From positions 6,434,501 to 6,498,500 of the forward strand of contig NZ_CP097322.1 in assembly GCF_023515955.1 (NCBI RefSeq): a stretch of DNA of 64,000 nt. The letters run 5' to 3'. The DNA is from Streptomyces sp. RerS4. GTDB lineage: Bacteria; Actinomycetota; Actinomycetes; Streptomycetales; Streptomycetaceae. The notes beneath the pieces are model-generated. The model did no database searches. It saw only the letters and a list, made by a program, of their open reading frames with translations, and was not told where the DNA came from. Each line of letters opens with the position of its first letter. Within the stretch, counting starts at the first letter, position 1. Made by a program: the position numbers and the translations under genes. Positions 1 to 64,000 of this stretch are shown piece after piece.

Positions 1-404
1 TCAGCGCGCTCCGGCCGGCCATGGCCGAGGCCGCGCGGAAGGCGTCCAGCGGCCGGGCGTACGTCGTCAACGTCTCCGCGATGGAGGGCGTCTTCAGCCG
101 CGGCTACAAGGGCGCGGGGCACCCGAACACCAATGCCGCCAAGGCGGCGATGAACATGGTCACGCGGACCAGCGGCCAGGAGATGTTCCAGTCCGACGGC
201 ATCCTGATGACCTCGGTCGACACCGGGTGGATCACCGACGAGCGTCCGCACTTCGACAAGCTGCGCCTCGCCGAGGAGGGCTTCCACGCCCCCCTCGACC
301 TGGTCGACGGCGCGGCCCGCGTCTACGACCCGATCGTGCGCGGCGAGGCGGGCGAGGACCTGTACGGCGTCTTCCTGAAGGACTACGCCCCCGCCAACTG
401 GTAG
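1..404 (+). CDS. SDR family oxidoreductase, 3' part only
   Basis: This is the C-terminal part of a short-chain dehydrogenase/reductase; the 5' end lies outside the window and the frame is open from base 3. Visible SDR features are a strand ending in V-N-V-S-A (the catalytic-serine strand region), an asparagine-rich stretch N-T-N-A-A-K where the active-site lysine follows, and M-T-S-V-D-T-G-W, the P-G-like loop that closes over the cofactor. The Rossmann glycine motif is missing because of the truncation, so cofactor preference cannot be read. In place of the usual YxxxK the visible segment reads H-P-N-T-N-A-A-K, so the catalytic tyrosine may be replaced; this should be checked against the whole gene. 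A strong hairpin terminator follows directly. Substrate unknown. Confidence 0.8.
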   Translation, partial: SALRPAMAEAARKASSGRAYVVNVSAMEGVFSRGYKGAGHPNTNAAKAAMNMVTRTSGQEMFQSDGILMTSVDTGWITDERPHFDKLRLAEEGFHAPLDLVDGAARVYDPIVRGEAGEDLYGVFLKDYAPANW

Positions 405-416
405 GCCCCGCTCCAG

Positions 417-449
417 ACGAAGCCCCGGCACCCGCGGCCGGGGCTTCGT
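417..449. terminator. Hairpin terminator after the SDR gene
   Basis: A perfect 12-bp inverted repeat (ACGAAGCCCCGG / CCGGGGCTTCGT) with a 9-nt loop sits 12 bp after the SDR stop and 35 bp before the stop of the convergent gene. It has no U-tract, as is normal for Streptomyces terminators, and can serve both strands. Confidence 0.85.
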
Positions 450-483
450 CATGTCGGAAAGTTCACCCGTCCGGGTGTGCGCG

Positions 484-867
484 TCAAATCTGGTACGCGC
501 CCGCGGCGATGAGTTCCAGGACCGGACGCCAGTCCTCCACGACGCCGGCGTCCGGGTCGGCGATCGCGCTCGTCTGGGCCGCCAGCCGCAGGGCCTCCAC
601 GTCGGGGGCGTCGGCCGCCGGATCACCCGCCCGGAGCAATCGCGCCACGCGCTCGCCCAGCAGTCCGCGCACGGCCTCGGCGGCGCCGTCGCCGCCGCTC
701 GACAGCCCGTCGAGGCCCTGGAGGAGCCCCGCGACCTGCAGTTCCTTGTCGAACGGGTGAGAGCGGCGCAGCAGTGCGGCCGTCCGCAGTCCGCTCCCGT
801 GCCGCGCGTGCAGCAGCTCCATCAACTCGTCCACACTGCGGACCAAGGGCACTCCGGAACTCGCCAC
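484..867 (-). CDS. Degenerate HD-domain (PhnZ/MIOX-like) protein
   Basis: 127 aa, GTG start chosen because GGAAGGAG lies 5 nt upstream. The order of segments (S-V-D-E-L, H-P-F-D-K-E-L-Q-V-A-G-L-L, then G-E-R-V-A-R-L-L, then W-R-P-V-L-E) follows small PhnZ/inositol-oxygenase-like HD proteins common in Streptomyces. In active members the helix L-Q-V-A-G-L-L is followed by H-D-I-G-H; here it reads Q-G-L-D-G, so the metal-binding His-Asp pair is gone. The middle of the domain is also shorter than usual. It is probably a non-enzymatic relative. The family assignment comes from pattern memory and is inference; no operon partner is visible. Confidence 0.6.
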   Translation of the reverse strand: MASSGVPLVRSVDELMELLHARHGSGLRTAALLRRSHPFDKELQVAGLLQGLDGLSSGGDGAAEAVRGLLGERVARLLRAGDPAADAPDVEALRLAAQTSAIADPDAGVVEDWRPVLELIAAGAYQI

Positions 868-1156
868 CCCAACTCCTTCCGTCGTCCGCGCTCGCGCGCC
901 GCCAACCGCCGAGCAGATCAGTCCGGGCGGGCACACCGGAGTACGACTTCCTGAACTCACGGAGAAAACAAGCGGTCCAGCGCGAATTTTACCGATCCAT
1001 CGAGCGGAACCCCGCTCATATGTGTACCCTGATCGGCAAGGAGGCCCCACCCGGGCCCCGCTCCACCAAGGCGCCACCGCGTCCGGAAAACCTTCTATAT
1101 CCCTACTCCGGCGCGCGGACGAGCCCGCCGGGTTACGCGACACAAGGGAGTGCGCG
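868..1156. other. Gene-free divergent intergenic region
   Basis: About 290 bp between divergent genes at 867 (leftward) and 1157 (rightward). It is clearly less GC-rich than the coding DNA, with A/T clusters near 955-1000 and 1085-1110, and should hold promoters for both sides. An AAGGAGG-like string near 1040 has no good following gene. I could not fix a single convincing -35/-10 pair. Confidence 0.5.
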
Positions 1157-1327
1157 GTGACTGAAAAGACCAAGCCCGAACAGACCATGGAGCGCAAGGC
1201 GCCGGGGGTGAACACGCGGTCCGACGAACTCGGCAGTCTCGACGTGTGGGCCCGCTCCGCCCCGATCCGACTGGCCGGCTACGAGGACGACCTGGCGGAA
1301 CCGCACATCCTGCCCAGCGTCGACTAG
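1157..1327 (+). CDS. Small 56-aa peptide of unknown function
   Basis: A short GTG-started frame preceded by AGGGAG at 1146-1151, with an acidic, polar N-terminal half and a C-terminal half containing L-D-V-W-A-R-S-A-P-I-R-L and ending H-I-L-P-S-V-D. It has no signal peptide, membrane segment or cysteine. The good ribosome site and the sharp change from non-coding to Streptomyces-like codon use support a real gene. The leader-plus-conserved-tail shape resembles precursor peptides of ribosomal natural products, but no modifying enzyme lies next to it and there is no Cys/Ser/Thr-rich core, so this is only a possibility. I do not recognise the family with certainty. Confidence 0.6.
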   Translation: MTEKTKPEQTMERKAPGVNTRSDELGSLDVWARSAPIRLAGYEDDLAEPHILPSVD

Positions 1328-1545
1328 TAGCAGACCAGACCGGTCCGGGTCGCCTCGGATCAGGTCAGGACGCCCATCGGCCCACCCCACGGGCCCGAAC
1401 CGCGCCCCCGCACCCCACGGTGACGGGGGTGTGGCGTGCGCGGACGCGGGCTGGGAGAGGTTCCCGTCCGGTCTACGCCCACAGCGTCATCGCTGTCGGC
1501 GATCAAGGGTGTCCCCGCCGCCCCATACCGGGCAGGGTCGACCCC

Positions 1546-2535
1546 ATGAGACTGCTGATGTTGGGTGGAACCGAATTCGTCGGACGTGCGATCACCGAGG
1601 ACGCGCTGGAGCGCGGCTGGGAGGTGACCGTCTTCCACCGGGGGCACCACGCGCCGCCGCCCGGGGTCGCCTCGCTCCACGGCGACCGCACCGCCCCCGG
1701 CGGGCTCGACGCTCTCGCCGAGGGGGAGTGGGACCTCGTCGTCGACACCTGGAGCGGCGCCCCCACCGCCGTCCGCGACAGCGCGCGCCTGCTCGCGGGC
1801 CGCGCCGGCGGATACGCGTACGTCTCCAGCCGTTCCGTGTACGCCTACCCCGCCCCGGCGGGCCTCGCCGAGGACGGCCCGCTCGTGGAGGGCTCGCCCG
1901 ACGCCGAATCCACCGCCTACGCCGAGGACAAGCGCGGCGGCGAACTCGCCGTCGAGGCCGCCTTCGGGGAGCGCGCCCTGCTGGTGCGCGCCGGCCTGAT
2001 CCTCGGCCCGTACGAGAACGTCGGCCGGCTGCCCTGGTGGCTGAACCGCGTCGCGCGCGGCGGCCCGTTCCTCGCCCCCGGCCCCGGCGAGCTGCCGCTC
2101 CAGTACATCGACGTGCGCGACCTCGCGCACTGGACCCTCGACGCCGCCGAGGCCGGACTCGCGGGCGCCTACAACCTGGTCTCCCCGACCGGCCACGCCA
2201 CGATGGGCGCCTTCCTCGACGCCTGCGTCGCCGCCACCGGGTCCGCCGCCGAACCCCGCTGGGCGGACGCCGCCACCATCGAGGCGGCCGGCATCGAACC
2301 CTGGGTCGAACTGCCCGTGTGGATCCCGGAGGGCGCGTCGCACGACTACATGTTCCGCGCCGACGTCACCAAGGCGTTGGAAGCGGGCCTGCGGTGCCGC
2401 CCCGTCGAGGAGACCGTGGCCGACACCTGGGCCTGGCTGCGCTCGATCGGGGGCGAGGCCCCGATGCGTTCCGACCGTTCGACCAAGGGTCTCGCGCCCG
2501 AGCGGGAGGCCGAGGTACTACTCGGGCTCGGCTGA
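1546..2535 (+). CDS. NAD(P)-dependent epimerase/dehydratase family protein
   Basis: 329 aa. The start is the ATG whose product begins directly with the Rossmann strand and the extended-SDR nucleotide motif G-G-T-E-F-V-G (residues 7-13); the open frame runs further upstream but without coding character. Further SDR features are V-S-S-R-S-V-Y (about residue 90), Y-A-E-D-K-R-G (about 125; a Y-xxx-K catalytic pair), L-V-R-A-G-L-I-L-G-P-Y (about 147) and Q-Y-I-D-V-R-D-L-A (about 185), as in isoflavone-reductase-like and NmrA/WcaG-type proteins. The substrate cannot be read. The 3' end overlaps the convergent lipase-maturation-factor gene by 18 bp. Confidence 0.85.
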   Translation: MRLLMLGGTEFVGRAITEDALERGWEVTVFHRGHHAPPPGVASLHGDRTAPGGLDALAEGEWDLVVDTWSGAPTAVRDSARLLAGRAGGYAYVSSRSVYAYPAPAGLAEDGPLVEGSPDAESTAYAEDKRGGELAVEAAFGERALLVRAGLILGPYENVGRLPWWLNRVARGGPFLAPGPGELPLQYIDVRDLAHWTLDAAEAGLAGAYNLVSPTGHATMGAFLDACVAATGSAAEPRWADAATIEAAGIEPWVELPVWIPEGASHDYMFRADVTKALEAGLRCRPVEETVADTWAWLRSIGGEAPMRSDRSTKGLAPEREAEVLLGLG

Positions 2536-3966
2536 GGCCGCCTCCGCGAGACGGGTGGGCGGCAGGTACTCGCGCAGCAGCGTGCGGTGCCACCACGCAC
2601 CCGTCTCGCGCAGCTCGCGCCAGGTGGTGAACCGGTAGCGGTAGAGCCTGGCGCGGACGTAACGCGGCGGGGCGTCCGGGAAGGGGTTGTGGCGCAGCAG
2701 CCGCAGCGTGTCCCGGTCGCCCACCAACAGCCGCTCCACGAACGGCCCGAACCAGTCCCGCGCGTAGGCCGGCGACAGCGCCGCGAACCACATCAGCCAG
2801 TCGAGGCGCAGATGGTACGGGGCGAACTGGCGCGGGATCCGGCGCGGTTCGCCCGGCTTGCCCTTGAAGCCGTACTCCCGCCACGTGCCGCCCTCCGCCT
2901 CGTCGCGCGGCACCCGGTCCGCCGTCCCCTCCACCACCACCTCGTCGCGGATGCGGCCGACCGTGCCGAAGGCCCCGTAGGTGTTGACCAGGTGGAAGGA
3001 GTCGAAGGAGCGGTTCATCACCTGGCGCCGCGAGATCAGGTTGGCCACCGGATGCCGGCTCAGCACGAGCACCAGCACGGTCACCGCGCACACCACGATC
3101 ACGTACCAGAGCGGCGCCCCGCGCGAGGCGGCCGCGGGCGGCGCTCCCGCGAGGCCCGTGAAGTCGACGGCCGACAGGGCGAGCACGATGGTCAGCCAGT
3201 TCAACCAGGCGAAGTTGCCCGAGAGCACCAGCCACAACTGGGTGGCCACCATGAGCCCGGCGGCGTACGAGGCGATCGGCTGCGGGGTGAACAGCAGTAC
3301 GGGCACCACCAGCTGGGTCACGTGGTTCGCCGCGCACTCCACCCGGTGCAGGGGCCGGGGCAGATGGTGGAAGAACCAGCTGAGCGGGCCCGGCATCGGC
3401 TGCGTCTCGTGGTGGTAGTACAGGCAGGTCAGCTTGCGCCAGCAGGCGTCGCCCCGCATCTTGATCAACCCGGCGCCGAATTCGACCCGGAACAACACCC
3501 ACCGCAGCAGCCACAGCATCAACACGGGTGGACCGACGTGCGCGTTGCCGAGGAATACGGCCAGGAACCCGACCTCCAGCAGCAGCGACTCCCAGCCGAA
3601 CGAGTACCAGGTCTGGCCCACGTTGACGATGGACAGGTACAGCAGCCACAGCACCGCCCACATTCCCATCGCCGCGCCCAGCGGCACCATATCGCCCACG
3701 CCGGCCGCGAGCGCCGCCGCGATCACCGCCCCGCTCCAGGCGCAGGTCGCGAAGAGCCGGTCCGAGTAGCGCAGTTGGAACAGGCTCGGGGCGTGCCGGA
3801 AGGGGACGTAGCGGACGTAGCGCGGGACGGGCAGCATGCCGTGCGCCCCGATCAGGGCGCGGAACTGGAGGGCGGCTCCGACGAAGGCGCAGAGGTAGAC
3901 ACCGGCCAGGGCCCGCTGGAAGACCAGCCGGCTCAGCCAGTAGCCGGGTGCCGTGAACCAGTCCAT
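2518..3966 (-). CDS. Lipase maturation factor family membrane protein
   Basis: 482 aa, with several hydrophobic helices in the first two thirds and a soluble C-terminal part rich in W, R and Y. Conserved segments of the lipase maturation factor (LMF1-like) family are visible: F-G-W-E-S-L-L-L-E-V-G-F-L (about residue 130), R-W-V-L-F-R-V-E-F-G-A-G-L-I-K (about 165), C-L-Y-Y-H-H-E-T-Q-P-M-P (about 190) and N-F-A-W-L-N-W-L-T. The ATG is preceded by GGAGGGG, close-spaced, 11 bp after the DUF1990 stop. It is the last gene of a three-gene operon headed by the YndJ-like gene and the twin palindromes. In eukaryotes LMF1 helps fold lipases; the bacterial role is not established. Confidence 0.85.
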   Translation of the reverse strand: MDWFTAPGYWLSRLVFQRALAGVYLCAFVGAALQFRALIGAHGMLPVPRYVRYVPFRHAPSLFQLRYSDRLFATCAWSGAVIAAALAAGVGDMVPLGAAMGMWAVLWLLYLSIVNVGQTWYSFGWESLLLEVGFLAVFLGNAHVGPPVLMLWLLRWVLFRVEFGAGLIKMRGDACWRKLTCLYYHHETQPMPGPLSWFFHHLPRPLHRVECAANHVTQLVVPVLLFTPQPIASYAAGLMVATQLWLVLSGNFAWLNWLTIVLALSAVDFTGLAGAPPAAASRGAPLWYVIVVCAVTVLVLVLSRHPVANLISRRQVMNRSFDSFHLVNTYGAFGTVGRIRDEVVVEGTADRVPRDEAEGGTWREYGFKGKPGEPRRIPRQFAPYHLRLDWLMWFAALSPAYARDWFGPFVERLLVGDRDTLRLLRHNPFPDAPPRYVRARLYRYRFTTWRELRETGAWWHRTLLREYLPPTRLAEAASAEPE

Positions 3967-3977
3967 CCCCTCCAGTA

Positions 3978-4511
3978 TCAGGCGGCGCGGGCCAGTGCGC
4001 GCAGCCGACGGCCCAGCCGGGCGGCGTAGCCGCGCTGGAGGAGCGGGACGAGCGGGCCCGCGAGCCGGGTGTACCAGGCGTTCGGGCGGCTGAAGGCGGT
4101 CACCGTGAACCACACCGCGCCCGCGGCGTCGATCTCCACGAGGAAGGACTCCTCCCCGCACTCCGGGTGACCGGTCAGCGTCCCGTACGCGAACCCCGTC
4201 CGGGTGGGCTCGTACGCCGTCCAGATCACCTCGCAGGGAGCCGTGATCCGCAGCGGGCCCACGCCGATGCCCACCCGCACGCGGGTGCCCGGCCGCACGG
4301 CGCCGTTGTCGGCGCGGATCCTCATGCCCGAGGAGCGGTGCGCCTCGAAGGTGGTGACGGCCGTCCCGGCGGTCTCGAAGACGGCCCGCCCGTGGCCGAT
4401 GCGCGTGCGGTGGTGGAGGTGGTTGTACCCGGCGGGGAGGGGGCGGCGGGCCGTCGCGCCCCGGTCGGGGTAGTTGAGGGTGCTCCGTCCGGTGTTGAGG
4501 AGGCGGGTCAT
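3978..4511 (-). CDS. DUF1990 family protein
   Basis: 177 aa, matching the DUF1990 (YbgC/At1g17080-like) family by the N-terminal L-N-Y-P, the motif Y-N-H-L-H-H-R-T-R-I-G-H-G (about residues 29-41), R-V-R-V-G-I-G-V-G-P-L and F-A-Y-G-T-L-T-G-H-P-E-C-G-E-E-S-F. No signal peptide or membrane helix. Its ATG overlaps the TGA of the upstream YndJ-like gene (ATGA), and the downstream LMF gene starts 11 bp after its stop, so the three are one transcription unit. The family is thought to bind a hydrophobic ligand; function here is unknown. Confidence 0.88.
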   Translation of the reverse strand: MTRLLNTGRSTLNYPDRGATARRPLPAGYNHLHHRTRIGHGRAVFETAGTAVTTFEAHRSSGMRIRADNGAVRPGTRVRVGIGVGPLRITAPCEVIWTAYEPTRTGFAYGTLTGHPECGEESFLVEIDAAGAVWFTVTAFSRPNAWYTRLAGPLVPLLQRGYAARLGRRLRALARAA

Positions 4512-5421
4512 GGCGTGGTCTCCGTTCGGTGGCGAGGTCGGAAGGCGGGGGCGGTGGCCGTGGGGGCGGTGGCCGTGGTGGGGGTGGGGCTCAGGCGGCG
4601 CCACGCGAGCAGCGAGCACACCGCGAAGCCGAGCGCGTTGCCGAGGCCGTGGGTCGCCGCCATCCAGGTCAGGGTCGGGTGGACGATTCCGGTGGCCTCG
4701 CCGACCGCCCACCACAGGGCGAGCAGCATCGTGGCCACCAGGACCACCGCCGAGGTCGCGAGCAGCGCCCCCGTCGTCCGGTCCCGCGCGCCGGGGCGCA
4801 GCTCCCGCCAGGTCGTCAGGGCCACCGCCCACATCCCGGCGGTCAGCACCGCCGCGCCCAGCAGCTCCGCCCAGTCGTCGACGAAGTAGCCCAGCAGCAC
4901 CAGCAGGGTCCCCGCCGGGACGCTGTACGCCGCCCCGCGCGCCCCGGGCCGGCGCGGCGCCGCCCGGCACACCAGCCCGGCGATCAGGGCGGCGGCGAAC
5001 CCGGCGTAGTGGAAGTGCGGCACGGTCAGCGCGAGGATGTCGAGGTCGAAGCCGAACAGGCGGTACCCGGCCCGCTCCGCGACCAGGGCGATCGCCGCGA
5101 CCGACGGCGAGGCGAGCGCGGTGGAAGCGGCCACCTCCGCCGGCGCCGGTACGCCGCCCCACCGGCCGGGGCCCGCCCCGCGCCGCCCGCCGCAGCCGGG
5201 CGGCGCCGCCGCCGCCAGGGCCGTGGCGGCCAGGGCGTACCCGCGGCGAGCGCGGAGGCGAGCGCGCCGCGCGGCAACCACAGGCACACGGCCGCCGGCA
5301 GCGCGGCGAGGGGCCACAGCCGGGCGGCGCGGCGCAGCCCGGTCGGGTCGATCAGGCGCAGGCCCACGGGGACGACGTAGAACATCCCCAGGGTGACGAC
5401 GAGGTTCACGAGTACCGTCAC
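4508..5421 (-). pseudogene. YndJ-like membrane protein, frameshifted
   Basis: A polytopic membrane protein related to YndJ. Reading starts at a GTG (5421) with an excellent AAAGGAG 7 nt upstream. The first ~60 residues (M-T-V-L-V-N-L to A-L-A-A-G) continue sensibly only in another frame (Y-A-L-A-A-T onward, then A-E-R-A-G-Y-R-L-F-G-F, P-H-F-H-Y-A-G-F-A-A-A-L, and four more helices) after a jump near 5236-5246 within a G/C-rich tract. The span is 914 nt, one base short of a whole number of codons. Restoring one base gives about 304 aa. Either a real one-base deletion or a sequencing error. Its stop overlaps the DUF1990 start, and two palindromic sites precede it, so it heads a regulated operon. 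Confidence 0.75.
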
Positions 5422-5432
5422 GACCCCACTCC

Positions 5433-5448
5433 TTTGAACGTGTTCAAG
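5433..5448. promoter_or_regulatory. Palindromic operator, copy 1 (TTGAACGTGTTCAA)
   Basis: A 14-bp near-perfect palindrome at 5434-5447 that touches the ribosome site of the YndJ-like gene. Together with the identical-format copy 44 bp away it looks like a repressor operator for the leftward operon. The cognate regulator is not next to it. Confidence 0.75.
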
Positions 5449-5476
5449 TCGTTGCGGTGGTGACCCTACGGGGTTC

Positions 5477-5492
5477 GTTGAACATGTTCAAC
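5477..5492. promoter_or_regulatory. Palindromic operator, copy 2 (GTTGAACATGTTCAAC)
   Basis: A perfect 16-bp palindrome whose centre is 44 bp (about four helical turns) from copy 1, in the same divergent intergenic region. The format suits TetR- or other HTH-dimer repressors. It may control both the leftward operon and the rightward lipoprotein gene at 5611. Confidence 0.8.
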
Positions 5493-5610
5493 ACGCTCTT
5501 TCGGCAGACCCTTCGGGGTGGCGATAGGTCCCTTCGCGCCGCTCCACTTGCGGCCCCGTGGGACATGCGTCAGACAAGAGAGGACAACTCGGGGCGAAAA
5601 GGAGAACAGC

Positions 5611-7176
5611 GTGAACGACGTGAAGGACGTGTCCGCACCGACGCACCGTCAGACGCCGCACCGTCAGGCGCCACGCCGTCATGCACCGGCCTGCGCGGCC
5701 CTTTTCGCCCTCGCCGGCCTGCTCACCTCGGGCTGCACCGGTTCCGCAGACGAACCGACGAAGGGCTCCGCCGCCGAGAGTCAGGAGGTACACCTCCAGC
5801 CCGTCGGATCTCCCGGGCTCGATCCCTTCACCGCCTCCACGGCCACCGCCGAGTCGGCGCCCCTCCAACCCCCGGTGCCCAACGCGAGCGGCCGGGGCAT
5901 CCGCACGATCGCCGCCGCCACCCCCGGCCTCTACGGCGGAACGAACCGGCTCGGCAGCTGCGACGTGGAACGACAGGTCAGCCTGCTCACCACGGACGAC
6001 GCGAAGACGCAGGCCTTCGCCCAGGCCTCCGGCATCGAACAGCAGAAGCTCCCCGATTTCCTGCGCGGCCTCACCCCCGTGGTCCTGCGCGCCGACACGC
6101 GCGTCACCGACCACGCCTTCCGCGCCGGCGGCCCCGCCGGCTACCAGGCCGTGCTCCAGGCCGGCACGGCCGTGCTGGTCGACGAGCACGGCATGCCCCG
6201 CGTCCGCTGCGCGTGCGGCAACCCGATCGCCGCACCGCGCAGCGCCAAGGGCAGCCCGGTGCTCAAGGGCGAGCAGTGGAGCGGCTACCAGGCCAACCAG
6301 GTCGTCGTGATCGAGCCCACGGCCCAGGTCCTGAACCACCTGGTCATCGTCAACACCGCCGACAACACCTGGATCGAGCGCCGGATCGGCGACGACGGCG
6401 CCCAGGACCGCACCCCGAAGGTGGTGCCCCGCTTCAACCCCGCCGACGGGATTCCGGAGGGTCCCCTGACCCCGACCGTGCCCTCCCCGTCCGACCCGTG
6501 TGCCGGCACGCCCGGCCGGGGCGGCCCGCAGAACTCCGCCCCGCAGGCCGCCCCGCCGGCGCCCCCGGCCGGCCCGCCCAAGGACCTTCCGCCCGCGGAC
6601 GTGCCCACGGCTGAGCCCCCCACCGAGGTTCCTCCCGGGGACGCGCCTCCCGCCGACCTGCCGTACGAGCAGCTGCCCCCGTCGGAGGTGCCGTACGAGC
6701 AGCTCCCGCCGGGCGAGGTGCCCCTCGCCGGCCCGTCGTCGGTCGACGTGCCGTCCACGGCTGTGCCGCCCGCCGCCGGTCCGCCCGCCGCCGATGCCCC
6801 GTCGGGCCCGCCCGCGCCGCCGACCGACGTACCCGGCGACGTTCCCTACGAGCAGCTTCCGCCCACCGACCTTCCGTCGGCCGCGGTGCCGCCCGCCGGT
6901 CCGCCCGCCGCCGAGCTTCCCGCGGCGCCCTCCACGGGCCCGAGCCCGAGCGCCCCGTGCCCGTCCGAGAACGCGGCCGGCAACGGCGTCCCGTCCGCGC
7001 CGCCCGTGGCCCCGCAGCGACCCCCGGGGGAGCAGCCGTCGGACGTGCCCTCCGACTCGCTCGGGCCGCTTCCCCCCGAGGACGGGCCCGTCGACCCGTC
7101 CGTCCCCCTGGACCCGTACGGTTTCGACGAGGAGCCGGAGTCCTCGGACGCGGCCCAGAACCTGGAGAGCGCCTGA
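5611..7176 (+). CDS. DUF6777 proline-rich lipoprotein
   Basis: 521 aa. The GTG start has AAAAGGAG six nt upstream. A lipoprotein signal ends in L-L-T-S-G-C (Cys about residue 37; T at -3 is slightly unusual). The central DUF6777-type domain (about residues 75-280) includes G-L-Y-G-G-T-N-R-L-G-S-C-D-V-E and a second Cys pair C-A-C-G. From about residue 300 to the end the chain is proline/alanine-rich with three copies of P-Y-E-Q-L-P-P, likely an extended wall-spanning stalk. Family function is unknown. The stop is 25 bp before the phosphatase start, so the two may be co-transcribed, and the operator pair at 5433-5492 lies upstream. Confidence 0.85.
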   Translation: MNDVKDVSAPTHRQTPHRQAPRRHAPACAALFALAGLLTSGCTGSADEPTKGSAAESQEVHLQPVGSPGLDPFTASTATAESAPLQPPVPNASGRGIRTIAAATPGLYGGTNRLGSCDVERQVSLLTTDDAKTQAFAQASGIEQQKLPDFLRGLTPVVLRADTRVTDHAFRAGGPAGYQAVLQAGTAVLVDEHGMPRVRCACGNPIAAPRSAKGSPVLKGEQWSGYQANQVVVIEPTAQVLNHLVIVNTADNTWIERRIGDDGAQDRTPKVVPRFNPADGIPEGPLTPTVPSPSDPCAGTPGRGGPQNSAPQAAPPAPPAGPPKDLPPADVPTAEPPTEVPPGDAPPADLPYEQLPPSEVPYEQLPPGEVPLAGPSSVDVPSTAVPPAAGPPAADAPSGPPAPPTDVPGDVPYEQLPPTDLPSAAVPPAGPPAAELPAAPSTGPSPSAPCPSENAAGNGVPSAPPVAPQRPPGEQPSDVPSDSLGPLPPEDGPVDPSVPLDPYGFDEEPESSDAAQNLESA

Positions 7177-7201
7177 AGCGCCGCTGTGTCATGGTGGACC
7201 G

Positions 7202-9247
7202 GTGCCGAGCACCGTATCGCTGCCGGATGACTGGCCCGCGCATCCGGACCGGTCGCTGTCGCTGAACCGGATGGGCAGTTTCGACTGGGACCTGGTCACC
7301 GGGCTCATGCACATGGACGCGGCCGCCCTCGACGTGTTCGACACGACCCCGGACGCGTACGACGGACGGCCCGAGTCGCTGAGCCCGCGCGTGCCGCCGG
7401 CCGAGTCCACCCGGCTCGATGCCCTCGTCTCCAGCGCCCTCAAGAGCGGAGTCGACAGCTACGGCGCCTACTTCCGCATCCGCTGCCACGACGGCCGGCT
7501 GCGCTGGACCCACACCCAGGGCCGCGTCCTGCGCGAGGCGGACGGGCGCCCGTACCGGATCATCGGCATCGTCCGGGACGCGACGGAGGAGCTCGGCCAC
7601 TCCGCCGAACGCCTCGGCCTCGACGAGGAACGGCGCCGCCAGACCTCCGTGGTCGAGAGCACCACGGCGGCCCTCGCGCACGCCCGCACCGTCAAGGACG
7701 TCATCGACGTCATCGGCGACGCCCACGGACTGGAGCGCCTCGGCTCCATGGGCATGGTCATGGGCCTCGTCGAGGCGGGCCGCATCCACCTGGTCGCCGA
7801 AGGCCCCGCCGACAGCTTCGTCCCCGGCACCCGCTACACGCGCATCGACGAGCAGTACCCGATGAGCGAGGTCGTCCGCTCCCTCCAGCCCCGCTTCCTC
7901 GACTCCGCCGAGGAGTTCGCCGCGAACTATCCCGCGCTGTGGTCGAAGATCTCCTCCATGCGGATCTCGGCCGCCGCCTACCTGCCGCTCATCGCCCAGG
8001 CCCGCCCCATCGGCGCCATCGGCCTGCTCTACCAGGACAAGGACGGCTTCACGCAGGAGGAACGCAACCTCCTGGTCGCCCTCGGCAGCAGCATCGCGCA
8101 GAGCCTGCAACGGGCCATGCTGCTGGAACAGGAGCACGACCTGGCCGAAGGGCTCCAACAGGCGATGCTGCCCCGCCGGCTCCCGGACGTCCCCGGCGGC
8201 CGGATCGCCGTCCGCTACCGCTCCGCGCGCATGGGCCGCGACATCGGCGGGGACTGGTACGACGTCATCCCGCTGCCCGGCGGCAAGATCGGCGCCGTCA
8301 TCGGCGACGTCCAGGGCCACGACACGCACGCCGCCGCCGTGATGGGCCAGCTGCGCATCGTGCTGCGCGCGTACGCCACCGAGGGGCACTCGCCCGCCAC
8401 GGTGATGGCCCGCGCCTCCGTCTTCCTCCACGAACTCGACACCGACCGCTTCGCGACCTGCACCTACGCGGAGGCCGACCTCGCGACCGGAGTCCTCCAA
8501 CTGGTCCGCGCCGGCCACATCGACCCGCTGCTGCGCACCCGCGACGGGGACTGCCGGAGGCTGCCGGTGGAGGGCGGGATGCCGCTGGGGCTGTCGGCGG
8601 AGTTCGGCCGGCTGGAGTATCCGGTGGCCACGGTGGAACTGGATCCGGGGGAAACGCTCCTGCTGTGCACCGACGGCCTGGTGGAACAGCCCGGCGCGGA
8701 CCTCGACGACGGCGTCCGACTGCTGACGGAACTGGTGCGCGGCGGACCGGACGACCTCCAGGTGCTCGCCGACCGCCTGTGCGAGGTCGTCGACGAACGG
8801 GGCGGCGACGACGACATGGCCCTGCTGTTGCTGCGCCGCCAGGGCGAGGAGACCCCGCGCAGCGGCGGCCGGTTCCGCCGGCACGTGGCCCCGGGCGACC
8901 CCGAGGCGCTCGTCTCGGCCCGCCACATGATCGGCGCCGCGGTCCGCGCGTGGGCCGCGCGCGGTCGGGCCGACGAGATCGAACTGGTCGCCGACGAGCT
9001 GATCGTCAACGCCCTCATGCACACCGACGGCCCGGCCATCGTCACGCTGCGCGTCCTGACGGGTCCGCAGCGCCGGATCCGGGTGGAGGTGGAGGATCGT
9101 TCCAGTGCCCTCCCCCGACGCCGCGAGGCGGGCGATTCGGGGGTCTCCGGCCGCGGCCTGATGCTCGTGGACCGGCTGGCGGACGTCTGGGGCGTGGAAC
9201 CGAGGGGCGGCGGCAAGTGCGTGTGGTGCGAGTTCGCCACGTCCTGA
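7202..9247 (+). CDS. PAS-GAF-SpoIIE (PP2C) phosphatase with C-terminal ATPase domain
   Basis: 681 aa, cytoplasmic. Order: PAS (about 20-140; R-I-R-C-H-D-G-R-L-R-W-T, I-I-G-I-V-R-D-A-T), GAF (about 155-300), SpoIIE/PP2C (about 320-545; R-D-I-G-G-D-W-Y-D-V-I-P, G-D-V-Q-G-H-D, C-T-D-G-L-V-E, G-D-D-D-M-A-L metal-binding aspartates all present), and a HATPase_c/anti-sigma kinase domain (about 560-680; E-L-V-A-D-E-L-I-V-N-A-L, G-R-G-L-M-L-V-D). Such Streptomyces proteins switch anti-anti-sigma partners by dephosphorylation and phosphorylation. GTG chosen on a GGTGGA site; the frame is open upstream, so the start is uncertain. No sigma or anti-sigma gene adjoins. Confidence 0.9.
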   Translation: MPSTVSLPDDWPAHPDRSLSLNRMGSFDWDLVTGLMHMDAAALDVFDTTPDAYDGRPESLSPRVPPAESTRLDALVSSALKSGVDSYGAYFRIRCHDGRLRWTHTQGRVLREADGRPYRIIGIVRDATEELGHSAERLGLDEERRRQTSVVESTTAALAHARTVKDVIDVIGDAHGLERLGSMGMVMGLVEAGRIHLVAEGPADSFVPGTRYTRIDEQYPMSEVVRSLQPRFLDSAEEFAANYPALWSKISSMRISAAAYLPLIAQARPIGAIGLLYQDKDGFTQEERNLLVALGSSIAQSLQRAMLLEQEHDLAEGLQQAMLPRRLPDVPGGRIAVRYRSARMGRDIGGDWYDVIPLPGGKIGAVIGDVQGHDTHAAAVMGQLRIVLRAYATEGHSPATVMARASVFLHELDTDRFATCTYAEADLATGVLQLVRAGHIDPLLRTRDGDCRRLPVEGGMPLGLSAEFGRLEYPVATVELDPGETLLLCTDGLVEQPGADLDDGVRLLTELVRGGPDDLQVLADRLCEVVDERGGDDDMALLLLRRQGEETPRSGGRFRRHVAPGDPEALVSARHMIGAAVRAWAARGRADEIELVADELIVNALMHTDGPAIVTLRVLTGPQRRIRVEVEDRSSALPRRREAGDSGVSGRGLMLVDRLADVWGVEPRGGGKCVWCEFATS

Positions 9248-9313
9248 CCACGTGACCCGCGCGGTGGGCCGGGCCGGCTCGCGTTTCCCGGAGCGCGGCG
9301 GCAGGCTGGGAGG

Positions 9314-10174
9314 ATGCCCGAGCTGCCGGAGGTCGAGGCCCTGCGGGAGTTCCTCGACGAACACCTCGCCGGGCGGGTGGTCGAACGCGTCCTCCCGCTC
9401 GCGGTCAGCGTGCTCAAGACCTACGATCCCCCGCTCACCGCCCTCGAAGGCGGCCGGGCCGGCCCCGTCGCCCGCCACGGCAAGTTCCTCGCCATGGGCG
9501 TCGGCGAGCTGTACCTCGTCACGCACCTGGCCCGCGCCGGCTGGCTGCGCTGGCAGGAGACCCTGCCCGACCGGCCGCCCCGACCGGGCAAGGGCCCGCT
9601 CGCGCTGCGCCTCGCCCTGGAGGGCGGCGGCGGCTTCGACCTGACCGAGGCGGGCACCCAGAAGCGCCTTGCGGTGTACGTCGTACGCGACCCGCAGGAG
9701 GTCCCCGGGATCGCCCGCCTCGGCCCCGATCCGCTCGCCGACGACTTCCGACGGGACGACCTCGCGGCGCTGCTGGCCGGGGAGCGCCGGCAGATCAAGG
9801 GGATGCTGCGCGACCAGGGCGTGTTGGCCGGCATCGGCAACGCCTACAGCGACGAGATCCTCCACCGGGCGAAGGTCTCGCCGTTCAAACCGGCCGCCTC
9901 CTTCGACGAGGAGCAGGTCACGCACCTGTACGAGGCGATGCACGACACGCTGCGCACGGCCGTCGAACGGGCCCGGGGGCTGGCCGCCGGCGAGCTGAAG
10001 GCCGAGAAGAAGAGCGGGCTGCGGGTACACGGCCGGGACGGGGAGCCGTGCCCGGTGTGCGGGGACACCATCCGCTCGGTGTCCTTCGCCGATTCCTCGC
10101 TCCAGTACTGCCCCACCTGCCAGACCGGCGGAAAGCCCCTGGCGGACCGCAGGCTCTCCCGTCTCCTCAAGTAG
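9314..10174 (+). CDS. Fpg/Nei family DNA glycosylase
   Basis: 286 aa. The N-terminus M-P-E-L-P-E-V-E is the hallmark: Pro2 is the nucleophile and Glu3 the acid of formamidopyrimidine/endonuclease VIII glycosylases. The helix-two-turn-helix region holds G-V-L-A-G-I-G-N-A-Y-S-D-E-I-L (about 172-186), and the C-terminus has a zinc finger C-P-V-C ... Y-C-P-T-C. It excises oxidised bases and nicks at the abasic site. Whether it prefers 8-oxoguanine or oxidised pyrimidines cannot be told; it resembles actinobacterial Nei-like forms. 66 bp after the phosphatase. Confidence 0.93.
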   Translation: MPELPEVEALREFLDEHLAGRVVERVLPLAVSVLKTYDPPLTALEGGRAGPVARHGKFLAMGVGELYLVTHLARAGWLRWQETLPDRPPRPGKGPLALRLALEGGGGFDLTEAGTQKRLAVYVVRDPQEVPGIARLGPDPLADDFRRDDLAALLAGERRQIKGMLRDQGVLAGIGNAYSDEILHRAKVSPFKPAASFDEEQVTHLYEAMHDTLRTAVERARGLAAGELKAEKKSGLRVHGRDGEPCPVCGDTIRSVSFADSSLQYCPTCQTGGKPLADRRLSRLLK

Positions 10175-10202
10175 CGGGACACCGCTTAGACTCCGCTGCA
10201 CC

Positions 10203-10607
10203 ATGGCCGAGGAGCAGCAGCCGTCGCAGCCCCGGCGGGAGATCGTCACCGGGGTGCCCCGGGGTGCCCGCCGCCGGCCGCCCGCGCACACGCCGGCCCG
10301 CTCGGAGATCTCCGAGCAGACCACGCTCGGGGCGACCTACGTGCGCGCCCTGATGCGTACGCAGCTGCGGTCCGCGCTGGCCGCGTTGGCGGGCCTGGCG
10401 GCGCTCATGGGGTTGTTGCCGCTGGCGTTCCTGCTGCCCCGTTCGGCCTCCGGCGCCCTGGTGTGGGTGGCGCTCGGGCTGGTCGTGTACCCGGTGATGT
10501 GGCTCGTCGCCCGCTGGTACGTGACGCGGGCGGAGCGCAACGAGGCCGATTTCACCGGTCTGGTGACCGACCCGAGCGATCCGCCGGGCCCGCCCACCCC
10601 GACCTAG
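10203..10607 (+). CDS. Small membrane protein, two predicted helices
   Basis: 134 aa. A basic, proline-rich cytoplasmic N-terminus (residues 1-55) is followed by two hydrophobic helices (about 58-80 and 85-105), then R-W-Y-V-T-R-A-E-R-N-E and a short polar tail. This layout resembles small DUF485-like partners of sodium/solute symporters, but no symporter is next to it, so the function is open. Its TAG stop overlaps the TAG of the convergent gene through the shared palindrome CTAG. Confidence 0.75.
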   Translation: MAEEQQPSQPRREIVTGVPRGARRRPPAHTPARSEISEQTTLGATYVRALMRTQLRSALAALAGLAALMGLLPLAFLLPRSASGALVWVALGLVVYPVMWLVARWYVTRAERNEADFTGLVTDPSDPPGPPTPT

Positions 10608-11119
10608 AACAGGTGCATCGCCAGGTGGCCCAGCGGCAGTCCGAGCTGCCAGGCGGGTGTCCAGACGCGCGCGTTCTCGTCCAGGCCGGGCGGGGTGTCC
10701 GCGGGGCCGGGCCGGCCCGGGTCGAGGTTGGTGGCGAACAACTCGGTGCGGTCCAGCCAGCGCCAGGCCGCCCGCGCCAGTTCGAGGTCCGGGTCCTCGC
10801 CCCGGCCGCGCTCGCGGGCCTCCTCGCCCAGGGCGAGGAAGCGGGTGTGGACCCAGTCGCGCCAGGGGTGCCCGTACGCCGTCAGGGACAGCCACTCGTC
10901 GAGCTGCGAGACCACCCGGATCCCGGAGAGTTCACCCGCCGCGTCCGAGAGGTAGATCGTCAGCGCGAGCGTGTCGCGCCCGGCCCGGAACTCCAGCGTG
11001 CCGGCCGGGATCAGCCGGCCCGTGCGCAGCAGCTCGTCCGCGATGTACTCCGCGTAGAGCCATGCCATGGGCACGGCAAGTCCACCGTCGCTGGTGCCGT
11101 TCATACCCTCGGGCTGCAC
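10604..11119 (-). CDS. Conserved hypothetical protein
   Basis: About 171 aa from the GTG at 11119, which has AGAAGG eight nt upstream; an ATG at 11104 and a GTG at 11173 are in frame but have poorer ribosome sites. The sequence is soluble, with segments P-M-A-W-L-Y-A-E-Y-I-A-D-E-L-L, G-T-L-E-F-R-A-G-R-D-T-L-A-L and V-V-S-Q-L-D-E-W-L-S-L. No catalytic motif is apparent and I do not recognise the family. Convergent with the preceding membrane-protein gene. Confidence 0.75.
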   Translation of the reverse strand: MQPEGMNGTSDGGLAVPMAWLYAEYIADELLRTGRLIPAGTLEFRAGRDTLALTIYLSDAAGELSGIRVVSQLDEWLSLTAYGHPWRDWVHTRFLALGEEARERGRGEDPDLELARAAWRWLDRTELFATNLDPGRPGPADTPPGLDENARVWTPAWQLGLPLGHLAMHLF

Positions 11120-11341
11120 CGCTGCCACCTTCTCCCGCGTGTCGAGCTTCCCGTCGTCACCCCGAGCCTTCACCGAACGGCTCGCGGAGCGGGGGATGTT
11201 TACTCAAGTTGAACGGTCCGATGCCTATATCGGTGCGGTATGTGTCCGATTCATGCGCATCGAAGACGTTCCTTGAGTGCTCCTCCAGCGGTTCCGGAGC
11301 GGGCCGCGACGCTCGTGGCGGCGCCGCGCGTCGCCCGTGGC

Positions 11342-11875
11342 TCAGGCGCCGAGCCCGTACCCCTGGAGGCCCTTCCGCAGGGCGCGCAGGGCGTAGTACG
11401 TACGGGATTTGACCGTACCGGTCGGGATGCCGAGCTCCGCCGCCGCCTCGGCCACCGAGCGGTCCTGGAAGTAGACCTGTACGAGCACGTCCCGGTGCTC
11501 GCGGCCCAGGCTGCCCATGGCCCGCCGGACGTCGATCGCGGTGACCGAGCCCGCCACCGCGTCCTGCGGCGCCGGCGCCTGCTCCAGCCCGTCCGGGTCG
11601 ACCTCCTGGGGGCGCGAGAGGCGGGCCCGGCGGGCATCGATAGCGAGCCGGCGGGCGACGGTGAACAGCCAGGGCCGCATCGACTCGTGTCCGCTCGACA
11701 GCACCTCGGGGTGCTGCCAGAGCCGTAGGAGGGTCTCCTGCAGGAGATCCTCCGCACGCTGTGCGTCGCCCGCCGTGAGGCCGAGCAGGAAACCGAACAG
11801 GGCTCGCCCGTGCTCACGCTGGAGATCGGCGAGGGCCTCCGGTTCCGTGCGCTGGAGTGTGGGGGAGAGCGGCAC
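11342..11875 (-). CDS. ECF-type RNA polymerase sigma factor
   Basis: 177 aa. The GTG has GGAAGGAG six nt upstream. Region 2 is clear: A-E-D-L-L-Q-E-T-L-L-R-L-W-Q-H (about 44-58) with R-P-W-L-F-T-V-A-R-R-L-A-I-D-A-R-R-A-R after it; region 4 holds L-G-R-E-H-R-D-V-L-V-Q-V-Y and the helix-turn-helix V-A-E-A-A-A-E-L-G-I-P-T-G-T-V-K-S-R-T-Y-Y-A-L. It directs polymerase to a small regulon. An anti-sigma gene usually follows such genes, but none is present downstream; it faces a CapA-like lipoprotein gene across about 310 bp. Confidence 0.93.
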   Translation of the reverse strand: MPLSPTLQRTEPEALADLQREHGRALFGFLLGLTAGDAQRAEDLLQETLLRLWQHPEVLSSGHESMRPWLFTVARRLAIDARRARLSRPQEVDPDGLEQAPAPQDAVAGSVTAIDVRRAMGSLGREHRDVLVQVYFQDRSVAEAAAELGIPTGTVKSRTYYALRALRKGLQGYGLGA

Positions 11876-12184
11876 GAGTGGCTCCTTCCGGGGTCCGCTG
11901 GTCTTCCGGGGCCGCTGGGGGCCCGACGCACTTACCCTGACCTGCGCCGAGCCGCCCCGGAACCGTTCGGCGTGGCCGTTGCGCCCAAGCACCCCGGTCG
12001 ACCGGTGGGCGGGCGCGCGGGGCGACGAACGGTCGAACGGCGCGGCGAACGGCCCGCACCCGCCTGCGCCATCGAGGTGAGAGGGGGTGACGCGGCGGTT
12101 TCCGGTCCTTGACGCGGGGTCATCTCTCCTATGGATTTCAGGTGATCCGATAGTCGTAGGAATGTGGAATGGGAGCCGGTAGAG
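11876..12184. other. Divergent intergenic region between sigma factor and capA-like gene
   Basis: About 310 bp, gene-free, with most of its A/T near 12120-12170. TTGACG at 12109-12114 followed 15 bp later by TATGGA is a weak housekeeping-like promoter pair for the rightward gene. I saw no clear ECF-type (GGAAC / CGTC) promoter, so autoregulation by the sigma factor is not shown. Confidence 0.4.
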
Positions 12185-13387
12185 ATGACCACGCGCACCC
12201 GGCACACCCTCGCCCTGCTCTCCGCCGCCCTGCTCTGCGCGACGGCGGCCGGCTGCTCCGCCCGCGGGGACCGGGCGCCGGCCCGGCTCGGCTCCAGCGC
12301 GGCCGGAGCCCCGGCCGCCACCCCCGGCGGCTCGGCGCCCGCCGCGAAGGGCTTCACCCTGGTCGCGAGCGGCGACGTGCTGCCGCACACCTCGGTCATC
12401 AACCGGGCGGCCGCCGACGCGGACGGCGAGGGGTACGACTTCCGCCCCATGTTCTCGAAGGTCAAACCGGTGGTCTCGGCGGCCGACCTGGCCCTGTGCC
12501 ACATGGAGACCATCTACGGCGACGAGGACGGCCCGTTCAGCGGCTACCCCGCCTTCGTCTCCCCGCCCAGCGTCGCCGACGGACTCAGGGACGCCGGCTA
12601 CGACGGCTGCTCCACGGCCTCCAACCACACCCTCGACGACGGCGCGGACGGCATCGACCGCACCCTCGGCCGCTTCGACAAGGTCGGCCTCGGCCACGCC
12701 GGCTCCGCGCGGACCGCCGCCGAGGCGGCCCGTACCACCCTCTACCCGGCCGGTTCGGCCAAGGTCGCCCACCTCGCGTACACCTACGACACCAACGGCT
12801 ACCCGATGCCGGAGGGCCGGCCCTGGGCGGTCAACCTCATGCGGCAGGAGAAGATCCTCGCCGACGCGCGGGCGGCCCGGAAGGCCGGCGCGGACGTGGT
12901 GCTGGTCAGTCTGCACTGGGGCACCGAGTGGCAGACGGAACCGGACGAGACGCAACTCGCACTCGGCCGCGCCCTGACCGCCTCGCGGACCGGCGGCCGC
13001 CCGGACGTCGACATGATCCTCGGCACGCACGCCCACGTCCCGCAGGCCTACGAGAAGGTCAACGGCACCTGGATCGTCTACGGGATGGGCGACCAGGTCG
13101 CGGGCCAGATGTTCAACCACTCCGGCGCCCGGGACATGCGCGGCAACTACGGCTCCCTCGCCCGTTTCACCTTCGCCCCGCCCGCCGCGGCCGGGCAGCG
13201 CTGGCAGGTGACCAAGGCCGAGTTCATCCCGCAGATGATGGACCTCGACGTGGGCCGGGTGATCAACCTCCCCGCGGCCCTGGCGACGGACCCGGACAAC
13301 GCCGCGTACGAGCGCGCCCAGGACGCCGTCTCGGAGGCCGTCCTCAGCCGGGGCGCGGCCAAGGACGGCCTGACGATGGCTCGCTGA
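12185..13387 (+). CDS. CapA family lipoprotein
   Basis: 400 aa. ATG chosen with GGGAG nine nt upstream; an in-frame GTG lies seven codons earlier. A signal ending A-A-G-C marks a lipoprotein. The CapA/PgsA metallophosphatase-like domain follows: L-V-A-S-G-D-V-L-P-H (about 60), A-D-L-A-L-C-H-M-E-T (about 105), S-T-A-S-N-H-T-L-D-D-G (about 145; normally A-N-N-H), V-V-L-V-S-L-H-W-G-T-E (about 240), I-L-G-T-H-A-H-V-P-Q (about 280) and V-Y-G-M-G-D-Q (about 305). These proteins act at the membrane in capsule/poly-gamma-glutamate-type processes; its substrate here is unknown. A strong terminator follows. Confidence 0.9.
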   Translation: MTTRTRHTLALLSAALLCATAAGCSARGDRAPARLGSSAAGAPAATPGGSAPAAKGFTLVASGDVLPHTSVINRAAADADGEGYDFRPMFSKVKPVVSAADLALCHMETIYGDEDGPFSGYPAFVSPPSVADGLRDAGYDGCSTASNHTLDDGADGIDRTLGRFDKVGLGHAGSARTAAEAARTTLYPAGSAKVAHLAYTYDTNGYPMPEGRPWAVNLMRQEKILADARAARKAGADVVLVSLHWGTEWQTEPDETQLALGRALTASRTGGRPDVDMILGTHAHVPQAYEKVNGTWIVYGMGDQVAGQMFNHSGARDMRGNYGSLARFTFAPPAAAGQRWQVTKAEFIPQMMDLDVGRVINLPAALATDPDNAAYERAQDAVSEAVLSRGAAKDGLTMAR

Positions 13388-13400
13388 CCCGCGTGGGGAG

Positions 13401-13456
13401 CCGTACGGGGACCCGGCCGGGCCGCAGCCGCTGCCGGGCCGCGGGTCCCCGTACGG
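13401..13456. terminator. Long hairpin terminator after the capA-like gene
   Basis: A perfect 15-bp inverted repeat, CCGTACGGGGACCCG and its complement, separated by a GC-rich loop of 26 nt, begins 13 bp after the capA-like stop and ends 68 bp before lysX. Confidence 0.88.
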
Positions 13457-13524
13457 CCACAGCGACGCCGTAGGCCATTCGGCTCGGCGCGCGCGTCGGC
13501 GTGGGCCTCCCTACAGTGCGAAGC

Positions 13525-16500
13525 ATGAGTGTCACCGTGGAGGAGGCCCGAGGGACCCGCAACCGGTTCCTGAACCGGGTTCCGGACGCCTTCGGCGCGT
13601 TCTTCGGAGCGCTCGGTCTGCTGTGCGCGCTCCTCGCGCTCTCCCCGACGCTGCGCAGACTGCTGCGACCCGCGGTGCGTTTCCTCGACGCGGTCGTGGT
13701 GCCGGTCAGCGAGAACCTCGCGTACGCCGTCTTCCTCTTCCTGCTGGCCGCGGCCCTCGGCACGCGCAAGAAGATCGCCTGGTGGATCGTCGTCACCTAT
13801 CTGGCCCTGCTGATCCTCGTCGACGTGCTGATCATCGCCGAAGGGGACTTCTGGACCGGCGGCCCCTCGCTGGTCATCGCGGTGGCGGCGCTCGGCGTGC
13901 TCGTCGCCGCCCGCGCGGAGTTCTACGCCGCCTCGCGCCCCGGCGCCGTCTGGCGGGCCATGCTGGTGCTCGGCCTCGGACTGCTCGCGGCGGTCTTCCT
14001 CGGGTGGGGACTCGTCGCGCTGTTCCCCGGCACCCTGACCAAAGGACAATGGCTGGACTGGGCGGCCAAACAGGTCTTCGGCGGACTCTTCTCCGCCCGG
14101 GAGTTCGACGGCCGTCCGCCGCGCCCCCTGTACTTCCTGCTCGGCCTCTTCGGCGCCCTCGCCCTGCTGAACGCCGCCGCCACCCTCTTCCGCTCCCAGC
14201 GGCTGACCGCCGCCCTGCACGGCGACGAAGAGCCCCGCATCCGCGCGCTGCTGGGCGCCTACGGCCGCAACGACTCCCTGGGCTACTTCGCCACCCGCCG
14301 CGACAAGGCCGTCGTCTTCGCCCCCAACGGCAAGGCCGCCGTCACCTACCGCGTCGAGGCCGGCGTCTGCCTGGCCAGCGGCGACCCGGTGGGCGATCCC
14401 GCCGCCTGGACGCCCGCCATCGACGCCTGGCTCGGCGTCGCCCGCCGCCACGGCTGGCAGCCCGCCGTCATGGGCGCCTCCGAGGACGGGGCGACGGCGT
14501 ACGCCCGCTCCGGGTTGAGCGCCCTCCAGCTCGGCGACGAGGCCATCCTGCACGTGGCCCACTTCGACCTCGACGGCCGGGACATGCGCGTCACCCGGCA
14601 GGCCGTCAACCGGGTGCGGCGGGCGGGCGCCACCACCCTCATCCGCCGCCACTCGGCGCTGTCCGAGGACGAGATGCGGACCATCGTCGACCGGGCCGAC
14701 CACTGGCGCGACACCGAGACCGAACGCGGCTTCTCGATGGCCCTGGACCGGCTCGGCGACCCCGCCGACGGGGACTGCCTGCTGGTCGAGGCCTTCGACG
14801 CCGCCGGGGAGCTGATCGCCCTGCTCTCCTTCGTGCCCTGGGGCAAGGACGGCATCTCCCTCGACCTGATGCGCCGCGACCGCGCCGCCCCCAACGGGGT
14901 CATGGAGTTCATGGTCGCCGAACTGTGCGCCGCCGCCCCGGGCCTGGGGGTACGCCGGATCTCCCTCAACTTCGCCGTGTTCCGCTCGGCCTTCGAGGAG
15001 GGCGGCCGGATCGGGGCCGGGCCGGTGCTGAAGCTGTGGCGCAGACTGCTGCTGTTCTTCTCCCGGTGGTGGCAACTGGAGGCCCTCTACCGCTCCAACG
15101 TGAAGTACGGGCCCGAGTGGTACCCACGCTTCCTCTGCTACCAGGACGCCGGCTCGCTCGCCCGGGTCAGCCTCGCCTCCGGCATCGCCGAGGGCTTCGT
15201 CTCCGTCCCCAGCCTGCGCACCCTGTGGGGCAACGGCCACCCCAAGGGGTTGACCGCTCCCGCCAACACCTCCGGGCTGCCCTCCATCGACTCCCTGGGC
15301 CTGGACCTCGTAGGGGAGGACGGCGTCCCCGCCGCGGCGAGCGAACGGCTCCCCGAACAGGTCCGCGTCCGCCACGCCAAACTGGACCGCCTCCGCGCGG
15401 CCGGCGTCGACCCCTACCCCGTCGGCATCCGGCAGCGCACCCACACCGCGGACCGGTTGAAGGCCCTCCACCCCGGCCAACCGCCCGGCCAACCGCCCGG
15501 CACCCGTACCGGCGAGCAGGTCACGCTCGCCGGACGGGTGATGGTCGTACGGGACCTCGGCGGCGTGGTCTTCGCCGTGCTGCGCGACTGGACCGGCGAC
15601 GCCCAGTTGATGTTCACCCGCGACGAGAGCGGCGCCGACGTCCTGGACGCCTTCACCTCCCAGGTCGACTTCGGCGACCACGTGGTGGTGAGCGGCGAGG
15701 TCGGCAGCAGCCGCGCGGGCGAACCGTCGGTCGTCGTCGACTCCTGGCAGCTCGCCGGCAAGTGCCTGCGCCCGCTGCCCGACAAGCGCAAGGGCCTCGC
15801 CGACCCCGAGGCCCGGGTCCGGCGCCGCTACCTCGACCTCGTCGCCAGTCCCGACGCGCGTGACGTCGTACGGGCCCGGTCGAGCGCCGTGCAGGCGCTG
15901 CGGCAGGGCCTGCTCGACCGGGGCTACCTGGAGGTCGAGACACCGATGCTCCAGCAGATCCACGGCGGGGCCAACGCCCGGCCCTTCCGCACCCACATCA
16001 ACGCCTACGACCTCGACCTCTACCTGCGCATCGCCCCCGAGCTGTACCTGAAGCGGCTGTGCGTCGGCGGGATGGAGAAGGTCTTCGAGATGGGCCGCAC
16101 CTTCCGCAACGAGGGCGTCTCCTACAAGCACAACCCCGAGTTCACGATGCTGGAGGCCTACCAGGCCTTCGCCGACTACGACGTCATGCTCGACCTCACG
16201 CGCGAACTCATCCAGGGCGCCGCCACCGCCGCCTTCGGATCGCCCATCGCCCACAAGGCCGGGCCCGACGGGGCCCTCGTCGTCCACGACATCTCCGGGC
16301 CCTGGCCCGTCAAGACGATGTACGGCGCCATCAGCGAGGCCCTCGGGGAGGTCGTCGACGCCGACACCGAGGAGCACGTGCTGCGCCGCCTGTGCGAGCG
16401 CGCGGGCGTCCCGCACCGGCCCGAGGACACGCGGGGTGACGTGGCCCTGGAGATGTACGAGCGGCTCGTCGAGGAACGGACGAAACTCCCCACCTTCTAC

Positions 16501-16842
16501 AAGGACTTCCCGACCGACGTCTCCCCGCTCACCCGACAGCACCGCAAGGACCCGCGGCTGGCCGAACGCTGGGACCTGGTCGCCTTCGGCACCGAACTGG
16601 GCACCGCCTACTCGGAACTGACCGACCCCGTCGAGCAGCGCCGCCGGCTCACCGCCCAGTCGCTGCTGGCGGCGGGCGGGGACCCGGAGGCGATGGAGCT
16701 GGACAACGACTTCCTGGACGCCCTGGAGTACGCGATGCCCCCGACGGGGGGCCTCGGCATCGGCGTCGACCGCCTCGTCATGTTCCTCACGGGTCTGACG
16801 ATCCGCGAGACGCTTCCGTTCCCGCTCGTGCGACGTGGCTGA
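13525..16842 (+). CDS. lysX: Bifunctional lysylphosphatidylglycerol synthetase / lysine--tRNA ligase
   Basis: 1105 aa, the two-domain LysX form known from mycobacteria. Residues 1-230 are membrane helices, about 240-560 form the MprF-type transferase (DUF2156; [30 protein letters not shown]), and about 600-1105 are a class II lysyl-tRNA synthetase with OB-fold (V-T-L-A-G-R-V-M-V), motif 2 ([15 protein letters not shown]) and motif 3 ([12 protein letters not shown]). It charges tRNA-Lys and moves lysine to phosphatidylglycerol, lowering membrane negative charge against cationic peptides. The ATG has only a weak ribosome site. Confidence 0.95.
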
Positions 16843-16949
16843 ACGTCGTTCGTGAGCGGCGGCGGCGTGGCTGGTCCGTGCGGGTGAGCGGGACGGGGAG
16901 CGTCCGCGCCTCTCGACAACTTCGACGATGTCGTTGATACGTAGTAATA

Positions 16950-17828
16950 ATGAAAAATGACGAGCAGACAGTAGGGCGACGCATGCTCCTGCGTACAGCC
17001 GTCTTCCTCGGAATCGCCGCCGCCTCCGGACTCCTCACCGGGGGCGAAGCGGACACCCCCGGCTCGCCGACCGCCTCCGGACCCGCCCCGGCCGGCGGGC
17101 CCGGCGCCGGAGGGGTCCCCGGGCTGCGTCCCGCCGGGCCGCCGGAGAAGTCCTACCGCCTGCGACCCATGACCGCCGAGGCCCCCGCCCGGCCGCCCAC
17201 CGTCAAACCCGCCGTCCGCAACCGACCCATCCTGGAACTCCCGTCCGACGCGGCCCACGCCTCCGCCATGGTGCTCACCTTCGACGACGGCCCGGACCCG
17301 CGCTACACCCCGGCCATCCTGGACGTCCTGGCCCGGTACGGGGTCCGCGCGATGTTCTTCGTCTGCGGGGAGATGGCCGGCGAACACCCCGACCTGCTGC
17401 GCCGGATGGTCACCGAGGGCCATGTCATCGGCAACCACACTTGGACCCACCCGCTCATCCCCACCCTGGGCCGGTCCGCCCTCGAAGCCGAGATCGGGCG
17501 CACGAGCGAGGTCGTACGGCAGACCGTGGGGGAGCCCCCGCTGTGGTTCCGGGCCCCCTACGGGGCCTGGAACCGGGCCGCCTTCGAGATCGGGGCCGAC
17601 CTGGGCATGGAGCCCCTCGCCTGGACCGTGGACACCCTCGACTGGAAGGAACCCGGCACGGCCACGATCGTCTCCCGGGTCATGGAGGGCGCTGGCCCCG
17701 GGGTGATCGTGCTGAACCACGACGCCGGCGGCGACCGCACCCAAAGCGTCCACGCCCTGGCCACCTACCTCCCCCAACTCCTCGCCCAGGGCTACCGCCT
17801 GACCCTCCCCACCCACCCACCCCGCTGA
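16950..17828 (+). CDS. Polysaccharide deacetylase (CE4/NodB) family protein
   Basis: 292 aa. The N-terminus G-R-R-M-L-L-R-T-A plus hydrophobic stretch looks like a twin-arginine or Sec export signal; starting at 16950 keeps the arginine pair, whereas the ATG at 16983 would lose it. A proline-rich linker (25-90) precedes the NodB domain: T-F-D-D-G-P-D-P (metal and catalytic aspartates, about 111), H-T-W-T-H-P (metal histidines, about 157), R-A-P-Y-G-A-W (about 200), and L-N-H-D-A-G-G-D. It removes acetyl groups from cell-wall or chitin-like glycans outside the cell. No ribosome site is seen; the upstream DNA is unusually A/T-rich (16935-16960). Confidence 0.92.
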   Translation: MKNDEQTVGRRMLLRTAVFLGIAAASGLLTGGEADTPGSPTASGPAPAGGPGAGGVPGLRPAGPPEKSYRLRPMTAEAPARPPTVKPAVRNRPILELPSDAAHASAMVLTFDDGPDPRYTPAILDVLARYGVRAMFFVCGEMAGEHPDLLRRMVTEGHVIGNHTWTHPLIPTLGRSALEAEIGRTSEVVRQTVGEPPLWFRAPYGAWNRAAFEIGADLGMEPLAWTVDTLDWKEPGTATIVSRVMEGAGPGVIVLNHDAGGDRTQSVHALATYLPQLLAQGYRLTLPTHPPR

Positions 17829-17844
17829 CCACGCAACCGAACGG

Positions 17845-17875
17845 CCAGGCCCCCGGTACCGGTCCGGGGGCCTGG
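17845..17875. terminator. Bidirectional hairpin terminator
   Basis: A perfect 12-bp stem (CCAGGCCCCCGG / CCGGGGGCCTGG) with a 7-nt loop between the stops of the convergent deacetylase and sortase genes. Confidence 0.9.
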
Positions 17876-17884
17876 GGGGAGGGG

Positions 17885-18553
17885 TCAGCGGGTGGTGACC
17901 ATGCGGGCGAAGACCACTACGTTGCCGTCGTAGCCCTTCGCCTTGGAGTAGCCGCCGCCGCAGGTGATCACGCGGAGCTCCGGGTGGCCCGTGTCCCCGT
18001 ACACGCGGGAGCCGGGGAAGGCGTCCTTCGAGAACACCTCCACCCCGTACACCTCGAACACCGCCGTGCGTCCGTCGTAGCGCTGCACCTCGACCTGCTG
18101 GCCCGGCTTCAACGAGCCGAGGCCGTAGAAGACCGCCGGGCCCTGCGCGTTGTCCACGTGGCCGACGATCACGGACGAGCCCTTTTGGCCCGGCGAAATG
18201 CCGTTCAGGTACCAGCCCGCCAGGTTCCGTTCCTGCGGGGGCGGCGCTTCGATCCAGCCCTGAGCGTCCAGCCCGACCGTCATCACCGGCGCGTCCACGT
18301 TGATCGCCGGAATCCGGATGCGCTGCACCGACGAGTGCTCCAGCACCTCCATGCCCGCCGCCGGCGTCGGCGGATTGGCCGGCAACTGGTCGGCGCGCAC
18401 GGCGACGGCCGCCGCGGCCGTCGGCTGCGGCGGCCCGTCCTCGGTACCTGCCCCGTTCCGCATCATGGCGAGGCCGCTGAGCATGACCATCGCGAGGACG
18501 CCCCAGGGGGAGCGTCGTCTCCTCGAAGGCAGCTCACTCTCGTCCTCGGTCAT
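17885..18553 (-). CDS. Class F sortase
   Basis: 222 aa. GGGAG sits four nt before the ATG. An N-terminal membrane anchor (about 16-31) precedes the sortase barrel with the catalytic triad in place: His132 in G-H-V-D-N, Cys198 in V-I-T-C-G-G, Arg217 in V-F-A-R. The motif T-C-G-G and the short size fit class F of high-GC Gram-positives. It is a membrane-bound transpeptidase that should link surface proteins to the wall. The two proteins encoded next to it (18939 and 19621) lack LPXTG but share a C-terminal GG[IL]GGS plus hydrophobic segment and arginine tail, so they are the natural substrate candidates. Confidence 0.93.
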   Translation of the reverse strand: MTEDESELPSRRRRSPWGVLAMVMLSGLAMMRNGAGTEDGPPQPTAAAAVAVRADQLPANPPTPAAGMEVLEHSSVQRIRIPAINVDAPVMTVGLDAQGWIEAPPPQERNLAGWYLNGISPGQKGSSVIVGHVDNAQGPAVFYGLGSLKPGQQVEVQRYDGRTAVFEVYGVEVFSKDAFPGSRVYGDTGHPELRVITCGGGYSKAKGYDGNVVVFARMVTTR

Positions 18554-18938
18554 GGCTCTCCCTTCCCGACGCGGGGGTCCCGACCCGCGTTCCAGTCCCT
18601 CCCCGGTACGCCCTTCTTCACGCACGTTAAGGCCGCTCGCGCGGGACGGCGATCGGGGACGTGCGAACGGGTGGTGAGTGGGCGGCGGGAGGGCGGCGGG
18701 AAGGCGATGCGGCCGGAAGGGGTGCGCCCATCCAGGTAATCGTCACATAAACGCCTGACGGCTCGTGACCTGCGGATCCGTCAGATGATCGGCTCGCGCT
18801 TCGGCGTGTCGCTCAACCGGGCGGCCCAAAGGCGAACATGCGCCGGATGCGACAGGCCCCGAGGGTTCGTGATGGGAGGCGTTCTCGTCGATCTTCCCGG
18901 GCCACCGCTCCGGGGCGCTTCCCGCTGGAGGTTCCACC
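18554..18938. other. Gene-free divergent region upstream of the sortase and a secreted protein
   Basis: About 385 bp between divergent starts. It contains a G-rich stretch (18660-18720), then a more A/T-rich segment (18735-18760, with GTCACATAAACG) likely to carry promoters. A weak inverted repeat CTGACGG / CCGTCAG (18755-18784) is present. No ORF with coding character. Confidence 0.5.
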
Positions 18939-19439
18939 ATGCGTGTCTTCCGCGCTCTCACCGTGACCGCGGCCGCTTGCGCCGCGATCGGGCTCAGTGC
19001 CACGTTCGCCGCCGCGAACCCCCCGCAGGGCGGCGGGAACGGGCCCAGCAACGTCACGGTCAACCCGTACTCCGTGCACCAGGGCGCCTCGATGCAGGTC
19101 AGCGCCTCGGGCTGTGGCCACGGCGGCACCGTCTGGTCGCACGGCAACTTCCCGCAGACCAACCTGTCGGCCGGCTCCATCGGCTTCGCGACCGTCCGGA
19201 TCTTCAACCACGCCTCGCCCGGCAACCACACGCTGTCGGTGAAGTGCCACGACAACAACCTGGTCGCCACCCACCGCTTCACGATCCTGCGCGGGAACGG
19301 CGCCCAGGGCGGCATCGGCGGCTCCTTCGGCCCGTCCACGGTCGAGACGGTCATCGGTTCCGGTCTGGTCGGGGCGGCGGCGCTGGGCGCCGGTGTGCAC
19401 GTGATCCGGCGTCGTCGTCCGGCGGGCAGCAGGGCCTGA
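18939..19439 (+). CDS. Secreted protein with C-terminal membrane/sorting-like tail (sortase neighbour 1)
   Basis: 166 aa. GGAGG lies seven nt before the ATG. A Sec signal peptide (about 1-26, A-A-A-N cleavage) is followed by a small beta-type domain with two cysteines (S-A-S-G-C-G and S-V-K-C-H, likely a disulfide), then G-G-I-G-G-S at about 128, exactly 27 residues, and R-R-R-R near the end. The hydrophobic tail plus arginines has the layout of a cell-wall sorting signal, although no LPXTG or LAXTG is present. It lies next to the class F sortase. Function unknown; a surface protein is likely. Confidence 0.85.
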   Translation: MRVFRALTVTAAACAAIGLSATFAAANPPQGGGNGPSNVTVNPYSVHQGASMQVSASGCGHGGTVWSHGNFPQTNLSAGSIGFATVRIFNHASPGNHTLSVKCHDNNLVATHRFTILRGNGAQGGIGGSFGPSTVETVIGSGLVGAAALGAGVHVIRRRRPAGSRA

Positions 19440-19620
19440 GGAGGTCGCCCACGGGTTCTCCGCTCCGCGCCCCCGTGCTTCCCACGCCCCGCGTTCCGTG
19501 CTCCGGTTCCGCTCGTCCTGCCGTCCCTTCCCCCCCGGCCCCGGCCGACCGCCGGCCGTTTGGGATCCCGCCCGGGACCCGAAGCGGCCGGCCGTCGCCG
19601 GGGGCTCGCCGTCGGGGGAG

Positions 19621-20289
19621 TCAGTGGTCGCGGGCCGAGCCCCGCCGGCGCACGGCGTACGCCGCCCCGGCGGCCGCCGCGAGGAAGAGGCCCGCGCCCG
19701 CGCCGAGTTCCAGCAGGTCCATGCCGGCCACGCTGCCGCCGAGTCCGCCGCGCACCCCGAGGCTCGCACCCTGGGACGCGACGGTGCCCGTGACGGTGCC
19801 CGTCGTCGTACGCGTGGCGGTGGTGCGCGGGATGGCGCCCGTGGTGCTCCGGGGAGTGGCGGGTGAGGTGGTACCGGTCCGGGGGCCGCTCGTCGAACTG
19901 GTGCTGGGCTGCGAGGTGGTGCCGCCGGCGATGGTGAGGTCGGCGGAGGCGTTCTCCCCGTTGCAGGTGAAGGTGACGGAGTACTGGGCTCCGCGCCGGG
20001 CGTCCCGGTCCACGGTGACCCGTACGGTCTGCCCGCGCGCGATGCTCACGGTGTCGAAGACACCGGAGGAGGCGGTGGCGTAGGCGGCGTCGCAGCCGGT
20101 CACGGACAACACGGTCTGGCCGCCGGGGGCCACCGTCGAAGGGGTGACGGCGAAGCCGAAAGAGGCGACGGCGGGCGCCGCCGCGAGCGCGGCGGGTGCG
20201 GCGGGCACGGCGAAGGCGCCGAACGCGAGGGCGAGGCCCGCGGCGCCGGCGATCGGCAGGGCTGTGGCGGAGCTGCGTATCGCACCCAT
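19621..20289 (-). CDS. Secreted protein with C-terminal membrane/sorting-like tail (sortase neighbour 2)
   Basis: 222 aa. GGAG is eight nt before the ATG. Signal peptide (about 1-38), then a small domain resembling the product of 18939 (G-G-Q-T-V-L-S-V-T-G-C and Y-S-V-T-F-T-C, again a likely disulfide), a Thr/Ser/Pro-rich linker (about 130-180) suited to a wall-spanning stalk and glycosylation, then G-G-L-G-G-S, exactly 27 residues, and an R-R-R tail. The same arrangement as its neighbour supports a common anchoring route. Convergent with 18939; function unknown. Confidence 0.83.
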   Translation of the reverse strand: MGAIRSSATALPIAGAAGLALAFGAFAVPAAPAALAAAPAVASFGFAVTPSTVAPGGQTVLSVTGCDAAYATASSGVFDTVSIARGQTVRVTVDRDARRGAQYSVTFTCNGENASADLTIAGGTTSQPSTSSTSGPRTGTTSPATPRSTTGAIPRTTATRTTTGTVTGTVASQGASLGVRGGLGGSVAGMDLLELGAGAGLFLAAAAGAAYAVRRRGSARDH

Positions 20290-20429
20290 GGTCGGTTCTC
20301 CGGATCCCCGAGGGGCATTCGCGCAGCGTTTCCGCACGTGGGAAGAGTGCACCTCGATGCTCGTCACGCTAGGCGCGGGGGCGGTGACCCGCGATCAGGA
20401 ACGGGCGAATGGGGCACGGCCGTAGGCCG

Positions 20430-20458
20430 AACCGGGGACGGGAGGCCCGTCCCCGGTT
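20430..20458. terminator. Hairpin terminator of the DUF4239 operon
   Basis: A perfect 13-bp stem (AACCGGGGACGGG and its complement) around a 3-nt loop, 50 bp beyond the stop of the leftward DUF4239 gene. Two copies of a CTCCGGGGGTTAC repeat follow between it and the gene. Confidence 0.88.
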
Positions 20459-20507
20459 TAGCTCCGGGGGTTACCTCCGGGGGTTACCTCCGGCAGGAGA
20501 GCGGGGC

Positions 20508-21278
20508 TCAGCCCCCCAGCCCCAGGTGTCCGAACTGGGCGAGGAAGGGCTCGGCGGTGGCCGAGATGCCCCGGCCGAAGGGGGCGTCGAAGTCCCAGAT
20601 CAGGAACAACAGGAAGGCGATCAGGGCGCTGAACAGGCCTGCCAGGAGCAGCTCGCGGAACGAGCGGCGGATCTGGAGGGTGAAGATCAGACCCACCGTC
20701 ACCAGGGCGCCCGCGATCAGCCCGAACCACACCACCCCGGGCATCGTGGCGCCGGCGCCCAGACCGCGCGCGTTGCGGGCGTCGTCCACCAGCGCGACCT
20801 GGTCGACCAGGGGCTGGTAGGCCTGCCCCTCGTGGTCGGTCTGCGGCTCGTAGTCGGTCACGTCCCGGCGGATACGTTCCAGCAGCTCCCCACCGCGGTC
20901 CGCCAAGGTGCCGTGATCGACCATCTGCTTCCACTCGGTGTCGACCACGAAGGTCACGTAGGCGTCGACGTCCGAGCGGATCTTCTTGCGGACCTCGGCC
21001 GGGTAGACCTCGGAGCGGACGCTGATCTCGTGCAGCGCCTGCGCCTCCTGGCGCACGTACTCCTGGGCGGCGCCGCGACCCTCCCAGACGCCCGCGATGG
21101 CCAGGCCCAGCACGATCGCGTAGATCACCCCGATCATCATCGTCATGTACTCGATGACGTCCGGGGTTTCGTTCGGATCGTCGTCCTCGCCGATCCTGCG
21201 GTGGTTGAAGAAGGCGATGGACAGCACGACGGCGCAGGCCGCGGCCATCGCGAGGGACAGGACGAGCCATTCCGACAA
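20508..21278 (-). CDS. DUF4239 (bestrophin-like) membrane protein
   Basis: 256 aa. The start is TTG (21278), decided by GGGAG five nt upstream and by the hydrophobic first helix that begins directly after it. Helices lie at about 4-24, 47-67, 185-205 and 212-232, with a soluble helical middle (70-180). The segments E-Y-M-T-M-M-I-G-V-I-Y-A-I-V-L-G-L and L-L-F-L-I-W-D-F-D-A-P-F-G-R are typical of DUF4239. A channel-like role has been suggested from a distant bestrophin similarity, not proven. It follows the His/Pro-rich secreted gene by 27 bp, so both are likely one operon. Confidence 0.88.
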   Translation of the reverse strand: MSEWLVLSLAMAAACAVVLSIAFFNHRRIGEDDDPNETPDVIEYMTMMIGVIYAIVLGLAIAGVWEGRGAAQEYVRQEAQALHEISVRSEVYPAEVRKKIRSDVDAYVTFVVDTEWKQMVDHGTLADRGGELLERIRRDVTDYEPQTDHEGQAYQPLVDQVALVDDARNARGLGAGATMPGVVWFGLIAGALVTVGLIFTLQIRRSFRELLLAGLFSALIAFLLFLIWDFDAPFGRGISATAEPFLAQFGHLGLGG

Positions 21279-21305
21279 GGTGACTCCCGATATCAGGGGC
21301 AGCGG

Positions 21306-21980
21306 TCAGCGGGGGCGCAGCGCGACGATCGCGAGCACGGCGGGGGCGGCGGTCATGAGCGTGAAGGTGACCGGGGAGATGTGGTGTTCCTTGGGTTTGC
21401 GGGTGGCCGCGTGGTACGCGGGCCGGGCGACCGGCTTCGCCTGAACCGGTACGGGCGGTGGCGAGGACGGCGGCGGCGGTGGGGTCGGCTCGGGGGCGGG
21501 AGGCTTGGGCGCCGGTGGCGGAGGTGGGGCCGGTGCGGCCTTGACGACCGGTGGGGACGGCTTCGGTACGGGCTGGGGCGGGGCGGGCGTCGGTCGCGGC
21601 GGGGTCGGTTTCGGTTTCGGCGGTGGTGTGGGGGTGGGCGTCGGGGTGGGGGACGGTGTGGGTTTCGGTGGGGTGGGCTTCGGTGGACACGGCGGGGGAG
21701 GGGGCGGTGGGCAGTGGTGGCCGTGCCCGTGCCCGTGCCCGTGGCCGTGACCATGGCCGTTTCCGTGGCCGCCGCCTTGGCCGCCGCCGTGATGTCCGCC
21801 ACCCCGACCGGCTCCGGCGGAGCCGCCGCCGGCGGCCGCGAACGCGTGGACGAGGGGCGAGCCGTCGCCGGCGTCGATCGTCACGTAGGCGCAGCTATCG
21901 GCCACGGCCGGTGTGGCGGTCAGGGCCGCCCACAGCAGGACAGGGACCACCAGCAGGCGCCTGGCACAGGGTGTGTTCAC
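21306..21980 (-). CDS. Secreted His/Gly- and Pro-rich surface protein
   Basis: 224 aa from a GTG. A signal peptide (about 8-28, A-V-A-D) leads into a small region with one Cys (D-S-C-A-Y-V), a Gly/His tract with eight consecutive H-G-type units ending H-H-C (about 60-88), then a long Pro/Lys/Thr stalk (about 90-190), and a hydrophobic C-terminus followed by R-P-R. The His tract could bind Zn, Ni or Cu, and the stalk could cross the wall. The ribosome site is weak. Located just upstream of DUF4239 in one operon; no family assignment. Confidence 0.78.
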   Translation of the reverse strand: MNTPCARRLLVVPVLLWAALTATPAVADSCAYVTIDAGDGSPLVHAFAAAGGGSAGAGRGGGHHGGGQGGGHGNGHGHGHGHGHGHGHHCPPPPPPPCPPKPTPPKPTPSPTPTPTPTPPPKPKPTPPRPTPAPPQPVPKPSPPVVKAAPAPPPPPAPKPPAPEPTPPPPPSSPPPVPVQAKPVARPAYHAATRKPKEHHISPVTFTLMTAAPAVLAIVALRPR

Positions 21981-22318
21981 CCCGGGAGCATGGGGTCGCG
22001 CGCGCCCGCGCACGTGAGGCCCGGCTCGGGTTCGCCTGATCGGGCGGAGCGTGGACCGTAGAGGTTTGAGCCATGTTCTGATCGGATCAGACCGCTTGAG
22101 AGTCAATTCCTAAAAGGTATTTGTCTGTTTTTCGACCATGGCTGTCCGGACTCGTGTGTGCCTTTGATGTGTGACCAAGAACGGATCGCCAATTTCCGCT
22201 TTTGCTCGCCCTGTTGGGCAATGATCAGTACATTCGGCTCGGACAGGAGTCCGAGCGCCGTCCCACCTCCTGGACGGACCGGAACACGACACGGCACGAC
22301 TACGGCTTGGAGACCCCG
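21981..22318. other. Gene-free divergent region with A/T-rich promoter segment
   Basis: About 340 bp. The segment 22085-22140 is far richer in A/T than its surroundings and includes TTGAGA followed about 16 bp later by GGTATT, a plausible promoter for the rightward methyltransferase-GGDEF/EAL operon. An inverted repeat GCCC-TGTT-GGGC lies near 22210. No coding frame is convincing. Confidence 0.45.
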
Positions 22319-23149
22319 ATGGAGCGCCCCGCCTGGGCCCCGGCAGGCATCGACATATCGGTGCCGAGCGTGTCCCGCATCTACGATTACTACCTGGGCG
22401 GCTCCCACAATTTCGAGGTCGACCGCCAGGCGGCCCGCCGGGCCATGGAATTCCTGCCGGGGCTCCCCAAGATCATGCAGGCGAACCGGGCGTTCATGCG
22501 CCGGGCTGTGCGCCACGCCGTCGCCGAGGGCGTCACGCAGTTCCTCGACATCGGCTCCGGCATCCCGACCTTCGGCAACGTCCACGAGATCGCGCACGCC
22601 GCGAGCCCCGAGGCACGCGTGGTGTACGTCGACCACGACCCGGTGGCCGTCGCCCACAGCCGGGCCGTCCTGGCGGGCGACGACCGCACCGGCGTCGTCG
22701 CAGCCGACCTGCGCAAGCCGCGGGACATCCTCCAATCCGCCGAGGTCACCCGACTGCTCGACCTGGAGCGGCCGGTCGCCCTGCTGCTCGTCGCCGTCCT
22801 GCACTTCCTGGAGGACTCCGACGAGCCCTACGCGGCCGTGGCGGAACTGCGCGACGCCCTCGCGCCCGGCAGCCTGCTGATCCTCACGCACGCCTCCTAC
22901 GAGGGCATCCCCCTCAGCGAGGAGGTCGCGGGCGGCGCCGTCCGCGTCTACCGGGACATCCGCAACCCGCTCGTCATGCGCAGCAGCGAGCAGATCAAGG
23001 GGTTCTTCGACGGGTTCGAGCTGTTGGAGCCGGGCGTCGTCTCGATGCCGAACTGGCGACCCGACCGCACCGGTCCGCTCGCCGAGGGTGAGAGCCCCGA
23101 GGATCCGTTCGCCTTCTCGGGCTACGCCGGAGTGGGACGCAAGGCGTGA
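22319..23149 (+). CDS. DUF574 family SAM-dependent methyltransferase
   Basis: 276 aa. TTGGAG lies six nt before the ATG. The Methyltransf_19/DUF574 pattern is complete: P-S-V-S-R-I-Y-D-Y-Y-L-G-G-S-H-N-F (about 17-33), F-L-D-I-G-S-G-I-P-T (SAM-binding, about 77), V-Y-V-D-H-D-P-V-A-V-A-H (about 103), L-H-F-L-E-D (about 160) and G-Y-A-G-V-G-R-K near the end. This very expanded Streptomyces family has largely unknown substrates. Its stop overlaps the GTG of the GGDEF/EAL gene (GTGA), so the two proteins are made together. Confidence 0.93.
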   Translation: MERPAWAPAGIDISVPSVSRIYDYYLGGSHNFEVDRQAARRAMEFLPGLPKIMQANRAFMRRAVRHAVAEGVTQFLDIGSGIPTFGNVHEIAHAASPEARVVYVDHDPVAVAHSRAVLAGDDRTGVVAADLRKPRDILQSAEVTRLLDLERPVALLLVAVLHFLEDSDEPYAAVAELRDALAPGSLLILTHASYEGIPLSEEVAGGAVRVYRDIRNPLVMRSSEQIKGFFDGFELLEPGVVSMPNWRPDRTGPLAEGESPEDPFAFSGYAGVGRKA

Positions 23150-25497
23150 GACTTCCAAGACTGCCCGCTCCCACCCCGCCACCGGCCACGCCTCCCTCGG
23201 CCGGCCTGCCGCCGGCCACCGGTGCCCAGACCCGCCCGGAACCGGTCGCCGACCCCTGCCGGGAGCCGCACCCGGCTCCCGGCGTGGCCGCGTCGACCGC
23301 TCCCGGGCCCGGACCGGGCGTACCCGGCCGGGCGGCGCCGCGCGAGCTGCGCAGCGGCCTGGAGGACCGGATCGCGCGCTTCGCGACGATCTGGGGGCGG
23401 GCGATCTTCCCGGTCACGGCGACCTCCCTGACCCGGCCCGAGTTCGAACAGCACCTCGTCCCGCTGACGCGCACCCTCACCGAGGCCCTGCACGCCCGCC
23501 CCTTCGACGCGGCCGTCGCCCAGCGCGTGGGCGCGGAACTCGTCGCCGTGCACTGCACCGACCCGGAGGCCCTCGCGGGCACCCTCGGCGTCGTCGAGTC
23601 CTACCTCGTGCTGTACTGCGGCCCCGACGGCTCCGGGACGGAAGGGACCGAGGAGTACCGCTCGCGCTGCGCCCGGCTCCAGCACGGCATCGCGGCCGGC
23701 TTCGCCCGCGCGCTGCGCGAACGGACCCTCAAGGAGCAGGAGGCCATCGCCCGCTCCGCGCTGACCGCCCGCAGCGACGCCCAGCAGGCCCTGCACGCCA
23801 GCGAGGAACGCTTCCGGGCGGTCTTCGAGGGCGCCGCCATCGGGATCGGCATCGCCGACCTCCAGGGCAACGTGCTGGAGGTCAACGACACCCTGCTCCA
23901 GATGTTCGGAGGCCTGGAGGGACACGTCCGGAGCCGCAACGTCAGCGAGTGGGGCCACCCCGACGACACCCCACACGTCTGGCGGATGTACGGGGAACTG
24001 GTACGCGGCGAGCGCGAGCACTACCGCGTGGAGAAGCCCTACTACCGGCACGACGGGACCGTGCTGTGGACCAACCTGACGGTGTCCCTGCTGCGGGACG
24101 CGGACGGCGCCCCGCAGTACCAGCTGGCCCTGATGGAGGACACCACCGAACGCCGGCTGCTCAACCTGCGCCTGCGCTACGAGGCCACCCACGACGCGCT
24201 GACCGGCCTGCCCAACCGGACGCTGTTCTTCGAACGGCTGGAGAAGGCCCTGAACGGCCCCGCCGGCAACCGCTTCGGCCTGTGCTACCTGGACCTCGAC
24301 GGGTTCAAGGCGGTCAACGACAGCCTCGGTCACTCGGCGGGGGACCGGCTGCTGGTCGAGGTCGCCGACCGGCTCCAGAGCTGCGCCACCGGCCCCGGCG
24401 AGGTCGTCGCGCGCCTCGGCGGTGACGAGTTCGTGGCCCTGACCACCGGCCCGGCCGCCGCCGACACCGAGGAGAAGGTCACCGACCTGGCGGTGCGCAT
24501 CCTTTCGGCCCTGTCCACGCCGATCCGGCTGGAGGGCCGGGAGCTGACGGTGCGGGGCAGCATCGGCATCGTCGAGGGGCGGGCGGGCGAGCGCACCCCG
24601 GCGGAGGTGCTGCGCAGCGCCGACATCACCATGTACCGGGCCAAGGCGGCCGGCGGCAACCGCTTCGAGTTCGCCGACGCGGAGGCCGACGCCCGCGCCA
24701 TCACCCGGCACGGCCTGACCAACGCCCTGCCGGCGGCCCTGGAACGCGGCGAGTTCTTCATCGAGTACCAGCCCCTGGTGCACATGCACGACGGCAGCGT
24801 GCGCGGAGCGGAGGCGCTGGTGCGGTGGTCGCACCCGCAGTACGGGGTGCTCGGCCCGGACCGGTTCATCCCCCTCGCCGAGCGGACCGGGCTGATCGTG
24901 CCGCTCGGCCGCTGGGTCCTGGAGGAGTCGGTCCGCCAGGCCTGCACCTGGCAGCGCCAGCACGGCGGCACCCCCCTTCGGGTCAACGTCAACCTCTCAC
25001 CGACCCAACTGCACCACCCCGGGCTGGTCGCCGACACCCTGCGGGTGCTGGAGAGCTCCGGGCTCGCTCCCGGCGCCCTGTGCCTGGAGGTCACCGAGTC
25101 GGCCCTGATCGGCGCCGACGACGAACTCCTCGAACCGCTGCGCCGCCTCGCCGCCCTCGGCGTGGACATCGCGCTCGACGACTTCGGCACCGGCTACTCG
25201 AACCTGGCCAACCTGCGCCGACTCCCCGTCAGCGTCCTGAAGCTGGACCGCTCCTTCACCCAGGGGATGCAGCAGCAGCCGGCCGACCCCGTCGACGTCA
25301 AGATCGTGGAGGGCATCGTCGCCCTGGCCCACAGCCTCGAACTGGCGGTGACGGTCGAGGGCGTGGAGACCGGGGCGCAGGCCGCCCAGCTGCGGGCACT
25401 CGGCTGTGACACGGCGCAAGGCTGGTACTACGCCCGCCCCGGTGCCCCGGACCGGATCCACGCCCTGTCCCTGTCGGACGCCGTACCCACCCCCTGA
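23146..25497 (+). CDS. PAS-GGDEF-EAL cyclic-di-GMP turnover protein
   Basis: 783 aa. After a proline-rich N-terminus and a helical region (about 65-215), a PAS domain (about 220-345; F-R-A-V-F-E-G-A-A-I-G, Y-R-H-D-G-T-V-L-W-T) precedes GGDEF (about 350-515, with intact R-L-G-G-D-E-F) and EAL (about 525-770; G-A-E-A-L-V-R-W, D-D-F-G-T-G-Y-S-N, E-G-V-E-T). Both catalytic signatures are intact, so it may make and degrade cyclic-di-GMP, the second messenger that holds back Streptomyces development through BldD. Layout resembles CdgA/RmdB-type proteins; which orthologue is not decided. Translationally coupled to the DUF574 gene. Confidence 0.93.
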   Translation: MRLPRLPAPTPPPATPPSAGLPPATGAQTRPEPVADPCREPHPAPGVAASTAPGPGPGVPGRAAPRELRSGLEDRIARFATIWGRAIFPVTATSLTRPEFEQHLVPLTRTLTEALHARPFDAAVAQRVGAELVAVHCTDPEALAGTLGVVESYLVLYCGPDGSGTEGTEEYRSRCARLQHGIAAGFARALRERTLKEQEAIARSALTARSDAQQALHASEERFRAVFEGAAIGIGIADLQGNVLEVNDTLLQMFGGLEGHVRSRNVSEWGHPDDTPHVWRMYGELVRGEREHYRVEKPYYRHDGTVLWTNLTVSLLRDADGAPQYQLALMEDTTERRLLNLRLRYEATHDALTGLPNRTLFFERLEKALNGPAGNRFGLCYLDLDGFKAVNDSLGHSAGDRLLVEVADRLQSCATGPGEVVARLGGDEFVALTTGPAAADTEEKVTDLAVRILSALSTPIRLEGRELTVRGSIGIVEGRAGERTPAEVLRSADITMYRAKAAGGNRFEFADAEADARAITRHGLTNALPAALERGEFFIEYQPLVHMHDGSVRGAEALVRWSHPQYGVLGPDRFIPLAERTGLIVPLGRWVLEESVRQACTWQRQHGGTPLRVNVNLSPTQLHHPGLVADTLRVLESSGLAPGALCLEVTESALIGADDELLEPLRRLAALGVDIALDDFGTGYSNLANLRRLPVSVLKLDRSFTQGMQQQPADPVDVKIVEGIVALAHSLELAVTVEGVETGAQAAQLRALGCDTAQGWYYARPGAPDRIHALSLSDAVPTP

Positions 25498-25601
25498 CCC
25501 GCCCGCCCTGACCCGCCCGGTCCGCCGGCGCCGACGGTGGGCTATGGGACTGTGGGCTGTGGGCTGTGGGTGTGGGGTGCGGCTCCGGCGTGGGCTCCGG
25601 G

Positions 25602-26714
25602 TCAGTCGAGTCCGGCCTCCGTACCCCGCCCCGGCTCGCGCACGGCGGCCAGCACCCGCCGGTGCCGCTCGGTGGTGTCGGCCAGCAGGGCTTCCGCCGC
25701 CGGGAGGCGCTCGGCCTCGTACGCGTCGAGCGCGCCACCCGGCTCGGCTGCCGCCACCGGGTCGGCGAGGGCTGCGGCCAGCGTCCGGCCGAGGGCGGCC
25801 GCGTCCCGGATGCCGGTGTTCATGCCCAGCCCGCCGGCTATCGGGTGGACATGGGCGGCGTCCCCGGCGAGGAAGACCCGGCCGTCCCGCATTCGGGCGG
25901 CCCGGCGCACATTGACCCGCCAGTCGGAGAGCCAGGTCGCCTCGGTCAGCCGTATGCCCTCCATCCCGGCGTGCCGGTCGAAGAGCCGCTGGAAGCCCTC
26001 CTGGGTGGGCGGCAGTGGCTCGCCGCGTCCGTCGGTTTCCGGTGAGGCCTGGAGCTGGAAGGTGTCGGTCCCCGGCATCGGGCAGAGCATGATCCCGCCG
26101 CCGTCCGACGTGTACCACTGGTGCCAGTGGTCCCGGCTCAGCCCGGGGGCCCGGACGTCTCCGACCACCATCGTCGGCTTCTCCTCGGTGTGACCCTCGA
26201 AGGGGATGCCGAGGAGCTCGCGGGTCGTGCTGTGGCCGCCGTCGCAGCCGGCGAGGTAGGCGGCGCGGATCGAACGGCCGTCGGCGAGCCGCGCTTTGAC
26301 CCCCGTCTCGTCCTGGACGAATCCGGCGAGCCCGGCCTCGTATTCGACCCGCACGCCGAGGCCGGCGAGCCGCTCGCGGAGGACCTCCTCGACCTGCCAC
26401 TGACCGATCAGGAGGCCGGCGTCGGTCGGTGTGTCGTTGATGTGGGCGCCGTCGAAGTACTTGCGCAGGACCAGGCCCCGGGCGCCGATGGCGGACAGCC
26501 GTTCCTCGACCCCGAGCCGGCCGAAGACCTCCAGGCTGTCCGCGTTGAGGCCCTTGCCGCGGGATTCGCGGTGCGGACCGCCGCGCTGGTCGAGGACGCG
26601 GACGGGGATGCCCCGTACGGCCAGCTCGCAGGCCAGGGTGAGCCCGGTGGGACCACCGCCCGCGATCAGCACGGCGGTCGCGCCCTCGAATGCTTCGTTC
26701 GTGACGTCAGCCAT
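25602..26714 (-). CDS. FAD-dependent aromatic-ring-type monooxygenase
   Basis: 370 aa. AGAGGA precedes the ATG. Group A flavin monooxygenase motifs: G-G-G-P-T-G-L-T-L-A (FAD, about 18-27), A-G-C-D-G-G-H-S-T-T-R (DG motif, about 150) and F-L-A-G-D-A-A-H-V-H-P-I-A-G-G-L-G-M-N-T (GD motif, about 278). It hydroxylates an aromatic or polyketide-like substrate using NAD(P)H and oxygen, or confers drug inactivation as in Rox-type relatives. The chain ends soon after the FAD domain, without the thioredoxin-like C-terminal domain of longer homologues. Divergent from a TetR gene that probably represses it through the operator at 26784-26807. Confidence 0.9.
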   Translation of the reverse strand: MADVTNEAFEGATAVLIAGGGPTGLTLACELAVRGIPVRVLDQRGGPHRESRGKGLNADSLEVFGRLGVEERLSAIGARGLVLRKYFDGAHINDTPTDAGLLIGQWQVEEVLRERLAGLGVRVEYEAGLAGFVQDETGVKARLADGRSIRAAYLAGCDGGHSTTRELLGIPFEGHTEEKPTMVVGDVRAPGLSRDHWHQWYTSDGGGIMLCPMPGTDTFQLQASPETDGRGEPLPPTQEGFQRLFDRHAGMEGIRLTEATWLSDWRVNVRRAARMRDGRVFLAGDAAHVHPIAGGLGMNTGIRDAAALGRTLAAALADPVAAAEPGGALDAYEAERLPAAEALLADTTERHRRVLAAVREPGRGTEAGLD

Positions 26715-26783
26715 CGGATGTTCCTCTCTCGTCGTCGTCGGTCGTCGCTGAATCAAGGAAAGCGGCTGAATCCCAAAAAAGCA

Positions 26784-26807
26784 ACCGAGTCACAAAATTA
26801 ACTCGGT
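26784..26807. promoter_or_regulatory. Inverted-repeat operator between monooxygenase and tetR
   Basis: ACCGAGT-N10-ACTCGGT, perfect 7-bp arms, in the short divergent region. It overlaps the -35 of the tetR promoter, so the TetR product is expected to bind here and repress both genes. Confidence 0.75.
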
Positions 26808-26832
26808 CACGAATCCGTGGTAGGCTGGCGCC
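26798..26832 (+). promoter_or_regulatory. Promoter giving a probably leaderless tetR transcript
   Basis: TTAACT, a 17-bp spacer and TAGGCT (26821-26826) form a good housekeeping-type promoter. The ATG begins only 6 nt after the -10 hexamer and there is no ribosome site, so transcription likely starts at or beside the A of the ATG. Confidence 0.7.
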
Positions 26833-27483
26833 ATGGAGAACACGACGGGTCTGCGCGAGAGCAAGAAGCTGCGTACGCGTCGCCGGCTGGCGGCCACGGC
26901 GCTGGAGTTGTTCCTGGAGAGAGGCTTCGACGCCGTCTCGGTCGCCGACGTGGCCGCCGCGGCCGAGGTCTCCAAGCCGACCCTGTTCCGGTACTTCCCG
27001 ACCAAGGAGGACCTGGTCCTCGACCGGTTCGCCGACCACCAGGACGAGGCGGCGCGGATCGTCCGCGACCGGCCGGCGGGTCGGACTCCCGCGCGGGCGG
27101 TCCACGCGCACTTCCTGACGGCCCTCGCCGAGCGGGATCCGATCACCGGCCTCTGTGACCATCCGAACGTGCTCGCCTTCCAGGGGCTGCTGTACTCCAC
27201 CGAGAGCCTGGAGACGAGACTGGCCCGCTACAAAGCGGGCGAGGTGGAGGCGCTCGCCGCCGTCCTGGAGGGCGAATCGGTGGAGCCGCTGTTCGCCCGG
27301 CTCGCCGCACTGCACCTGGTGACGGCCCGCCAGGAGCTGGGTCGGCAGAACTGGCGCCGCATCGCCGCCGGGCAGAGCGCCGACGAGGCCTACCCGGCCG
27401 CCGTCGCCGATGCCGACCGGGCCTTCGCCATGCTGGCCGACGGCCTCGACCGGACCCTGGTCCCGTCCAGACCCGCCGTCTGA
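26833..27483 (+). CDS. TetR family transcriptional regulator
   Basis: 216 aa. N-terminal helix-turn-helix: R-R-R-L-A-A-T-A-L-E-L-F-L-E-R-G-F (about 16-32), then V-S-V-A-D-V-A-A-A-A-E-V-S-K-P-T-L-F-R-Y-F-P-T-K-E-D-L in short blocks, as in TetR/AcrR proteins. The C-terminal ligand domain is variable. It faces the flavin monooxygenase and shares with it the inverted repeat ACCGAGT-N10-ACTCGGT, the classic arrangement of a local repressor lifted by the enzyme's substrate or a drug. The transcript is probably leaderless. Confidence 0.93.
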   Translation: MENTTGLRESKKLRTRRRLAATALELFLERGFDAVSVADVAAAAEVSKPTLFRYFPTKEDLVLDRFADHQDEAARIVRDRPAGRTPARAVHAHFLTALAERDPITGLCDHPNVLAFQGLLYSTESLETRLARYKAGEVEALAAVLEGESVEPLFARLAALHLVTARQELGRQNWRRIAAGQSADEAYPAAVADADRAFAMLADGLDRTLVPSRPAV

Positions 27484-27554
27484 GCCGGTTCGGTCCTTCG
27501 GCCCCGCACGATGCCTGTGGCAGGGTCGCCTTGAGTGGTGTGGGAGAGGTGGGT

Positions 27555-29081
27555 GTGCGCATGGCCGCGCGGTATGTCACCGAGCTGATGGGGGCGTTCG
27601 AGCGCTACGGGGAAGGGGTGGCGATCGGGGTCGGCCCCGAAGTGCTCCGCTTCTCCGAGGTGCTGGAGGCCGTCCACCGACTGGCCGGCGTGCTCGGCGA
27701 CGCGGGAGTCGGGCGGGGCGCGGGACTGGCCTGTGTGACGGGCGCCAACCGGCCGGAGATGCTCTTGGTACGGCTCGCCGCGCATGTGCTGGGGGCGCGG
27801 CTCACCCAGGTGGTGGTGGGTCCGGCCGTCCACGGTCTGGACTTCATCCTGCGCGACTGCCGGCCGGCCCTCGTGGTGCACGACGTGCCGGTACCGGCGA
27901 CCGGCGTCCCGCAGCTCGGCCTGGACGAGCTGGCCGGGCGGGCGGCCGCGCGGGAGTACGTCGAACTGCCCGTCCGGGCGCGCGAGGACGACGTGGCCCG
28001 GGTGACGTACACCGGGGGGACGACGGGACAACCCAAGGGAGTGGCCTCGACGTTCGGCGCGATGGCCGCGCGGGACGGCAGGCGCGGAGCCCGCTGGACC
28101 GAATCGGTGTACCTCTCGGTCGCCGACCTGGACCAGCGGTCCGGAGGCCGGTGCCTGGAGCAACTGCGGGACGGCGGGCGGGTGGAGATCCTCGCCCCCT
28201 TCGAGCCGCGCGGGTTCGCGGCCGCCTGCTCGCGACTGGGGCGGGTGTCCACGTACCTGACGCCTTCGATGGTGTACCGGCTGCTGGACGACCCTGCGAC
28301 CGCCAGGGGAATCCCGGGGCTGGAGGCGGTCTCCTACGGGGCTTCGCCCATCCTCCCCGAGCGGCTGCGGGAGGCCGTGACCCGCTGGGGCGGGCGGTGG
28401 CGGCAGGGCTACGGGATGAACGAGGCGGGGGTGATCTGCCGGCTCACCCCCGCCGACCACGACGCGGCGGTCAGCGACCGGCCCGAGTTGCTGGCGTCCG
28501 TGGGTCGCCCCGCCCCGGGGGTGGAGGTCCAGGTGCGGGACGACGGGGGTGTCGTGCTGCCCGCCGGGCGCACGGGCGAGGTGTGGGTCCGGTCCCGGTC
28601 GATGATGGCCGGCTACTGGAACCAACCTGAGCTGACCGCCGACGCGCTGCGGGACGGATGGCTGCGGACCGGGGACCTCGGGCACACCGATGCCGGCGGG
28701 TACCTCTACCTGGACGACCGGACCAAGGACGTCGTGATGGTCGACAGCGAGAACATCTACAGCGCGCCGATCGAGGCGGCGCTCGCCCGGCACCCCGCCG
28801 TGGCCCAGGCCGTCGTGGTCGGACGACCCAGCGCCGTCACCGGTGAGGAGCTCTGTGCCTTCCTGGTGCCGGCGCCCGGATGCACCCCGAGCGGCACGGT
28901 GGCCGCCGAAGCCTGCGAGCTGGTGGAACGGGCGCTGGCCCCGTTGCACCGCCCGACGACGGTGTTCTGGGAACGGAAGCTCCCGCTGACCGGCCGGGGC
29001 AAGCCCGACAAGGGGCGGCTGCGCGACCGCGCGGCGGGCGCTGCCCCGGGCGCGGGGCTCCCGGGCCGGCCCGGTTCCTGA
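27555..29081 (+). CDS. AMP-binding acyl-CoA synthetase
   Basis: About 508 aa. GTG at 27555 is preferred for AGAGG five nt upstream; ATG 27561 and TTG 27531 are alternatives. ANL-superfamily motifs: Y-T-G-G-T-T-G-Q-P-K-G-V (phosphate loop, about 150), V-S-Y-G-A-S-P-I, Q-G-Y-G-M-N-E-A (about 290), G-D-L-G-H-T-D, and the catalytic lysine motif G-R-G-K-P-D-K-G near the C-terminus. It activates a carboxylic acid to acyl-AMP and acyl-CoA. The segment between motifs A3 and A5 (D-L-D-Q-R-S-G-G) departs from the usual A-P-L-F-H, so the acid pocket is unusual. 72 bp after tetR. Confidence 0.9.
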   Translation: MRMAARYVTELMGAFERYGEGVAIGVGPEVLRFSEVLEAVHRLAGVLGDAGVGRGAGLACVTGANRPEMLLVRLAAHVLGARLTQVVVGPAVHGLDFILRDCRPALVVHDVPVPATGVPQLGLDELAGRAAAREYVELPVRAREDDVARVTYTGGTTGQPKGVASTFGAMAARDGRRGARWTESVYLSVADLDQRSGGRCLEQLRDGGRVEILAPFEPRGFAAACSRLGRVSTYLTPSMVYRLLDDPATARGIPGLEAVSYGASPILPERLREAVTRWGGRWRQGYGMNEAGVICRLTPADHDAAVSDRPELLASVGRPAPGVEVQVRDDGGVVLPAGRTGEVWVRSRSMMAGYWNQPELTADALRDGWLRTGDLGHTDAGGYLYLDDRTKDVVMVDSENIYSAPIEAALARHPAVAQAVVVGRPSAVTGEELCAFLVPAPGCTPSGTVAAEACELVERALAPLHRPTTVFWERKLPLTGRGKPDKGRLRDRAAGAAPGAGLPGRPGS

Positions 29082-29205
29082 CCCGGGTTCCCGGCCCCCG
29101 GTTCCTAACCCGGGTTCCCGGCCCCGGGTTCCCGGCCCGGGTCCCCGGCCCGGGTCCCCGACCCGGTTCCCGGCCCGGTGCCTGACCGCCGTTCCCGACC
29201 CGGGC
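29082..29205. repeat. Imperfect GGTTCCCGGCCC tandem repeats
   Basis: Around ten degenerate copies of a 11-13 bp unit of the form GG(G)TTCCCGGCCC, starting at the stop codon of the acyl-CoA synthetase. The units are self-complementary (CCCGGG, GGGTTCCC-like) and can fold into many small hairpins, so they may serve as a terminator. Confidence 0.75.
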
Positions 29206-29530
29206 CGGGAGCGGCGATTCGTTTCGCAGGGGCTCCGGAACCCGCGGCGGCAGGTTCGCCCAGGGCCGTGTGGTCGTACTCCGGACCTTCGCCGGCGCCG
29301 CCGGGGGACGAGCGTCAGGCCGGCCATGGCCGTGGTTTCGTCGCAGGGCGCCGGGGACGGCAGCCCCGCCGACGCTCGGGCCGCCCGGCCGGTTCCGGGG
29401 TGCGAGCGTCCGCCGCCTCGCGTCCGAGCGCCGACCCCGGTCGCAGGCCAGACCCACCCGCGCCCCGCGCCCCGCGCCACGCAAGCGGCCGGCCCACCGC
29501 CGGGTCAGCCCTCGCCGACGAGCATCCGCT
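29206..29530. other. Gene-free region between convergent genes
   Basis: Part of the 449-bp gene-free gap between the acyl-CoA synthetase stop and the LysR stop. Apart from the tandem repeats and the relic LysR tail frame (29505-29560), I see only GC-rich DNA open in several frames with no ribosome site or family signature. Confidence 0.5.
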
Positions 29531-30388
29531 TCAGTTCGCGGGCCGCGCGCGGGGTGCCACGTCCGTCCGGTGCGCCAGGGCGATCGTGCGCCGCAGCGGC
29601 GACCCCGCGAGGCGGGTGGCGCGCAGCCCCGGCGCGCCGTCGCCGACGACCATGGCCGGCACCACCGCCACGCCCAGGCCCGCCCGCACGAAGCCGAGCA
29701 CCGCGTCCATCTCCCCGCCCTCCACGGTGAAGGACGGCTCGAAGCCGGCGGCCCGACAGGCGGCCACCGTCAGGTCCCGCAGGTCGTAGCCGTGCCGGAA
29801 CATCACCATCGGCTCGTCGCGCAGGTCCGCGATGGTGAGCTCGCCGCCGCCCGCCGGGGCCGGCAGGTCCGCCGAGGAGACCACCACCAGGTCCTCCGTC
29901 AGCAACTCCACCGTGGTCAGCGCCGGAGCCGACGGGGGAAGCGGTAGCGCGATCAGGGCCAGATCCAGGACCCCGCGCGCGAGTTCCCGTACCAGGTCCA
30001 GCGAACCGCTCTCCTCGATCAGCAGCTCGATCCCCGGATGCGCCGTGTGGAAGGCGCGCAGCACGGCCGGCAGCAGGCCGGTGCACACGCTGGGCGTGGC
30101 CCCCAGCCGGACCCGTCCCCGGCGCAACTGCGCCAACTCCTGCACCTCCAGCCGCGCCGTGTCCGCGTCGGCCAGGATCCGCCGGGCCAGCGGCAGCAGG
30201 GCCTCGCCCGCGTCGGTGAGCGTGATGTTCCCCCGGATCCGACTGAACAGCTCGGCGCCCAACTCCCGTTCGAGCGACTTGATCTGCTGCGACAGCGACG
30301 GCTGCGCCACGTGCTCCCGCTCGGCGGCGCGAGTGAAGTGTCGGGTCTCGGCGACGGCCACGAAGTAGACCAGCTGCTGGAACTGCAT
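29531..30388 (-). CDS. LysR family regulator, divergent from sdhCAB
   Basis: 285 aa. The N-terminal winged helix is clear: M-Q-F-Q-Q-L-V-Y-F-V-A-V-A-E-T-R-H-F, A-Q-P-S-L-S-Q-Q-I-K-S-L-E (about 29-41), F-S-R-I-R-G-N-I-T-L-T-D-A-G. The effector domain follows (about 90-280). The C-terminus stops abruptly at A-P-R-A-R-P-A-N, while another frame continues A-A-R-E-L-K-R-M-L-V-G-E-G to a stop at 29505, the expected tail; the full span (884 nt) is one base short, so a one-base deletion near 29540 is likely. It likely controls sdhCAB and itself through the palindrome at 30409-30427. Confidence 0.9.
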   Translation of the reverse strand: MQFQQLVYFVAVAETRHFTRAAEREHVAQPSLSQQIKSLERELGAELFSRIRGNITLTDAGEALLPLARRILADADTARLEVQELAQLRRGRVRLGATPSVCTGLLPAVLRAFHTAHPGIELLIEESGSLDLVRELARGVLDLALIALPLPPSAPALTTVELLTEDLVVVSSADLPAPAGGGELTIADLRDEPMVMFRHGYDLRDLTVAACRAAGFEPSFTVEGGEMDAVLGFVRAGLGVAVVPAMVVGDGAPGLRATRLAGSPLRRTIALAHRTDVAPRARPAN

Positions 30389-30408
30389 GTCCCCACGCTA
30401 CCCCCTGA

Positions 30409-30427
30409 CGATAGGCGTGGCCTATCG
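30409..30427. promoter_or_regulatory. LysR operator palindrome (ATAG-N7-CTAT)
   Basis: CGATAGGCGTGGCCTATCG, a perfect 8-bp-arm palindrome with a 3-nt centre, 21 bp upstream of the lysR ATG and 58 bp upstream of sdhC. It contains T-N11-A and the ATAG-N7-CTAT spacing typical of LysR-type (including OxyR-like) recognition sites. Confidence 0.88.
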
Positions 30428-30446
30428 CGATCAGCTTCACGATGTC

Positions 30447-30477
30447 TTGGACCTTTCGGGACCTTGGTCCTTACCGT
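30447..30477 (+). promoter_or_regulatory. Likely sdhCAB promoter
   Basis: TTGGAC (30447-30452), 19-bp spacer and TACCGT (30472-30477). The -10 fits TANNNT and ends 7 bp before the sdhC ATG; with no ribosome site present the message may be leaderless. The spacer is longer than ideal. Confidence 0.5.
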
Positions 30478-30484
30478 CAATGAC

Positions 30485-31189
30485 ATGGCTCTGGCAACGC
30501 GGACGGATCGACGGCCGTCCACCACGCGCACGCTCTGGGACTCCACCGTCGGCAAGAAGTCCGTGATGGCCGTGTCCGGCCTGATCATGCTCGGCTACCT
30601 CGTCGTGCACATGCTCGGCAACCTCAAGATCTTCTTCGGGTCGGACGAGTTCAACGGCTACGCCCACTGGCTGCGCACCCTCGGGTCCCCCTTCCTCCAC
30701 TACGAATGGGCGCTGTGGATCGTCCGGGTGGTCCTCGTCGCCGCCGTGGTGGCGCACGCCGTCTGCGCCTACCAGCTCAGCCGCCGGGACATCAAGGCGC
30801 GCCCGGTGAAGTACGCCAACAAGCGCCGCCGCGCGAGCTACGCCACGCGCACCATGCGCTGGGGCGGCATCATCCTCGCCCTCTTCATCGTCTGGCACCT
30901 GCTCGACCTGACGACCCTCACCGTCAACGAGCGTGCCTGGGTCGGTCACCCGTACGAGAACGTCCTCGCCACCTTCTCCACCTGGTACGGGAACACGATC
31001 TACATCGTCGCGATGGCCGCCGTCGGCCTCCACGTCCGCCACGGCTTCTGGAGCGCCGCCCAGACCCTCGGCGCCGGCAACGCCCGGCGCGAGCGGACGC
31101 TGAAGTTCCTGGCCAACGCCCTGGCCCTCGTCCTCTTCGCGGGCTTCGTGTCCGTGCCCGTCGCCGTCATGACCGGAGTGGTGAGCTGA
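30485..31189 (+). CDS. sdhC: Succinate dehydrogenase cytochrome b subunit
   Basis: 234 aa with five membrane helices, the single-subunit diheme anchor type (as in Bacillus-type and actinobacterial Sdh2 complexes). Conserved histidines for heme ligation appear in Y-L-V-V-H-M-L-G-N (about 39-47), F-L-H-Y-E-W (about 73), V-A-H-A-V (about 97), I-V-W-H-L-L-D-L and G-L-H-V-R-H-G-F-W (about 190). It anchors SdhAB and passes electrons to or from menaquinone. No ribosome site; see the adjoining promoter entry. First gene of sdhCAB, one base before sdhA. Confidence 0.93.
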
Positions 31190-31190
31190 C

Positions 31191-33179
31191 ATGAGCCACG
31201 CCCACGCCCACACCCATCCCGACACCGCCGCCCCCGACTACGCCGCCTACACCACCGGCGAACCGATCGCCGACACCAAGGCGCCCGAGGGCCCCATCGC
31301 CGAGCGCTGGGACCGCCGCCGCTTCGAGGCCAAGCTCGTCAACCCGGCCAACCGCCGCAAGCACCGGATCATCGTCGTCGGCACCGGCCTCGCCGGCGGA
31401 TCGGCCGGCGCCACCCTCGCCGAACAGGGCTACCAGGTCGTCCAGTTCTGCTTCTCCGACTCCCCGCGCCGCGCGCACTCCATCGCCGCGCAGGGCGGGA
31501 TCAACGCCGCCAAGAACTACCGCAACGACGGCGACTCCGTACACCGCCTCTTCTACGACACCGTCAAGGGCGGCGACTTCCGCGCCCGCGAGTCCAACGT
31601 CCACCGCCTCGCCCAGATCTCCGTCGAGATCATCGACCAGTGCGTGGCCCAGGGCGTCCCCTTCGCCCGCGAGTACGGCGGCCTCCTCGACACCCGCTCC
31701 TTCGGCGGCGTACAGGTCTCGCGCACCTTCTACGCCCGCGGCCAGACGGGCCAGCAGCTGCTGCTCGGCGCCTACCAGGCCCTGTCCCGACAGATCGCCG
31801 CCGGCAACGTCGAGATGCACGCCCGCACCGAGATGCTCGACCTGATCACCGTCGACGGCGCCGCCCGCGGCATCGTCGCCCGCGACCTGATCACCGGTGA
31901 GATCTCCACCCACTACGCGGACGCGGTCGTCCTCGCCAGCGGCGGCTACGGCAACGTCTTCTACCTCTCCACCAACGCCATGAACTCCAACGCCACCGCC
32001 GTGTGGCGGGCCCACCGGCGCGGCGCCTACTTCGCCAACCCCTGCTTCACCCAGATCCACCCCACCTGCATCCCGCGCACCGGCGACCACCAGTCCAAGC
32101 TCACCCTGATGAGCGAGTCCCTGCGCAACGACGGCCGCATCTGGGTCCCCAAGGCCAAGGGCGACACCCGCCCCGCCGCCGAGATCCCCGAAGCGGAGCG
32201 CGACTACTACCTGGAGCGGATCTACCCCTCCTTCGGCAACCTCGTCCCCCGCGACATCGCCTCCCGCGCCGCCAAGAACGTCTGCGACGAGGGCCGTGGC
32301 GTCGGCCCCGGCGGCCAGGGCGTCTACCTCGACTTCGCCGACGCCATCCGCCGCATGGGCAAGGACAAGGTAGCCGAGAAGTACGGCAACCTCTTCGAGA
32401 TGTACGAGCGGATCACGGCCGAGAACCCGTACGAGGTCCCCATGCGGATCTACCCCGCCGTCCACTACACGATGGGCGGTCTGTGGGTCGACTACGACCT
32501 CCAGACCACCGTCCCCGGCCTCTTCGCGATCGGCGAGGCCAACTTCTCCGACCACGGAGCCAACCGCCTCGGTGCCTCCGCGCTCATGCAGGGCCTCGGC
32601 GACGGCTACTTCGTGCTCCCCTCCACCATCAACGACTACCTCGCCCGCCACCCGCACCGCGACGAGATCGACGACAGCCACCCCGAGGCCGCGGCCGCCG
32701 TCCGCGAAACCCGCGACTGCCTCGCCAAGCTGCTCGCCGTCGACGGCGACCGCACCCCCGACTCCTTCCACCGCGAGATCGGTGAACTCATGTGGGAGTA
32801 CTGCGGCATGGCCCGCACCGAGGAAGGCCTGCGCAAGGCCCTCGCCCGCATCCCCGAGATCCGCGACGAGTTCTGGCGACGGATCAAGGTCCCCGGCAGC
32901 GGCGACGAGTTCAACCAGTCGCTGGAGAAGGCCAACCGCGTCGTCGACTACCTCGAACTCGCCGAACTCATGTGCCTCGACGCCCTCCACCGCGCCGAAT
33001 CCTGCGGCGGCCACTTCCGCGAGGAGTCCCAGACCCCCGACGGCGAAGCGGCCCGCCGCGACGACGAGTTCGGCTACGCCGCCGCCTGGGAATACCAGGG
33101 AACCGGCGCCGCACCCGTCCTGCACAAGGAAGACCTCGTCTTCGAGTACGTCCACCCCACCCAGCGGAGCTACGCATGA
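31191..33179 (+). CDS. sdhA: Succinate dehydrogenase/fumarate reductase flavoprotein subunit
   Basis: 662 aa. FAD-binding [10 protein letters not shown] (about 64-73), the covalent-FAD histidine region [15 protein letters not shown] (about 92-106), substrate-site H-P-T-C and [13 protein letters not shown], and [10 protein letters not shown] all match type-2 SdhA of actinobacteria. It oxidises succinate to fumarate. The N-terminus carries M-S-H-A-H-A-H-T-H, a small His-rich extension. Starts one base after the sdhC stop and overlaps sdhB (ATGA), so the three subunits are co-translated. Confidence 0.96.
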
Positions 33180-33916
33180 AGCTCACCCTGCGCGTCTGGC
33201 GCCAGCGAAACGCCGACGCCCCCGGCGCCATGGCCTCCTACGAGGTCGACGGCATCTCGAAGGACATGTCCTTCCTGGAGATGCTCGACACCCTCAACGA
33301 GGACCTCATCCTGCGCGGCGAGGACCCCGTCGCCTTCGACCACGACTGCCGCGAAGGCATCTGCGGCGCGTGCAGCCTCGTCATCAACGGCGACGCCCAC
33401 GGCCCCGAGCGCACCACCACCTGCCAGCTCCACATGCGCTCCTTCGCCGACGGCGACACCATCGACGTCGAACCCTGGCGGGCGTCGGCGTTCCCCGTCG
33501 TCAAGGACCTCGTCGTCGACCGCAGCGCCTTCGACCGGATCATCCAGGCCGGCGGCTACATCACCGCCCCCACCGGCTCCGCGCCCGAAGCGCACGCCAC
33601 CGCCGTGCCCAAGCCCGCCGCCGACTCGGCCTTCGAACACGCCGAGTGCATCGGCTGCGGCGCCTGCGTCGCCGCCTGCCCCAACGGCTCCGCGATGCTC
33701 TTCACCTCCGCCAAGGTCAACCACCTGGGCGTGCTCCCGCAAGGCTCTCCGGAGCGCGAGACGCGGGTCCTCGACATGGTCGCCCGGATGGACGACGAGG
33801 GCTTCGGCGGCTGCACCCTGACCGGCGAATGCGCCACGGCCTGCCCCAAGGGCATACCGCTGCCGTCGATCGCCGCGATGAACAAGGAATGGCTGAGAGC
33901 GCTCCGCAAGCGCTGA
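33176..33916 (+). CDS. sdhB: Succinate dehydrogenase/fumarate reductase iron-sulfur subunit
   Basis: 246 aa. The plant-type [2Fe-2S] site [12 protein letters not shown] (about 57-68) with the distal Cys in T-C-Q-L-H, the [4Fe-4S] motif [12 protein letters not shown] (about 158-169), and the third cluster cysteines in [12 protein letters not shown] are all present. It conducts electrons from FAD in SdhA to the heme/quinone of SdhC. ATG overlaps the sdhA stop. Confidence 0.96.
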
Positions 33917-34084
33917 CCGCACGGGCGGTCCCCGGCCCCCGGCCCGCGCCCCCGGCCTGACCCGAAGATCCGAAAGGCGGGCCGTGGGCCGACCGGCTGA
34001 TCCGATCCGCCGACCGGGCGCTCGTAGGGGCCGTACGCCGCGCCGCGCGGCGGCCGCCCGACGCGCGTGGGGTTCAGTGAACGC

Positions 34085-34743
34085 ATGCCACACACCCCCG
34101 CCGCCGGGCTGCCGCCGCGCCGCCGTACCGTGCTGGCCGCCGCCCTCGCCGCAGTGGCGACGGCCGGCTGCGCGGCGCGGGACGAGCAGGCCCGTCCGGC
34201 TCCGGGCCCGCAGCCCACCGTCAAGGACGCGCTCGTGATGGTGATCCGGCACGCCGAGAAGCCCTACGCCGGAGACACCGGCGAGGACGACGACGGCAAC
34301 GACGACCCCGGCTCCCTCGCCGGCCGCGGCGGCGCCGCGCCGAGGAGCTGGCCCGCCTGTTCGTCCCGGCCCCCGCCGCCCGACTGCCCCGGCCCGCCGT
34401 GCTCTTCGCGACCGGCGGGCCGGCGGGTGCCCCCGCCCGGTGCCGGCAGACCCTGGCCCCCCTGGCCACCGCGCTGCGGATGCCCGTACGCGGCGAATTC
34501 GCCCTCGGCGCGGAACCGGCGCTGGCCCGCGCCGTCCTCGCGGCCCGCACCCCGGCCCTCGTCTGCTGGGAACACACCGGGATCCCCCGCCTGGTACGCG
34601 CCTTGGGCGCCGACCACGTCCTCGGCCTCCCCGCCGCCTGGCCCGACCGCCACGACCTCGTCTGGAGCCTCACCCGTACGCAGGGCACCTGGACCTTCCG
34701 CGAATTCCCGCAAGCCCTGCTCCCGGGCGACGCCCGGCCCTGA
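34085..34743 (+). pseudogene. Histidine phosphatase family lipoprotein, frameshifted
   Basis: A lipoprotein signal (A-A-L-A-A-V-A-T-A-G-C) is followed by V-M-V-I-R-H-A-E-K-P-Y, the phosphohistidine RHxE-like motif of the histidine phosphatase superfamily, and L-A-G-R-G. After 34330 the sense moves to another frame: R-R-A-E-E-L-A-R-L-F-V-P, then F-A-T-G-G-P, and a second catalytic-type His in V-C-W-E-H-T-G-I-P. The family consensus R-G-W-R-R-A-E-E-L would be restored by one T before GGCGCC; the 659-nt span is one base short. Either a one-base deletion or a base-calling error. GTG at 34067 is an alternative start. Confidence 0.72.
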
Positions 34744-34821
34744 GCAGTCAGCCGAAGTGGGTCACTCGCATCCCCTGCCTGCCCCATGTGCAAGAGGCCA
34801 TTTGGACAGGGAAAACGCAAC

Positions 34822-34851
34822 TTCGACATGGCCCGCGGAGGCAGCTACCTT
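34822..34851 (+). promoter_or_regulatory. Possible promoter of the DUF3291 gene
   Basis: TTCGAC, an 18-bp spacer and TACCTT in a relatively A/T-rich intergenic segment about 80 bp before the ATG at 34931. Read by eye only. Confidence 0.4.
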
Positions 34852-34930
34852 CACCTGGTCTTCGGCGATCGCCCACGGTCGCACAGGAGTTCCTTCAGGC
34901 CGCATCAGGCACCCCACCAGGGAGAGACGT

Positions 34931-35455
34931 ATGCCCCATCTCGCGCTGTACACATTCGGTGTCCTGAAGTCACCTCTCGCCGATCCCGCACCTCTCACGC
35001 GCGAACTCCACGACAGCGGCGAGGCCATCTACCCGAAGATCAGCGGGCACCCCGGCTACCTCGCTCATGCCGAAGCGGCAGACGGCGACCGGGGCGCACA
35101 CTTCGACTTGGACTGGGGTGCTTGGGGAGAATTCGCCGTACCGAGCTGGTACGGCAAGGGCCGTACGGCGCAAACCACCGCCCTGGCCGCGACCCTCTCA
35201 CTGTGGACCGATCTGCGCTCCGCCTTCGACGCGATCTACACCGGTCTGCACCGTGAGGCGCTGAACAGGCGTTACGACTGGTTCGAGAGGACAGGACACC
35301 CGAGTTACGTGTTCTGGTGGGTCTCCGACGGCGCGATACCCACCTGGCAGGACGGGGTTTCCAGGCTGGCACACCTCCACGACCACGGCTCCACGCGGCA
35401 CGCCTTCACCTTCCACCACTCGTTCGCCCCGGAGGGAACTCCGACACGACGCTAG
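34931..35455 (+). CDS. DUF3291 domain protein
   Basis: 174 aa. GGGAGAGACGT precedes the ATG. The sequence opens P-H-L-A-L-Y-T-F-G-V-L-K-S-P-L, with W-G-A-W-G-E-F-A-V-P-S-W-Y (about 58) and Y-V-F-W-W-V-S-D (about 127), matching the DUF3291 dimeric alpha-beta-barrel proteins. Function unknown. Codon use is less extreme than in its neighbours and the upstream spacer is A/T-richer. The TAG stop is shared in antisense with the convergent UvrA-like gene (CTAG, 35452-35455). Confidence 0.8.
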   Translation: MPHLALYTFGVLKSPLADPAPLTRELHDSGEAIYPKISGHPGYLAHAEAADGDRGAHFDLDWGAWGEFAVPSWYGKGRTAQTTALAATLSLWTDLRSAFDAIYTGLHREALNRRYDWFERTGHPSYVFWWVSDGAIPTWQDGVSRLAHLHDHGSTRHAFTFHHSFAPEGTPTRR

Positions 35456-37863
35456 GCCAGCGCACGGGCCAGATACGGGGCCGTGCGGCTGTCGGGGTGG
35501 GCGGCCACCGCCGATGGGGTTCCGGTGGCCGTGACGCGGCCGCCGTCCGCGCCGCCGCCCGGACCCAGGTCGATCACCCAGTCCGCGCCCGCCACCACCT
35601 CCATGTCGTGCTCCACGACCACCACCGAATGTCCCGCGTCCACCAACCCGTGCAACTGCCCCAGCAACACCCGCACATCGGCCGGATGCAGCCCCGTCGT
35701 CGGCTCGTCGAGCAGGTACAGGGTGTGGTCGCGGCGCGACCGCTGGAGTTCGGTCGCCAGTTTGACGCGCTGCGCCTCGCCGCCCGACAGCTCCGTGGCC
35801 GGCTGCCCCAGCCTCAGGTAGCCCAGCCCGATGTCCTCCAAGGCGCGCAGGCTGCGCGCCGCCGCCGGGACCTCCGCGAAGAACACCGAGGCGTCCTCCA
35901 CCGTCAGCGCGAGCACCTCCGCGATGTTCAGGCCGGCGCGGCGCACCTCCAGGGTCTCCGCGTTGTACCGGGCGCCCGCGCACTGCGGGCACGGCGCGTA
36001 CGTACTGGGCAGGAACAGCAGCTCCACCGAGACGAACCCCTCGCCCTGGCAGGTCTCGCAGCGGCCGCCCGGCACGTTGAAGGAGAACCGCCCCGCCTTC
36101 CAACCGCGCGCCTTCGCCTCCGGAGCCGCCGTGAAGAGCCTGCGCACGACGTCGAACAACCCCGTATAGGTGGCCAGGTTGGAACGCGGTGTGCGCCCGA
36201 TCGGCTTCTGGTCCACCTCCACCAGCCTCCGCACGGGGAAGCCCGCCTCCCCGAGCCGCCCGGTCACCTCCCCGGCCAGGGCCTGCCCGACCAGGGTGGA
36301 CTTCCCCGAGCCGGACACGCCCGTGACCGCCGTGAACACCCCGAGCGGGAAGTCGACGCTCACGTCCCGGAGGTTGTGCCGTTCGACGCCGGCCAGTCGG
36401 ACCGCGCCCGTCGCCGTCCGGGGCCGCCGCTCGGGCGCCCGCCCCGATGCCGGGAACAGGTGCCGGGCCGTCGCCGACTCGGCGACCCCCGCCAGCTGCC
36501 TCGGCGGCCCGCTGAACAGGACCCGGCCGCCGCGTTCCCCGGCCAGCGGACCTACGTCCACCAGCCAGTCGGCGCTGCGCACCACGTCCAGGTGGTGTTC
36601 CACGACGAAGACGGTGTTCCCCGACGCCTTGAGCCGGTCGAGGACATCGAGCAGCGCCTCGGTGTCCGCCGGATGCAGCCCCGCCGAGGGCTCGTCCAGT
36701 ACGTACACCACCCCGAACAGGCCCGAACGCAACTGGGTGGCCAGCCGCAGCCGTTGGAGTTCCCCGGCCGACAGGGTGGGCGCCGTACGGTCCAGGCTCA
36801 GGTAGCCGAGCCCCAGCTCGACCACGGGCGCGATCCGCGATCGCAGGTCCTCGGCCAGGACCCGCGCCGCCTCCCCGGCCGGCCCGACCGGCGGCGCGGC
36901 GGCCAGTACGCCGTCCAGCTCGGTCAGCGCCAGCGCCGCCAGCTCGGCGATCGTCCGGCCCGCGAACGTCACCGCCAGGGCCTCCGGTCGCAGCCGTCTG
37001 CCCTGGCACCGTGTGCACGGCGAGTCGGTGAGGAACTTCTCGGCGCGGGCGCGCAGGGTGGCGCTCTTGGTGTCGGAGAAGGTCTTCATCACGTAGCGGT
37101 GGGCGCTCATGTACGTGCCCTGGTAGGGCCGTTGGATGCGATCGGCATCCCGCACCGGGTGCACCGTGACCACCGGCTGTTCCTCGGTGAAGAGGATCCA
37201 CTCGCGGTCCTTCGCGGGCAACTCCCGCCAGGGCCGGTCCACATCGTGACCGAGCACCTCCAGGATGTCCCGCAGGTTCTTGCCCTGCCAGGCGCCCGGC
37301 CAGGCGGCGATCGCACCCTCCCGGATCGACAACCCGGGGTCGGGGACGAGGAGTTCCTCGTTGGTGCGGTGGACACGACCGAGCCCGTGACAGGAAGGGC
37401 AGGCGCCGGCGGCCGTGTTGGGGGAGAAGGCGTCGGAATCGAGCCGGGCGGCACCCGGAGGGTAGGCGCCCGCCCGCGAGAACAGCATCCGCAGCGAATT
37501 CGACAGCAGGGTCACCGTGCCCACCGAGGAACGCGACCCCGGCGTCGAGCGCCGCTGCTCCAGCGATACGGCCGGCGGCAGTCCCGTCACCGAGTCCACC
37601 GCGGGGGCGCCGATCTGGTGGATCAGCCGCCGGGCGTACGGGGCCACGGACTCGAAGTACCGGCGCTGGGCCTCGGCGTAGAGCGTGCCGAAGGCCAGCG
37701 AGCTCTTCCCCGAGCCCGACACCCCGGTGAAGACGGTCAGCGCGTCGCGCGGGATGTCCACGTCGACCCCGCGCAGGTTGTGCTCACGGGCGCCCCGTAC
37801 GCGTACCCAGGGGTCGAGGGGCTCGGGCCGGAAGCCGGCGGGCAGATCGGTGGAACGGTGCAT
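35452..37863 (-). CDS. UvrA-like ABC excinuclease paralogue
   Basis: 803 aa, about 150 residues shorter than housekeeping UvrA. Both ATPase halves are complete: Walker A G-V-S-G-S-G-K-S-S (about 47) and G-V-S-G-S-G-K-S-T (about 510), signatures L-S-A-G-E-L-Q-R-L and L-S-G-G-E-A-Q-R-V, Walker B L-D-E-P-S-A-G-L-H-P and L-D-E-P-T-T-G-L-H-P. Zinc modules C-P-S-C, C-T-R-C and C-E-T-C...C-P-Q-C are present. The UvrB-binding/insertion region is reduced, as in class II UvrA (UvrA2, DrrC-like) linked with drug or DNA-intercalator tolerance. No uvrB or uvrC nearby. Cytoplasmic, DNA-binding. Confidence 0.92.
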   Translation of the reverse strand: MHRSTDLPAGFRPEPLDPWVRVRGAREHNLRGVDVDIPRDALTVFTGVSGSGKSSLAFGTLYAEAQRRYFESVAPYARRLIHQIGAPAVDSVTGLPPAVSLEQRRSTPGSRSSVGTVTLLSNSLRMLFSRAGAYPPGAARLDSDAFSPNTAAGACPSCHGLGRVHRTNEELLVPDPGLSIREGAIAAWPGAWQGKNLRDILEVLGHDVDRPWRELPAKDREWILFTEEQPVVTVHPVRDADRIQRPYQGTYMSAHRYVMKTFSDTKSATLRARAEKFLTDSPCTRCQGRRLRPEALAVTFAGRTIAELAALALTELDGVLAAAPPVGPAGEAARVLAEDLRSRIAPVVELGLGYLSLDRTAPTLSAGELQRLRLATQLRSGLFGVVYVLDEPSAGLHPADTEALLDVLDRLKASGNTVFVVEHHLDVVRSADWLVDVGPLAGERGGRVLFSGPPRQLAGVAESATARHLFPASGRAPERRPRTATGAVRLAGVERHNLRDVSVDFPLGVFTAVTGVSGSGKSTLVGQALAGEVTGRLGEAGFPVRRLVEVDQKPIGRTPRSNLATYTGLFDVVRRLFTAAPEAKARGWKAGRFSFNVPGGRCETCQGEGFVSVELLFLPSTYAPCPQCAGARYNAETLEVRRAGLNIAEVLALTVEDASVFFAEVPAAARSLRALEDIGLGYLRLGQPATELSGGEAQRVKLATELQRSRRDHTLYLLDEPTTGLHPADVRVLLGQLHGLVDAGHSVVVVEHDMEVVAGADWVIDLGPGGGADGGRVTATGTPSAVAAHPDSRTAPYLARALA

Positions 37864-37932
37864 TCGCCCCAGTTTAGGGCCGCAAGCCCCGTACGCCTCA
37901 CGTGAGCCCTACGAGAGCCCTTACGCGAGCCC

Positions 37933-38925
37933 CTACCCGAGCCCCGCGATCCGCGCCAGCCGGCCGAAGCCGTCCAGCAGGGCGGTCCGGTCGTACGTCG
38001 AGGTCGTGACCAGCAGCTCGTCGGCGTCCGTCGCCTCGGCGACCCGCTCCAACTCGGCCGCGACCTGCTCCTCGGTGCCGACGATGTGCCCGGTGAGGGC
38101 GTCCTCGTACAGCTCCCGCTCCTTGGGCGTCATCTCCGCCGGCCGTACCTCCTCGGCCGGGCGCAGGGGCGGGAAGCTGCCCCGGGTGCGGGAGTGCGCG
38201 AGCGACCAGGCCTCCGGGATCAGCATCCGGCGCGCGTCCTCCTCGGTGGCGGCGACCGCCACCGTCCCGGAGATCACCACGTACGGTTCGAGGCCCCACG
38301 CGGACGGCCGGAACTCCTTGCGGTACGTCTCGATGACCTCACCGACCTTCCTGCGGGCCCGCAGGTCCCCGACCACCATCGGGAGTCCGGCGCGTGCCGC
38401 GATCCTCGCGCCCTCGCCGGTGGCCAGTACGAACGGCGGGATCCGCAGCCCCTCGGCGGGCCGGGCGTGCACCTCGGGGTGCGCCGACTGGCTTCCGTCG
38501 ATCCAGCCCAGCAGCTCGCCCAGCTGCTCCTCGAACCGGTCGGCCTCCTCCAGCTCCCGGCCCAGGGCTCGGCGGATGCCGTTGGTGAAGCCGACCGAGC
38601 GGCCGAGGCCCATGTCGATCCGGCCGGGGAAGAGGGCCTCCAGGACGCCGAACTGTTCGGCGACCACCAGCGGCTGGTGGTTGGGCAGCATCACCCCGCC
38701 GGTGCCGACCCGGATCCGCCGCGTGGCCCCGGCGACGGCCGCGGCCAGCACGGTGGGCGCGGAGCCGGCGACCCCGGGCACGCTGTGGTGCTCCGACACC
38801 CAGAAGCGGTGGTAGCCGAGCTCCTCCGCCGCGCGGGCCAGCTCCACGGTGTCGCGCAGGGCCTGGGGGGCGGTGTACCCCTCGCGGGTCCGGGACCGGT
38901 CGAGTATCGAGATTCTACGGATCAC
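37933..38925 (-). CDS. LLM-class flavin-dependent oxidoreductase
   Basis: 330 aa from a GTG (38925). Luciferase-like barrel: S-I-L-D-R-S-R-T-R-E-G (about 5-15), Y-H-R-F-W-V-S-E-H-H-S-V-P-G (about 40), I-R-V-G-T-G-G-V-M-L-P-N-H-Q-P-L-V-V-A-E-Q-F (about 73), R-I-D-M-G-L-G-R-S (about 105). This is the MsnO8/YhbW-like subgroup that uses reduced flavin (FMN or F420). The substrate is not evident. In the 69-bp gap downstream lie four imperfect CGAGCCCYTAC direct repeats. Confidence 0.92.
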   Translation of the reverse strand: MIRRISILDRSRTREGYTAPQALRDTVELARAAEELGYHRFWVSEHHSVPGVAGSAPTVLAAAVAGATRRIRVGTGGVMLPNHQPLVVAEQFGVLEALFPGRIDMGLGRSVGFTNGIRRALGRELEEADRFEEQLGELLGWIDGSQSAHPEVHARPAEGLRIPPFVLATGEGARIAARAGLPMVVGDLRARRKVGEVIETYRKEFRPSAWGLEPYVVISGTVAVAATEEDARRMLIPEAWSLAHSRTRGSFPPLRPAEEVRPAEMTPKERELYEDALTGHIVGTEEQVAAELERVAEATDADELLVTTSTYDRTALLDGFGRLARIAGLG

Positions 38926-39106
38926 ACACGTCTCAACGCGTGACGCCGACCAGGATTCCCGCGCCCGCACCCGTACCGCCCGACCCGAGCGCGCCGCGAC
39001 CGGAACTCCACCGGGCCGACCGCCCGCCCCGCCCGCCGGCCCCACCCCGACCGCCCCGCCCCGGTCGCTCGAACGGGACTTCGACCACACGACTTAGGCT
39101 GCCGCC

Positions 39107-39601
39107 ATGACAGAGCGCGCACCCCGTAGGCCCTTGGCCGTTTTCGACATCGACAACACGCTGGCCGACACGGCCCACCGGCAGCACTTCCTGGAGGTCA
39201 AACCCCGTGACTGGGAAGGCTTCTTCGGCGCCGCGCACGCCGATCCGCCGCTCGCGCGCGGGGTGGCGATGGCCGTGGAGAGCGCGCGGGACTGCGAGGT
39301 CGTGTACCTGACCGGCCGCCCCGAGCGGTGCCGCGCCGATACCGCCGACTGGCTGGCCCGGCACGGGCTGCCCGAGGGGCGGGTGTGGATGCGCGGCGAC
39401 CGCGACCGGCGGCCGGCCCGGCTGACCAAGCTGGACGTGCTCCGCCGGATCGCCCTGGGCCGGGAGGTGCGCGTACTCGTCGACGACGACGAACTCGTCT
39501 GCCAGGCGGCGCGCGCCGCCGGGTTTCGCGTGCTCCTCGCCGACTGGGCGGCGGACGCCCCGGCCCTCAAGGACGCCCAGGAGGGCGAGGGCCGCACCTG
39601 A
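39107..39601 (+). CDS. HAD superfamily phosphatase (class IIIB-like)
   Basis: 164 aa. Catalytic motif I F-D-I-D-N-T-L-A-D-T (about 12-21), motif II Y-L-T-G-R-P-E (about 66), a lysine in T-K-L-D-V-L, and motif IV V-L-V-D-D-D-E (about 122) are complete and match small HAD acid phosphatases and the phosphatase half of polynucleotide kinase. It should hydrolyse a phosphomonoester in the cytoplasm. Single gene between the divergent LLM oxidoreductase and convergent dodecin. Confidence 0.9.
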   Translation: MTERAPRRPLAVFDIDNTLADTAHRQHFLEVKPRDWEGFFGAAHADPPLARGVAMAVESARDCEVVYLTGRPERCRADTADWLARHGLPEGRVWMRGDRDRRPARLTKLDVLRRIALGREVRVLVDDDELVCQAARAAGFRVLLADWAADAPALKDAQEGEGRT

Positions 39602-39640
39602 CGCCCCTCCCGCGTCGCGTCAGTCCTTCGGCCTCGGCCC

Positions 39641-39856
39641 TCAGTCCTCGCCGTCGAGGCGGAAGCCCACCTTCAGACCCACCTGATAGTGCGCGACCTC
39701 CCCGTTCTCGATGTGTCCGCGCATCTGGGTGACCTCGAACCAGTCCAGGTTGCGCAGGGTCTGGCCCGCACGGGCGATCCCGTTCCGGATGGCCTGATCG
39801 ATGCCCTCGTGGGAGGTGCCGACGATCTCGGTCACCCGGTAGGTGTGGTTGGACAT
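39641..39856 (-). CDS. Dodecin family flavin-binding protein
   Basis: 71 aa. M-S-N-H-T-Y-R-V-T-E-I-V-G-T-S, I-D-Q-A-I-R-N-G-I-A-R-A, L-R-N-L-D-W-F-E-V and H-Y-Q-V-G-L-K-V-G-F-R-L match dodecins, twelve-subunit shells that store and protect flavins (bacterial type FMN/riboflavin or CoA). The tryptophan that stacks on flavin (D-W-F-E) is present. Confidence 0.95.
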   Translation of the reverse strand: MSNHTYRVTEIVGTSHEGIDQAIRNGIARAGQTLRNLDWFEVTQMRGHIENGEVAHYQVGLKVGFRLDGED

Positions 39857-39964
39857 GGGGTCTCCCGCCAGTCGTCGCTGTTGCCTTGTTCCACGGTGCC
39901 CCAGTACGGGCGGGTGCGCGAACTTTGTCTGAACAGTCCCGGGCGAAAGGGTCTTGACCGGCCC

Positions 39965-39980
39965 ATTGGTCTATGCCAAT
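39965..39980. promoter_or_regulatory. DasR-like (dre) operator, ATTGGTCTATGCCAAT
   Basis: Inverted repeat with 5-bp arms; the core TGGTCTATGCCA differs from the published dre core TGGTCTAGACCA at two positions. It lies 38 bp upstream of the sugar-binding-protein start and 7 bp after TTGACC (39953-39958), a likely -35, so a bound repressor would block transcription. Confidence 0.65.
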
Positions 39981-40017
39981 TTCAAGCCATCTGAGATCCA
40001 GCCCCAGAAGGTGACCC

Positions 40018-41289
40018 GTGACCCCCGTGAAGATGCGTTTGCTGGCCGTGTGCACGGCCCTCGCGGCCGTGACCGCCCTGACCGGCTGCGGCCGGTTGGC
40101 CGATACGGCGGCGGGCGCCGAGAAGGTCACCCTCTGGTTGATGAAGGGCAGCGCCTCCGACGACTTCATCGCGAAGTTCACCGCCGACTTCGAACAGCAG
40201 CACCCCGGCATCGACCTGGAGGTCCGGATCCAGGAGTGGACGGGCATCGGCGACAAGGTGAACGCCGTCCTCGCCGGCACCGCCAAGGAGGGCGCGGACG
40301 TCATCGAGGTCGGGAACACGCAGGTCGCGCAGTACGTCGAGACCGGCGGCCTCTCCGAACTCACCCTCGAAGGCCTGCGCTCCTGGGGCAGCAAGGACTG
40401 GCTGAAGGGCCTGTCCGACCCCGGCAGCGTCAACGGCGCCCAGTACGGAGTCCCGTGGTACGCCGCCAACCGGGTGGTGATCTACCACAAGGACCTGTTC
40501 GCCAACGCCGGCATCAAGTCCGAGCCCAAGACCCGCCAGGAGTGGATCACCGCCACCCAGAAGCTGGACAAGGGCGACCAGCAGGGCATCTACCTCCCCG
40601 GCCAGAACTGGTACGTCCTCGCCGGCTTCATCTGGGACGAGGGCGGCGAACTCGCCGTCGAGACCGGCGGCCAGTGGGTCGGCGCCTTGGACGACGAGAA
40701 GGCGCTGGCCGGGATGGACTTCTACAAGCAGCTCCAGGGCCTCGGCGACGGCCCCAAGGACGCCGACGAGGAGACGCCCCCGCAGTCCGAGGTCTTCGCC
40801 CGGGGCCGGACCGCCCAGATCATCGCCCCGCCCGGCCAGGCCGCGCAGATCGAGGCCGCCAACCCCGCCCTGAAGGGCAAGCTCGGCTTCTTCCCGATCC
40901 CCGGCAAGAACGCCGACAAGGCCGGCTCCGTCCTCACCGGCGGCTCCGACCTGATCATCCCCGCGAAGACCAAGCATCGGGACCGGGCGGTGGACGTGAT
41001 CACGGCCCTGGTCAGCGAGAAGTGGCAGACCGAACTCGCCCGCGGCATGAGCTACGTCCCCAACAAGACCACCCTCGCCCACGTCGTCCAGGGCAACGAG
41101 GGAGCCACCGCGATGACCGCCGGTGCCGCCCAGGGCAGGGCCACCCCGAAGTCGCCGCGGTGGGCCGAGGTCGAGGCCAAGAACCCGATCAAACCGTTCA
41201 TGACCGCCGTGCTGAACGGGCAGGACCCCCGCCAGGCGGCCAAGACCGCGTCGGACACGGTGAGTAAGGTCCTCAGCTCGGATCGCTGA
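40018..41289 (+). CDS. ABC sugar-type solute-binding lipoprotein, orphan
   Basis: 423 aa from GTG with AGAAGG six nt upstream. Lipobox A-L-T-G-C (Cys about 23). Cluster-1 extracellular binding-protein pattern: V-T-L-W-L-M-K-G, F-E-Q-Q-H-P-G-I-D-L-E-V (about 62), D-V-I-E-V-G-N-T-Q-V (about 97), G-V-P-W-Y-A-A-N-R-V-V-I-Y-H-K-D-L-F (about 143). It would capture an oligosaccharide outside the membrane for an ABC importer. No permease or ATPase gene is near, so it must use a remote transporter. The DasR-like site upstream suggests aminosugar (GlcNAc/chitobiose) control; ligand identity is inference. Confidence 0.92.
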   Translation: MTPVKMRLLAVCTALAAVTALTGCGRLADTAAGAEKVTLWLMKGSASDDFIAKFTADFEQQHPGIDLEVRIQEWTGIGDKVNAVLAGTAKEGADVIEVGNTQVAQYVETGGLSELTLEGLRSWGSKDWLKGLSDPGSVNGAQYGVPWYAANRVVIYHKDLFANAGIKSEPKTRQEWITATQKLDKGDQQGIYLPGQNWYVLAGFIWDEGGELAVETGGQWVGALDDEKALAGMDFYKQLQGLGDGPKDADEETPPQSEVFARGRTAQIIAPPGQAAQIEAANPALKGKLGFFPIPGKNADKAGSVLTGGSDLIIPAKTKHRDRAVDVITALVSEKWQTELARGMSYVPNKTTLAHVVQGNEGATAMTAGAAQGRATPKSPRWAEVEAKNPIKPFMTAVLNGQDPRQAAKTASDTVSKVLSSDR

Positions 41290-41414
41290 GTTCAGACTCC
41301 GCTAATCCAAGGGCCGCCGAGCGGTCATGCCGAATCCAGTCCGTCACGGAAGAAGTAAAGGAGCCAGGCCCGCCGCCCGCGGCCTGGCCCACCGTGCCCG
41401 GATCAGGAGCAGCC

Positions 41415-42238
41415 ATGACCATCGCCCCCTGTCCCCGTCCCCCCTCGCACCCCCCGTGTCCCCGGCCGCCCCCACCCCCGAGGTCACCCCGAAGCCGGCG
41501 TCCTCGCCGGCCCCCCACTACACCGTCCGCCTCGCCCGCGACGAGGACGAGGTCCGCGCCGCGCAGCGGCTGCGCCACCAGGTCTTCGCCGGGGAACTCG
41601 GCGCCCGCCTGGAGGGACCCGAGCCGGGCCTGGACATCGACTCCTTCGACGCCTTCTGCGACCACCTCCTGGTCCTGGAGGAGGAGAGCGGCCAGGTCGT
41701 CGGCACCTACCGGCTGCTGCCCCCGGAGCGCGCCGCCGTCGCCGGCCGCCTCTACTCCGAGGGCGAGTTCGACCTCTCCGCCCTCGCCCCGATCCGCCCC
41801 GACCTGGTCGAGGTCGGCCGCTCCTGCGTCCACCCCGAGCACCGCAACGGCGCCGTCATCGCCCTCATCTGGGCCGGCCTCGCCCGCTACATGGACCGCT
41901 CCGGCCACAACTGGCTCGCCGGGTGCTGCTCGATACCGCTCGCCGACGGCGGGGTGCTGTCCGCCGCCACCCGCGAGACCGTCCTCGCCCGCAACCTCGC
42001 CCCGCGCGAGTACCGCGTCACCCCGCACCGCCCCTGGAGCCCCGAGGGCATCACCGTCCCCGGCCGAATGGAGCTGCCGCCGCTGCTGCGCGGCTACCTG
42101 CGCCTGGGCGCGTGGGTGTGCGGAGAGCCCGCGTACGACGCCGAGTTCGGCTGCGCCGACCTGTACGTGCTGCTGGACCTGCGCCGGACCAACCCGCGCT
42201 ACCTGAACCACTTCCTCTCGCTCACCCCGGGCGCATGA
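41415..42238 (+). CDS. olsB: Ornithine-acyl-ACP N-acyltransferase (OlsB-like), start region probably frameshifted
   Basis: The acyltransferase part (V-R-L-A-R-D-E-D-E-V-R-A-A-Q-R-L-R-H-Q-V-F, V-G-T-Y-R-L-L-P, V-E-V-G-R-S-C-V-H-P) is a GNAT-like OlsB domain in the frame ending at 42238. The only start with a strong ribosome site, AGGAG-N5-ATG at 41415, lies in another frame; the switch must occur in the C-rich tract 41430-41500. The 824-nt span is one base short. In-frame alternatives are GTG 41456 and ATG 41327, both with poor sites. OlsB makes lyso-ornithine lipid; its stop overlaps olsA (ATGA), so both enzymes are made together. Confidence 0.85.
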
Positions 42239-43278
42239 GCGTCTGGCTGCCCACCGCGCCCTGCACCCCGGGCGCCTGCGCCGCGCACACCGGCCGGGTC
42301 GCGAGCGTCGCGCACGCGGTGCTCCGGCTCGCCGGCGCCCTCGCCCTGATCCTGCTCGCCGTGCCGGCGGCCGCGCCCGTGCGGCTGCTGCCCGTACGAC
42401 CTCGGCACGCGTTGATCCGGGCCTGGTCGACCGCGCTCGTGCGGTCCCTGGGGGTACGGGTCACCGTGCACGGCGCCCCCGGCCCGGACGGGGGCCGCCT
42501 GATCGTCGCCAACCACATCTCGTGGCTGGACATCCCGCTCGTCGCCGCCGCCGTGCCCTGCCGGATGCTGGCCAAGAGCGAGATCGGCGCCTGGCCCGTG
42601 CTCGGCCGGCTCGCCGCGCAGGCGGGCACCCTGTTCATCGAACGCGACCGGATCCGGGCCCTGCCCGACACGGTCGGCGTCATCACCCGGGCCCTGCTGG
42701 CCGGCGACCGGGTCACCGTCTTCCCCGAGGGCTCCACGTGGTGCGGCCGGGCGCAGGGGACCTTCCGGCGGGCCGCCTTCCAGTCGGCGCTGGACGCGCG
42801 GGTCCCCGTACAGCCCGTGCGGATCGAGTACCGGACGGCGGACGGGGAACTGGCGGGGGCTGCCGCCTTCGTCGGGGACGATCCGCTGACGGCCTCGCTG
42901 TGGCGGATCGCCCGCTCGCGCGGCCTGCGGGCCGAGGTGTGGTTGCTGCCGCGCATCCCGCCCGGCCGCCACCCCGACCGGCGGGAACTCGCGGCGGCCG
43001 CGCGGGCGGCGGTCCTCGGGGCGGCGGAGCGAGCGCCGCTGCTGGTGGGCGTACCCGTACAGCAGCGGCGACACGCGCCGCGGCAGGCCCCTACCGGCTC
43101 GAACGACCGGTCAGAGGCGGCCGGTCACGCCGTCGGTCGGGTCGTCGATCAGGTTGTCGGTCAGGTCGAAACGCCGTCCGCCACCGACAGGGACAGCGCG
43201 AAGCGCCCGGCGGAGTCCGTCCACCAGTGCGTCAACTCAAGCCCCGCCGCCGACAGTTCCGCGCGCACCCCGTCCTGA
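42235..43278 (+). CDS. olsA: Lyso-ornithine lipid O-acyltransferase (1-acylglycerol-phosphate acyltransferase family)
   Basis: 347 aa. A membrane helix (about 30-50) precedes the PlsC domain: H94 and D99 form the HX4D site in N-H-I-S-W-L-D, with I-E-R-D-R and F-P-E-G-S-T-W (about 165) as glycerolipid-binding blocks. Together with OlsB it completes ornithine lipid, a phosphorus-free membrane lipid favoured under phosphate limitation. The family normally ends near residue 285; here the frame runs on through a Val/Gly/Gln tail and overlaps the 3' end of convergent egtD by 118 bp, so the real C-terminus is doubtful. Confidence 0.87.
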   Translation: MSVWLPTAPCTPGACAAHTGRVASVAHAVLRLAGALALILLAVPAAAPVRLLPVRPRHALIRAWSTALVRSLGVRVTVHGAPGPDGGRLIVANHISWLDIPLVAAAVPCRMLAKSEIGAWPVLGRLAAQAGTLFIERDRIRALPDTVGVITRALLAGDRVTVFPEGSTWCGRAQGTFRRAAFQSALDARVPVQPVRIEYRTADGELAGAAAFVGDDPLTASLWRIARSRGLRAEVWLLPRIPPGRHPDRRELAAAARAAVLGAAERAPLLVGVPVQQRRHAPRQAPTGSNDRSEAAGHAVGRVVDQVVGQVETPSATDRDSAKRPAESVHQCVNSSPAADSSARTPS

Positions 43279-44135
43279 CGGAACTTCGCCGAGACCTCCG
43301 TCAGGATCTCCTCGCCCTCCTCGAACGGCACCACCAGGTCCAGTCCCCGGATCTTCACGGTGGCCGCCGACCGCGCCCGCAGGCGCATCTCGATCCACTC
43401 GTCCTCCCGGTTCCACACCGCCACGTGGGAGAAGTCGGCGGTGTGGAAGTCCGCGCCCAACTCCCGGTCGATCACGGCCAGTACGTTCCTGTTGAACTCC
43501 GCCGTGACCCCCTGCGCGTCGTCGTACGCGGCCACCAGCACGGCCTCGTCCTTCACCAGGTCCGTCCCCAGGAGCAACGCGTCCCCGGGCGACAGCATCG
43601 CCCGTACGGACGCCAGGAACAGGGCCCGCTCCGGCGGCAACAGGTTCCCGATCGTGCCGCCCAGGAACACCACCAGCCGGGGCCCGCCGCTCGGCGGCAG
43701 GTGCAGCGGCTTGGTGAAGTCGGCCAGCAGCGCGTGCACCCGCAGCCCCGGATGCGCCGCGATCAACGCCTTCCCGGCGCCCTTCAGCGCGCTCTCGCTC
43801 ACGTCCACCGGAATGTACGTCTCCAGGGCCGGCATCGCCTCGATCAGGTGCCGGGTCTTCTCCGAGGAGCCGGAGCCCAGCTCGACCAGGGTGCGCGCGC
43901 CGCTCACCGTCGCGATCTCCTGGGCCCGCTCCAACAGGATCTCCCGCTCGGCGCGCGTCGGGTAGTACTCGGGCAACCGGGTGATCTCCTCGAAGAGTTC
44001 ACTGCCCCGCGCGTCGTAGAACCACTTGGGCGGCAGTTCCTTGGGCATGCGGGTCAGCCCGCTGCGGACGTCCGAGGCCAACGCCTTCTCGGCGGCGTGC
44101 TCGTCGAGGGTCCGGGTCAACTGGAAGTCGCTCAC
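43161..44135 (-). CDS. egtD: L-histidine N(alpha)-methyltransferase, ergothioneine synthesis
   Basis: 324 aa. G-L-T-R-M-P-K-E-L-P-P-K-W-F-Y-D-A-R-G-S-E-L-F (about 22-44, Tyr for histidine binding), L-P-E-Y-Y-P-T-R-A-E (about 52), SAM site E-L-G-S-G-S-S-E-K-T (about 84), F-L-G-G-T-I-G-N (about 155) and F-N-R-N-V-L are typical of EgtD. It trimethylates histidine to hercynine. GTG overlaps the egtC stop (GTGA). Last gene of egtABCD. Confidence 0.96.
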   Translation of the reverse strand: MSDFQLTRTLDEHAAEKALASDVRSGLTRMPKELPPKWFYDARGSELFEEITRLPEYYPTRAEREILLERAQEIATVSGARTLVELGSGSSEKTRHLIEAMPALETYIPVDVSESALKGAGKALIAAHPGLRVHALLADFTKPLHLPPSGGPRLVVFLGGTIGNLLPPERALFLASVRAMLSPGDALLLGTDLVKDEAVLVAAYDDAQGVTAEFNRNVLAVIDRELGADFHTADFSHVAVWNREDEWIEMRLRARSAATVKIRGLDLVVPFEEGEEILTEVSAKFRQDGVRAELSAAGLELTHWWTDSAGRFALSLSVADGVST

Positions 44136-44896
44136 GGGCAGTTCTCCTTGAGGGGGGTCAGGACGACGCGCGTGCGGCCGGCGGTCAGCAGGGTCCGCTC
44201 GGGGACCTCGCACCAGAGGGGATCGTCGTCATAGGGCTCCGACGCGACGACCACCCGGCCACCGGCCGTGCGGCCGTCGGCCAGGTACCACAGCGAGTCG
44301 CCCCAGGCAGTCGCCGCGATGGTCGTACCGTCGGTCAGCAGCAGGTTCAGCCGGGAACCGGGCGCGGCTCCGGCCGTCTCCCGCACCGTCTCGGCGAGGG
44401 CCGTGCCCAGGTCGTCGCCCTGCCGCAGCCGGTGCAGCACCAGCGCCCACAACAGGGCGGAGTCGGTGCGTGCCGCCAGCTGGAGCAGCTCGTGCGGGGG
44501 CAGGCCGCCGGCCAGGTCCGACAGCGAGTCGGGCCAGTCGCGTACGGCGCCGTTGTGGCTGAACAGCCAGGGCCCCGAGGCGAACGGCGCGGCGGCCGCC
44601 TCCCCGTCGGCCCCGGCGAGCGTGGCATCGCGTACGGCGGCCAGGACGGCCCCGCTGCGCACCACGCGGGCCAGGTCCGCGAAGGTCAGGTCCCCCCACA
44701 CCGGCCCGGCGCGGCGGTAGCGGGCGGGCACCGGGTCCTCCTCGGCGTACCAGCCGACGCCGAAGCCGTCCGCGTTGATCGTGCCGGACCGCTGGCGGCG
44801 CGGTTGCCAGGCCTGCCGCACGAGGGAATGCTCCGGGTCGGTGAGTATCCGCCCCAGGGGTACTTCCTGCCCCAGGTAGGCGAGGTGACGGCACAT
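44132..44896 (-). CDS. egtC: Ergothioneine biosynthesis gamma-glutamyl hydrolase
   Basis: 254 aa, class II glutamine-amidotransferase fold with Cys2 as nucleophile (M-C-R-H-L-A-Y-L-G), the substrate-binding N-A-D-G-F-G-V-G-W-Y (about 43) and S-H-N-G-A-V (about 108). It removes glutamate from gamma-glutamyl-hercynylcysteine sulfoxide. ATG overlaps the egtB stop by one base (TGATG). Confidence 0.95.
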   Translation of the reverse strand: MCRHLAYLGQEVPLGRILTDPEHSLVRQAWQPRRQRSGTINADGFGVGWYAEEDPVPARYRRAGPVWGDLTFADLARVVRSGAVLAAVRDATLAGADGEAAAAPFASGPWLFSHNGAVRDWPDSLSDLAGGLPPHELLQLAARTDSALLWALVLHRLRQGDDLGTALAETVRETAGAAPGSRLNLLLTDGTTIAATAWGDSLWYLADGRTAGGRVVVASEPYDDDPLWCEVPERTLLTAGRTRVVLTPLKENCP

Positions 44897-46260
44897 CAGG
44901 CGTCCCTCGCGGTGCGGAAGCCGGAGAAGATCTGCCGCCGCACGGGCAGGTCCCAGTTGCGGAAGGTGCCCCGGCAGGCCACCGGGTCCACGGCGAAGGA
45001 GCCGCCGCGCAGCACCTTGTGCTCCGGGCCGAAGAACACCTCCGAGTACTCGCGGTACGGGAACGCCCGGAACCCCGGGTAGGGCAGGAAGTCCGAGGCG
45101 GTCCACTCCCAGACGTCGCCGATCAGCTGGCGCACCCCGAGCGGGGAGGCGCCGGCCGGGTAGCCGCCCGCCGGGGCGGGGCGCAGGTGGCGTTGGCCCA
45201 GGTTGGCGTGGGCCGGCGTGGGGTCGGCGTCGCCCCACGGGTAGCGGCGGGAGCGGCCCGTCGCCGGGTCGTGCCGGGCGGCCTTCTCCCACTCCGCCTC
45301 GGTGGGCAGCCGGCGCCCCGCCCAGCGGGCGTACGCGTCGGCCTCGTACCAGCTGACGTGCAACACCGGCTCCCCGTCGGGCACCGGCTCGATCACCCCG
45401 AACCGGCGGCGCAGCCACTGGCCGCCCTCCCGGTGCCAGAACAGCGGGGCCTCGATGGAGTGGGAGCGGATCTGCTTCCAGCCCTCGGGGGCCCACCAGC
45501 GGGGCTCGCGGTACCCGCCGTCCGCCATGAAGGCCCGGTAGGCGCCGTTCGTCACCGGCACCGTGTCGATGTGGAAGGCCGGCAGGTCGCGTACGTGCGC
45601 GGGACGTTCGTTGTCCAGCGACCAGGGCTCGGCGGAGGTGCCCATGGTGAACGGGCCCGCCGCCACGAGTACTTCGGAGGCGGGCGGGGGCGGTGCCGTC
45701 GGGGGTTGGGGATCGGGAGCGGTCAACACCGGGGCGCCCCGGCGCAACTGATGTGTGATCAACATCGTTTCGTCGTGCTGCTGTTCGTGCTGGGCGATCA
45801 TCCCGAAGACGTAGCCCCGATCAAGCAGTGACGTTCCTTCAAGCGGGGTGCGCTCCAGCAGGTCGAAGACCCGCCCCCGCACCTCGGCCGCGTACCGGCG
45901 GGCCTCCCGCGGCCCCAGCAGCGGCAGCTTCGGCCGCTCGGCGCGCGGGTGCTCGAACGCGTCGTACAGCGGATCGATCTCCGGGTGCATCGACTCATGG
46001 CCCGCCACGTGCCGCAGCAGCCAGAGCTCCTCCATGTTTCCGATGTGCGCGAGGTCCCAGACGAGCGGGGACATCAGCGGCGAGTGCTGCGCGGTGAGGT
46101 CGTGGTCGCTCACGGCGTCGGTCAGCGCGGCGGTGCGGGCGCGGGCGGTCGTCAGGGCGGCCACCGCCCGCTCGCGCAGCCGCTCGGGATCCGTCTCGGG
46201 ATGGATATCGGGGTGGATCTCGGTGTGGTGGGTGCCTGCGCGGTGGATCTCGGTGCTCAC
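44896..46260 (-). CDS. egtB: Iron-dependent sulfoxide synthase of ergothioneine synthesis
   Basis: 454 aa. N-terminal DinB-like helical domain carries iron ligands: L-A-H-I-G-N (about 70) and M-I-A-Q-H-E-Q-Q-H-D-E (about 157, HxxxHxE form). A proline-rich linker (about 180-195) joins the C-terminal formylglycine-enzyme-like domain: H-V-S-W-Y-E-A-D-A-Y-A-R-W (about 303), R-L-P-T-E-A-E-W-E, G-D-V-W-E-W-T and F-R-T-A-R. It joins hercynine to gamma-glutamylcysteine with oxygen. GTG overlaps the egtA stop (GTGA). Confidence 0.96.
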   Translation of the reverse strand: MSTEIHRAGTHHTEIHPDIHPETDPERLRERAVAALTTARARTAALTDAVSDHDLTAQHSPLMSPLVWDLAHIGNMEELWLLRHVAGHESMHPEIDPLYDAFEHPRAERPKLPLLGPREARRYAAEVRGRVFDLLERTPLEGTSLLDRGYVFGMIAQHEQQHDETMLITHQLRRGAPVLTAPDPQPPTAPPPPASEVLVAAGPFTMGTSAEPWSLDNERPAHVRDLPAFHIDTVPVTNGAYRAFMADGGYREPRWWAPEGWKQIRSHSIEAPLFWHREGGQWLRRRFGVIEPVPDGEPVLHVSWYEADAYARWAGRRLPTEAEWEKAARHDPATGRSRRYPWGDADPTPAHANLGQRHLRPAPAGGYPAGASPLGVRQLIGDVWEWTASDFLPYPGFRAFPYREYSEVFFGPEHKVLRGGSFAVDPVACRGTFRNWDLPVRRQIFSGFRTARDA

Positions 46261-47657
46261 GGACGCTGTCCCTTCCCGGCGGGCTGTCGCCGGAGATCGT
46301 GTTCCCCACTGTCGTCGGCCGGGCAGCGGCCGCGCCCTACGTAGCGCTCCGCGAACGCGCCGACGGCGTCCCGGACCTCCGGGCCCGCCCCGAGCCGCGG
46401 CAGGGCCTCACCGGCCGCCGCGAAGCAGGCGACGGCGGCGGCGCGCAGTTCCCGATCGGCCAGGCCGACGCGCGCGGCGGACCGCCACAGCGGATTGCGC
46501 GGGGCGGGCCCGGGACCGTAGGAGTCCGCCAGCGCCTTCACCACCCGGTAGGCCGTCTCGGCGGCCTCCGGGTCGTCGAACAGCGCGTGGGTGACGGCGA
46601 CCGGCACCAACCAGCCGTCCTCGCCCGGCTGCGCGTCGATCATGCGGAGCTCCAGGTGGCCGCGGGGCCGCACCGGCGGGAAGAGGGTGGTGAGGTGGTA
46701 CTCCAGGTCCGCGGCGGTGGGCGCCCGACCGAGGGGCCCCGCGCCGGGTCCGCCCGGTCCGCCCGGTCCGCCCGGTCCGCCCGGTCCGCCCGGGGCGTCG
46801 ACGTCGTCGCCCCGGGCGTCCGCGCCGGCGCGCAGCCAGGAGCGGAACGTGAGCCCGCGCGGCACCACCCAGGGGCCGTCACCGGAGCCGCGTACGCACA
46901 TCACCTCGGTGTCCAGCGCCTGGCGGACCCAGCCGGCCCGGGGCGCGGCCTCCAGCGGCGGGGCGAGCGCGCGCCGACCGTCGAGGTCGTTCCAGATGCC
47001 CTGCCGCGCGCACCGCCAACCCCGGTACGGGCCTTCGCGCGCGGGGGAGTTGGCGAACGCGGCCACCAGGACCGCGCCCAACAGGTGCGCCATCCGCCAG
47101 CGCCGGCCGTGGCCCAGCGGGCCCGGCTCCTCGTGGCCGGCGTCGACGCAGACCTGCACGGACGCCGACGCGCGCATCATGGCGCGGCCGGCCGGGCCGG
47201 TGCGGTCGAAGTAGCGTTCCATCGCCTCGTAGCGCGGGCTGTCCAAGAGGCGACGCAGAGGCCGGCGCGGATCGCGGCCCAGGCCCCGCAGGACCAGACC
47301 CCGGTCGTGCAGGGCGCCGCGGACGGCGGCGAGGTCGGCCTGGAGGCCGTCCACGCAGGCGGTGAGGGAGGTGGCGGGGGCGGAGCTGAACTCCAACTGA
47401 CCGCCCGGTTCGACGGTGATCCGCGAGTTCAGGGGCAACGCGCGGGCGGCCTCGTGCGCCTCGGCCAGCCGGTCGGGCGGCAGCGAGAGCCAGGGCCGCT
47501 CGGCGTCCAACACCAGCCATTCGAGCTCGGCGCCGACGAAGCGGGGCGGGCCGGTCTTGAAACAGATGCCGTGGACCAGGTCCTCGGCCGTCGCCTCGGT
47601 CAGTGGATTTTGCGCGTCGCCCTGGGCGAAGAATGGAGCGGTGGGGTCCTCGGGCAT
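46257..47657 (-). CDS. egtA: Glutamate-cysteine ligase of ergothioneine synthesis
   Basis: 466 aa. Blocks F-V-G-A-E-L-E-W-L-V (about 40), N-S-R-I-T-V-E-P-G-G-Q-L-E-F-S-S (about 75-90), M-R-A-S-A-S-V-Q-V-C-V-D (about 159) and H-L-E-L-R-M-I-D match GCS2-type EgtA, which makes gamma-glutamylcysteine for EgtB. ATG chosen for GAGGAC eight nt upstream; GTG 47696 is an alternative. A (Gly-Gly-Pro)5 run from a 9-bp tandem repeat sits at about residue 290-305 in a loop. First gene of the coupled operon. Confidence 0.94.
   Translation of the reverse strand: MPEDPTAPFFAQGDAQNPLTEATAEDLVHGICFKTGPPRFVGAELEWLVLDAERPWLSLPPDRLAEAHEAARALPLNSRITVEPGGQLEFSSAPATSLTACVDGLQADLAAVRGALHDRGLVLRGLGRDPRRPLRRLLDSPRYEAMERYFDRTGPAGRAMMRASASVQVCVDAGHEEPGPLGHGRRWRMAHLLGAVLVAAFANSPAREGPYRGWRCARQGIWNDLDGRRALAPPLEAAPRAGWVRQALDTEVMCVRGSGDGPWVVPRGLTFRSWLRAGADARGDDVDAPGGPGGPGGPGGPGGPGAGPLGRAPTAADLEYHLTTLFPPVRPRGHLELRMIDAQPGEDGWLVPVAVTHALFDDPEAAETAYRVVKALADSYGPGPAPRNPLWRSAARVGLADRELRAAAVACFAAAGEALPRLGAGPEVRDAVGAFAERYVGRGRCPADDSGEHDLRRQPAGKGQRP
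46747..46791. repeat. egtA: Five tandem GGTCCGCCC repeats inside egtA
   Basis: Five exact 9-bp copies that encode Gly-Gly-Pro units on the minus strand. Units are multiples of three, so copy number can change without breaking the frame. Confidence 0.92.
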
Positions 47658-47765
47658 GGCCGGGTCCTCGTCTCCTGTGATCGGCGGTGATGTCACCCGT
47701 GCCTACCCGTCCTGGGAGCCGTAATTCCTTTGCCATCCTCGATTTCGGCGCCCGAGGATGGCGGC

Positions 47766-48611
47766 GTGAGCAGCAGGTTGCGCGAGATCGCGCGGGAGAA
47801 CGCACGGATCCTGGCGACCGGTGAGTACCGGACGCGGTCGGGACGGCGGATTCCGCTCGCCGCCGACCTGGCGGAAGCCAAGGCCGGAACCAGGATATAT
47901 GGGCCAAACCGGACCATTCCAGACGGACGGCCTGGGGGTGCGCGCTCCGCCACCGTCATCGAGGTCACGGGGGAGAGCAGTACGGTCGCCGCGCGTCGCC
48001 TCGTGGAGGACCCCGCCGGGCCGGCCTCGGTCGCCGTCCTGAACTTCGCCTCGGCGCGGAATCCCGGGGGCGGCTACGTGCGCGGGGCCAAGGCGCAGGA
48101 GGAGGCGCTGTGCCGCGCGTCGGCGCTCTACGAGACCCTGCTGGAGGCCCCGGAGTACTACGAGGTCCACCGCGCGGGCGTGAGCACGTTCTACACCGAC
48201 CGGGTGATTCACTCGCCCGGGGTACCCGTCTTCCGCGACGACCGGGGCGAGCTGCTGGAGACCCCGTTCCGGGTCGGATTCCTCACCTCCCCGGCCCCGA
48301 ACGCGGGCACGATCCGCCGCCAGGAGCCGGAGCGGGCGCACGAGATCCCGGCCGCGTTGGCCCGTAGGGCCGGGCTGGTCCTGGAGGTCGCCGCGCTGCA
48401 CGGCTACCGGGGGCTGGTGCTGGGGGCGTGGGGGTGCGGGGTGTTCCGCAACGACCCCGCACAGGTGGCGGAAGCCTTCCGGAGCCGGCTGACGGGGCGC
48501 TTCGAGGGGGTGTTCGAGCGCGTGGTCTTCGCCGTCCTGGACCGCGACCCGGGCCCGCGCGAGGCCTTCGCGCGCGCGTTCGATCAGCTGATGATGCCAC
48601 CGCCTCGGTAA
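47766..48611 (+). CDS. TIGR02452 family PARG-like (macrodomain) protein
   Basis: 281 aa. GTG with GAGG eight nt upstream. The bacterial-type poly(ADP-ribose) glycohydrolase signature is complete: N-F-A-S-A-R-N-P-G-G-G-Y-V-R-G-A-K-A-Q-E-E-A-L-C-R in short blocks (about 97-122), i.e. GGG-X6-QEE with the catalytic glutamates, and L-G-A-W-G-C-G-V-F-R-N-D (about 220). It should remove ADP-ribose polymers or ADP-ribose from proteins or nucleic acids. Divergent from egtABCD; convergent, 6 bp apart, with the Imm49 gene. Confidence 0.93.
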   Translation: MSSRLREIARENARILATGEYRTRSGRRIPLAADLAEAKAGTRIYGPNRTIPDGRPGGARSATVIEVTGESSTVAARRLVEDPAGPASVAVLNFASARNPGGGYVRGAKAQEEALCRASALYETLLEAPEYYEVHRAGVSTFYTDRVIHSPGVPVFRDDRGELLETPFRVGFLTSPAPNAGTIRRQEPERAHEIPAALARRAGLVLEVAALHGYRGLVLGAWGCGVFRNDPAQVAEAFRSRLTGRFEGVFERVVFAVLDRDPGPREAFARAFDQLMMPPPR

Positions 48612-48617
48612 GGGCGG

Positions 48618-50204
48618 TCAGAAGGGTTGGGCCGCCTGGAGGAGGAGCGGGGGCAGGTACGGGGAGTCGACCAGGATCCGCCAACCGCGCCGACGCGCGT
48701 GGCAGGCCAGCGCCAGGATCTCTTGGTTGACGGCCGCGTCGCTGGTGTCCGCGTGATCGCCGACCGAGTAGTGGTCCCGGTGCGCCTCCAACGCGTCGAT
48801 CAGAGCCAGGTTGAAGCTCTCCTCGTCGCCGTCGACCAGCTGGGACAGGAGCACCGCCGGCGGCGGGGCGAAGCCCCACTCCGCGATCCTGCCGAGATCG
48901 GCCACCGCCCGGTCCGTCGCGGCCTGCGGGTCCTCGCCGCTCAGGTAGGCGTGCAGGGCCTCGCGGTACGAGGCGTAGGCGGAGCGGTCCTCGCCGTGCG
49001 CGGTGGGGCCCGCGAGGACCAGCGGCGCGAGGTCGGAGCGGTTGCCGGTGATCAGGGCGGTGGTGAGCGCCCCCTGCCACTCGCCGGGCGAGAGCTTCCG
49101 CCCGCCGAGGTCGTCCCCGCCCGGCGCACCGATCCGCGCGAACAGCTTCGCCACGTGGTAGTCGGCCCCGGCGACCGCCAGTGGCATCTCCGGCCGCTCG
49201 ACGCGTACGGCGCCGGCGGCCAGCGCCGCGACCGCGTCCCGACGCCGGTCACGGCCGTACGCCGCCACCCGGGGCGCCGGTGCCTCGAAGCCGGTGACCA
49301 GGGCGCGGGGCAGGTAGCCCGAGTCCGCCGCCGGATGCCACCCCTCGCGCCGGTACGCGAGCGCCGCCAACGCCAAGGGCAGCAGCGGCAACAGGGTGTG
49401 CGGCGCCGCCCGTTCGTCGTCGAGGGCGGACTGCGCGAGGAGCAGTCCCGTCAACTCGGCGTCGAAGGACTGCCGTTCGCCGGCGGCCAGGGCGCGCAGG
49501 GCCCGTAGGGCGGTCGTGTACGCCTCGGCGCCGCGTACGGGGGGCTGTACGGGAGCCCCGGGGGTCTGCACGGGGGCCTGCGCTGGGGCCCGTACGGGGA
49601 CCCGTGCGAGCGCCGCGTCGAGCGCGGCGAGCTTCTCCCGACGGGACGGCGGGACGCCCTGCGCCTCGTTCCCGAGATCCCCGGCGACGTACGCGCGCAG
49701 TCCGTTGATCAGTTCGATCTCGGGGAGGCCGGCGCCCGCCCCGTCCGCGCGCGCGGGTCGGGTGCGGGCGAAGTGGAAGGCCTCGTCGTGCCGCGCACTG
49801 CGGTCGGCGAGAACCACCAGACAGAACGCGTCGATCCAGTCGTCCACGCGGATCGACACCGGGGTTCCGTCGGACTCCGGCTCGTAGTCGCGGCCCCAGT
49901 TGACGTAGGGGAGGAAGACGTGGAACGACGAGGTGGGGTGGTAGGCCGCGTACGACACGGCGGCCGCGGCCGCCTCGGCCGCGTCGAACAGGATCGCCTT
50001 CGCCTCGGGCGTGGCGAGGTCGGGGGTCTCGACCGAGAGCGCGCCCAGCCCGTCGAGGTACTGCCGGGTGATCCGCAACCAGTCGTAGGCGTCGATCCGC
50101 CCGGCCCTCGCCATCGAGTGCACCTCGGAGCCGATCCGGTTCGCGAAGTCCTCGCGCGCCGCCGCCACGACGGCTTCGCCCACCCGGTGTCGCGCTATTC
50201 GCAC
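48618..50204 (-). CDS. Imm49 family immunity protein
   Basis: 528 aa. GTG at 50204 chosen for GGGAG five nt upstream; an ATG at 50270 is in frame but lacks a site. Features of the Imm49 family: I-A-R-H-R-V-G, T-S-S-F-H-V-F-L-P-Y-V-N-W-G-R-D-Y-E-P (about 95), D-D-W-I-D-A-F-C-L, and a C-terminal E-A-H-R-D-H-Y ... A-L-A-C-H-A-R-R-R-G-W ... S-P-Y-L-P-P. Two related helical halves are joined by an Ala/Pro linker (about 205-230). Such proteins are predicted to neutralise polymorphic toxins; no toxin gene is adjacent. Confidence 0.78.
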   Translation of the reverse strand: MRIARHRVGEAVVAAAREDFANRIGSEVHSMARAGRIDAYDWLRITRQYLDGLGALSVETPDLATPEAKAILFDAAEAAAAAVSYAAYHPTSSFHVFLPYVNWGRDYEPESDGTPVSIRVDDWIDAFCLVVLADRSARHDEAFHFARTRPARADGAGAGLPEIELINGLRAYVAGDLGNEAQGVPPSRREKLAALDAALARVPVRAPAQAPVQTPGAPVQPPVRGAEAYTTALRALRALAAGERQSFDAELTGLLLAQSALDDERAAPHTLLPLLPLALAALAYRREGWHPAADSGYLPRALVTGFEAPAPRVAAYGRDRRRDAVAALAAGAVRVERPEMPLAVAGADYHVAKLFARIGAPGGDDLGGRKLSPGEWQGALTTALITGNRSDLAPLVLAGPTAHGEDRSAYASYREALHAYLSGEDPQAATDRAVADLGRIAEWGFAPPPAVLLSQLVDGDEESFNLALIDALEAHRDHYSVGDHADTSDAAVNQEILALACHARRRGWRILVDSPYLPPLLLQAAQPF

Positions 50205-50291
50205 TGCCGCTCCCGCTGTTCTGGTACGCCCGTTCTGGTACGCCTGTCCGGTCGCCCAGCGTAGAGCCATGTGCGGCGCGCTCCGACCCCC

Positions 50292-50756
50292 TTATTGCCA
50301 GCCGTAGCGCTCCTGGAGCCGGCCCACGACCAGGTGGAAGCGCCGGCGGTCAAGTGCGCACGCCTCGCGCCGCATTCCCGACTCGTGCACCCGGAGCACC
50401 CGGTCCAGATCCACCCAGGACTCGCGCCCCGCGCCGTCCCACGGGCCGGAGCCGATCGGCACCCACTCCCGGTCGGCGTCGTGCCGCTTGCTCGACAACT
50501 GGACGGCGAGCAGCGTGCGGCCGCCCGCCTCCCGCGCCACCACCAGCACCGGCCGGTCCTTGCCCCGGCCGTCGTTCTCCTCGTACGGGACCCACGTCCA
50601 GACGATCTCCCCGGGGTCGGGGTCGCCGTCCTTGTCGGGCGCGTACTCGGTGCGCACCGGCCCGATGGCGTGCGGGTCGGCCTCGGAGGTGGCGGTCGGG
50701 CCGTGCCGACCGGGCTGCTCGACGTGACTGCTGCTCTGGTGCGAAAGTGCCGTCAT
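50292..50756 (-). CDS. PemK/MazF-like protein, no adjacent antitoxin
   Basis: 154 aa. A charged, disordered N-terminus (1-47) precedes a PemK/MazF-like barrel: P-G-E-I-V-W-T-W-V-P-Y-E-E-N-D-G-R-G-K-D-R-P-V-L-V-V in blocks (about 48-73), L-L-A-V-Q-L-S-S-K (about 83) and W-V-D-L-D-R-V. MazF-type ribonucleases keep R-P and S/T positions like these, but the long insert E-E-N-D-G-R-G may alter activity. No small antitoxin gene lies beside it, so it may be non-toxic or solitary. Confidence 0.8.
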   Translation of the reverse strand: MTALSHQSSSHVEQPGRHGPTATSEADPHAIGPVRTEYAPDKDGDPDPGEIVWTWVPYEENDGRGKDRPVLVVAREAGGRTLLAVQLSSKRHDADREWVPIGSGPWDGAGRESWVDLDRVLRVHESGMRREACALDRRRFHLVVGRLQERYGWQ

Positions 50757-50850
50757 GCGGGCGAGGGTAGTGGCCCGGGGGGTGCTGTTCGCGTCAGGAC
50801 ACCGGGGTGGTCGTCATGGTGAGCCGGCTGCCGTGCGGGGATAGCGGGGG

Positions 50851-50940
50851 GCGAGAGCGAGAGCGAGAGCGAGGGCGGGAGCTAAGGCGGGGGCGTGAGC
50901 GAGGGCTAGGGCGAGGGCGAGGGCGTGAGCGGGGGCGGGG
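50851..50940. repeat. Hexanucleotide GCGAGA/GCGAGG repeat at the amidase 3' end
   Basis: About fifteen degenerate 6-bp units run from beyond the amidase stop into its last codons, where they encode a Pro-Ser/Thr-Pro tail. Slippage here would change or move the C-terminus. Confidence 0.8.
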
Positions 50941-52363
50941 TGTGGGCGGACCAGTTCTCCGCCGCCTCCAGTTGGCCGGCCAGCGACAGCAGGCGCGGCT
51001 CCGAGGCCTCCGGGCCCAGGAGTTGGGCGCCGAGCGGGAGGCCTTCGGGGGTGAAGCCGGCGGGGACGTTGATGCCGGGCCAGCCCAACACGTTCCACGT
51101 CCAGGCGTACGGGCACGCGGCGATCATGGCCCGGTCCGTGGCCAGCGCCCCCAGGCCCGAGAGGGCGCCGATCCGCAGTGGGGGAGTGGCCGTCGTCGGG
51201 GTGAGCACCACGTCGAAGCGGCCGAAGATCTCGCCGACCCGGCGGCGCAGTGCCCCCTCCGCCCTACGGGAGACCCGCAGTGCGACCCCGCCCAGCAGCC
51301 GGCCGGTGCGCGCCGCCTTGTGGGTGCGAGGGTCCAACAGGGCGGGATCCGGCACCGGTTCGGCCAGCCGCCGGACGCCGGAAGTCGCGCGGGGCACGAA
51401 GGTCAGACCGATGGGGCCGTAGCGCGGATCCTCGGGGACCACCTCGTGCCCGAGCTCCTCCAGCCGCCCTGCCAGCCGCTCCACCGCCGAACGCACCACG
51501 GGGTCCAGGGACTTGGGCGTGCCCGTGAAGGCCATCCCGTAGGAGAGGGCGATCCGCAGCCGGCCCGGCGGGCGGCTCACGGCCTCGGTGGCGGAGATCC
51601 GCGCCGGGCGGTGCAGGTCGCCCGCGTCCGGTCCGGCGGCGGCGTCCAGCAGCAGCGCCGCGTCCGCGACCGTGCGGGCCAGTACGCCGTTCACCGTGAG
51701 CCCGTGGAAGGCCTCGGGCTCCGGCCAGGTGGAGATGCGGCCGCGCTGGGGCTTGATCCCCACCAGATGCGTCCAGGCGGCGGGGATACGTACGGAACCC
51801 GCCCCGTCCGAGCCCAGGGCCGCCGGGACCAGCCCCGCCGCGACGGCGGCCGCCGAGCCGCCGGAGGAGCCGCCGGGCGTGTAGGCCTGGTTCCACGGAT
51901 TGCGGGTCGCCCCGAAGCCGTGGCCCTCGGTGACGGGCCACTGGCCCAGCTCCGGCGTCTGCGTCTTGCCGACGATCACCGCTCCGGCCGCGCGCAGGCG
52001 GCGTACGGCCTCACTGTCGGCGGCCTTCGGCGGAAAGGTTCCCGCGCAACCGAAGGCGGTCGGCTCACCGGCCACGTCCATGTCGTCCTTGACGGCGAGC
52101 GGCACGCCGAGCAACGGCAGCCGCTCGCCGGCGGCCAGCCGTCGGTCCGCCACGACCGCCTCGGCGAGCGCGGCCTCGGCTCGGATGATCCGGAAGGCGT
52201 TGAGGGAGGACTGCGAGGCGGCGATGCGCTCCAGTGAGCGTTGGGTCAACTGGCGTGCGGACACCCGGCCTTCGGCAAGATCTGCAACCAACTCTCCGAG
52301 GCCTGGCATGGCCTGTGGATCGGCAGAGCCCAACGCACCGGCCGTATGCGAGGAAACAGACAC
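50906..52363 (-). CDS. Amidase (amidase signature family)
   Basis: 485 aa from GTG with GGGGGAGG four nt upstream. Catalytic Ser-cisSer-Lys triad: Lys in L-A-V-K-D-D (about 93), G-G-S-S-G-G-S (about 167-173) and G-S-D-G-A-G-S-V-R-I-P-A (about 188). It hydrolyses an amide to acid and ammonia; the substrate is unknown. The chain ends in a Pro-Ser tail made by the hexanucleotide repeat. A 10-bp inverted repeat overlaps its ribosome site and may control translation. Confidence 0.93.
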   Translation of the reverse strand: MSVSSHTAGALGSADPQAMPGLGELVADLAEGRVSARQLTQRSLERIAASQSSLNAFRIIRAEAALAEAVVADRRLAAGERLPLLGVPLAVKDDMDVAGEPTAFGCAGTFPPKAADSEAVRRLRAAGAVIVGKTQTPELGQWPVTEGHGFGATRNPWNQAYTPGGSSGGSAAAVAAGLVPAALGSDGAGSVRIPAAWTHLVGIKPQRGRISTWPEPEAFHGLTVNGVLARTVADAALLLDAAAGPDAGDLHRPARISATEAVSRPPGRLRIALSYGMAFTGTPKSLDPVVRSAVERLAGRLEELGHEVVPEDPRYGPIGLTFVPRATSGVRRLAEPVPDPALLDPRTHKAARTGRLLGGVALRVSRRAEGALRRRVGEIFGRFDVVLTPTTATPPLRIGALSGLGALATDRAMIAACPYAWTWNVLGWPGINVPAGFTPEGLPLGAQLLGPEASEPRLLSLAGQLEAAENWSAHTPPPLTPSPSP

Positions 52364-52370
52364 CGGACCT

Positions 52371-52405
52371 CCCCCTTACCCATCGGTAGCACGACGGTAA
52401 GGGGG
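52371..52405 (-). promoter_or_regulatory. Hairpin masking the amidase ribosome site
   Basis: CCCCCTTACC and GGTAAGGGGG form a perfect 10-bp inverted repeat with a 15-nt loop. In the amidase message the 3' arm carries the AGGGGGAGG Shine-Dalgarno, 8 nt before the GTG. It could be a translational switch or a DNA operator. Confidence 0.65.
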
Positions 52406-52465
52406 AAGGGTCGCGGGTGACTAGATCCGGCGGTGTGCGGAACCCGGGCGGCCGGCGGGGCGTCG

Positions 52466-53164
52466 TCAGATCCAGCCTTCCAGGGAGGCCATGAAGCCGT
52501 CGAAGTCGTCGCGGTGGATGGTGTGGCCGGCGCCGGCGACCGAACGGACCTCGAAGCCGCGCTCCCTGAGCAGGGCCGCCCGCTGCGGCGATATCAGGAA
52601 GCTGGGATCGGCGAGCTGCACCAGTGAGGGCACCACCGGCGCGGTCGGCAGCAGGTCCCGGTCGATGAGAGGGGCGACGGCGAGCGCGGTGGCCTCGTCC
52701 CACAGGGCCAGCGTCGCCAGCTCGATGTCCACGTCCGCCTCCTCCCAGCGCGGGTTCAGTGTCCGGATCCGCTTGCGGTCCGCCTGCTTGAATCGGGCGA
52801 ACGTCTCAGCGTCGAAATCCGTCCCGGGAAGGGTGGCCAGGTGCCAGGCCGGGTCGGAGAACACCGCCCGCTTCGGTTTCAGCCTCTCGACCGCCAGGGC
52901 CAGGGTCAGCCCGCCGAGGGAATGTCCGATGGCGAGGTCGGCGCCGGTGGGCAGGGTCTCGACCACGTCGTCCGCGAAGAGGGCCGGACTGTACTCGCCC
53001 CGGCCGCTGGCGCCGTGGCCGCGCAGGTCGACGGCGATCACCCGGTAGCCGCGGTCGGCGAGAGCCGGTCCGACGCGGCGCCAGGTGCGGTGGTCGGCCA
53101 TGATGCCGTGGATGAGGACGGCGAGACGCTCGCCGTCGCCCCAGGTCTCGGTGTGCAACTGCAC
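52466..53164 (-). CDS. Alpha/beta hydrolase
   Basis: 232 aa from GTG (AGAGAGG nine nt upstream). I-H-G-I-M-A-D-H-R-T-W (oxyanion HG, about 19), A-V-D-L-R-G-H-G-A-S (about 44), nucleophile in I-G-H-S-L-G-G (about 79-85) and catalytic His in G-A-G-H-T-I-H (about 213). Hydrolyses an unknown ester or related bond. A variant of the TTACACG motif lies 51 bp upstream, and the gene follows the MFS gene in the same direction. Confidence 0.92.
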   Translation of the reverse strand: MQLHTETWGDGERLAVLIHGIMADHRTWRRVGPALADRGYRVIAVDLRGHGASGRGEYSPALFADDVVETLPTGADLAIGHSLGGLTLALAVERLKPKRAVFSDPAWHLATLPGTDFDAETFARFKQADRKRIRTLNPRWEEADVDIELATLALWDEATALAVAPLIDRDLLPTAPVVPSLVQLADPSFLISPQRAALLRERGFEVRSVAGAGHTIHRDDFDGFMASLEGWI

Positions 53165-53214
53165 GGTGGGGTGCCTCTCTGGGTGTGGTGGGGGGTGTGG
53201 GTGCGGGCGGCCCT

Positions 53215-53232
53215 GGTTACACGAGTTAACAC
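53215..53232. promoter_or_regulatory. Variant operator GGTTACACGAGTTAACAC
   Basis: Carries the GGTTACACG half found at 54710, followed by GTTAAC, between CCCTG and CAGGG. Located just upstream of the hydrolase gene. Weaker member of the motif family. Confidence 0.5.
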
Positions 53233-53294
53233 AGGGGCGCACCGGCTGCGGAAATCAAGAGCAGACAGGGGCGGTGCGGGATGGCGCGGAGGAG

Positions 53295-53306
53295 TAACAC
53301 GTGTGA
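53295..53306. promoter_or_regulatory. Operator-like site TAACACGTGTGA
   Basis: Fits TNACACGTGTNA with central CG. Ten bp beyond the MFS stop and 130 bp upstream of the hydrolase. Confidence 0.65.
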
Positions 53307-53315
53307 TCCGGTCGG

Positions 53316-54566
53316 TCAGCGGACCCCGCGGATCGGCCGTACCGCCAACGCGCCCGCCGCCGCCAGCACGGCGGCGACGACGAACAGCGCGGTGTAGCCG
53401 CCGCTCACCGACACGATCGCCGAGGCGATGAACGGGGCGACGATCTGCGGGCCGGCGTTCGCGATGTTGAGGACGCCCATGTCGCGGGCCGCGTCCTCGG
53501 CCGTCGGCAGGACCATCGTCACGAGTGCGGTGTCGACCGCCATGTAGCAGCCGAACGCGAGCCCGTTGACCACGGAGAACGCCGGCATCGCCGCCCAACT
53601 CGTCGACACCGCCGGGATCAGGAGCGCGACCGCCGACAGCAGCGCGGAGGCGCCGACGAACAGCTTGCGCCGGTCGAACCGGTCGGACAGGTAGCCGCCC
53701 AGGACGGTGGAGACGACCATCGCCACGCTCGTCAGCGGCATCAGTATCGCCACCGCCGCCTCCGGCTCCATCCCCTCCGGCAGGACGGTGTGGTCCTGGA
53801 GCACGTACAACTGGTAGCCGCTCACCGCGAAGTACCCGAGCACGAGCAACGCCCGCCCGATGAAGGCCCAGCGGAAGTCGTGGTGACGCAGCGCGCCCGC
53901 GAAGGCGGCCAGCTGCGCCTTGGCGGCCAACGGCGCGCGGGCGGGCAGTCGCTGCTCGCGGGCGCCGAGGGTGAACAGCAGGGCCGATCCCGCCACGATC
54001 GCGCCGAAGACGAGGTAGCCGGTGCGGTAGTCCTCGGAAAAGGCGGCGCCGATGAGCGCCCCCAGGGCGGAGCCGACGGGCAGGCCGAGCCCGACGGCGG
54101 CGGAGGCTTTGCCCCGGGCCGTCATCGGCACCCGGTCGGGGACGACGGAGGTGATGGCGGCCTGGTAGACGTTCATGACGGCCTGGCCGAGGCACCAGGC
54201 GATGGTGATGAGCAGGATGGTGTCGGCGAAACCGAGCAGGTACATCGCCGGCACGGCGGCGAGACCGCCGCCGAGGATCCAGGGGTTGCGCCGACCGCTG
54301 CGGTCGGACAGGGCGCCGGCGACGGGGTTGAAGACCGTCGCGAAGATCGCGGAGACCCCCGCGATCAGGCCGAAGTTGGAAACCTTGTTCGCCGGGTCGA
54401 TGTGCTCGACCTGGAGCGCCAGGAGGATTCCGGCGACACCGACGTACAGGGTGTACATGGCGCTGTTGCCGACGAGCAGCAGGGGGAACAGTCCGCGTGT
54501 GGGCGTGGGGGCGGCGGACGCGTCGGGAGCGGCGGCGTTGCCGGTGTCGGGGGAGGAAAGGGCCAC
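53316..54566 (-). CDS. MFS transporter (sugar-type)
   Basis: 416 aa from GTG with AGGAGGG five nt upstream; about 12 membrane helices from residue 22. Typical MFS loops are D-R-S-G-R-R-N-P-W-I-L-G-G-G (loop 2-3, about 75) and D-R-F-D-R-R-K-L-F-V-G (loop 8-9, about 283). The H-I-D-P-A-N-K segment and loop patterns resemble glycoside/sugar symporter-like MFS proteins. Divergent from the LacI gene with the strongest operator (54710-54738) between, so a carbohydrate or related compound is the probable substrate. Confidence 0.92.
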   Translation of the reverse strand: MALSSPDTGNAAAPDASAAPTPTRGLFPLLLVGNSAMYTLYVGVAGILLALQVEHIDPANKVSNFGLIAGVSAIFATVFNPVAGALSDRSGRRNPWILGGGLAAVPAMYLLGFADTILLITIAWCLGQAVMNVYQAAITSVVPDRVPMTARGKASAAVGLGLPVGSALGALIGAAFSEDYRTGYLVFGAIVAGSALLFTLGAREQRLPARAPLAAKAQLAAFAGALRHHDFRWAFIGRALLVLGYFAVSGYQLYVLQDHTVLPEGMEPEAAVAILMPLTSVAMVVSTVLGGYLSDRFDRRKLFVGASALLSAVALLIPAVSTSWAAMPAFSVVNGLAFGCYMAVDTALVTMVLPTAEDAARDMGVLNIANAGPQIVAPFIASAIVSVSGGYTALFVVAAVLAAAGALAVRPIRGVR

Positions 54567-54709
54567 GGTGCCCTCCTGGGCAGCGAATTCGAGCGGATGA
54601 GGGGGTGCGCGCCGCCCTGGCACGCGGGCGGGAGTCGGATGGACGCGACAGGGCGGCGGCACGGCGCGGCACGTGAAGACACACCTGTGGTGCGGGCAGG
54701 TGGCGGGAT

Positions 54710-54738
54710 GGTTACACGTGTCAATGAATCGTGTAACC
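54710..54738. promoter_or_regulatory. Main LacI-type operator, GGTTACACG-N11-CGTGTAACC
   Basis: Perfect 9-bp inverted arms; the left arm is also part of the palindrome TTACACGTGTCA (54712-54723). It lies between the divergent MFS and lacI genes, where a LacI autoregulatory operator is expected; the central CpG is typical of LacI-family sites. Confidence 0.8.
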
Positions 54739-54808
54739 ACTGTGTAGCATTCGATTCCGGCCATCCGCTAGCCCTCGGATGTCACCGGTCTGGAAAGATG
54801 CCACGGCA

Positions 54809-55912
54809 ATGTCTCACTCACCGAAACCGCCGCACCCGCCGAAGATTCAGCAGCCTTCGCGCCCGTCGGCCTCGCCTGCGGCGGAGCCGTCACGGAACAC
54901 CTCCCCGCCCGCGCCGGCGTCCGCGTCCGCACCGGTACCAACCAGCGCCGACGTCGCCCGCCTGGCGGGGGTTTCACGTGCAACCGTGTCCTACGTCCTG
55001 AACAACGCCGAAGCCGTGCGCATCAGCGAGCCGACGCGACGCAAGGTCCGCGCGGCCGCCGAGGAACTGGGCTACGTCCCGCACGCCGCCGCCCGCAGCC
55101 TGCGCGCCGGCCACACCCGAATCGTGCTGATGCCGACGTCACACGTGCCGGTCGGCCCGCTCTACAGCACCTTCCTCAACGAACTCCAGTGGGCCCTGCG
55201 CCGCCTTGATTACACGGTTGTCCAGTACGGCAGCCTCGGCCTGAGCGGGGACGAGGCCGCCCTCGCCTGGGCGGAGCTACGGCCCGTCGCGGTGATCTCC
55301 CTCGGGGAGATCACCCTCACCCCGCGCAACGTCGCCACCCTCAAGCGGGCCGGCGCCCGCGCGGTCATCACCCTGGGGCCCGTCGGGGTGTCGGGGGCGC
55401 ACGCGCTCGTGATGGACCAGCGGGAGGTCGGGGCCCGAGCCGCCGCACACCTCGTCGGTCGGGGCCGGCGCCGCATCGGGGTCGTCGTGCCCGAGGAACC
55501 CGGGCTGGAGCTGTTCTCGACGCCCCGGCTGGAGGGGGCGCGATCGGTCGAAGAGGCCCGGATCGAGGCGCTGCCGATGGCCTACACGGAGGAGTCGGCG
55601 GCCGCCCTGGCCGCCCGCTGGAGCTCGCTCGGGCTCGACGCGGTGTTCGCGTACAACGACGAGTACGCGATGCTGCTGATGCGGGCCCTGCAGGACGCGG
55701 GCCTGCGCGTTCCGGACGACGTGGCGGTCATGGGCGCCGACGACCTGCTCATCGGACGGCTGCTGCGGCCCCGGCTCAGCACGGTGCAGATCGAACTGCC
55801 GACGGGGGACCACCTGGCCTCCCTGGTGGACCGCGTCGTGCGCGAACCGTCCGACCACACGGAACGACACGACCTGATGGCGGCGGCGGCCATCCACCGC
55901 GAGTCGACCTGA
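54809..55912 (+). CDS. LacI family transcriptional regulator
   Basis: About 367 aa (ATG 54809; ATG 54779 also possible). A Pro/Ser-rich N-terminal extension (about 1-45) precedes the DNA-binding helices T-S-A-D-V-A-R-L-A-G-V-S-R-A-T-V-S-Y-V-L-N-N (about 47-68, in blocks) and the hinge R-R-K-V-R-A-A-A-E-E-L-G-Y. A periplasmic-binding-like effector domain follows (I-V-L-M-P-T-S, G-L-D-A-V-F-A-Y-N-D-E-Y-A, V-A-V-M-G-A-D-D). The long extension before the HTH is unusual for the family. Its DNA contains motif-like strings at 54972 and 55139. Probably represses the MFS gene and itself. Confidence 0.93.
   Translation: MSHSPKPPHPPKIQQPSRPSASPAAEPSRNTSPPAPASASAPVPTSADVARLAGVSRATVSYVLNNAEAVRISEPTRRKVRAAAEELGYVPHAAARSLRAGHTRIVLMPTSHVPVGPLYSTFLNELQWALRRLDYTVVQYGSLGLSGDEAALAWAELRPVAVISLGEITLTPRNVATLKRAGARAVITLGPVGVSGAHALVMDQREVGARAAAHLVGRGRRRIGVVVPEEPGLELFSTPRLEGARSVEEARIEALPMAYTEESAAALAARWSSLGLDAVFAYNDEYAMLLMRALQDAGLRVPDDVAVMGADDLLIGRLLRPRLSTVQIELPTGDHLASLVDRVVREPSDHTERHDLMAAAAIHREST
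55139..55150. promoter_or_regulatory. Intragenic ACACGTG site in lacI-family gene (TCACACGTGCCG)
   Basis: Half-perfect copy of the motif within codons for Thr-Ser-His-Val-Pro; the Ser codon is TCA, rare in this genome. Confidence 0.4.
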
Positions 55913-56007
55913 CGAAGCCCGGCCCGGCCCCGCCGTCCGGGGGCCGGCCACGGCACCCGGGTGGCCTTTCTGGGGGCCGAGGTGGCCAGCCGCACAGCGG
56001 GGAGGGG

Positions 56008-56019
56008 TTACACGTGTTT
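56008..56019. promoter_or_regulatory. Operator-like site TTACACGTGTTT
   Basis: Intergenic, preceded by GGGG, 96 bp after the lacI stop and 664 bp before the thiolase gene. The left half matches the main operator exactly. Confidence 0.65.
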
Positions 56020-56149
56020 TCTCCGCCCCGGTCGAGGTCGAGCCCGTGCCGGCCTGCTGCCGCGGCACTGCGCGGCCGCGCCGCCCGCTACACCCGCCCC
56101 GGCGGGTACCACCACCGGGGCCCCGGCTCCCGCGCCGCTCGGCACCGGT

Positions 56150-56345
56150 CCGGCCCGGCCGGTACCGCCCGCCCCGGCCGGTACTGTCCCCGCCTCCGAC
56201 CGGTACCGTCCGCCCCGGCCGGTACTGCCCCCGGCTCCGGCCGGTTCCGCCTCGCCCCGGCTGGTACTGCCCCCGCCCCGGCCGGTTCCGCCTCGCCCCG
56301 GCCGGTACCGCCCCGGCTCCGACCGGCACCGCCCTGCCCCAGCCC
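56150..56345. repeat. CCGGCCGGTACYG-type imperfect minisatellite
   Basis: About nine degenerate units of roughly 18-24 bp with the core CCCGGCCGGTACCGCC or TTCCGCC. The palindromic core CCGGCCGG/GGTACC recurs, so the array can form stem-loops. Confidence 0.8.
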
Positions 56346-56682
56346 CGGGTCGGCTGCCACTGCCACGGCTCCCGGCCTTCGCGTTCCGCTGCATCCGCGC
56401 CGGCCGCGCGCCGTCTGGGGGGGGGCACCGTGTACCCGTCCCCTGGCGCCCCCGCCCGGACTGGTGGCGGGCTGCCCCCCGGCGGCGTCGGAGCCGCCGC
56501 CCGGCTACGCGCCCCCCGAGTCCCCGTACCTGGCTCAGAGGGCCGTTGACAGGGGGTGATGCGGCGGCGGAGACTGCGGGCGCGCGTCCCACCGGGCGTG
56601 CCGCCCGGCTGCGTGTCGCCGTGCCCACCACGGCACCGGTGGCGCCGCCGCCGCCCGTACGGATCCGCCCAGGAGAGCCGCC

Positions 56683-57882
56683 ATGAGCATCCGCACCGTT
56701 CGCGACGTGTACGTCGTCGACGCCGTCCGCACCCCGATCGGCAAGTTCGGCGGGGCCTACGCGGGAGTCCGGCCGGACGACCTGGCCGCCCATGTGGTGC
56801 GCGCCCTGGTGGACCGTACGCCCGACCTCGACCCGACGCGGATCGACGACGTCGTCTTCGGCGACGCCAACGGCGCCGGCGAGGACAACCGTGACGTGGC
56901 CCGCATGGCGGTGCTGCTGGCCGGGCTGCCGGTGTCCGTCGCTGGTGTCACGATTAACCGCCTGTGTGGATCGGGTCTGGAAGCCGTGATCCAGGCCGCG
57001 CGCGCGATCGCGCTCGGCGACGCCTCCGTCGCCATCGCGGGCGGTGTCGAGTCGATGAGCCGGGCTCCCTGGGTGGTCCAGAAGCCCGAACGCGCCTTCC
57101 CGGCCGGCCACCAGCAGATGTGGTCCACCACCCTCGGCTGGCGGATGACCAACCCGCGCATGCCCGCCGAGTGGACCGTCTCCCTTGGTGAGGGCGCGGA
57201 GTTGATCGCCGACAAGCACGGCATCAGCCGCGAGGCGCAGGACGCGTTCGCTCTCGCGAGCCACCGCAACGCCGCCGCCGCGTGGGCCGGCGGGCTGTAC
57301 GACGACGAGGTCGTGCCCTACCCGGGCGTGGACCTCACACGTGACGAGTGCATCCGCGAAGGCTCCACGATGGAGGCGCTCGCGCGGCTCAAGCCGGCCT
57401 TCCGGACCGACGGTTCGGGGACGGTGACGGCGGGCAACGCCTCCCCCCTCAACGACGGCGCCGCCGCCCTCATGCTCACCGACGAGGCCGGGCTCGCGGC
57501 CACCGGCCGCGAACCCCTGGCCCGCATCAGCGCCTCCGCCGTGACCGGAATCGAGCCGCAATTCTTCGGGCTCGGCCCCGTCGAGGCCGTACAGCGGGCT
57601 CTGGCCAAGGCGGGCCGCGACCTGTCCGAGTTGACGGCGTTCGAACTCAACGAGGCTTTCGCAGCCCAAGCGTTGGGTTGTCTCGCGGCCTGGCCCGAGC
57701 TCGATCCGGCCGTCGTCAACCCGCGCGGCGGCGCCATCGCCATCGGCCACCCCCTCGGCGCCTCGGGCGCCCGGCTCGCCGGATCGGTGGCCCACCAACT
57801 CGCGGCGGCGGGCTCGGGTACCGGCATGGCGGCGCTGTGCATCGGCGTCGGCCAGGGCATCGCGCTCGTACTGGAGCGCTGA
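56683..57882 (+). CDS. Thiolase family acetyl-CoA acyltransferase (PcaF/PaaJ-like)
   Basis: 399 aa. AGGAG seven nt before the ATG. Nucleophile Cys in N-R-L-C-G-S-G (about 90-96), His in G-H-P-L-G-A-S-G-A-R (about 352) and general-base Cys in L-C-I-G-V-G-Q-G (about 385). The length and V-R-T-P-I-G-K-F-G-G-A-Y resemble beta-ketoadipyl-CoA thiolases of aromatic degradation, but no pca or paa genes are near. It carries an ACACGTG site at 57335 using rare ACA and CGT codons. Confidence 0.93.
   Translation: MSIRTVRDVYVVDAVRTPIGKFGGAYAGVRPDDLAAHVVRALVDRTPDLDPTRIDDVVFGDANGAGEDNRDVARMAVLLAGLPVSVAGVTINRLCGSGLEAVIQAARAIALGDASVAIAGGVESMSRAPWVVQKPERAFPAGHQQMWSTTLGWRMTNPRMPAEWTVSLGEGAELIADKHGISREAQDAFALASHRNAAAAWAGGLYDDEVVPYPGVDLTRDECIREGSTMEALARLKPAFRTDGSGTVTAGNASPLNDGAAALMLTDEAGLAATGREPLARISASAVTGIEPQFFGLGPVEAVQRALAKAGRDLSELTAFELNEAFAAQALGCLAAWPELDPAVVNPRGGAIAIGHPLGASGARLAGSVAHQLAAAGSGTGMAALCIGVGQGIALVLER
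57335..57346. promoter_or_regulatory. Intragenic ACACGTG site in thiolase (TCACACGTGACG)
   Basis: Lies in codons CTC-ACA-CGT-GAC; ACA and CGT are both rare here, so the string is not explained by codon preference. Confidence 0.4.
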
Positions 57883-58071
57883 CCGTTTCCCGTACCACCA
57901 TCCCCGGCGCCCGCCCCGGCTGCACCGGCGCCCCGACCGCGTCGATCGTTTCCGGTCACCGTCACGCCCCAACTGCCCTATAACTGAACAGAAGTGGTGC
58001 CCCCGGGTCTGGCACGATGGCGCGTGCTGCCGCTCCCCGCCCCGCCCACCCCCCTCCGGAGGCCCCGCGCC

Positions 58072-59511
58072 ATGCCGCTCCTCGACCCGACGCTCTGGCA
58101 GGACGGACCCACCCTCACCGGGGGTACGGCACCGGTCGTCGAACCCGCGACGGGCCGTACCCTCGCCACCCTCGACCTCGCCTCGCCGGCCGACGTCCCG
58201 GAGGCCGCGGTACGGGCCCAGGCCGCGCAACACGAGTGGGCCCGTACCACACACCCCGAGCGGGCGGCCGTACTGCGCCGCGCCGGCGACCTGTTCACCG
58301 CGCACGCCGACGAGCTGCGGGAGTGGCTGGTGCGCGAGTCGGGCTCCATACCCGGCAAGGCGGACTTCGAACTGCACGTCGCCGCCCAGGAGTGCTACGA
58401 GGCCGCCGCCCTCGCCTCGCGCCCGGCCGGGCAGGTGCTGGCGAGCGAGGCGCCCCGGCTGTCCTTCACCCGACGGGTCCCGGCCGGGGTGGTCGGAGTC
58501 ATCGCCCCCTTCAACGCCCCCCTGATCCTCTCCATCCGGTCCGTGGCGCCCGCCCTCGCCCTCGGCAACGCCGTGCTCCTCAAGCCGGACCAGCGCACCG
58601 CGGTCTGCGGCGGCCTCGCGCTCGCCGCCGTGTTCGCGGCCGCCGGACTGCCCACGGGCCTGTTACACGTGTTGCCCGGCGGCTCCGAGGTCGGGGCGGC
58701 CGTCGTCACCGACCCCCGCGTGCGCGTCGTCTCGTTCACCGGGTCCACCACCGCCGGCCGTACGGTGGGCGAGCTGGCGGGCCGTCACCTCAAACGAGCC
58801 CACCTCGAACTGGGCGGCAACTCCGCCCTCGTCGTCCTCGCCGACGCCGACGTCGAGGCCGCCGTCGCCCAGGCCTCCTGGGGGTCCTTCTTCCACCAGG
58901 GCCAAATCTGCATGACCGCCGGCCGCCACCTCGTCCACGCCTCCCTCTACGACGAGTACGTCGAACGACTCGCCGCCCGCGCCGAGGCCCTCGCCGTCGG
59001 CGACCCGCACCGCGATCGCGTCCACCTGGGACCGCTGCTCGACCACGTCCAACTCCGGCGCGTCCACGGCCTGGTGGAGTCGAGCGTCGAACAGGGCGCC
59101 AAACTCGTCGCCGGCGGCACCCACCAGGACCTCTTCTACCGGCCGACCGTCCTCGCGGCCGTCGCCGACGACACCCCCGCCTACGCGGAGGAGGTCTTCG
59201 GCCCGGTGGCCCCCGTACGCTCCTTCGCGACCGAGGGCGAGGCCGTCGCCCTGGCCTCGGCGGGCCCCTACGGACTCTCGCTCGGCATCGTCACCCGCGA
59301 CGCCGCCCACGGCCTGGAGCTGGCCGACCGCATACCGACCGGCACCGCCCACGTCAACGACCAGACCGTCAACGACGAGGCCGTCGCCCCGTTCGGCGGC
59401 GTCGGCGTCTCCGGCACCGGCGCCCGCTTCGGCGGGGAGGCCAACCTGGACGCCTTCACCGAACTGCGCTGGACCACGCTGCGCGCCACCGCGCCCGGCC
59501 ATCCCTTCTGA
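58072..59511 (+). CDS. Aldehyde dehydrogenase (benzaldehyde/vanillin dehydrogenase type)
   Basis: 479 aa; GGAGG nine nt before the ATG. Catalytic Glu in L-E-L-G-G-N-S (about 246) and Cys in G-Q-I-C-M-T-A-G-R (about 281); NAD loop F-T-G-S-T-T-A-G-R (about 223). The segment A-P-F-N-A-P-L-I-L-S and the C-terminal P-F-G-G-V-G-V-S-G-T-G fit benzaldehyde-type dehydrogenases, converting an aromatic aldehyde to acid. It contains a TTA codon (58663-58665), so expression may depend on the bldA tRNA; the TTA is formed by an operator-like TTACACGTGTTG. Confidence 0.93.
   Translation: MPLLDPTLWQDGPTLTGGTAPVVEPATGRTLATLDLASPADVPEAAVRAQAAQHEWARTTHPERAAVLRRAGDLFTAHADELREWLVRESGSIPGKADFELHVAAQECYEAAALASRPAGQVLASEAPRLSFTRRVPAGVVGVIAPFNAPLILSIRSVAPALALGNAVLLKPDQRTAVCGGLALAAVFAAAGLPTGLLHVLPGGSEVGAAVVTDPRVRVVSFTGSTTAGRTVGELAGRHLKRAHLELGGNSALVVLADADVEAAVAQASWGSFFHQGQICMTAGRHLVHASLYDEYVERLAARAEALAVGDPHRDRVHLGPLLDHVQLRRVHGLVESSVEQGAKLVAGGTHQDLFYRPTVLAAVADDTPAYAEEVFGPVAPVRSFATEGEAVALASAGPYGLSLGIVTRDAAHGLELADRIPTGTAHVNDQTVNDEAVAPFGGVGVSGTGARFGGEANLDAFTELRWTTLRATAPGHPF
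58663..58674. promoter_or_regulatory. Intragenic operator-like TTACACGTGTTG creating a TTA codon
   Basis: Ten-base identity with the main operator within codons TTA-CAC-GTG-TTG of the aldehyde dehydrogenase. Both Leu codons are very rare in Streptomyces. Confidence 0.55.
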
Positions 59512-59594
59512 CCGTACGGTTCCCCCTCGCGCGGAATTCGACGGCCGCGCCGATCGTTCACCGAGCACACGCAGCAACCAGGAGGTCAGGACCC

Positions 59595-60029
59595 GTGGCT
59601 ACAGTCGAGCTCACCAAGGAGAACTTCGACCAGACGGTCAGCGAGAACCCGTTCGTGCTGATCGATTTCTGGGCGGGCTGGTGCCGGCCCTGCCTCCAGT
59701 TCGCCCCCGTCTACGAGAAGGCGGCGGAGGCCAACCCCGATCTGCTCTTCACGAAGGTGGACACCGAGGCCCAGCAGGAGCTGGCCGCGGCGTTCCAGAT
59801 CACCTCCATCCCGACCCTGATGATCGTCCGGGACCAGGTGGCCATCTTCGCGCAGCCCGGCGCACTCCCGGAGGCCGCGCTGACCGACCTCATCGGCCAG
59901 GCCCGCGCCCTCGACATGGACGAGGTCCGCGCGAAGATCGCGGCGGAGGCGCAGGGCGACGCCGGGACCGCGAAGGACCGGCAGGCGGGGGAGGCGGCGG
60001 GGGAGGCCCCCGGCACGCCGGAGGCCTGA
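59595..60029 (+). CDS. Thioredoxin-like protein with C-terminal extension
   Basis: 144 aa from GTG with AGGAGG nine nt upstream. The active site is W-A-G-W-C-R-P-C (about 23-30; R in place of the usual G between the cysteines' neighbours), with cis-Pro in S-I-P-T-L-M-I-V (about 75). An acidic Ala/Glu-rich tail (about 115-144) extends beyond the normal 105-residue fold. Cytosolic dithiol-disulfide exchange is expected. 43 bp before the flavin disulfide reductase. Confidence 0.93.
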   Translation: MATVELTKENFDQTVSENPFVLIDFWAGWCRPCLQFAPVYEKAAEANPDLLFTKVDTEAQQELAAAFQITSIPTLMIVRDQVAIFAQPGALPEAALTDLIGQARALDMDEVRAKIAAEAQGDAGTAKDRQAGEAAGEAPGTPEA

Positions 60030-60072
60030 CCTTGCGGCGCGCCGCCCCGGGCATGCGGTGACACTGGACCGC

Positions 60073-61518
60073 ATGACTGAAGCGGTGGAGTACGACGTCG
60101 TGGTGCTCGGTGGGGGCCCGGCCGGTGAGAACGTCGCCGACCGGACCCGCGCCGCCGGGCTGACCACGGCACTGGTGGAGAGTGAACTCGTCGGCGGGGA
60201 GTGCTCGTACTGGGCCTGCATTCCCAGCAAGGCGCTGCTGCGCCCCGCCCTGGCCCGCGCCGACGCGCGCCGCGTGCCGGCGCTGGCGGCGGCTGTCCAG
60301 GGCCCCCTCGACGCGGAGGCGGTGTTCCAGCACCGCGACTACTGGACGGGTGACTGGAAGGACGAGGGCCAGGTCGGCTGGCTGGATTCGATCGGCGCCG
60401 ACCTGTACCGGGGCCACGGGCGGCTCTACGGCGTCCGCAAGGTCTCCGTCACCAGTCCCGAGGGCGAGCACCACGTCCTGAGCGCTCGGCACGCCGTCGT
60501 CGTCGCCACCGGGACCCGGGCCCTGGTTCCCGATGTGCCCGGACTCGCCGACGCCCGTCCCTGGACCAGCCGCGAGGCCACCTCGGCGCGCCGGGTGCCC
60601 GGCCGGCTGCTGATCGTCGGCGGTTCGGTGGTGGCCGCGGAGATGGCCACGGCCTGGCAGGCGCTCGGCTCCCGGGTCACCGTCCTCGTACGGGGCTCCG
60701 GGCTGCTGCCCCGGATGGAACCCTTCGCGGGCGAGCTGGTCGCCGAGGCCCTGCGCGAGGCCGGCGCGGAGATCCGTACGGGCGTCGACGTACAGGCGGT
60801 CGTACGGGACGGCCCGACCGGGCCCGTCACGGTGGTGCTGGACGGTGGCGAGACCCTGGAGGGCGACGAGCTGCTGATCGCGACCGGCCGCACGCCGGCC
60901 ACCGACGACATCGGCCTCGACACGGTCGGGCTGACCCCCGGCGGCTGGATCGAGGTCGACGACAGCTGCCGGGCGACCGGCCACGACTGGCTGTACGCCG
61001 TCGGGGACGTCAACCACCGCGCGCTCCTCACCCACCAGGGCAAATACCAGGCCCGGATCGCGGGCTCCGCCATCGCCGCGCGCGCGAACGGCGACACCCC
61101 GCCGGACACCGCCCGCTGGGGCGCCCACAACGCCACCGCCGACACCGAGGCCCTGCCCCAGGCCGTCTTCACCGACCCGGAGGCCGCCGCGGTCGGCCTC
61201 ACCCTCGCGCAGGCCGAGCGCGCGGGCCGCCGGGTGCGCGCCGTCGACCACGACCTCGGGAAGGTGACCGGAGCGGGTCTGTACGCGGACGGGTACCGGG
61301 GGCGGGCCCGGATGATCGTCGACCTGGACCGCGAGGTGCTCCTCGGCGTCACCTTCGTCGGCCCTGGCGCGGCGGAACTGCTGCACGCGGCGACGGTCGC
61401 GGTGGCCGGGGAGATCCCGATCGGACGGCTGTGGCACGCCGTTCCCGCCTTCCCGACGATCAGCGAGATCTGGCTGCGCCTGCTGGAGGCGTACCGGGAC
61501 GGTGGCGGGGACCGGTAG
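60073..61518 (+). CDS. Pyridine nucleotide-disulfide oxidoreductase
   Basis: 481 aa. FAD motif V-L-G-G-G-P-A-G-E-N (about 10-19), redox disulfide in G-E-C-S-Y-W-A-C-I-P-S-K (Cys-X4-Cys, about 42-53), NAD motif I-V-G-G-S-V-V-A-A-E (about 178), A-V-G-D-V-N (about 313) and the dimerisation domain. The C-terminus lacks the H-A-H-P-T-x-x-E base of dihydrolipoamide dehydrogenase (here A-V-P-A-F-P-T-I-S-E), so it is more like mercuric reductase/quinone reductase (LpdA-like) relatives. It may serve the neighbouring thioredoxin; that is inference. Confidence 0.92.
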   Translation: MTEAVEYDVVVLGGGPAGENVADRTRAAGLTTALVESELVGGECSYWACIPSKALLRPALARADARRVPALAAAVQGPLDAEAVFQHRDYWTGDWKDEGQVGWLDSIGADLYRGHGRLYGVRKVSVTSPEGEHHVLSARHAVVVATGTRALVPDVPGLADARPWTSREATSARRVPGRLLIVGGSVVAAEMATAWQALGSRVTVLVRGSGLLPRMEPFAGELVAEALREAGAEIRTGVDVQAVVRDGPTGPVTVVLDGGETLEGDELLIATGRTPATDDIGLDTVGLTPGGWIEVDDSCRATGHDWLYAVGDVNHRALLTHQGKYQARIAGSAIAARANGDTPPDTARWGAHNATADTEALPQAVFTDPEAAAVGLTLAQAERAGRRVRAVDHDLGKVTGAGLYADGYRGRARMIVDLDREVLLGVTFVGPGAAELLHAATVAVAGEIPIGRLWHAVPAFPTISEIWLRLLEAYRDGGGDR

Positions 61519-61662
61519 TCGGTCAGTTGTAAGGCACGGGGCGCGGGAAGGAAGGGAAGGGCAGGGAAGGGACGGGACGGGACGGGCGCGGGAAGGGGCG
61601 CGGAAGCAGACGGGAGGCGAGAACCGGCCAGACCCCGGGGAAGGGTTCTTGGTTGATCGACA

Positions 61663-61681
61663 TTAGGTTAGCCTTACCTAA
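61663..61681. promoter_or_regulatory. Iron box (DmdR1/IdeR site) TTAGGTTAGCCTTACCTAA
   Basis: Matches the 19-bp consensus TTAGGTTAGGCTAACCTAA at 17 positions. It lies 51 bp before the secreted-protein gene and overlaps the probable -10 of a promoter with TTGATC at 61653, so iron-loaded DmdR1 should repress the two genes downstream. Confidence 0.92.
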
Positions 61682-61732
61682 GTCGATCGATCGTGGTCGA
61701 CCCAACTCCCTTTTCGGAAAGGCCCCTTCCCC

Positions 61733-62284
61733 ATGCGTGTTGCCCTCCTGCCCCGCACCGCCGTACGGCTCACCGCTCGCGCCGCCTTCGCCGCCACAGC
61801 GGCCGTGGCCCTCGCTCTCGGCATGGCGGGCTCGGCTTCCGCCGCCACCGTGACCCGTACGGTCACGGACGGCGCGACGTTCCGGCTCAGCGTCAGCGCG
61901 CCGGGCACGGCCGCCGCCTCCGGGCAGAACGTCACCGTCACCGGCAGTGGTTTCAACACCGCCAAGGGCATCTACGTCGGCCTCTGTGCGGTGAACGGCC
62001 CGCAGGGTGCCAACAAGCCGACCCCCTGCCTCGGCGGCTCGGACCAGGCCGGCACCACCGGGGCCTCGCACTGGATCAACAACACCCTCGGCGGAACCCT
62101 CCCGAACACCTCCCGTTTCGGCGCCGGCGGCACCTTCAGCGTCACCATCCACGTCAAGGCGGACCTCGGCAACGGCCAGATCTGCGGCGAGACCGTCGAG
62201 TGCGCCGTGGTTACACGTGCCGATCACTTCAACTCCGCCAACCGCAAGTACGACGTCCACGTCCCGGTGACCTTCACCTCGTGA
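61733..62284 (+). CDS. Secreted neocarzinostatin-like protein, iron regulated
   Basis: 183 aa. GGAAAGG precedes the ATG. Signal peptide (about 1-35, S-A-S-A-A). The mature chain is a single immunoglobulin-like domain: G-Q-N-V-T-V-T-G-S-G-F (about 62), G-I-Y-V-G-L-C (about 79), G-G-T-F-S-V-T-I, and C-A-V-V-T-R-A-D-H near the end, with four cysteines. The domain resembles those beside HtaA-type heme-acquisition proteins; with the iron box this suggests a role in iron or heme capture at the surface. The stop overlaps the next start by one base (TGATG). Carries TTACACGTGCCG at 62211. Confidence 0.88.
   Translation: MRVALLPRTAVRLTARAAFAATAAVALALGMAGSASAATVTRTVTDGATFRLSVSAPGTAAASGQNVTVTGSGFNTAKGIYVGLCAVNGPQGANKPTPCLGGSDQAGTTGASHWINNTLGGTLPNTSRFGAGGTFSVTIHVKADLGNGQICGETVECAVVTRADHFNSANRKYDVHVPVTFTS
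62211..62222. promoter_or_regulatory. Intragenic TTACACGTGCCG in first iron-regulated gene
   Basis: In codons GTT-ACA-CGT-GCC for Val-Thr-Arg-Ala, all avoidable rare codons. Same protein position as the site in the next gene, so common descent is possible. Confidence 0.45.
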
Positions 62285-64000
62285 TGACACCCCGTCACCC
62301 CCTCACCTCCGGCAGGGCGGGCGCGGCGGCGGCCTCCGCGCTCGCGCTCGTCCTCACCTCGGCCGGCTCGGCCGCCACGGCCGTCGGCGCGGACGCTCCC
62401 GGCCCGCCGAGAACCGGAGTCGGCCCCAACGGGCAGCGGTTGACCGTCTCCGCCGCCTCCGCACTCGATCCGCTCGGCCACACCGTGCGCGTCACCGGCT
62501 CCGGCTTCGACCAGGCCAAGGGCATCTACGTCGCCTTCTGCAAGGACAACGGGGACAACCGCGTTCCCGGCCCCTGCGTCGGTGGTGCCGACACCTCCGG
62601 CGGCGCGCAGGCCTCCTCCCGGTGGATCGTGCCACCGGACGACACCCACGCCGGCGACCTGGCCACCGCGTACGGCGAAGGCGGCACCTTCGCGGTGGAG
62701 TTGAAGCTCGCGGCCCGCAACGACGGCCTCGACTGCACCGTCGTCGCGTGCTCCGTCGTTACACGTGTTGACCACCGCGGCGCCGGCGACCGCTCCCAGG
62801 ACGTCCGCGTCCCCGTCGCCTTCCGGGGGCAGGCGCCCACCGTTCCCGGCGGCGAGGGGGTCGACGTACCGCAGGGCACCGTCGCCTACCGGGCGGTGCG
62901 GGACTTCACCACGGCCGGTCGGCCGCGCGACCTCTTGCTGCACCCCGACTCGAAGAAGCTGTACGTCGGTTCGGAGGACCTCCCGGACACCGCCGACGCC
63001 GACGAGAGCGGCCTGCACGTCCTGGACCCGGCCGACGGCGCCCTACGTGGCACCGTCAGCCAGGCGCCGGGCGCGAACGGCGCCCTCGCCCGGCGCGCGG
63101 TCCGCGGGCTCATCGCCCCGCTCCCCGGTGACGGGGTGGTGTTCTCCTACCCGCTGCGCGGCATCGGCACGGCCAAGGACGGCGACACCGCCGCCGCCGG
63201 CGCGTGGGTCGCGGGCCGCACCGTGACAGACGCCGGTCCCGGAGTCACGCCCGGGACGGTACTGGTCGCGCAGGGCTCCGTCCTGTCGGAGGTCGACACC
63301 GCAACCGCCACGGTGAAACGTGCCGTCACCCTGGAGGGCGGCGAGGAGTTCGCGGTCGACGTCGCGCGCGGCACCGTCTGGTTCACCGACATCGCCGACC
63401 GCCGCGTGCACCGGGTCGACGCCGCCACCTTCCGGGTCACGGCGACCGTGGAGCTCCCGGCGGGAGACGGCTTCGGCGGGTTCACCGAGGTGGATCCGGA
63501 AACCGGCGCGCTCTGGGTCGGCCTCGACACGTCCGTCGTCGTCCACGACGCGACGGGCAAACGGCTGCGCACGCTGACGGGCACCGACATGCCCCGGGCG
63601 GCGCGCTTCGACCCCGTCACCCACGAGGCGTTCGTCGTCTGGCAGGACGGCGGCGACACCTCCCAGCCCGGGAACGACAACAACGGGGCGCTGACGGTGT
63701 ACCGCACGACGGACCTCCAGGAGGTCGGGAAACTCGTGTTACTGCCCGGCAACCACGGCCAGTCGGGTTCCGCCGCGCTCGCGGTCGAGCCGGGCGGCGG
63801 GGCGGTGTTCGTCACCAACCCGGCGGAGGGACGGATCACCCGGCTGGAGCGCACGGTGTCCCCGCGGGTCGCCCAGGGTCCGACGGACCAGAGCGTCGCA
63901 CCGGGCGACCGGATCTCCCTGACGGCGCGGGCGGACGGGCTGCCGGCCCCGGCGGTGGCCTGGCAGACCAGCGCGGACGGCGGCCGGACCTGGCAGCCGG
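62284..64000 (+). CDS. Secreted beta-propeller surface protein with neocarzinostatin-like and Ig-like domains, 3' truncated
   Basis: At least 572 aa; the frame is open to the window end. Signal peptide (about 1-36). Residues about 48-185 are a paralogue of the preceding gene's domain (V-R-V-T-G-S-G-F, G-I-Y-V-A-F-C, S-V-V-T-R-V-D-H). Residues about 200-520 are repeated propeller blades (L-Y-V-G-S-E, G-L-H-V-L-D-P-A-D-G, V-D-T-A-T-A-T-V-K, V-D-P-E-T-G-A-L-W-V-G, V-F-V-T-N-P-A-E-G), then an Ig-like domain starts (G-P-T-D-Q-S-V-A-P-G-D). Cell-surface heme/iron-uptake accessory is a reasonable guess. TTA codon at 63739 hints at bldA control. Confidence 0.88.
   Translation, partial: MTPRHPLTSGRAGAAAASALALVLTSAGSAATAVGADAPGPPRTGVGPNGQRLTVSAASALDPLGHTVRVTGSGFDQAKGIYVAFCKDNGDNRVPGPCVGGADTSGGAQASSRWIVPPDDTHAGDLATAYGEGGTFAVELKLAARNDGLDCTVVACSVVTRVDHRGAGDRSQDVRVPVAFRGQAPTVPGGEGVDVPQGTVAYRAVRDFTTAGRPRDLLLHPDSKKLYVGSEDLPDTADADESGLHVLDPADGALRGTVSQAPGANGALARRAVRGLIAPLPGDGVVFSYPLRGIGTAKDGDTAAAGAWVAGRTVTDAGPGVTPGTVLVAQGSVLSEVDTATATVKRAVTLEGGEEFAVDVARGTVWFTDIADRRVHRVDAATFRVTATVELPAGDGFGGFTEVDPETGALWVGLDTSVVVHDATGKRLRTLTGTDMPRAARFDPVTHEAFVVWQDGGDTSQPGNDNNGALTVYRTTDLQEVGKLVLLPGNHGQSGSAALAVEPGGGAVFVTNPAEGRITRLERTVSPRVAQGPTDQSVAPGDRISLTARADGLPAPAVAWQTSADGGRTWQP
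62759..62770. promoter_or_regulatory. Intragenic TTACACGTGTTG in second iron-regulated gene
   Basis: In codons GTT-ACA-CGT-GTT for Val-Thr-Arg-Val at the homologous position of the paralogous domain; identical over 12 bases to the aldehyde dehydrogenase site. Confidence 0.5.

Follow-up and report, generated by a model that had tools for sequence, protein, structure and literature searches.

Which C-terminal feature could mark a protein as a substrate of a class F sortase? This question is raised by a locus of Streptomyces sp. RerS4 in which two proteins with no LPXTG-like motif lie beside a class F sortase gene. LPXTG and LAXTG are described as the signals of class A and class E sortases, respectively, and Streptomyces coelicolor is predicted to encode five class F and two class E enzymes (PMC5148588). 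The role of class F has been called unknown in print (PMC13251363, PMC6998099), and removing the full set of four class F genes from Actinoplanes missouriensis is reported to have given no phenotype (PMC13251363). In the open-access literature on class F and on sortases, we found no paper that states a GGxGGS or GVDTG signal.

A class F sortase gene and two neighbours with C-terminal glycine motifs

The window, the whole 64,000-nucleotide stretch of DNA that was analysed, spans positions 6434501-6498500 of a 7.54 Mb genome. Within it, srtF (17885..18625, minus strand) encodes 246 residues from a GTG start, with an ATG at 18553 that by eye is a possible later start. The SrtF sequence matches PF04203 and scores 211.7 bits against the class F profile NF033748 (cut-off 166), confirming the assignment to class F made in an earlier note on this DNA. 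The gene for protein A (18939..19439, plus strand; 166 residues by translation) is divergent from srtF and converges with the gene for protein B beyond it (19621..20289, minus strand; 222 residues by translation, ATG at 20289). Both proteins are thus encoded on one side of the sortase gene and do not flank it, contrary to the earlier description; on the other side lies a polysaccharide deacetylase gene (16950-17828, plus strand; profile matches). This gene adjoins srtF, a look-alike is found beside the sortase gene of a related locus, L083, and its product may act on the wall. A further gene in the window (21306-22106, minus strand) encodes a Pro- and His/Gly-rich protein with a C-terminal helix and ALRPR; family profile searches gave no match over cut-off for this protein, and comparable tails occur near the sortase in L025, L034 and L088.

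Protein A ends ...GAQ-GGIGGS-FGPSTVETVIGSGLVGAAALGAGVHVI-RRRRPAGSRA and protein B ends ...GVR-GGLGGS-VAGMDLLELGAGAGLFLAAAAGAAYAV-RRRGSARDH. As originally noted, the glycine motif of A (residues 124-129; 19308..19325, plus strand) and that of B (residues 181-186; 19732..19749, minus strand) are each followed by 27 residues, by translation and hand count, and then by RRRR in A (19407..19418, plus strand) or RRR in B (19642..19650, minus strand). Both proteins begin with a signal peptide, as judged by eye. In A this is followed by a beta-sandwich domain, the pre-membrane motif, a membrane helix and the Arg tail, and in B by a domain with two invariant Cys residues, a low-complexity stalk, the motif, a membrane helix and the Arg tail. 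The AF2 model of A places strands between residues 37 and 117 in a beta-sandwich with a pLDDT of about 90, and pLDDT is below 50 from residue 123 onward, including the motif and the helix at residues 134-150. A fold search with A returned weak matches, mostly to beta-sandwich and Ig-like domains with one under E 0.001, and because these matches are weak we assign no function to A from its fold.

Neither protein has an LPXTG-like pentapeptide before the helix, and a pattern check of the last 60 residues of each found no LPxTG, LAxTG or NPxT[GN], in agreement with the initial observation. Relatives of A and B in plasmid records are unannotated or called 'hypothetical protein', and none of these records carries an informative name.

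Predicted fold and active site of SrtF

Residues 98-245 of the AF2 model of SrtF can be aligned with sortase structures from several classes, the best alignment covering 128 residues at Z 14.9 and rmsd 2.5. The single SrtF sequence gave no match to solved structures at E<=0.01; the class F profile gave a sole match, 4d70, titled Sortase D5. The putative catalytic histidine, His156 of a GHVD stretch (18158..18160, minus strand), is invariant in alignment A2 and is His in 41 of the 43 rows of the class F alignment A4, with gaps in the other two. The putative nucleophile, Cys222 of TCGG (17960..17962, minus strand), is Cys in 43 of 43 rows of A4. By conservation and structure prediction, SrtF has the sortase fold with the putative catalytic His and Cys residues.

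Where other sortase classes have the catalytic Arg, SrtF has Asn235 (17921..17923, minus strand), which pairs with the invariant Arg of class E sortases (hhalign) and is Asn in 42 and Ser in one of the 43 rows of A4. SrtF thus carries the replacement of Arg by Asn reported for Actinobacteria, a change in class F that is already in print (PMC6998099). An Arg four residues before the Cys is conserved in 40 of the 43 rows, and the class E sortases examined carry Thr there; this Arg could stand in for the lost catalytic Arg. Another class F-like sortase, encoded at L278:2222-3007, has TYGG at the expected Cys and is possibly inactive.

Conservation of the motif among related loci

Related loci were taken as the best 80 of 460, and because only these were kept they are close relatives. 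Among the nearest loci that bear a name, almost all come from Streptomyces, and the genus given below to the related genomes is based on this. A GG[LIV]GGS motif before the helix and Arg tail is present in the A protein of all 80 loci (79 by script, L083 by eye) and, by script, in the B protein of 56; among the other 24 loci, some contigs end early. The spacer is 27 residues in 73 of 79 A proteins (26 in three, 29 in three) and in 53 of 56 B proteins (28 in three), and by eye it is 30 in L083. The proposal that the spacer is exactly 27 therefore holds for A and B themselves but not as a rule, with 126 of the 135 A and B cases having this length and the remainder 26, 28 or 29. At the position of B in L083, an ORF (3053-3859) ends AGDGGSIAGFDLGEIGLG... 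with no Arg cluster, and perhaps has a decayed tail.

Across 37 aligned A rows, which are 36-88% identical to A and were selected with the motif as a requirement, 14 of the 166 columns do not vary, and the motif accounts for five of them (columns 124, 125, 127, 128 and 129; permutation p 0.0014). In 34 aligned B rows selected with the same requirement, 22 of 222 columns are invariant, again with five in the motif (G181, G182, G184, G185 and S186; permutation p 0.006). When the motif requirement was dropped, GGxGGS was found in 135 of the 146 anchored ORFs in the 80 loci, and the other 11 were by eye unrelated ORFs. Beneath the invariant residues the codons vary, with Ser encoded by both TCN and AGY. 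These analyses confirm that conservation of the motif exceeds chance. In alignment A6, row L049 includes masked residues.

Linkage of the tails to class F genes in Streptomyces

We built a tail profile, A3, from 29 tails. Over the whole 7.54 Mb genome at E<=1.1e-6, it finds four proteins: A, B, a protein with GVGGGT encoded next to a second class F gene, and an orphan with GGLGGS, 27 residues and RRR, for which the closest class F gene is 97 kb away. A third class F gene (L003) was considered a case without a signal, and this was rejected; its neighbour L003:2144-2827 (minus strand) has by eye HAGGGGM about 50 residues before RRRR. This HAGGGGM is a long-spacer form of the signal that lies beyond the reach of our script and was scored as lacking.

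In 148 genomes of the class, A3 at E<=1e-4 matches 12 of the 13 Streptomyces genomes and, weakly, two others. Of the 46 tails found at this threshold in the 12 Streptomyces genomes, 31 have a class F gene among the matches listed no more than 2 kb away, compared with 0.13 expected, and 15 are not within 2 kb of any such gene. For eight of these 15 distant tails, no class F gene was found in the 10-16 kb of surrounding DNA. Three of the 46 matches miss motif columns, and two of these three are near class F. Counted from the sortases, an A3 tail is found within 2 kb at 22 of the 61 class F places among the matches listed for the 12 genomes, and the majority of class F genes use forms other than this one. 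Distant tails would be expected for an enzyme acting in trans, and are not proof of it. Four orphan secreted proteins (L320-L322 and L324) have RGVMGG[LV]GG[AGS] tails ending SKPYRL, SKPHRL or AKPYRL, with no class F gene within the 10 kb examined around each.

Co-occurrence of the tails with class F and with a sortase subtype

Among the matches listed, class F is present in 291 of 296 Streptomyces genomes, and tails at E<=1e-5 are present in 262 of the 291 genomes with class F and in none of the five without it (Fisher 1.5e-5, uncorrected for kinship; the genome sets were compared by eye). Since the five genomes without class F comprise two close pairs and a fifth, they represent two or three lineages. 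In these five, the tail profile at E<=10 gives weak matches, the best at 0.008, and the 30 weak-match loci hold LAETG-type, LPxTG-type and other tails with no GGxGGS before the helix. Each of the five genomes retains two to five other sortases. Together with the 31 of 46 tails near class F, these counts speak against the motif being equally common far from sortases or in genomes without class F, a possibility that had been raised when the signal was first suggested.

Relatives of SrtF at E<=1e-70, a threshold chosen after the data had been seen, are present among the matches listed in 26 of 29 tail-bearing genomes (this genome and 28 taken at steps down the list) compared with two of 29 tail-less class F genomes (p 1e-10). 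At 1e-60, the same comparison gives 27 of 29 and six of 29 among the matches listed. As 26 of 29 is set against two of 29, the tails follow the SrtF subtype, not class F at large.

A wider class F signal and its relation to GVDTG_CTERM

Class F neighbours in other genera bear a related pre-membrane motif. A C-anchored neighbour lies within 1 kb of the class F gene at 90 of 112 loci, and the nearest such neighbour has [TAGSN]GxG before the helix in 78 of the 90 and lacks even this loose motif in 12. The other 22 loci have no such neighbour by script, and several of these have one further off or overlapping. When all candidates are counted, [TAGSN]GxG is found in 84 of 105, whereas in 40 arbitrary regions of 20 kb it is found in 10 of 38 anchored ORFs (p 1e-8), a contrast that is soft because the control ORFs include multi-span membrane proteins.

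The consensus was taken from 73 same-strand tails (62 distinct) that already had [TAGSN]GxG, with a hydrophobic or small residue two places before preferred. With T/A/G/S/N-G-x-G imposed in this way, the 62 distinct tails read G(52)-G(40)-V/A/P(55)-x-T(47)/A(11)/G(3)/S(1)-G-x-G-G(40). GGxGGS reads as the Streptomyces form of G-[VAP]-x-[T/A/G]-G-x-G-G in which Gly replaces Thr, and the intermediate forms RTGVGGG (L002), RAGAGGS (L355, L397) and RGGLGGS link it to the wider signal. The core of the signal extends three residues upstream of GGxGGS, as G-[VA]-x-[G/T/A]-G-x-G-G.

This wider signal is already modelled as an NCBIfam entry, the GVDTG_CTERM sorting domain (NF058571). Protein A scores 20.1 bits against its cut-off of 29 and protein B gives no match, which leaves both outside the family; five A orthologues by position (G086, G116, G143, G016 and G106) are marked in the genome scan as over the cut-off, at 28.6-30.2 bits. 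The suggestion in the earlier note of a new signal is to be narrowed to a diverged form of GVDTG_CTERM.

Over its cut-off, GVDTG_CTERM occurs in the 148 genomes at 51 places in 39 genomes, all of which have class F at E<=4e-41 among the matches listed (sets compared by eye). By eye, 38 of the 51 places have a listed class F gene at a distance of about 2 kb or less; among the 13 others, ten adjoin class F, one is beside a frame-broken class F gene, one (G095) is adjacent if the contig is circular and one is at a contig end. By a linkage criterion of our own, GVDTG_CTERM therefore lies beside class F at 50 of the 51 listed places, counting the frame-broken gene and the assumed circular join. At L427:6414-7276 (minus strand), a class F gene beside a GVDTG-type tail is divided over two reading frames. 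In 67 of the 148 genomes class F exceeds its own cut-off, 28 more than the 39 with over-cut-off GVDTG_CTERM among the matches listed, so that many class F genomes are without the latter.

We also chose 34 genomes that lack A3 tails, of which 29 have class F and five do not. GVDTG_CTERM is over cut-off in 14 of the 34, all of them among the 29 with class F, and 15 of the 29 are without either kind of tail at these thresholds. Class F lies within about 1.5 kb of 13 of the 18 GVDTG_CTERM places in these 34 genomes. The other five have no class F within that distance; one of them is an LAETG protein, and for the remaining four no class F was found within about 8 kb. The five Streptomyces genomes without class F gave no GVDTG_CTERM match at E<=1e-4.

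Proposed mechanism and alternative explanations

We propose, with a probability of roughly 80%, that A and B are substrates of the adjoining SrtF. According to this model, both proteins would be exported and would stay in the membrane through their C-terminal helix and Arg tail, leaving the linker G-[AV]-[QR]-G-G-[IL]-G-G-S exposed in front of the membrane. SrtF would read this linker as the Streptomyces form of the GVDTG-type signal found beside many Actinomycetes class F sortases, and would cut before the conserved Gly, at G|G in A and B and at T|G in most relatives; the residues on either side of the cut are placed by analogy with LPXT|G. The cut protein would be kept on Cys222 as a thioester and then passed to a cell-wall precursor. 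What the sequences and models show is the motif, its conservation, its linkage to and co-occurrence with class F, and the predicted fold and residues of the sortase; recognition of the motif by SrtF, cleavage of the bond and transfer to lipid II are inferred. GGxGGS is most likely a label read by the class F sortase, a reading that the genomes support well. The original suggestion that the motif is itself the recognition sequence is borne out in part: class F linkage, the failure to find such tails in the five Streptomyces genomes without class F, and subtype pairing argue for it, but the core is longer than the motif and most class F places are without such a tail.

It is unlikely that A and B are instead ordinary single-pass tail-anchored proteins in which the glycine motif serves as a flexible stalk or caps the helix and is never cut. 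A signal peptide, stalk, helix and Arg tail suffice for anchoring, a loose GxG match is present even among the anchored control ORFs (10 of 38), and roughly one tail in three lies away from class F, so that the dispersed tails could be read as a general stalk. However, five exact positions are kept through codon change, the tails are tightly linked to class F, and no such tail was found in the five Streptomyces genomes from which class F is absent, which speaks against a stalk.

A sorting enzyme other than class F, for instance a class E sortase, or an intramembrane protease of the kind that acts in the GlyGly-CTERM/rhombosortase system (PMC3237569), would make the proximity of class F incidental. 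The similar layout of GlyGly-CTERM proteins and the existence of tails distant from class F are compatible with this, but the five Streptomyces genomes that lack class F keep other sortases and LAETG-type tails with no GGxGGS tails found, the tails pair with a class F subtype, and among NCBIfam matches no GlyGly-CTERM match is listed for A or B at E<=0.1, nor for B at E<=1; we consider this explanation very improbable. SrtF could also use the motif to join proteins to one another or to a receptor other than lipid II, with A as a partner or acceptor and not a second substrate. That A and B both have the signal and lie together, that the active site has Asn for Arg, and that the literature we found names no class F acceptor for Streptomyces would all suit such a role, but the orphan tails resemble scattered substrates that a general wall sortase would serve, and we give this possibility little credence.

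Cleavage of A and B by SrtF, the reading we favour, can be placed in a broader picture to which we give slightly less than even odds. Actinobacterial class F enzymes may form a separate sorting system whose own glycine code, G-[VAP]-x-[T/A/G]-G-x-G-G, is recognised by an active site in which Asn, with the Arg four residues before the Cys, takes the place of the usual Arg; one Streptomyces subtype, having dropped the Thr, would use a glycyl-thioester and anchor both neighbouring and dispersed GGxGGS proteins. As a class F sortase of C. acnes is reported to use LPXTG (PMC13257024, PMC7913060), the claim of a glycine signal is limited to the groups sampled here.

A defined signal would name candidate substrates for class F, whose role publications describe as unknown, and would explain why searches for LPXTG-like motifs miss such proteins. 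It would also turn the class F question into a peptide-cleavage assay, and a sortase that cuts Gly-Gly could become a ligation tool.

Comparison with known systems

GlyGly-CTERM proteins have a glycine motif, a helix and an Arg tail, and are handled by a rhomboid protease (rhombosortase), not a sortase. A and B share all three features of the tail with that system. AMIS_11010 and AMIS_36440 of Actinoplanes missouriensis, suggested on the basis of their genomic neighbourhood as potential class F substrates lacking a pentapeptide (PMC13251363), resemble A and B as class F neighbours of this kind, but that paper names no motif for them and did not go on to study them. With LPXTG and LAXTG proteins, A and B have in common the order of motif, hydrophobic helix and basic tail and a sortase of the same predicted fold; they differ in having no Leu-Pro or Leu-Ala, no Thr before the cut, additional conserved Gly residues after it and a sortase of another class. 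GVDTG_CTERM (NF058571) differs from A and B, which have Gly for Thr before the conserved Gly, Ser after GxGG and scores below the cut-off. Layout and register are shared, with G-V-x-[T/G]-G-x-G-G, a helix and an Arg tail, beside a class F sortase.
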